Virus record (IMG/VR): IMGVR_UViG_3300009181_000454
Coordinates: 1 to 20,481 of that record
DNA length: 20,481 nucleotides
Strand: one strand, 5' to 3'
Origin: a virus
The position numbers and the translations under genes are program-made. Numbering within the stretch: the first letter of the stretch is position 1; each line of letters opens with the position of its first letter. The notes under the pieces are model-generated. The model was not told where the DNA came from, searched no databases, and saw nothing but the letters and a program-made list of their open reading frames with translations. This document shows positions 1 to 20,481 of the stretch, one piece after another.

Positions 1-494
1 TCCACGGCATAGGCGATCGTATTCGGGCGGAACACGAGACACGATGTTCCGTCAATCACTTCCGTGGGCACGGAGTCAGTATAGAGCAGATCGCCTTGGA
101 GAATCTGCTTCGGCTTCAACTGTGACAATTCCGCGAGACACGCGTGTAATTTATTCGAGACACCGGCATCGCCGTACTGATCCTGAATTTGTTGATGCGT
201 CTTCATGAGCTTTGGCGTTTTACTGAACGCGGCTTTTGTCGCGACGAAGAACACACCATCAGCGGGATCTGATCCAAAGATTACGCTCGGCGCGCCATCC
301 CATTTGGTCGTGATGTTCAGTGACGTGGAGACACCACCGTGCTTGAGCATTCGATGAAACTCACGTAACACATCCTCGACAAAACGCAGACCCGCAATAC
401 CCTCATCGAGAATCATATCTTCAAGATGCTGAAGATGCATCAATTTGCCTGTCTTGTCTTCGTGCAGGTAACTAAGGAATGAGGGGATCGCCAT
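1..494 (-). CDS. KWDG-motif phage protein, nucleotidyltransferase-like (3' part outside window)
   Basis: The frame is open from an ATG at 494 to the window edge, giving 164 visible residues. A GGAG lies about 10 nt upstream of that ATG, and the start overlaps the end of the HExxH gene by 23 nt. Residues 64-67 read KWDG, followed by APSVIFG. Near residue 133 there is QGDLLY, then a CLVFRPNTIAYAV stretch. This pattern matches a conserved protein of T4-like cyanophages that I remember as a family of unknown function (I believe DUF6267). The KxDG plus a later GDLLY-type strand resembles motifs I and III of ATP-dependent ligases and other covalent nucleotidyltransferases, so nucleotidyl transfer is a reasonable but unproven guess. 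An internal ATG at residue 19 is less likely because the conserved N-terminal helix would be lost. Confidence 0.75.
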   Translation of the reverse strand, partial: MAIPSFLSYLHEDKTGKLMHLQHLEDMILDEGIAGLRFVEDVLREFHRMLKHGGVSTSLNITTKWDGAPSVIFGSDPADGVFFVATKAAFSKTPKLMKTHQQIQDQYGDAGVSNKLHACLAELSQLKPKQILQGDLLYTDSVPTEVIDGTSCLVFRPNTIAYAV

Positions 495-1263
495 CTCTGT
501 GTAACTCCAACGTCTGATAAAAGTCAAGATTCGCCCGCATGATTACGTGCCATTGTCGAATCTTCTGATCCAACACACCGATCGCGGGATGTCCGATCGC
601 ATCTGCAAAGCAGCGTTCGTAATACGCGTATGTAGAAATTGCCGGATCGGTATACTGCGTCCGAAGCTCGCGCATGGCATCATCATGGTCTAACGACGGA
701 AACCACGCAATCAATTCTAACGCAATATCGTGTGAATGCGCTTCGATTTCGTCGTAGTCGCCCAAATAGGTCTGCTCCGCGATCGCGACGGCGCCCACAA
801 CACCCGGTCCTCTTGGGCGATAGATGCGCGTCGAAGGTCCGTCTGGCCCGCGCTCAACGTCTTGATGTCGATGCACCATTTCGTGCATCACGAATGTCCA
901 GTAATAAAAATGGATTCGACGCCACTCGATTGCCGTAAATTGCATCATTTTGCCGAGTCGACTCACATGCCACATGATGCGAATATCTGCGGACGAGTCT
1001 CCCCGAGGCAGTTCACATTCGGGCAACCATTCACCGGAGAAGAACATACGCTTATCCGTCTTCGTCACAGGATCAACGTAGACCAAGATATTCTTAATGT
1101 TGAATTGTTGCGTGATCGCGTCGATCCGTTTTACAAAGGCACTTATACTAATCGGTCTCCCTTCGTATTGCTTGAATAGTGTAACAGGAAAAACTTGCGC
1201 AAGTTGATCGTGAAGCACCCGAGCGTCCATAACAATGCGTCGATGAAGCTTGTCGACCTGCAT
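472..1263 (-). CDS. HExxH zincin-like metalloprotein of T4-like phages
   Basis: A 263-residue soluble protein starting at an ATG with GGAG 10 nt upstream. Residues 127-131 are HEMVH, a HExxH zinc-binding and catalytic signature, preceded by an aromatic-rich helix (HFYYWTFV). About 40 residues later the segment YDEIEAHSHDIALEL supplies acidic and histidine side chains (E172, E174, H176) that could provide the third zinc ligand. No signal peptide or membrane segment is visible, so it probably acts in the cytoplasm or on the virion. I recall similar HExxH plus DEIEAxAH proteins of unknown function in T4-like cyanophages. It is the first gene after a strong terminator and has its own promoter-like element, and it overlaps the next gene by 23 nt. 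Peptidase activity is inferred from the motif only. Confidence 0.75.
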   Translation of the reverse strand: MQVDKLHRRIVMDARVLHDQLAQVFPVTLFKQYEGRPISISAFVKRIDAITQQFNIKNILVYVDPVTKTDKRMFFSGEWLPECELPRGDSSADIRIMWHVSRLGKMMQFTAIEWRRIHFYYWTFVMHEMVHRHQDVERGPDGPSTRIYRPRGPGVVGAVAIAEQTYLGDYDEIEAHSHDIALELIAWFPSLDHDDAMRELRTQYTDPAISTYAYYERCFADAIGHPAIGVLDQKIRQWHVIMRANLDFYQTLELHRDGDPLIP

Positions 1264-1306
1264 TGGCTGTATTCTCCATCAATACTTAGGTATCTCCTAT
1301 GTAACT

Positions 1307-1315
1307 ATTATAGCA
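1307..1315 (-). promoter_or_regulatory. Extended -10 promoter TGCTATAAT
   Basis: On the minus strand this reads TGC followed by TATAAT, a perfect extended -10 box. No good -35 hexamer is seen 16-18 nt upstream. The predicted transcription start near 1300 leaves a leader of about 37 nt with the GGAG of the HExxH gene at 1274-1277. It lies just downstream of the terminator of the preceding gene, where a new promoter is expected. The same nonamer occurs at 17139-17147. Confidence 0.6.
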
Positions 1316-1344
1316 CAGTTCGGCATATTATGCTAGGATACTCA

Positions 1345-1356
1345 CACAAGCTTGTG
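1345..1356. promoter_or_regulatory. 12-bp perfect palindrome, possible operator
   Basis: The sequence CACAAGCTTGTG is its own reverse complement. It sits between the terminator at 1372-1402 and the -10 box at 1307-1315, roughly 45 bp upstream of the predicted transcription start. A dimeric regulator site is possible. Chance occurrence cannot be excluded for a 12-mer. Confidence 0.25.
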
Positions 1357-1371
1357 ATATGGGCAGACAAT

Positions 1372-1402
1372 AAAAAAGGGCAGGAGTTCTGAACTCCTGC
1401 CC
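1372..1402 (-). terminator. Rho-independent terminator after the cytochrome/monooxygenase gene
   Basis: Reading the minus strand, GGGCAGGAGTTC pairs with GAACTCCTGCCC (1391-1402 with 1378-1389, one unpaired base between; in practice about 10 bp with a 5-nt loop). Six T residues follow (plus-strand AAAAAA at 1372-1377). It begins about 26 nt after the stop codon at 1428, so it closes the transcript carrying that gene. Confidence 0.9.
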
Positions 1403-1427
1403 CTTTCCGGCTTTTCGATGTGACGTC

Positions 1428-2807
1428 TTACTGCTGTTGCTGCGTGTTGCTGCGCGGCTTGACGCCGTTCGTGACCCCTTCGCCGTACTTCGCGACGCGC
1501 TCGGTATACTCCGCATCGTTGAGATAGACGACGTTCATCCACGCGTGTGCCATCTCGTCAACCGTACGGTCGCCATATCCGACCCATTGTTCGGGATCAG
1601 GATTGTTCTTGTTGGCCGTGGTGTTGTCGTATACCGCCATCACATGGATGATTGTGCCCTTCGGGAACGCCGGTGCTGCGTCATCCTTGTAGATGTAATT
1701 GGTCATCCAGTTGAAGTTGAAGTTCTTCACGTAGCTGACGGTCTGCGTACGACCGTCTGGAAGAATGGCTTCGACCAGCATCGCCTTGCCGCGGAAATGG
1801 AAGTGCGGCTGGAAGTTGGTGATGATCGTGTTCTCACGCAGGACAGTGTAGCCCTCAGTCTGCGCGACCGAATTCGGCGCAATATCCAGTCCAGCGGTGC
1901 CATTCTTCAGTCCAGTGAACGCGACGAGATACGATCGCTTCGTCGGCTCCTGCCCCTTCGGATAGAACCACAGACCGATTTCGGAACCGCCCTTGATTTC
2001 TTCACCAACGGCGTGGATGTGCTGATCCCATGAGATCTTCTCACCCGGCATGACGAGCTTACCCGTACCATCGAGATAGCGATCATAGCCCTTGCCGATG
2101 GCCCATTCCATGAGCTGCGGACGGCGATTGACGAGATCCGCCGCGGACTGCGCGGCTGACACCGGACGACCACCGCCAATTCCCGTGTTGACCGCTGCGG
2201 CATTCTCGGGGCTCAGGATGTGGTACGCGATCGAGTGATGGACGATCTTTCGGGCGGCGACATTGGTCGGTCGAATCTCGACCATCCGCACCCAGCGGGG
2301 CTCAGTGACAGGAATGTCGCTGACCGGACGCCACCATTCATCCTGATGAACAGCAGGCATCGTGTATTCGGGCGACGACACCACGAGATCGGGCGCGCCG
2401 TAGCCGTCACGCTCACCCTGCCAGAACAGCGTTCCAGCAAGCGCCTTTGCCGTGAACTTCGTGGGATCACCCTGTAGCGCCCCACCATCCACCCATCGGA
2501 CAACGAGCGCGATCTGCTCGTCAGTCAGTGACATATCATTCTTGAACTGGACGACGCCGACACTCTTATCAATATGCCACGGCGGCATCTGTCGAGTTTC
2601 GACGCGCTGCTTGATTGAGCGGGCCCAGGGCCGCGCATCCGCGTAGGTGACGAGTGAGAACGGAGCGATACTACCAGGTTCGTGACAGGTCTGACACTTA
2701 GACTGGAAGATCGAGGCAACGTCATTGTACGTCACCTGTTGCCCAGAAACACTGGTCGACAGACCAGCGAGAGCAACGACGAATGCGAGAATGCGCGTGA
2801 ATTTCAT
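1428..2807 (-). CDS. Exported c-type cytochrome fused to PHM-like copper monooxygenase domain
   Basis: The start at 2807 is set by AGGAG 7 nt upstream and by a signal peptide directly after it (KFTR, a hydrophobic core, then SVSGQQ). The upstream extension is not credible. The mature protein of about 435 residues would act outside the cytoplasmic membrane. Residues 38-42 are CQTCH, a heme c attachment site, and M74 in RQMPPWH is a candidate distal ligand. The rest resembles the copper type II ascorbate-dependent monooxygenase (PHM) fold: H190-H191 and H263/H265 could form one copper site, and H335-x-H337 (PHFHFRG) with a later Met such as M424 the other. The NNPDP and YGDRTVDEM stretches match large Acidobacteria-like families I recall. 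The C-terminus is QQQQ. It lies 34 nt downstream of a phage gene on the same strand and ends at a strong terminator, like a cargo gene. Substrate unknown. Confidence 0.85.
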   Translation of the reverse strand: MKFTRILAFVVALAGLSTSVSGQQVTYNDVASIFQSKCQTCHEPGSIAPFSLVTYADARPWARSIKQRVETRQMPPWHIDKSVGVVQFKNDMSLTDEQIALVVRWVDGGALQGDPTKFTAKALAGTLFWQGERDGYGAPDLVVSSPEYTMPAVHQDEWWRPVSDIPVTEPRWVRMVEIRPTNVAARKIVHHSIAYHILSPENAAAVNTGIGGGRPVSAAQSAADLVNRRPQLMEWAIGKGYDRYLDGTGKLVMPGEKISWDQHIHAVGEEIKGGSEIGLWFYPKGQEPTKRSYLVAFTGLKNGTAGLDIAPNSVAQTEGYTVLRENTIITNFQPHFHFRGKAMLVEAILPDGRTQTVSYVKNFNFNWMTNYIYKDDAAPAFPKGTIIHVMAVYDNTTANKNNPDPEQWVGYGDRTVDEMAHAWMNVVYLNDAEYTERVAKYGEGVTNGVKPRSNTQQQQ

Positions 2808-2841
2808 ATCACAACTCCTAAAAGTTACTGCGTTGACAACG

Positions 2842-3165
2842 CTAAAACGAACTTCCACCACCGCCACCACCCGAACGTCCTCCACCCTTACCTGATGATA
2901 CGAGACCTTTAAGGATACCGGTGAGTATACCATAAGCGGCCGCACCGGCAAATTCACCAATGGTTGGAGCCAAGATGTACAACCAGTCAGTGATACTAAA
3001 TGATTTTGCTACCTGCATTTCTTCCTGCGCGGAATTCTTGATGTTATGCGCAGCACGTTTGAACATGTCAGACAGATTACGAGCAGTCTTTTGCTTATCT
3101 TCGGTGAGAAAGCGTTCAGATATGAGTTGATGCTCTTTTGTGATTTTGAAAGATGGAATGGACAT
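2842..3165 (-). CDS. Small membrane protein with Gly-rich tail, unknown function
   Basis: I chose the ATG at 3165 (107 residues). GAGGA lies 13 nt upstream, which is rather far. An ATG at 3186 would add seven residues but overlaps the gp41 end and has no ribosome site. Residues 1-55 are charged and helical (FLTEDKQKTARNLSDMFKRA). A hydrophobic segment follows at roughly 60-87 (WLYILAPTIGEFAGAAAYGI and on). The protein ends in SGKGGGRSGGGGGGSSF. I do not recognise it. It follows gp41 by 4 nt and precedes the cytochrome gene by 34 nt, a gap holding a short inverted repeat (GCGTTGACAACGC, 2830-2842). Membrane location is inferred from hydrophobicity. Confidence 0.7.
   Translation of the reverse strand: MSIPSFKITKEHQLISERFLTEDKQKTARNLSDMFKRAAHNIKNSAQEEMQVAKSFSITDWLYILAPTIGEFAGAAAYGILTGILKGLVSSGKGGGRSGGGGGGSSF
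2924..2932 (-). promoter_or_regulatory. Possible internal extended -10 element TGGTATACT
   Basis: The minus strand reads TGG followed by TATACT inside the Gly-tailed membrane protein gene (codons for AYGILTG). Transcription from about 2917 would give a leader of roughly 110 nt to the cytochrome gene and could express it separately from gp41. No -35 is visible, and the match could come from coding constraint. Confidence 0.3.
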
Positions 3166-3169
3166 ATAA

Positions 3170-4600
3170 TTATTTATAGTCCTCATCGGTTTTCAGAAAA
3201 CCGAGCGGGCGTCGGGCTCGATTACTGAATCCGAATCCTGATTTTTGACTATTCTGAAAGGTGTCGCTCGGCGGCGCAGCGGCATCGGTGAAGTCGACCT
3301 CGTTGCTGCTGGTGTTCCCAGTCTCATAGAGCTTCATACGGGACGTATCGACGCCCAGCAGAAACTTCTGATACGACTGACGTTTGCCATAGCGATTCTT
3401 CAGTGTGTAGATCTGAATCTGATTGTTCTTTTCCAGTTCCTCACTCGTGGTCATCGCGACGATGAAATCTGCCGTCTGCGCAATCGCATACGATTCACTG
3501 ATTTTGTCGAGGCCGGGATCGGACGACGACGCGCCATCACGATTGAACTGCGCCGCAGTGAAGATCGGAATATCAAACTCCACGGCAAGTCCGCGCAACT
3601 CTTCCGCGATCGACTTATTGTAGGTGTAGCTGTTAATCGACGCGCCCATCTTCACGCGAGCAGATGCGCAAATGGATAGATAGTCCACGTAGACGATGTC
3701 TGGCACGAAGTTTTGCTTCGCCCGCAATTCCTGAAACAACGCACGGAAGTGCCCCACGTGTGCCGCAGCAGTGGGATACTCCTTGATGATGACGCGACCC
3801 GTTGACGAGAGACGCAGCGATTCGATCTTCCGCATATACTGTGCGCGAGGCAGCGCCACGACATCATCCATTGGCAGATTCATCGTGTTCGCATCGATAC
3901 GTTCTGCGATACGTTCTTCCGCCATTTCCAGCGTGATGTAGAGGACGTTCTTGCTCATGCGCAAACAGGCTGCGGCCATATGGACAAGGAACAGCGACTT
4001 GCCCACATTCGTGCCGGCAAGGACGACGTTCAGTGTCTTCTTCGGAATGCCACCTTTCGTGATCGTGTTAAAGACATCGATGTCAAATGGAATACGTGAC
4101 TCTGCGCGATGATAGAAGTCATATCGCGCTTCCGCATCGACAAGAAAATCATGGCCGACATGCGTGTCGAATGAGACAGCCAGCGCATCTCGCAGAATAT
4201 CGGGAATCGCGTGAGGCGTGGACTTCTCATCATCGAGCATCGCGACACTCTTACGCAACGCCACATATATCGCGCGGTCCTGACAATACTTCTCAGCTTC
4301 CGCAATCAGAAAATCGTCTTGCGTGGCATCAAGGACCGGTGTCTGCTCAAGTGTCACTACGGCATCGAGTGTCGACTTGGACTCCCGCTCAGACAGATTC
4401 GGCAATTCTTCGATACTCATCCGTAATGCCGCAAATGACGGCAGCGTATGATACTTCTCGTAGAACTCCTGAAACACGGTATAGATCGTCGCACACTCTT
4501 GCGAGGCAAAATACTCTGTCTTCATATACGGAAGTACGCGTTCCGCAATCGTGTTTGACGAGAGCATTTGCCGCAAGAGTGTCTGCTCTTTGAAATCCAT
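3170..4600 (-). CDS. 41: Replicative DNA helicase, T4 gp41 / DnaB-like
   Basis: A 476-residue RecA-fold hexameric helicase that unwinds duplex ahead of the phage polymerase. Residues 1-145 form the N-terminal helical domain typical of gp41/DnaB. GTNVGKS at 196-202 is the Walker A loop, the glutamate of YITLEMAEER (E225) is the likely catalytic base, and IVYVDYLSI has the Walker B aspartate D306. Further on, FTAAQFNRDG and the KISESYAIAQTADFIV stretch match the conserved DnaB H3/H4-type region. Length is close to T4 gp41 (475). The start overlaps the stop of the preceding small gene as TGATG, with GAGG 9 nt upstream. The order uvsX, small gene, gp41 matches the T4 block uvsX-40-41. Confidence 0.95.
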   Translation of the reverse strand: MDFKEQTLLRQMLSSNTIAERVLPYMKTEYFASQECATIYTVFQEFYEKYHTLPSFAALRMSIEELPNLSERESKSTLDAVVTLEQTPVLDATQDDFLIAEAEKYCQDRAIYVALRKSVAMLDDEKSTPHAIPDILRDALAVSFDTHVGHDFLVDAEARYDFYHRAESRIPFDIDVFNTITKGGIPKKTLNVVLAGTNVGKSLFLVHMAAACLRMSKNVLYITLEMAEERIAERIDANTMNLPMDDVVALPRAQYMRKIESLRLSSTGRVIIKEYPTAAAHVGHFRALFQELRAKQNFVPDIVYVDYLSICASARVKMGASINSYTYNKSIAEELRGLAVEFDIPIFTAAQFNRDGASSSDPGLDKISESYAIAQTADFIVAMTTSEELEKNNQIQIYTLKNRYGKRQSYQKFLLGVDTSRMKLYETGNTSSNEVDFTDAAAPPSDTFQNSQKSGFGFSNRARRPLGFLKTDEDYK

Positions 4601-4923
4601 CAGTGTACGCCTCGGGTCTCCGCTTTGATCAAATCACTAAAATTGGCCGTCGAGATGAAACTCAGCCACGCGAGTAGCACCTCTGAACAGTATAGATCAA
4701 AATCCTCATCGGGAACAAAGCCTTCTGGTGCGCTGTGAATTTCGGTCTCGAACTTCGTCGGCACCATCCCGTCTTCCATTCGCTCGCGCATCACAATGAA
4801 CTTCTTAAAGGAGAATGTAATGTGTTGATACGGTCCTTCGAGGATCTCGATGCCGAGAATCGGGTCACCCTTATCCACGGGCACGAGTACAGCATGGACG
4901 CTATTCAGAATATTACTCGACAT
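4600..4923 (-). CDS. 107-residue protein in the T4 gene-40 position, unknown function
   Basis: The start at 4923 is supported by GAGGA 5 nt upstream and overlaps the end of uvsX by 11 nt. The stop shares one base with the gp41 start (TGATG), so it is translationally coupled on both sides. The sequence is acidic and soluble-looking (HAVLVPVDKGDPILGIEILE, then PEGFVPDEDFDLYCSEVLLA), with no membrane segment or known motif. In T4 the gene between uvsX and 41 is gene 40, and cyanophages also have a small gene there. I cannot show sequence homology to gp40, so this is a positional equivalence only. A role as a helicase or recombination partner is conjecture. Confidence 0.8.
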   Translation of the reverse strand: MSSNILNSVHAVLVPVDKGDPILGIEILEGPYQHITFSFKKFIVMRERMEDGMVPTKFETEIHSAPEGFVPDEDFDLYCSEVLLAWLSFISTANFSDLIKAETRGVH

Positions 4924-5977
4924 CGGTATCCTCAAGGACGTCGAGATCACTCGGCATGTTGCCATATTTGAACTGCGTTTGCATATACGTGTCGATCGAC
5001 TTCAGCACATCCTCGGTGAAGTATTTCTCTGGTGTGCGCAGCAAGGCCGACTCAAATACCTTTTCACCAGTCGGGAATTCATATTTGTTGCCAATACGTT
5101 TCACGACAGCAGCTTCCTCTGCGTATTCGAGCAATCCATAGTAACGATCCAATCCACCATCATAGAGGATGCGAGTACCGACCTTGGCGTTTTCCTTCGT
5201 CAGTCGCGACTTGATCATCGTCGCTGTCACAATATTGCCGATGACGTCCTTGTCGCTGTCGCGCTCCTTCTTCTTGGAGAGAAACACGATCGTGTCCGCA
5301 GCGTATTTTGCGCCGGACCCTCCGCTCATTTCTTTGGTGGGAAAATACGCGCCAATAACGGCATACAGATGATTCGTAATGATGAGCGGCACTTTGGCTT
5401 TCGCCATCTTCAGACGCAGCACACGGAACGCGCCCTTGATCAACTGCGCCTTCGTCATATCGCGGACGTCCTTCTCATTCGCGATATCTTCCGTCTCCTT
5501 CTTCGACGGCAGCGCAGACAGTGAGTCGAGTACCATCAACAGCGGGAATCGTTTCTCGATAGGCAATTCCAGATACTTGTCGAGCATCTTCGAGGCCACC
5601 GAACGAAACTTCTCGATGCTATCGGGTTCAGACTTGGCAATACGCGTGAGATCGATCTTTCGATCAGTCAGCATACTGTTCGTGACGGCACTCTCGGTGT
5701 CGAAGTAGATGACTTGCCCATCGGGATACTGCTGCTGATAATTCTTCACCAGCGCCAGTGCGTAGAATGTCTTGCCCGTGGTCGACTCACCCGCGAGAAT
5801 GAGTGCTTTGTTATTCGGCATCCCACCAAAGATGCTCCCCGATAGTGCCGCATTCATGGTGTAGCTGCCCGTATCGATATAGCCAGTGAACTCAGCGGAC
5901 GAGGTGCCTTCACTCGCAACTACAGTATCAACATCACCCAAGTCGGCGATGAATGTCTTGAAAAATGATTTCGACAT
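4913..5977 (-). CDS. uvsX: UvsX, RecA-like recombinase
   Basis: A 354-residue strand-exchange protein for recombination-dependent replication and repair. GESTTGKT at 63-70 is the Walker A loop, YFDTESAV near 91-98 contains the catalytic-glutamate strand, and LLMVLDSLSAL at 146-156 is Walker B. ITNHLYAVIGAYFPTKEMSGG corresponds to the DNA-binding loop 2 region. The C-terminal tail is acidic (DLDVLEDTDVE), as in many RecA/UvsX proteins. AGAGGAGA lies just upstream of the ATG, a near-perfect ribosome site. Length is slightly below T4 UvsX (391). It follows the membrane-protein gene after 27 nt and overlaps the next gene by 11 nt. Confidence 0.95.
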   Translation of the reverse strand: MSKSFFKTFIADLGDVDTVVASEGTSSAEFTGYIDTGSYTMNAALSGSIFGGMPNNKALILAGESTTGKTFYALALVKNYQQQYPDGQVIYFDTESAVTNSMLTDRKIDLTRIAKSEPDSIEKFRSVASKMLDKYLELPIEKRFPLLMVLDSLSALPSKKETEDIANEKDVRDMTKAQLIKGAFRVLRLKMAKAKVPLIITNHLYAVIGAYFPTKEMSGGSGAKYAADTIVFLSKKKERDSDKDVIGNIVTATMIKSRLTKENAKVGTRILYDGGLDRYYGLLEYAEEAAVVKRIGNKYEFPTGEKVFESALLRTPEKYFTEDVLKSIDTYMQTQFKYGNMPSDLDVLEDTDVE

Positions 5978-6004
5978 AGTATCTCCTCTGACTATTGTAT
6001 CACG

Positions 6005-7147
6005 TTATTGTTTTGGCGCAGTCCGCGTTCGTCGTCCACGCGTATTCGGTCGTTCGAGCGGCAATTGTCTTGGCAACTCAGCCGGTGAAATATCTTCGGT
6101 ATCCGTCGATGCATCAATTTCCATCACCGACGTCGGTTCATGAGTTTCATACCCACGCATCGTTTGTTCACTCAAATCACGGAAAACATCGGATGAGTGT
6201 CGAGTGGGCGCATCACTGTCATGATGTGTTGGATGCCCGTTTAACTCGTCTAACTGCTCGCGATCAATCTGATCCGAGACCTTCGTTACGAGGGCATTCC
6301 ACTCAGCATCCTCATGCGGCGTACGCGCCTGCGCCGGCGTATCAGCGATCGGAGTCTGTGTCTCCGAATCCATACTCTGATCGAACATGCGTGACGGAAA
6401 CTCTGACTGTGCGGCAAGCAGCAACGCAATCGCCATCGGATCGAAGATCACCAGAATGATGAGAATGAATACCGTGACGACGCGATCCATCGTGGTAAGA
6501 TCGCTGTTGCCGTAGTAGGCCTTCGCGGCGAACATCAGCGGTCCGACATCAACACTCGCCTCTGCAATATCCGCGTCCAATGCCGCCGCGGTCTTCTCCA
6601 TTGCGCCAAGATTATCCGAAGAATACGCCAGCGTCTCTCGCGCCTGTGATTGGAGTTCCTGTTGCTGTCGCAGGAGCGATAGTGCGCCGTTGCGCCCAGA
6701 GAGACGATTACTCTCCGCGAGTTTGTTGACAAGACTATCCGTCGTCTGCCCTGCACTGAGTTCCTTAAGACGCGCATCGTCTCGCGCATACACCTCACGC
6801 GCAGTGATCACATCACGCTCGATGAGGGCGCGCTCCGCATGAAGACGCGCAATGGGTGCTTGCTGAATCAGATACGCACGTGAGAGATATCCGAAGATGC
6901 CGATGCCGGTGAGGAGCATCGTCAATACAACACCGAGACTCAGATACACGACAAGGGGTTTTGATGCAGTTTTCCAGTATCGAAACACCCATGACGCGGC
7001 GGCGACCTTTGCAGCTTCCAGTGTGGTGCCCATGACGACCACGGGCCAGAATGCGCCGGCGAAGACAAACGCCAGACCCGTGACCGAGTAGAACGCAGCG
7101 ACACAGGAAAGCGTCAGACCAACGACGAACAGAATAGGGCGAAACAT
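6005..7147 (-). CDS. Four-helix membrane protein with central coiled coil
   Basis: A 380-residue protein with GGAG 6 nt before the ATG. Hydrophobic segments lie near residues 4-29, 33-54 and 65-88 and again near 222-247. Between them, residues 95-200 form a charged, heptad-like region (ARLHAERALIERDVITAREV and on, then LRQQQELQSQARETLAY), probably a coiled coil outside the membrane. The last 130 residues are polar, rich in Asp, Thr and Pro, and end in a basic patch (RGRRTRTAPKQ). The segment FAGAFWPVVVMGTTLEAAKV is strongly reminiscent of a conserved membrane protein of T4-like cyanophages, but I know no assigned function. It sits between dam and uvsX with gaps of 9 and 27 nt, which suggests a role in the replication or recombination phase. 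Confidence 0.85.
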   Translation of the reverse strand: MFRPILFVVGLTLSCVAAFYSVTGLAFVFAGAFWPVVVMGTTLEAAKVAAASWVFRYWKTASKPLVVYLSLGVVLTMLLTGIGIFGYLSRAYLIQQAPIARLHAERALIERDVITAREVYARDDARLKELSAGQTTDSLVNKLAESNRLSGRNGALSLLRQQQELQSQARETLAYSSDNLGAMEKTAAALDADIAEASVDVGPLMFAAKAYYGNSDLTTMDRVVTVFILIILVIFDPMAIALLLAAQSEFPSRMFDQSMDSETQTPIADTPAQARTPHEDAEWNALVTKVSDQIDREQLDELNGHPTHHDSDAPTRHSSDVFRDLSEQTMRGYETHEPTSVMEIDASTDTEDISPAELPRQLPLERPNTRGRRTRTAPKQ

Positions 7148-7156
7148 AATAGCTCC

Positions 7157-7972
7157 TTAGCAGAGTGTGGATTGAGACAGAGTCAGATTTCGTGTCGCGA
7201 TGACTTCTCGCGCCGAAGACATATTCGATGACCGCATACGCTCGACGCGATTCGCGAAGCTTAGATCGAATCCGAGATCTTGATAGAGTTGCATGATCCT
7301 CGGTGTGGCTTGATTACAGAGAACGACAGGCCCAGAGTGTGCGGCCGCCCACTCCGCGACAGCCACTTGATCGTTCCATGTGAAACCTCCTGCGAGATAC
7401 TTGGTGAACTCGGTATCATAGGGTGGATCGAGATACAGAAAATCATCAGGACGCAGTTCGATCGACGCGTATGAACCACTCCTGAACACCCATGTCTCCA
7501 TCACATGACGATATGCGGTGTAGTTCGGGGCGCCAATATTATCGAATGCGCTACCTAGACGATGCCCATATGAGGTATTCAGCTTGCCTTGACTGTTGAG
7601 TCTAAACAAGCCCTTATAGCCCAGACGATTCAACGCGTAGAATCGTTTCGCATCGTCGAGTGTCTCGTGTGAGAGCTTCGCGTTAAAGGCATCACGGATC
7701 GTATAGTACATCTCCGGCGTATTGGGCAGACGATCTGACTCGTGATACTCCCAGCCATGCTGTAGCCATCGATAGAAGTTGATCAGATAGGGATTCGCAT
7801 CATTGATCAGCGCCACGTTCGGTTCGAGTCCCAGTGCCATCGAGAGTCCACCGCAGAACGGCTCAACGTAGCGACGCGATTCGTGCCCACGCCACAACGC
7901 ACGAATGTGCGGCACTTGCCATCGTTTTGATCCGACCCAAGATAGCGGCGACGTCAGATTAAAAGAGGACAT
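7157..7972 (-). CDS. dam: D12-class DNA adenine-N6 methyltransferase
   Basis: The start at 7972 has GGAG 7 nt upstream and overlaps the polymerase stop by 14 nt. The longer frame to 8104 lies wholly inside the polymerase gene and is not credible. The 271 residues begin with LTSPLSWVGSKRW, the conserved N-terminal patch of Dam-type enzymes. VEPFCGGLSM (36-45) is the AdoMet-binding motif I, and LDPPYDTEF has the catalytic DPPY at 182-185. The region NRLGYKGLFRLNSQGKLNTS (residues 115-134) matches the LCR(Y/F)N-type target-recognition part of the family. It probably methylates adenine in a short site such as GATC for self-protection or timing, but specificity cannot be read from the sequence. 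T4 also carries dam. Confidence 0.92.
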   Translation of the reverse strand: MSSFNLTSPLSWVGSKRWQVPHIRALWRGHESRRYVEPFCGGLSMALGLEPNVALINDANPYLINFYRWLQHGWEYHESDRLPNTPEMYYTIRDAFNAKLSHETLDDAKRFYALNRLGYKGLFRLNSQGKLNTSYGHRLGSAFDNIGAPNYTAYRHVMETWVFRSGSYASIELRPDDFLYLDPPYDTEFTKYLAGGFTWNDQVAVAEWAAAHSGPVVLCNQATPRIMQLYQDLGFDLSFANRVERMRSSNMSSAREVIATRNLTLSQSTLC

Positions 7973-10499
7973 CTTGTTTCTCCGTGTTCCATCCGATACA
8001 GGACAGAATTGCCTGTAGCGGTTCAATGAATGACTTTTCCCACTGTGTCTGATAGTCGAGAATGGACTCGATCTGCCATTCAGATGGGCAGCCATCGGGC
8101 GCACTGATCACATTCGTATTCAATCGATTGGGCACTTTGAGATACGCGAATTTGATCTTCTGCCCCGGCTTGATGAGTTCATAGTTACCGCCCAGTTGCC
8201 CGACATGTGCGTTGTAGACCATGGCGCCACGCACGGCGATGGGCAAGCTTCTGGAGTCTCCATCATAATTAGCAAGCGTGTTCACGGATCGTGGAAACGC
8301 GATTTGCTCGTATGGCGCTCGACCAAAGACGTCGCGCTGCGCATAGACATAGTCCCAGACATCCTCCTGCGTCTTGCGTAGCATCAGGGTAAGCGCATGG
8401 GTGAGCATCTGGCGACAGATTGCTGGTGTGCTCGACTTCACTGTTTCTATGCCCATCATCTTGAGCTTCGGCGTCGTATGCCGTACACCTTCCGTGTCCG
8501 CAACGTCGAGGATATACCGCTTCTTCGCCGTCCAGACACCACGCGTGGCCACGACCTCACGTGACATCGTCAAGCAGGGCACGGCAACGTTCAGATACGA
8601 GGCAATCTCGTCAAATGCCCGATTGACGACTTTCAACATGGCCTTTTCACAGAACTGATCAAGAAAATCTACCGTCTTGCCCGCATCAGGATTGTTGTAG
8701 CGATGTGCCACACGGTCCAGTCTCACATAAATCGAGTCCGTGTCTGACGCGACCACGTAGTCTTCATCCGTCGAGAACGTCTTGTTGAGAAACGCATTCA
8801 CTCGATTTGCCACGTGACGAATCACATACTGACCCGTGACTGTGATGGCTTCGGCCATATCCGTATCATAGAAGCGGAAGTAGTTGCTGCCGAGACTTCC
8901 GTATGCCGAGTTGAGATTTACCTTACGCACCATCTGCTGATTGTTGTACGCAGCGATCTGCCTGGTCAGCACCGCGTATTGCGGATCAGACTTGTCGAGC
9001 AACTCGCGCCGCTTCTTCGACTCTGTCGCCAGATTCTTGAAACACATACGCTCGTCGTACAAGCTCTTGAGCATGGCGGGCAGAAACCCCTCCACACTCC
9101 GTGATGTCTGAAGACCATTCGCTGCCAGCGCGTTGTCGTTGCCCGCACTCTCGCCGACCAACAGTTGCGTATCGATGTTCCGACTCAGAAGCTGATCGAC
9201 GGTGAACTTGTTGACGGTGCGACGATCCATCAGTGTCTCGGGTGAGAGATTCCACTGACGAATGATGTGTGGATACATGCTGGCGACGTCGAAAGAACAG
9301 ACCCACTCGTGCTGCCCGACTTGGGGATCTTTGACATACGCGCCGGCATACTGCTCGGTCTTCTCGACATTTCTACGCGGCGGAATCTGTTTGCCCTGTG
9401 CGCGAAGATAGTGATAGATCATCACATCCCACAAACGCACTTGCTTAAACGTATCCGTGAAGTTCGCCTTCGCACTGTACGCGAGCGCACACACGAGATC
9501 GATCAACTTCATTTTGTCATCGAGATCCGCGACAAGCTGGACATCTTGAATATTGTAATCAATGAACTTCTGATAGTTCTCCTGATAGAGCCGCGAGAGT
9601 GAATGATACTCCGCATAGGACAGCTTCCGCTTGCCCAGTTCCACGTGCGCGATGTGATCGAGTCGGTAAGACTCCTGCTGCGTGAATGTGAACTTGCGAT
9701 ACAGTTCGTAGTAGTCGAGGATCGTCACGCCACGAATTTCCACGACCATCTGCTCACGTGTATTGATCCACATCTGACGCGTGGTCAATTGACGGAACGG
9801 TGAGAGATCTTGAACATGTTCCACACCGCCCCAGAGTCGTATCATGCGATTCACCAGATAGGGTAGATCGTAGAACTGAATATTCCAGCCGGTCACGATG
9901 TCTGGATAGTCGCCGCCCCCGCGCCAATCTTTCATAAACTTCGAGAGCAGATCATCCTCGTTCGCACACTCGTGATAGGTGATCGTGTCGTCTGCGATGT
10001 AGGGTTTTGTGCCGTAGACAATCGTTCCCGATTCACCGGCGCGCTTCCACATCACGGTAATCGCCGTGACTTCGTTGAATGGATTATCTGGCGGCGCGAA
10101 CGCAGTTTCGGAATCCACTTCGATATCGATGTTCCAGATATGCAGACGTTCCGTATCTGGCTGCATCTCCGTGGCACCGAGCGCGTCCGCAAGAAACATA
10201 TACTCGGGCTGAATCGAGCCGTATGCGTCGGGATGCGTTTCGAGGAACTTTTTGCCATCACGGATGGATGGGCACTGGACAGCTTGTAGTGGGCGCCCGT
10301 CATATGAGGCGTCACCGGTGTAGACGTCTACAGGCAGATAGTAGGTGGGTTTATACTGAGACTCCACAAATACCGCACGACCATCGGCGCTACGTGCCCG
10401 TGCGTAGACACGAGAACCGATGGTCGTGACGTATGTATACTGGAGATCAGGTCTGAGCGTGTCGGTAAACTCGGGCTTCAACAATGATCGTTCGCGCAT
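7959..10499 (-). CDS. 43: Family B DNA polymerase, T4 gp43 type
   Basis: An 846-residue replicative polymerase with proofreading exonuclease. Exo I is NIDIEVDS (D125, E127), Exo II is GWNIQFYDLPY (N206, D211) and Exo III is YNIQD (Y315, D319). Polymerase motif A is DVASMYP (404-410), motif B KVNLNSAYG (526-534) and motif C DTDS (586-589), with KKRY later. The C-terminus QDVLF resembles the clamp-binding tail of gp43. All catalytic residues are present and the length is near T4 gp43 (898). The ATG at 10499 has an in-frame TGA 15 nt upstream, so no longer start exists. It also lacks a good Shine-Dalgarno site: the nearest AAAGGAT ends about 23 nt away, unlike neighbouring genes. Weak initiation could suit RegA-type or self control. 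Confidence 0.97.
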   Translation of the reverse strand: MRERSLLKPEFTDTLRPDLQYTYVTTIGSRVYARARSADGRAVFVESQYKPTYYLPVDVYTGDASYDGRPLQAVQCPSIRDGKKFLETHPDAYGSIQPEYMFLADALGATEMQPDTERLHIWNIDIEVDSETAFAPPDNPFNEVTAITVMWKRAGESGTIVYGTKPYIADDTITYHECANEDDLLSKFMKDWRGGGDYPDIVTGWNIQFYDLPYLVNRMIRLWGGVEHVQDLSPFRQLTTRQMWINTREQMVVEIRGVTILDYYELYRKFTFTQQESYRLDHIAHVELGKRKLSYAEYHSLSRLYQENYQKFIDYNIQDVQLVADLDDKMKLIDLVCALAYSAKANFTDTFKQVRLWDVMIYHYLRAQGKQIPPRRNVEKTEQYAGAYVKDPQVGQHEWVCSFDVASMYPHIIRQWNLSPETLMDRRTVNKFTVDQLLSRNIDTQLLVGESAGNDNALAANGLQTSRSVEGFLPAMLKSLYDERMCFKNLATESKKRRELLDKSDPQYAVLTRQIAAYNNQQMVRKVNLNSAYGSLGSNYFRFYDTDMAEAITVTGQYVIRHVANRVNAFLNKTFSTDEDYVVASDTDSIYVRLDRVAHRYNNPDAGKTVDFLDQFCEKAMLKVVNRAFDEIASYLNVAVPCLTMSREVVATRGVWTAKKRYILDVADTEGVRHTTPKLKMMGIETVKSSTPAICRQMLTHALTLMLRKTQEDVWDYVYAQRDVFGRAPYEQIAFPRSVNTLANYDGDSRSLPIAVRGAMVYNAHVGQLGGNYELIKPGQKIKFAYLKVPNRLNTNVISAPDGCPSEWQIESILDYQTQWEKSFIEPLQAILSCIGWNTEKQDVLF

Positions 10500-10521
10500 A
10501 CATCTATGGTATCACGAAGTC

Positions 10522-10842
10522 TTATCCTTTGAGCAACGAACTGAGCGACGATGATTCCGGCACAACAATACTGCTGTGATACTGACGATAGGCGTTTTGC
10601 ATCTGATCAGAGACCGGCGTGACATAGACCACGTGCAGTGCTGAGATGATGACCTTCGGAGTCTCTTCAGCAAACGGCCGCAGAGGCATCAGACCGACAC
10701 GTACGCCGCTTGTCGCGGGGTCCATTTGCATATGCGGCGACACCGGTTCTTCGATGTGATACGTGCTGTCTTCGGGGCTGAAGGTGACCGCACCGATCAC
10801 ATCTTCTCCCGTTGCGAGATGAACAAGTCGAACGTCTGCCAT
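10522..10842 (-). CDS. Small beta-rich (Sm-like?) conserved phage protein
   Basis: A 106-residue protein with AGGAG 6 nt before its ATG, starting 2 nt after the preceding stop. The N-terminal pattern VRLVHLATGEDVIGAVTF, then YHIEEPVSP, resembles the Sm1-type strand-turn-strand of small Sm-like barrels. The C-terminal half VIISALHVVYVTPVSDQMQN, with a SSIVVPES tail, resembles a family I know from T4-like cyanophages, usually placed next to replication genes. Sm/Hfq-like RNA binding would fit a post-transcriptional regulator beside RegA, but this is inference from pattern only. The gene ends 22 nt before the polymerase start. Confidence 0.75.
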   Translation of the reverse strand: MADVRLVHLATGEDVIGAVTFSPEDSTYHIEEPVSPHMQMDPATSGVRVGLMPLRPFAEETPKVIISALHVVYVTPVSDQMQNAYRQYHSSIVVPESSSLSSLLKG

Positions 10843-10844
10843 TA

Positions 10845-11198
10845 TTACTCCTTCGCCGATCGCGGCTTCTTGGTCGTGATCTTTTTAATCGTACGCTTAC
10901 GCGGCTTTACCGATTCTTCAGGCACCGCATCGTCGTGATCGGTGTGATTGCCCCACTCATGATCGGTGTGATTGTCCCACTCATGATCGGTGTGATTGTC
11001 CCACTCATTGTCATCAAATGCAGTTGATTCGTTTTCTGCGAATGCACGCCAGAACTCTTCGATTTCTTCCGGCGTCTGAGGTTTAGATGCGTACGTATGC
11101 CGACGCTGCTTGCGGAACTTTTCATAGAACTGCTGCCCGCCGTAGACTGCAAGGACGAAGATCAGAACGCTGAGAATCAGTGCAAAAAAATCTATCAT
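10845..11198 (-). CDS. Single-pass membrane protein with EWDNHTDH repeats
   Basis: A 117-residue protein with GAGG 10 nt upstream of the ATG, 2 nt after the preceding gene. Residues 2-20 are strongly hydrophobic (IDFFALILSVLIFVLAVYG), followed at once by a basic stretch (FRKQRRH), which predicts N-out, C-in orientation. The cytoplasmic part is acidic in the middle (PEEIEEFWRAFAENESTAFD), then carries three near-perfect copies of EWDNHTDH. It ends in a highly basic tail (KPRKRTIKKITTKKPRSAKE) that could touch nucleic acid. The function is unknown. The repeats are His/Asp-rich and might bind metal. Confidence 0.75.
   Translation of the reverse strand: MIDFFALILSVLIFVLAVYGGQQFYEKFRKQRRHTYASKPQTPEEIEEFWRAFAENESTAFDDNEWDNHTDHEWDNHTDHEWGNHTDHDDAVPEESVKPRKRTIKKITTKKPRSAKE
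10937..11008. repeat. Three tandem 24-bp repeats inside a coding region
   Basis: Units at 10937-10960, 10961-10984 and 10985-11008 each begin GATCGGTGTGATTG and end CCCACTCAT, differing at one base (C versus T). They are in frame and encode the octapeptide EWDNHTDH/EWGNHTDH. Each unit carries GATC, so the array holds three closely spaced potential Dam sites. Copy-number change would leave the frame intact. Confidence 0.95.
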
Positions 11199-11200
11199 GA

Positions 11201-11506
11201 TTACTGCACCTCATTCGGATTCAAGACCGTATTGAGATATTCGATCGTTTCGACGCGACGATCAAGATCGGCCAGCGTCCGATAGATGTTCTCAATCCCC
11301 CTGCTCACCACCGCATCACGGCGCGCCATCTCGGCCTCGAAGCGGGCGGTCGCATCGTGGATTTCACGACGTATGTCCGCGTCAGCATCATACACACCTT
11401 GGAACTGCAATTCCAATGATCGCTCGTTGTTACTACGACGACTGGCGAGCGTGAAACCACCGATGAACGCGACAAGCGCGGCGATAAAAATACTAAATGC
11501 GATCAT
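11201..11506 (-). CDS. Single-pass membrane protein with coiled-coil tail
   Basis: A 101-residue protein whose ATG overlaps the lysozyme stop as ATGA, with AGGAG 7 nt upstream. Residues 2-20 (IAFSIFIAALVAFIGGFTL) form one membrane helix followed by SRRSNNER, predicting C-in topology. The rest is charged and heptad-like (ADIRREIHDATARFEAEMAR, then NIYRTLADLDRRVETIEYLN), so a coiled coil is likely. Position after lysozyme suggests a lysis role, but the basic patch after the helix argues against an inner-membrane spanin, which needs a periplasmic coiled coil. I recall similar small membrane/coiled-coil proteins of unknown function in cyanophages. Confidence 0.8.
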   Translation of the reverse strand: MIAFSIFIAALVAFIGGFTLASRRSNNERSLELQFQGVYDADADIRREIHDATARFEAEMARRDAVVSRGIENIYRTLADLDRRVETIEYLNTVLNPNEVQ

Positions 11507-11973
11507 ACTGACTCCTGTTTACTGAATAGTGTATACTCGGCTTTACGCCGTGTCGTCAATCCTGCTACCGGTACGAGGATATTCGAGTGTGCGTCCCGTA
11601 CTTTATTCCAATCTGTGAATAACTTCTCGATTACCTCCCTCTTGCCGTTAATCGTTTTGCGCAATGATGATCGGGAGAATGATCCGACTCCCACATTATA
11701 GCAGAACGAGAACAGCGCATCCACTTGATTCTGCGTCAGCGGCACGGTCACACTCTGAGAAAGAAACACACCGATGGATGCTGTATCTGTACGGAATGCA
11801 TTCGTCGCTTCCTCAAGTGTCGTATTCTGCCCCTGTACGACCGGTATGCCGTTGATGCGTGTGCTGCCGTATCCGATCGTCCAAATGTTGGCCATGTCTC
11901 GATAAGATTTCAGACAGAGCCCCTCAAACGTTTGAATAAGGCGACATCCGTTGTCGCTGATTGTATAGGCCAT
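11503..11973 (-). CDS. T4-type lysozyme (GH24 endolysin)
   Basis: The start at 11973 is set by AGGAG 6-7 nt upstream, 1 nt after the dUTPase stop. The longer frame to 12105 runs inside dUTPase and is rejected. The 156 residues contain TFEGL (E17), YRDMANIWTIGYGS (D26, T32), an E-D-T triad with the same spacing as T4 lysozyme E11-D20-T26. They also contain ALFSFCYNVG and a LTTRRKAEYTLF C-terminal helix typical of GH24. It hydrolyses the peptidoglycan glycan strand to release progeny. There is no signal peptide or signal-anchor, so it should need a holin for export. Finding it inside the replication operon between dUTPase and gp43 is unusual relative to T4. Confidence 0.93.
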   Translation of the reverse strand: MAYTISDNGCRLIQTFEGLCLKSYRDMANIWTIGYGSTRINGIPVVQGQNTTLEEATNAFRTDTASIGVFLSQSVTVPLTQNQVDALFSFCYNVGVGSFSRSSLRKTINGKREVIEKLFTDWNKVRDAHSNILVPVAGLTTRRKAEYTLFSKQESV

Positions 11974-11974
11974 A

Positions 11975-12430
11975 TCAGACTCCTGTTGAGCCAAATCCTC
12001 CACGACGCGTGGTCTCACGTGTCGGAAGGGAGCCGCGATCGCCCACATGCACAAATGTCGGGTGTGGCATCGGTGGTACAAAGAGTAGCTGTGCGATGCG
12101 ATCACCGTGATTGATCATCACGGCTGCTGAATCGGGTGGGGCGATATAGGCAAGCAGCACACAGACTTCATCGCGATAGTCACTGTCGATGATGCCCGGT
12201 GCGTTGATGACTTGAATGCCCTTTGCGGCCAGACCACTGCGGCTACATACGAGCATCGTCGAGTCTTTGGGCAATGTGAAGAACAAGCCTGTTGGTACTT
12301 TTGTAACCTGAAGCGGATGCAGAAAAATAGGCGCATCGGGGCAATACGCCGTCACATCATATGCAGCCGCTTCCGTACTCTTACGTTCAGGTTGGATACT
12401 TCCCGGCTCACCGAATACATTCACGATCAC
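11975..12430 (-). CDS. dut: Trimeric dUTPase
   Basis: A 151-residue dUTP diphosphatase that lowers dUTP and supplies dUMP for dTMP synthesis. All five family motifs are visible: AAYDVTAY (motif 1), SRSGLAAKGI (2), NAPGIIDSDYRDEV (3), NHGDRIAQLLF (4) and the glycine-rich RGGFGSTG (5). The start codon is GTG at 12430. AGGAG lies 8 nt upstream, and an ATG 6 nt further up (12436) is out of frame. It starts 11 nt after the regA stop and ends 1 nt before lysozyme, whose ribosome site lies inside the motif-5 codons, so the two are tightly coupled. Confidence 0.96.
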   Translation of the reverse strand: MIVNVFGEPGSIQPERKSTEAAAYDVTAYCPDAPIFLHPLQVTKVPTGLFFTLPKDSTMLVCSRSGLAAKGIQVINAPGIIDSDYRDEVCVLLAYIAPPDSAAVMINHGDRIAQLLFVPPMPHPTFVHVGDRGSLPTRETTRRGGFGSTGV

Positions 12431-12441
12431 GATGCATACTC

Positions 12442-12897
12442 CTACGATTCAAACTTGCGTTTTCCAATTTCATACTTCGCGGTCAAGGTCCATTGCGGCT
12501 TCTCGCGGAACGGAATGATTGTTACCTGATTTGCTGCCGCAACGGGCGCGGCACTGCGCTTCGGATCAACAAGTTCCACGAGCCCCCACTCTGCCAGCAT
12601 ATTCGCGATGGTATTACGACGAGCGCGATCAGACTCGTCGAAGTGTGTCTGCTGCGTTTTGCCGTCGAGGAGAAATAACTCTTTGAAATGCACGACGTAG
12701 TATCGTCCTTGCTTGTGCAAAATGTGACACGACTGATAGAGCATCCGATCTTTACGTGAGGCGACACCCATACGCGTGAGGGTTTCCTTCACTTTCAGAA
12801 AGTCCTCGGGTGTCTTCAATTTGATCTCGACGCATTCGCGAATGACCTGTGCGATATGCGGCGGAGCCACGTAATCAGGGAGATGTGCGTGTGTCAT
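12442..12897 (-). CDS. regA: RegA translational repressor
   Basis: A 151-residue homologue of T4 RegA (122), which binds U-rich sites around start codons and blocks translation of early mRNAs including replication genes. The core is unmistakable: VEIKLKTPEDFLKVKETLTR, then LYQSCHILHKQGRYYVVHFK and ARRNTIANMLAEWGLVELVD. It has about 22 extra N-terminal residues (MTHAHLPDYVAPPHIAQVIR) compared with T4. No later ATG, GTG or TTG precedes the core, so the longer start must be used. The ATG at 12897 lies 23 nt inside the end of gp62, and only a loose GGGGTCGG is upstream. The order gp62-regA is as in T4, but dUTPase, lysozyme and three small genes separate regA from gp43. Confidence 0.95.
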   Translation of the reverse strand: MTHAHLPDYVAPPHIAQVIRECVEIKLKTPEDFLKVKETLTRMGVASRKDRMLYQSCHILHKQGRYYVVHFKELFLLDGKTQQTHFDESDRARRNTIANMLAEWGLVELVDPKRSAAPVAAANQVTIIPFREKPQWTLTAKYEIGKRKFES

Positions 12898-13309
12898 GGT
12901 CCGACCCCGTCACTGGCGTACATCCACCTTTATAGATGCGTGAACGCAAGTATGAAATTTGGTCTGACGTGTGGAGGTCGGTAAGTGTCTTGGCATGCCG
13001 CAGGCTACATCCATAATACTCAGCAACGACACGAACATCGTCAGAAACCATATGCTTGTGCCACGGACTGTATCGTTTCCGTGATCTGAGTGTATTTAGT
13101 AACAACTGCGCCTGTAATTCAGGCGCAAGCCACGGGCGCTCATTCACCATGTTTGCCGCCATCACAGAATCTGCGTGATACGAGAACGCACGATTCACAA
13201 TGAACGGGATATACTGCTTCGCAAAGTCTACATCATCGAGAAAGGATGCGTCTTTCGTAGACGAGATCGCATTGACGTAGTCGAATAGTCTCGATTGCTT
13301 CTTCGCCAT
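12875..13309 (-). CDS. 62: Clamp loader small subunit, T4 gp62 type
   Basis: A 144-residue protein with GGAGG just upstream of its ATG, which also overlaps the stop of a 31-residue ORF (TGATG). DFAKQYIPFIVNRAFSYHAD, LQAQLLLNTLRSRKRYSPWH and VRVVAEYYGCSLRHAKTLTD match the compact cyanophage type of gp62 rather than the 187-residue T4 form. It joins gp44 in the clamp-loading complex that places gp45 on primer junctions. The C-terminal tail beyond KGGCTP is polar and overlaps regA by 23 nt. Confidence 0.9.
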   Translation of the reverse strand: MAKKQSRLFDYVNAISSTKDASFLDDVDFAKQYIPFIVNRAFSYHADSVMAANMVNERPWLAPELQAQLLLNTLRSRKRYSPWHKHMVSDDVRVVAEYYGCSLRHAKTLTDLHTSDQISYLRSRIYKGGCTPVTGSDHDTRTSP

Positions 13310-13404
13310 CAGTGACCTCCGCCTAGAAGTGCAGCGACGACCGCACCCGCCAAGCCAGCAGCAAGCATAGATACCGCGAGAAGAGCCTTGTCCTGTAGTC
13401 GCAT
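13309..13404 (-). CDS. 31-residue hydrophobic microprotein between gp44 and gp62
   Basis: A short frame starts at an ATG whose first base is the last base of the gp44 stop (TGATG). It ends in a TGA that shares a base with the gp62 ATG (again TGATG). It therefore fills the 94-bp gap exactly and couples the two clamp-loader genes. The peptide begins MRLQDKALLAVSMLAAGLAG and continues as Val/Ala/Leu, ending LLGGGH: a basic N-terminus and one small-residue-rich membrane helix, predicted N-in. No strong ribosome site is seen, so re-initiation from gp44 is likely. No known family is recognised. Confidence 0.6.
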   Translation of the reverse strand: MRLQDKALLAVSMLAAGLAGAVVAALLGGGH

Positions 13405-14363
13405 CACTTTACCGGAAAGCCGCCCATGATCTCAGTCAAGCACGCCAGAAAATTCAGAGATTTGTCTGCGGCAAACGCAACTCGATAGGAGTAGTCCGAG
13501 AGGAGTACGATCGCCTCGGGTAGATGCGCGGGTTCAAGATGCGTCGGCAATGTCTCCGACAGCATACGATAGAACTGCGCCTCGTTCATGTCGTCATGAT
13601 CCGCAATCCATTTGCGGAGATTGTTGAAGTTCTTCGACGCAAGAATGGCGTACAACGTGGCGATGTCCTTGTCGGACATCTGCGAGAGGATCTCTCGCGA
13701 CAGTTCACCGACAACACAGAATCGCTGGAGTTCGTTCAGTGTACGACGGAAGTCGGGAAAATGCAGTTTCACTGCCTCCATCACGAGCGTCTTGTCGTAT
13801 CGAATCGATTCCGCATCAAGAATCTGAAATGCCCGAGTCGCGAAGCGCCCCATCACCGCAGGGCGTTCTGCCTTGGGAATGGTAAAATTGACGATGGAGC
13901 ATCGCGAATGGAGTGGCGCGATGATACGATTACTGTGATTACAGGTGAAAATGAACGACGTCGTCGCCGCGAATTCTTCCATAAAGCCGCGAAGCGCAGG
14001 CTGGACATGGGGCGATAGATAGTCTGCTTCGTCAAGGATCGCGATTTTTCGCTTGCCTTCAAACGACATGCCACTCGCAAAATCTTTGAGCTTCGTGCGC
14101 AGCATCTCAATGCCGTTATCGTCTGACGCATTGATGACAATCGCATCGGCGTTCAACTCAGCGGCAATAGCTTTTGCGACCGTCGTCTTACCGACGCCTG
14201 CGCCGCCCGTGAAGAGTAGATTGGTCAGATCTCCTTGCGCGAGAATACCACGAAGCATATTCTCCACACCGCTAGAGAGAATACATTCATCAAGTGTCTG
14301 CGGGCGATACTTCTCCACAAACACAAAAAATTCACGACGAGCGTTACTGATAGCCGGATTCAT
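13404..14363 (-). CDS. 44: Clamp loader large subunit, T4 gp44 type
   Basis: A 319-residue AAA+ ATPase, the same length as T4 gp44. FVEKYRPQTLDECIL is the usual N-terminal block. GGAGVGKT (53-60) is Walker A, ILDEADYL with DEAD at 111-114 is Walker B, TCNHSNR carries sensor 1, and SRC at 153-155 supplies the arginine finger. It opens gp45 and loads it on DNA with gp62. The ATG at 14363 lies within the end of a 46-residue membrane-peptide frame and has only a weak GAGAAAG about 13 nt upstream. Its stop is fused as TGATG to the 31-residue ORF. Confidence 0.96.
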   Translation of the reverse strand: MNPAISNARREFFVFVEKYRPQTLDECILSSGVENMLRGILAQGDLTNLLFTGGAGVGKTTVAKAIAAELNADAIVINASDDNGIEMLRTKLKDFASGMSFEGKRKIAILDEADYLSPHVQPALRGFMEEFAATTSFIFTCNHSNRIIAPLHSRCSIVNFTIPKAERPAVMGRFATRAFQILDAESIRYDKTLVMEAVKLHFPDFRRTLNELQRFCVVGELSREILSQMSDKDIATLYAILASKNFNNLRKWIADHDDMNEAQFYRMLSETLPTHLEPAHLPEAIVLLSDYSYRVAFAADKSLNFLACLTEIMGGFPVK

Positions 14364-14484
14364 TGTATGTTGTCTTTCTCAAATTGGATGGGATGCCCAT
14401 GATCTTTACGCCCAGAAAGAATCGAAGAATAAGAATGATGATCGTCAGCCAGACAAGTGCGACCAATCCGATGATGATCATCAT
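14344..14484 (-). CDS. 46-residue single-pass membrane microprotein between gp45 and gp44
   Basis: The frame starts at tandem ATG codons (14484 and 14481) 11 nt after the gp45 stop, and ends 20 nt inside gp44 in another frame. The N-terminal 25 residues are almost purely hydrophobic (MMIIIGLVALVWLTIIILIL then RFFLG). They are followed by a basic tail (PSNLRKTTYNESGYQ), predicting N-out, C-in. No clear ribosome site precedes it, so coupling to gp45 is likely. Without this ORF the 132-bp gap would be the longest in the clamp/loader cluster. No family is recognised. Confidence 0.55.
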   Translation of the reverse strand: MMIIIGLVALVWLTIIILILRFFLGVKIMGIPSNLRKTTYNESGYQ

Positions 14485-14495
14485 TCTATATTCGT

Positions 14496-15194
14496 TTAGG
14501 ACTTCTGGACGATGTAGTACGAGACCGGCTCCGTGTTGTGCGAGAGGTGAATATACGGCCAGTTGCCGACGCTCACGGTGTAGCCGCCGTCCATCACGAG
14601 ATCGAAGTTTTCACGACGAAACTTCACCTGAATCTTCGCGCTGCTGTCCAGCGTGGTGATGTTCTTCGCGTCCGTGTGTACCGGATACGAATACACACGT
14701 GACGTGGGATTCTTGTCGTCGAGCGGCTTCACGACAATCGTTTGCTTCTCGCCATCCACATCGATGATCACGATCGGCAGATTGTTGATCGCGGCGAACT
14801 TCTTGATCTCTCTCACCGCGGAGTCCGGCAGCGTGAAGACGGCCAGCGGATTCCCGATAGGCAGATCCTTCTCCGGCGCTGTCAGAATGACAGACGGATC
14901 GGAATAGGGATACTCGACGTGCGACGGGCTCTTCACGCCACGAATGATGAACTGCCTGTCCTCAAACATGAGCAACGGCTTTTCGTAGCTCGACAGATTG
15001 GCCAGCAACTCGGGCAGCTGATACACTGCGGTATCCTGCGGCCACGCCGGCGTGAACTCCGCAATGGCGAGCACACTCTTCGACGAACTGATCGTCTTCT
15101 GTGTCGCACCCGTCTTGAGCAGAATACTGGGATTGATACTTGAGAAGTTCTTCAGAATGTTCTTCGTTGCTTCACTGATCTGGTAATCACTCAT
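14496..15194 (-). CDS. 45: Sliding clamp, T4 gp45 type
   Basis: The ATG at 15194 (232 residues) has GAGG 5-6 nt upstream. An adjacent ATG at 15197 and one at 15224 are possible but less well placed. TKNILKNFSSINPSILLKTG matches the N-terminus of T4 gp45 (LLKNFATINSGIMLKSG). The remaining pattern of alternating strands (VLIDVDG-like, VKFRRENFDLVMDGGYTVSV, YYIVQKS) fits a two-domain clamp subunit that trimerises around DNA. Length is near T4 gp45 (228). It provides processivity for gp43 and, in T4, activates late transcription. It overlaps the zinc-ribbon-like gene by 8 nt. Confidence 0.93.
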   Translation of the reverse strand: MSDYQISEATKNILKNFSSINPSILLKTGATQKTISSSKSVLAIAEFTPAWPQDTAVYQLPELLANLSSYEKPLLMFEDRQFIIRGVKSPSHVEYPYSDPSVILTAPEKDLPIGNPLAVFTLPDSAVREIKKFAAINNLPIVIIDVDGEKQTIVVKPLDDKNPTSRVYSYPVHTDAKNITTLDSSAKIQVKFRRENFDLVMDGGYTVSVGNWPYIHLSHNTEPVSYYIVQKS

Positions 15195-15405
15195 CATATC
15201 CTCTTTCTTCATCATCATTATCAATCAACTTGTCCACATACACGGCGTATGCTTCCCACCACTTACACCACAACTCATGATTCTCTTCATCCGAGACATA
15301 GGGTCGATAGTGCTGTGAGCAGTGCTTACAGACTGTCTGCGTGTGCCGGTCTTCTTCCCACGACATCCACGGTGAACGCGTAGGATCAATAGTTTGTTTC
15401 AACAT
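15187..15405 (-). CDS. 72-residue zinc-ribbon-like small protein
   Basis: I prefer the ATG at 15405 (GGAAGGA about 13 nt upstream). A TTG at 15429 would add eight residues. Residues 26-47 contain CKHC, then H32, H43 and C47 (HELWC), so four Cys/His ligands for one zinc are available. A Trp-rich helix (WCKWWEAYAVYVDKLI) and an acidic tail (DNDDEERGYDE) follow. It overlaps the end of dNMP kinase by 20 nt and the start of gp45 by 8 nt. Function unknown; placement next to the clamp would suit a small DNA- or protein-binding accessory. Confidence 0.7.
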   Translation of the reverse strand: MLKQTIDPTRSPWMSWEEDRHTQTVCKHCSQHYRPYVSDEENHELWCKWWEAYAVYVDKLIDNDDEERGYDE

Positions 15406-16225
15406 ACGGCCCGTCAAATCCTTCCCCAATCAACATATTGATCATATCATAGTATCGTGTGTGATACCCGTTGCAGTCGTGCCATTTCCATTGAAAAGAA
15501 TCACCACGCGTCATCACATACAGCGTTGTCTGTCGAAAAGGAAACGTGGATGCCAGATCTCCACGCGATCGGAGGACCTCCACGTGCCTGATCAATGCCG
15601 TATAATCGATGACGTCGCCATCATTCACGATGACCACATCAATCAATGACTGCCCTTCAGTCAGAAACGATGTTTCACTCGTGTGTATCTCACTGAGAAA
15701 CATCGGCTGCACGGTCGCCAGCGGCACCGTGCCCGAGATGAGACTCTCCACCATCGCTCGATCACGAGCTACGGCTGAATGCAGACTCGTACTCGGGCGA
15801 TGTACCCACACAATGAGCCCCTGCTGATCACGTATCCATTGCATCTCATTCTTGAAACGGGCATCCGTGAAGACGTGGATACCGGGCCCGATGGCCCGTC
15901 GCCCAGAGGCGGCGATCCAGATGTCAGGAAACCATGCACGGAACGCATTCGTGCCCGCTTCCTGTAGAATACGCCTCGGGGTCATCGGTCGCCCAAACAT
16001 CCGTGACCAGTATTCGTCAGGTTGTTCTCGCCATTCGCGCGACTCTGGACTCTTGCCCTCAATCAGATCACGTGGAAAGCCAAAGATAGCCGCGATGCCA
16101 TCCTTGAGTGCGCTTGCGAAGCTGTGCGACTGCCCCGGTGTATCACCGAGCAGCACGTCCGCATACGCGTTCTTCCCACTCGCAATGAAACCAACGATGC
16201 CATAGAACGCGTTCACTTCAGGCAC
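15386..16225 (-). CDS. 1: Deoxynucleoside monophosphate kinase, T4 gp1-like
   Basis: A 279-residue P-loop kinase that phosphorylates dNMPs (including modified ones in T4) for phage DNA synthesis. GFIASGKN (12-19) is the phosphate loop. SFASALKDGIAAIFGFPRDL, then GKSPESREWR, and RRILQEAGTNAFRAWFPDIW (residues 84-103) are the recognisable blocks, with TDARFKNEM after them. The start is GTG at 16225, 3 nt after the glycosyltransferase stop. AGG lies about 9 nt upstream, and no in-frame ATG precedes the P-loop. The C-terminal 80 residues (after VLRSRGDLAS) look like an added small domain with FQWKWHDCNGYHTRYYDMIN that I do not recognise. Confidence 0.88.
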   Translation of the reverse strand: MPEVNAFYGIVGFIASGKNAYADVLLGDTPGQSHSFASALKDGIAAIFGFPRDLIEGKSPESREWREQPDEYWSRMFGRPMTPRRILQEAGTNAFRAWFPDIWIAASGRRAIGPGIHVFTDARFKNEMQWIRDQQGLIVWVHRPSTSLHSAVARDRAMVESLISGTVPLATVQPMFLSEIHTSETSFLTEGQSLIDVVIVNDGDVIDYTALIRHVEVLRSRGDLASTFPFRQTTLYVMTRGDSFQWKWHDCNGYHTRYYDMINMLIGEGFDGPYVETNY

Positions 16226-16228
16226 GGA

Positions 16229-17107
16229 TTATGCCTGCTGCGGCTTGGACTTTGCGATCACCACTTCGGACGCATCGCGTACCACTGGTGTGGTGAAGTC
16301 CGCCTCGCGCTGCTTATGAGACAGTTCAGCCAGTGAGGTGAGTGAGCCACCGTAGATATACATGCCGGCATGCTTCATCTTCATCCACGGGCAGAAGTAG
16401 ATCTTGATCCCGATCTTGCGCGACCACTGACAGAACATATAGTCCTCAGAGAGATATCGACGCGATTCGGGATCGATGAGTGCCTGAAAGAACATGTGAA
16501 TTTCACGAGAGCCATCGAAATTCTTCGTGCGATTGTGATCGGGCACGTAGCTGTATTCGGGATAGGCGTCACGGAACTTCAGCAAGGCCTCGCGACTGAT
16601 CATCATGAAGCCGGTACCGATTTCGAGCACTTCGACGGGCTCGTCCATGCGAATCTCTTCGGTACCTGGCGCGACGTTGAAGACGTAGTCGCCGGCGTAG
16701 TTTTCCAACTTGTTCGGATTGTCGTCCGCGAGTCCAAGCTTCGCCGCGTCAAAGACCTTCTCCCACGCGATCGTCTTCTTCGGATATGGGCCGCCGATAA
16801 TGTCCTTATCGTACGCCAGCAGTGCAAGGACGTCCATAGGATTGAAGTCGATGTCGCTGTCGATGAACATCAAATGCGTCGCATCGCCACGTAGGAATTC
16901 GTCCACGAGATAGTTTCGTGCGCGTGTCACCAACGACTCGTTGAACAGGAAGTAGAACTGGGCTGGAATGCCATACTTCAGGCACATCGTATTGAGATCG
17001 AGACACGCTTTTGTGTACGATCCCATACACGCTCCACCGTACATTGGGGTGGCGATGAAGATTTTTTTCTTACGGAGTTCGTCGATGGGGATTTCAAGTT
17101 TTGGCAT
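16229..17107 (-). CDS. GT-A fold glycosyltransferase
   Basis: A 292-residue protein with AAAGGAT 4-5 nt before the ATG. KKIFIATPMYGG starts the nucleotide-sugar fold, and NESLVTRARNYLVDEFL followed by HLMFIDSDIDF gives the metal-binding DxD at 83-85. IIGGPYPKKTIAWEK, GTGFMMISREAL, SEDYMFCQW (candidate catalytic acid) and MKHAGMYIYGG (metal-ligand His) follow. This arrangement matches a glycosyltransferase widespread in T4-like cyanophages. The acceptor is unknown: hypermodified DNA bases or host/phage glycans are both possible. It heads the operon with dNMP kinase and gp45, which favours DNA modification slightly. Confidence 0.88.
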   Translation of the reverse strand: MPKLEIPIDELRKKKIFIATPMYGGACMGSYTKACLDLNTMCLKYGIPAQFYFLFNESLVTRARNYLVDEFLRGDATHLMFIDSDIDFNPMDVLALLAYDKDIIGGPYPKKTIAWEKVFDAAKLGLADDNPNKLENYAGDYVFNVAPGTEEIRMDEPVEVLEIGTGFMMISREALLKFRDAYPEYSYVPDHNRTKNFDGSREIHMFFQALIDPESRRYLSEDYMFCQWSRKIGIKIYFCPWMKMKHAGMYIYGGSLTSLAELSHKQREADFTTPVVRDASEVVIAKSKPQQA

Positions 17108-17138
17108 GGTATCCTTTCAAAAGGGGGACGTGAAAATA

Positions 17139-17147
17139 ATTATAGCA
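17139..17147 (-). promoter_or_regulatory. Extended -10 promoter TGCTATAAT
   Basis: The minus strand reads TGC TATAAT with no recognisable -35. Predicted initiation near 17132 gives a 25-nt leader containing the AAAGGAT ribosome site of the glycosyltransferase. It lies in the 85-bp gap between tRNA-Lys and that gene, and probably starts the replication operon. Confidence 0.6.
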
Positions 17148-17192
17148 CGAAACGTTGCGACTCTATCGTATATATATCGCAACGGTGATGAT

Positions 17193-17268
17193 TGGTGATC
17201 CGGGTGGGGGTCGAACCCACGCGCCTCTAATTAAAAGTCAGATGCTCTACCAACTGAGCTACCGGATC
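17193..17268 (-). tRNA. tRNA-Lys (anticodon TTT) with encoded CCA
   Basis: Acceptor strands GATCCGG (17262-17268) and CCGGATC (17197-17203) pair perfectly. The D arm is GTAGCTCAGTTGGTAGAGC. The anticodon stem TCTGA/TTAGA (one G-T pair) encloses CTTTTAA, with the anticodon at 17233-17235. The variable loop is five bases, and the T arm is GTGGG-TTCGACC-CCCAC. Discriminator A and CCA (17193-17195) are present in the DNA. The 5' end is only 3 nt after the stop codon of the small membrane protein, so it is likely cut from that mRNA. Confidence 0.97.
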
Positions 17269-17271
17269 ATA

Positions 17272-17535
17272 TTATACGCCAAGCCAATGTGTGGAAATCC
17301 ACAATGCAGCAACGGCACCTGACGCACCACCGACGACGTACGAGAACCACACAGTATCGCCAGCGTCCGCTCGTGCGGCCGCGACACGTTGAATGGACAT
17401 GAAGACGAGTGTGGCGATCGCAATGTCGCTGAGAAATGTCGCCATGTAATTGACCGCGCCGACAGCGCGATAGTTCAGGACGAGTAATAGATAATACGTA
17501 AATTGGATCACGAATAGTTCAATAGCAGGTCGCAT
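17272..17535 (-). CDS. 87-residue membrane protein with three hydrophobic segments
   Basis: The ATG at 17535 is 1 nt after the stop of the Gly-rich gene, with AGGGCGG about 9 nt upstream. Upstream extension in this frame would merely be another reading of the Gly-rich gene. Hydrophobic stretches lie near residues 5-24 (ELFVIQFTYYLLLVLNYRAV), 29-49 (YMATFLSDIAIATLVFMSIQ) and 63-87 (WFSYVVGGASGAVAALWIST and on). Small size and three helices are compatible with a class I holin for the lysozyme 5.5 kb away, but small T4-phage membrane proteins of other function look alike. It shares a transcript with tRNA-Lys. Confidence 0.75.
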   Translation of the reverse strand: MRPAIELFVIQFTYYLLLVLNYRAVGAVNYMATFLSDIAIATLVFMSIQRVAAARADAGDTVWFSYVVGGASGAVAALWISTHWLGV

Positions 17536-17536
17536 A

Positions 17537-17776
17537 TTAGCATCGCCGCCCTTCACCGCAACCGTGCGCGTAGATGTCGCCGCAGCCAGCGACATAGCCG
17601 CTTCCATAACCGGCACCGTCACCGAATCCACCGCCATCACTGAATCCCTCGCCATAACCGTCCGCATGGCTGGTGCCACGTCCGTCATGAGATCCCGCAC
17701 CTGCGCCATCGCCCGTGCTATTATCACTACCGTGTCCACTCGCGGACCCCGTACCGATGTCGCAGTATTTATCCAT
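17537..17776 (-). CDS. 79-residue Gly/Ser/Asp/His-rich protein
   Basis: GGAG 8-9 nt upstream selects the ATG at 17776. A longer in-frame reading to 17806 would begin inside the palindrome region. The sequence MDKYCDIGTGSASGHGSDNS continues with Gly at about every second or third residue, to YGEGFSDGGGFGDGAGYGSG and a Cys-containing end (CGDIYAHGCGEGRRC). It has low complexity, no hydrophobic segment, three Cys plus several His, and a basic C-terminus. Composition alone could mislead, but the ribosome site and the 1-nt spacing to the next gene support translation. No family is recognised. Confidence 0.6.
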   Translation of the reverse strand: MDKYCDIGTGSASGHGSDNSTGDGAGAGSHDGRGTSHADGYGEGFSDGGGFGDGAGYGSGYVAGCGDIYAHGCGEGRRC

Positions 17777-17801
17777 AGAACGGACTCCAAGAAACACAAA
17801 T

Positions 17802-17827
17802 GCCACAGGGATTGCAATCCCTGTGGC
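17802..17827 (-). terminator. 26-bp perfect palindrome, probable transcription terminator or processing hairpin
   Basis: The arm GCCACAGGGATTG (17802-17814) is followed directly by its exact reverse complement. As RNA it folds into an 11-12-bp stem with a minimal loop. On the minus strand it is followed by CATTTGTGTTTCTT, a weak U-rich tail, so termination is plausible but not classical. It sits 25 nt upstream of the Gly-rich ATG, so it could equally act on the leader of that gene. A dimeric protein operator is a further alternative. Confidence 0.55.
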
Positions 17828-18071
17828 GGTGTTCCGTTACATTATTTCGAGTGCGATCATCCACGAAGAAGTTTCCTCGCACTAGGCGTACCTTACGTTC
17901 GTCGCATCAGTTGGAGACAGCAACCGACGTTGACGACGGAGGGAATGTCTAACCCTCGCTCTCCGCATTACGCACACCGTCATTGCTCTGACGAGCATAT
18001 ATTTACAGATTGCGGTGTGCCGCACTAGGCCTAAAAAGTTTTACTTCGCCTAGTCGAAGTGTTACAGCGTG
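17828..18071 (-). other. Stem-loop-rich non-coding region, candidate structured RNA
   Basis: No convincing gene is seen in these 244 bases, but pairing elements are dense. AGTGCGA/TCGCACT pair at 17850-17856 with 17877-17883. CGTCG+GTTG pair with CAAC+CGACG at 17900-17929. GAGGG/CCCTC pair at 17939-17943 with 17953-17957. GCACACCG/CGGTGTGC pair at 17972-17979 with 18013-18020 and enclose TGCTC-TGAC-GAGCA (17984-17997). ACTTCG/CGAAGT pair at 18043-18060. The decamer CGCACTAGGC occurs twice, at 17878-17887 and 18021-18030. Transcribed strand is assumed to be minus, with the 3' UTR of the upstream gene. Confidence 0.45.
18032..18060 (-). terminator. Possible weak terminator after the glycoside-hydrolase-like gene
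   Basis: On the minus strand ACTTCG-ACTAGG-CGAAGT forms a 6-bp hairpin starting 11 nt after the stop codon at 18072, followed by AAAACTTTTTAGG. The U-run begins six bases after the stem, so efficiency should be low. The same bases can pair alternatively as TAGGC/GCCTA (18026-18052). Confidence 0.4.
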
Positions 18072-19655
18072 TTAGAGATAGCGTCCAATGAAAATGGCGG
18101 CCTTCTGCCCATTGGGTGCACCTGTCAGGACATACGATTCACCAGGCTGAAGCTGCGCTTGCCCCAACATCTCGCCCGTGAGCGGGTCATAGTGTGTGAA
18201 CTGCATCGGACGACGCGCAATATACGGCGTATCCTGCGCAACTCGAATGGGCATACACACAAAGTTCGTGCCGTCCGTCGAGAGGAACGATCGCAAGACG
18301 CTGTCCTCCTTCACGAGTGGATCAGTCTGAAACGGATAGTCCGCAAAGTTCGGATTGCCGTTCAACCAGTGCCAGTTCGGAAGATCCGCTGGCAGCAATC
18401 GACGCAGTGACGCAAGGCCATCAAGCGTTGCGGACATTGTCGGCTGTTCCCACAGATTTGCACGACGATACGCAGTCGATGCCTGATACTCGATACCGTA
18501 GATGCCTGCGCCCGTGTGCATGACATACGTCGCACCGGCACACAACCATGTAAGGGCCGCAGACATCGTGAGACGCAGCGGATCGTCATCCTGCGCGACG
18601 GACGAACCGATACCGATTGGCTCGTTGCTGCTCCATGACCATCCCGTTGCTTGACCCTCACGCGGCTGACGCACAGGGCGCCACACTCCACCCGTGCCAT
18701 TCACATCACGTTCGAGATGGAGGGACATCAAGTTCGCACCACTATCCTTGTAGTAGTCCGTAGGGCTCTGAGACACGGGCGCCGTCAGTGCGACCGCTCC
18801 AGTATATACCCGCTTGATACGCGCCACATACTCGATGAGTTTCTCACGCTGGAAGCCGTTGTTATCGCCTTCATTCGCGACTTCAATGTGATGAATCTTC
18901 TCGCCGAGTTCCTGAGACGTCTGTGCCACATAATCAACGAAGGCATCGCGTTCCAGTTGCGTACCCTGCACGGTGCCGAAGATCGTGGGCATCAGACGAA
19001 TGCCGTAGTTGTCGTAGGCATGATTCGCCAGATGCCGCAGCGTATCGTTGGCGATGATGGACTGCATCGTGGACAATCGCTGGTCCCACAGACCACCCGG
19101 TCCCACCGCAAGCAGTACGCGGATGTAGTCTACGCGACCCTTCACATACGCAAGATTCGCATTCAGCTTCTCACGGTCATTGGTCCACGCCCACGGAGCC
19201 CAGAACAGCGACGTTCCGAGAGCGAGATAGGGACCGTCCGCATCGGAGAAGACGCGCCCTGTGAGCTGTGGCACACCCCTGCGTGGATGCACAGCAGGTG
19301 TCGCGGGGATCAACTGTACCGCGTCACACTGGGTGTCCGTCGTAGGAATGCCGCCCAATTCATCGACCGTCTTGCTTTGCACGGACAGACGCGTAATAGA
19401 GTCCACCCAGCCCTCGGCTACGATCTGGATGTTTGCGCCGCCATTCACCGAACCCGGCACGGGAAATGTAATATGCCACGGCGCTTCAGGCACCTGTCGT
19501 TCACCAACAATGGGTGGAAACATATCCGGCACGAGCGTGGCCACAAACTCAGTGGGGCCGCTGACGTCGATGCTAATCAGACGATCGGATGGAGGAGCAG
19601 GGGGATCGGGTGTCTTCGGGCAAAAAATACCAAACCATGTACAGAGAAATGACAT
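18072..19655 (-). CDS. Glycoside-hydrolase-like (clan GH-A TIM-barrel type) protein
   Basis: GAGGTA 4-5 nt upstream selects the ATG at 19655 (527 residues). The N-terminus is odd: SFLCTWFGIFCPKTPDPPAP is short, hydrophobic and Pro-rich without a proper signal or lipobox. Residues about 26-115 look like a beta-sandwich (LISIDVSGPTEFVATLVP, then GGANIQIVAEGW). Residues about 130-400 fit a TIM barrel: GRVFSDADGPYLALGTSLFW, DYIRVLLAVGPGGLWD, RLMPTIFGTVQGT, and HHIEVANEGDNN with N261-E262 like the GH-A acid/base pair. HLERD (E315) and WSSNEPIG (E345) are candidate nucleophiles. The tail TGEMLGQAQLQPGESYVLTG resembles the C-terminal beta domain of such enzymes. A role in degrading host exopolysaccharide, perhaps on the virion, is inferred; substrate unknown. 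Confidence 0.7.
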   Translation of the reverse strand: MSFLCTWFGIFCPKTPDPPAPPSDRLISIDVSGPTEFVATLVPDMFPPIVGERQVPEAPWHITFPVPGSVNGGANIQIVAEGWVDSITRLSVQSKTVDELGGIPTTDTQCDAVQLIPATPAVHPRRGVPQLTGRVFSDADGPYLALGTSLFWAPWAWTNDREKLNANLAYVKGRVDYIRVLLAVGPGGLWDQRLSTMQSIIANDTLRHLANHAYDNYGIRLMPTIFGTVQGTQLERDAFVDYVAQTSQELGEKIHHIEVANEGDNNGFQREKLIEYVARIKRVYTGAVALTAPVSQSPTDYYKDSGANLMSLHLERDVNGTGGVWRPVRQPREGQATGWSWSSNEPIGIGSSVAQDDDPLRLTMSAALTWLCAGATYVMHTGAGIYGIEYQASTAYRRANLWEQPTMSATLDGLASLRRLLPADLPNWHWLNGNPNFADYPFQTDPLVKEDSVLRSFLSTDGTNFVCMPIRVAQDTPYIARRPMQFTHYDPLTGEMLGQAQLQPGESYVLTGAPNGQKAAIFIGRYL

Positions 19656-19670
19656 AGGTACCTCAGTTGG

Positions 19671-19703
19671 TGCGTGAGAGGGACACCGCGCCCCTCTCAC
19701 GCA
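19671..19703 (-). promoter_or_regulatory. 12-bp stem-loop just upstream of the glycoside-hydrolase ribosome site
   Basis: TGCGTGAGAGGG (19671-19682) pairs perfectly with CCCTCTCACGCA (19692-19703) around a 9-nt loop. It starts 19 nt after the stop of the winged-helix gene and ends 15 nt before the next ATG. No U-run follows, so it is probably not a classical terminator. An mRNA-stability, processing or translation-control hairpin fits better. Confidence 0.6.
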
Positions 19704-19722
19704 GAGTTAACGACGTATGAGA

Positions 19723-20058
19723 CTAGCTCTTGACGGAGAGCGTGGCGTCAAGCGAGCGCACTCGACCGAGTGCTTCCGCCACGATCGGCGCGAAGCTCGG
19801 TTCGCTCATCACGAGATTCGCGATGGCGACCATCTGCCGCGACGGCTTGCCGAGGCGATAGACGTTGAAGCTACGACCGTTCGACGACGTCTTCTGATTG
19901 AGATAGATCGCATATCCCGCCTGACGCAGTTCCGAGATACGAGCCGAGACGTTCGTGATCCCGAAACGCGAGCGCGCCTGCTTGGTCGTGATGTCGCGAC
20001 CGGTCTTCAGGAAGTTGAGGATACGGACGGAGACGACAGGCGTGTTAATACGGGTCAT
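19723..20058 (-). CDS. Winged-helix-like DNA-binding protein, putative regulator
   Basis: A 111-residue protein with AAGG about 9 nt before the ATG. Residues 8-35 (VVSVRILNFLKTGRDITTKQ then ARSRFGI) and 36-50 (TNVSARISELRQAGYAI) have the look of a helix-turn-helix with recognition helix NVSARISELR. A strand-wing follows (YLNQKTSSNGRSFNVYRLGK). PSRQMVAIANLVM starts the C-terminal helical part. I know closely similar small helix-turn-helix proteins in T4-like cyanophages. It follows a promoter-rich, inverted-repeat-containing leader, which invites autoregulation, and precedes the glycoside hydrolase by 67 bp. Confidence 0.8.
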   Translation of the reverse strand: MTRINTPVVSVRILNFLKTGRDITTKQARSRFGITNVSARISELRQAGYAIYLNQKTSSNGRSFNVYRLGKPSRQMVAIANLVMSEPSFAPIVAEALGRVRSLDATLSVKS

Positions 20059-20131
20059 AATGTTTTACCTTGTGAACTGTCCTCATTGTGAAAGTCGCGG
20101 CGCCGGACAGTGTAAGCAACCGTACTTGTTT

Positions 20132-20166
20132 CGACAAGAATAATTATCTCATGAACATTCTTGTCG
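20132..20166. repeat. 10-bp inverted repeat flanking an extended -10 box
   Basis: CGACAAGAAT (20132-20141) and ATTCTTGTCG (20157-20166) are exact reverse complements, separated by 15 bp. On the minus strand the spacer holds TGAGATAAT. The inner arm can instead pair with CTTGT at 20125-20129, forming CUUGU-CGAA-ACAAG in RNA. A related ACAAGAA lies at 20237-20243. The element is either an operator over a promoter or an RNA switch in the leader of the winged-helix gene. Confidence 0.55.
20143..20151 (-). promoter_or_regulatory. Extended -10-like element TGAGATAAT
   Basis: The minus strand reads TGA GATAAT, one base off TATAAT. It lies inside the inverted repeat, about 85 bp upstream of the winged-helix start codon. 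No -35 is seen. Confidence 0.35.
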
Positions 20167-20245
20167 TGAACTGCCTTTTGTGTGTCGATGTCATCGTGTC
20201 TCTCGCCGTGTGGCGTTCAACGTGTGATGCTCAACAACAAGAACA

Positions 20246-20254
20246 AGTATATCA
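20246..20254 (-). promoter_or_regulatory. Extended -10-like element TGATATACT
   Basis: The minus strand reads TGA TATACT, with an ACAAGAA copy (plus strand, 20237-20243) directly downstream. Transcription from about 20239 would give a 180-nt leader that includes the whole inverted repeat. It lies 28 bp after the stop of the Arg-rich ORF, a natural place for a new promoter. Confidence 0.45.
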
Positions 20255-20282
20255 TGGAATCCCAACATCCAGACTGCCTTGT

Positions 20283-20468
20283 TTAGCGATCGTGTCGATG
20301 TCGTCTGCGCGGATGCCGATCGCGCGGCCGCAGTTCATCGAGTTTCATAATACGACGGCGGTCCCGTCCAATGATAATGGGCGGCGGCCAACGACTGTCG
20401 ATAATGACGACTTGAATCGGGAGATCTGGAACTGCCGTCAATGCATACGTATTGGCATAAAAGGTCAT
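20283..20468 (-). CDS. Small Arg/Pro-rich hypothetical protein
   Basis: A 61-residue frame (MTFYANTYALTAVPDLPIQV, then VVIIDSRWPPPIIIGRDRRR) ending in a strongly basic tail (DRHPRRRHRHDR). The ATG is 13 bp from the window edge, and the frame remains open upstream, so the true start may lie outside. No good ribosome site is visible in the 13 bases available. Strand and spacing agree with the neighbours. The beta-like N-terminal part with IIDSRWPPP looks protein-like, but I recognise no family. Confidence 0.5.
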   Translation of the reverse strand: MTFYANTYALTAVPDLPIQVVIIDSRWPPPIIIGRDRRRIMKLDELRPRDRHPRRRHRHDR

Positions 20469-20481
20469 GGACAGGCATCCA

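Follow-up and report, generated by a model that had tools for sequence, protein, structure and literature searches.

The PHM/DBH fold has otherwise been studied in animals, in the enzymes that make hormones and noradrenaline. Two coppers held by a set of histidine and methionine ligands activate O2 and hydroxylate a C-H bond in these enzymes, with one electron per copper. The CuH ligands of rat PHM are H107, H108 and H172, and the electron donor of PHM is ascorbate (PMC6123673). Among viruses, the nearest described cases are pmoC of freshwater phages and amoC of thaumarchaeal viruses, the phage pmoC occurring without pmoA and pmoB (PMC7674155). In cyanomyovirus P-SSM7, accessory genes (mazG, purH2) lie just after gp41. 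To our knowledge, hardly any accessory gene for an exported redox protein with covalent heme is known from phages.

Here we describe the gene cytPHM, carried by a 20,481-base virus record (the window; residue numbers are those of the window protein). Its predicted product resembles PHM and DBH (PF01082/PF03712) in fold and in the ligand order HH...H...HxH...M, but differs from them in its fused N-terminal c-heme domain, its bacterial and phage source and a sequence identity of 12-17%. In contrast to the ascorbate-using PHM, the heme is the likely electron donor. Like viral pmoC and amoC, cytPHM is a virus-borne part of a copper oxygenase without its host companion genes; those genes encode an unrelated membrane protein, whereas the cytPHM product is soluble, predicted to be exported, heme-fused and equipped with both putative copper sites in one chain. 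The position after gp41 recalls P-SSM7, although the gene and the host are different and the product is a predicted exported redox protein. The cytochrome c-PHM-like proteins of Acidobacteriota are the same protein, usually partnered there, whereas the phage copies come without the partner. What is new here is that T4-like phages appear to have taken up such a gene at least three times.

The gene and its immediate elements are the following.

1428..2807, minus strand: cytPHM, gene for a predicted secreted cytochrome c-PHM/DBH-type protein of 459 amino acids (from ORF, translation, homologues and fold)
2742..2807, minus strand: predicted signal peptide, residues ~1-22 (hydrophobic stretch, maximum 12-mer Kyte-Doolittle value 2.61)
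2682..2696, minus strand: CQTCH heme c attachment site, residues 38-42 (Cys38, Cys41 and His42 invariant in 40/40 homologues)
2586..2588, minus strand: Met74 (in QMPPWH), probable axial heme ligand (invariant in 40/40 homologues; analogy with class I cytochromes c)
2235..2240, minus strand: H190-H191, predicted CuH ligands (in line with the HH that is invariant throughout the family matching DBH)
2019..2021, minus strand: H263, predicted third CuH ligand (invariant in 40/40; aligned to the invariant His256 of L126)
1797..1805, minus strand: H335-F-H337, predicted CuM ligands (via the HMH of L126 aligned to the HTH of DBH)
1551..1553, minus strand: Met419 (DEM motif, 417-419), predicted CuM thioether ligand (via the DEMC of L126 aligned to the EEMC of DBH)
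2815..2819, minus strand: ribosome-binding site AGGAG, ~7 nt ahead of the ATG (from sequence)
1371..1408, minus strand: intrinsic terminator, a hairpin plus T-run immediately behind the cytPHM stop (RNA fold z-score -3.3 to -3.6)

Fold, heme domain and copper ligands

The cytPHM reading frame runs on the minus strand from an ATG at 2807 to a stop at 1428. An earlier note, made from the letters of this stretch, had pointed to a signal peptide, the CQTCH and HH motifs, a phage-style ribosome site, the strand of gp41, a 34-nt distance to a phage gene and a strong terminator. Each of these was located again in or around the 459-residue frame, with AGGAG as the ribosome site and a hairpin plus T-run as the terminator. 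The hydrophobic N-terminal stretch of a signal peptide is common to all seven phage copies (7/7).

An AlphaFold2 model of the window protein, computed with 40 homologues as input, reached a pLDDT of 81.4 and a pTM of 0.81. When this model was compared with the PDB by Foldseek, places 1-31 were all PHM or DBH (E 3e-11 to 1.4e-8), with nothing convincing below them, while a structural search with the model among viral proteins returned no match of value. Similarity to PHM is moderate by TM-score (0.41 on the query, 0.58 on 1phm), in part because the query has an additional heme domain. The model thus supports the presence of the two-domain PHM fold in the window protein.

The Pfam copper-monooxygenase models (PF03712, PF01082) give no match to the window protein and weak matches in 6 of 40 close homologues, and relatives at ~33% identity, among them L126, pass the cut-off of PF03712 (Cu2_monoox_C). 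We regard this score as a matter of detection and not as a defining feature. L126 aligns to human DBH (4zel) with E 1.7e-7, its HMH and EMC falling on HTH and EMC, and hhalign of the L126-group profile against the window-group profile gave 100%. The profile alignment puts H190/H191, H263, H335/H337 and M419 onto the copper ligands of PHM/DBH, which indicates a conserved set of six predicted copper ligands (HH, H; HxH, M) in the window protein. Every proposed ligand is kept in nearly all of the 40 homologues, and the copper ligands and heme site are intact in all complete phage copies. The fold, the profile alignment and the L126-DBH match together agree with the earlier description of a heme c protein related to copper monooxygenases.

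More specifically, the window protein carries HIH at residues 263-265 and HFH at 335-337. H263, and not H265, is most likely the third CuH ligand, since it is invariant (40/40) and falls on the one His that never varies in the wider family; H265, though conserved, probably lies outside the copper ligand set. The ligands named in the earlier note are in this way borne out by alignment for H190, H191, H263, H335, H337 and a Met (M419), with the probable exception of H265.

The N-terminal domain appears to be monoheme and c-heme-like, judging from its CXXCH and the conserved distal Met. Cys38, Cys41 and His42 are invariant in 40/40 homologues and in every phage copy. The Pfam model Cytochrome_CBB3 is matched by all 40 homologues at E up to 0.1. 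Because the window protein scores 25.1 bits, below the 27-bit cut-off of this model, we call its domain cytochrome c-like without filing it in Pfam. With regard to a role in anti-phage defence, no PADLOC model matches the window protein.

Phage context, insertion site and further viral copies

The flanks of cytPHM hold four more features.

3170..4600, minus strand: gp41-like replicative helicase, the upstream flank (PHROG phrog_19, DnaB-like helicase, E 8e-109)
3171..3178, minus strand: TATAAATA, a late-promoter motif of T4 type where orf114-cytPHM begins (sole exact match in 20.5 kb, 0.13 expected)
2842..3186, minus strand: orf114, upstream gene of the inserted segment (ORF; the second ATG, near 3165, may be the real start)
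472..1263, minus strand: orf263, the downstream flank, an HExxH protein (follows gp41 in relatives without the insert)

By PHROG, the T4-like neighbours in the window include the gp41 helicase, UvsX, the gp43 polymerase and the gp44 clamp loader; a phage lysozyme and a D12 methyltransferase are also present. Homologues of the window gp41 occur in 2,857 phage records, and since all of these lie below 60% identity, the lineage is distant from cultured phages. Two further genes of the window have no family assignment. The 380-residue product of orf380 (6005-7147, minus strand) has a hydrophobic N-terminus, is common to L002, L003 and most relatives and matches no family, and we regard orf380 as an unrecognised gene of this lineage; a 542-residue protein (18072-19700, minus strand) has no match in Pfam, PHROGs, NCBIfam or PADLOC.

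The stop of orf114 lies 34 nt from the cytPHM ATG. This small gene is absent from L003, which has cytPHM without it. orf114 resembles the C-terminal portion of a ParB-like 350-residue protein of L002 (L002:51-1103; 34% over 50 residues, E 1.5e-6), and a Gly-rich tail (GGGRSGG...GGGSSF) ends both proteins. On the other side, orf263 carries HEMVH, a zinc-protease-like HExxH motif, stands after gp41 in twelve T4-like contigs and gave nothing in Pfam, PHROG or NCBIfam.

The junction between gp41 and orf263 exists in several versions. On L003, a separate contig with ~70-77% nucleotide identity to the window, cytPHM lies directly 3' of gp41, and the contig ends within the gene. In L086, L087, L088, L098 and L099, all without cytPHM, the site is empty, with 23-157 nt between gp41 and orf263. 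A longer gap, likewise without cytPHM, separates the two genes in L090-L095 and L097 (736 and 825 nt, as measured in L090, L091 and L097); the stretch consists of other DNA, as at an accessory site with variable content. As empty, long-gap and cytPHM-bearing versions occur among relatives, the junction evidently accepts accessory DNA. A further contig, L096, is 99.4% identical to window positions 3684-10620 and stops short of the insert.

Homologues were found on at least six further viral contigs (L002, L003, L082, L129, L130 and L131). The L002 copy is 80% identical to that of the window, on a contig that also encodes gp32-like and late-promoter-regulator-like proteins. The L082 copy (51% identical) has a gp55-like late sigma factor on one side and gp47/gp46-like nucleases on the other; a gp32-like protein, a helicase loader and a helicase are encoded farther along the contig. 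The copies of L129, L130 and L131 (38% identical) precede the large terminase gene in the gp16-gp17 region; they directly follow the small terminase gene in L129 and L131, and in L130 the tail sheath, tail tube and portal come after. The phage copies thus occupy four different genome positions in T4-like phages. Cyanophage S-SM1 has no such gene beside gp17.

cytPHM is a genuine phage gene. It lies between phage genes, is of cellular origin and is selectively maintained, as expected of an auxiliary gene. The syntenic L003, the empty sites and the six further viral contigs support the earlier view of a cargo gene in a T4-like phage. The statement that no described phage carries it also holds within the collections searched: 50,697 phage records contained no cytPHM match, the PHROG families contained none for any phage copy tested, and a literature search that covered few subscription journals found neither a phage with such a protein nor a study of the bacterial family.

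Between the window and L003, dN/dS is 0.087 for cytPHM and 0.124 for gp41, and dS is 1.29 and 1.38, values near saturation and thus rough. Because the dS of both genes is alike, cytPHM seems to have been in the lineage about as long as gp41 has diverged. The L129-131 copies give dN/dS values of 0.11-0.12 and the phage copies overall 0.05-0.12; the phage copies are under strong purifying selection. The GC content of the gene is 0.58 versus 0.53 for the contig, and both its GC and its GC3 exceed those of neighbouring genes. Three bacterial copies have GC3 values of 0.87-0.93, and the phage values are 0.70 in the window, 0.65 in L003, 0.56 in L002 and 0.34 in L082.

Several motifs bear on expression. 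In the window, TATAAATA overlaps the end and stop of gp41, and we only tentatively read it as a late promoter. Within 13 kb of L084 (the same contig as L082), the sole TATAAATA lies ~26 nt ahead of the gene, on the right strand and at T4-late-promoter spacing. In L129-131, CATAAATA stands ~28 nt ahead of the ATG, where it coincides with the last nucleotides of the small terminase gene. The probability of finding NATAAATA by chance in a given 40-nt stretch is ~0.004 in these contigs. Furthermore, hairpins occur 3' of the window, L002, L082, L130 and L131 copies. From these motifs, the copies may be late, self-terminated units. Elsewhere on L002, TATAAATA also precedes both an Hsp20 gene (13068-13598) and a gene (13664-14122) judged by eye to be Dps-like.

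Bacterial family and number of captures

The nearest bacterial homologues of the window protein share 78-82% identity over most of the length, well outside chance similarity, and those of Acidobacteriota reach 82% across almost the entire protein. A tree of 78 proteins groups the window, L002 and L003 in a single clade (100/99) beside copies from Acidobacteriota MAGs. The sequences support an Acidobacteriota-type bacterium as donor of the window clade, and both the database search and the tree fit the earlier attribution to a bacterial, Acidobacteria-like family. Bins labelled Reyranella sp. and Bifidobacterium breve (L004, L006, L010, L080), names borne by two of the MAGs next to this clade, carry typical acidobacterial copies; these MAGs are probably mislabelled or contaminated.

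L129-131 fall outside the well-supported clade that contains the window. Holding L082 together with the window clade was rejected (p-AU 2.5e-6), as was holding L082 together with L129-131 (p-AU 2.0e-6), and these rejected constraints rule out a single origin for all phage copies. Taken together with the placement of L129-131, they support at least three independent captures by T4-like phages; the long branches of L082 and some other rows call for caution here.

Phages mostly take genes from their own hosts, which makes Acidobacteriota the likely hosts here. The window tRNA-Lys(TTT) (17193-17268, minus strand), up to 89% identical to sequences in donor-order genomes, agrees with this without proving it. 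Across the donor-order genomes, the set searched with the window DNA, matches were mainly to this tRNA-Lys and to the D12 methyltransferase.

Within the bacteria, a close member occurs in 9 of 119 sampled Acidobacteriota genomes (one being the query's own nearest genome), which argues for a lineage-bound family. Nine genomes with the family have 7-36 matches each, distant members counted. A secreted partner of ~300 residues (e.g. L005:6541-7434) adjoins 71 of 80 bacterial copies. Its domains are predicted to be beta-sandwiches, and it has a vicinal Cys-Cys pair that is invariant; the partner matches no known sequence family, and Foldseek returned generic Ig-like matches alone. No partner gene was found in the phage contigs, all of which are fragments, nor in a scan of viral contigs, so the lone phage product might be incomplete. 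In the wider bacterial superfamily, TPR repeats follow the cytochrome c-PHM core (L106, L114, L117), and in L109:43-1842 a long thioredoxin-like stretch, seen by eye, precedes it.

Proposed function and alternatives

We favour, as the probable reading, that cytPHM is an acidobacterial-derived accessory gene whose exported, host-matured product hydroxylates a substrate in the envelope or outside the cell with electrons from its own heme. The gene would belong to the auxiliary metabolic type, with an Acidobacteriota-type bacterium as its source and a T4-like phage as its recipient, and the promoter motifs suggest that it is expressed late. The signal peptide would direct export, the cytochrome c maturation of the host would furnish the N-terminal domain with c-heme, and the PHM/DBH-type core would take up two coppers from host supply. 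Electrons of the periplasmic respiratory chain could then enter via the heme, in place of the ascorbate of animal PHM/DBH, and the coppers would activate O2 for C-H hydroxylation. The phage would bring the catalytic half alone, with a secreted partner, if needed, coming from the host. In this manner, the protein may change the electron flow or oxidative chemistry of the host envelope, as first put forward from the sequence. Points against this reading are the scores of the window protein below both the cytochrome c and the copper-monooxygenase cut-offs of Pfam, the moderate TM-score, the missing partner and the overlap of the window's late-promoter motif with gp41.

A special case of this hydroxylation has a lower, though appreciable, chance of being correct: the enzyme may act at a late stage on a molecule of the host surface, for example to block superinfection or to keep released virions from rebinding to debris, and not serve metabolism. 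It fits a secreted product, the late-promoter motif just ahead of the gene in L082 and, in L129-131, the motif together with a copy located in the structural gene cluster and flanked by gp16 and gp17, but the promoter assignment comes from an 8-nt motif and the substrate side is inferred.

It is unlikely that the protein keeps a PHM-like core without hydroxylating and serves after export to shuttle electrons or scavenge copper, thereby sustaining envelope electron flow during infection. Such a role would suit a protein whose bacterial partner is missing in phages, as it could still carry electrons or copper on its own. However, three lineages with independent captures, under strong purifying selection, retain all six copper ligands as well as the heme site, and a mere carrier would not need the full ligand set.

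We give very little credence to a recently acquired, unused hitchhiker: the gene is accessory and few relatives have it, but dN/dS values of 0.05-0.12, at least three captures and intact frames speak against neutrality. Even less probable is an assembly chimera or binned host DNA, to which GC and GC3 above those of the neighbours might point and which we reject through synteny (the separate contig L003 has the same gp41-cytPHM junction at 77% nucleotide identity), the empty sites, five other contigs with homologues among T4-like genes, codon amelioration of GC3 from the bacterial value and a dS that matches gp41.

Returning to the hydroxylase reading, at least three captures, four genome positions and strong selection argue that the protein helps the phage. 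As a more specific and tentative proposal, T4-like phages may on several occasions have acquired a self-contained copper C-H hydroxylase, fed by heme, that comes under late control, is exported during virion assembly and alters the envelope or a released host polymer. If this is true, a late-exported, heme-fed copper hydroxylase would represent a previously undescribed functional class among viral genes. The finding also draws attention to a large acidobacterial protein family, so far uncharacterised, of which the phage copy is a natural single-gene version.
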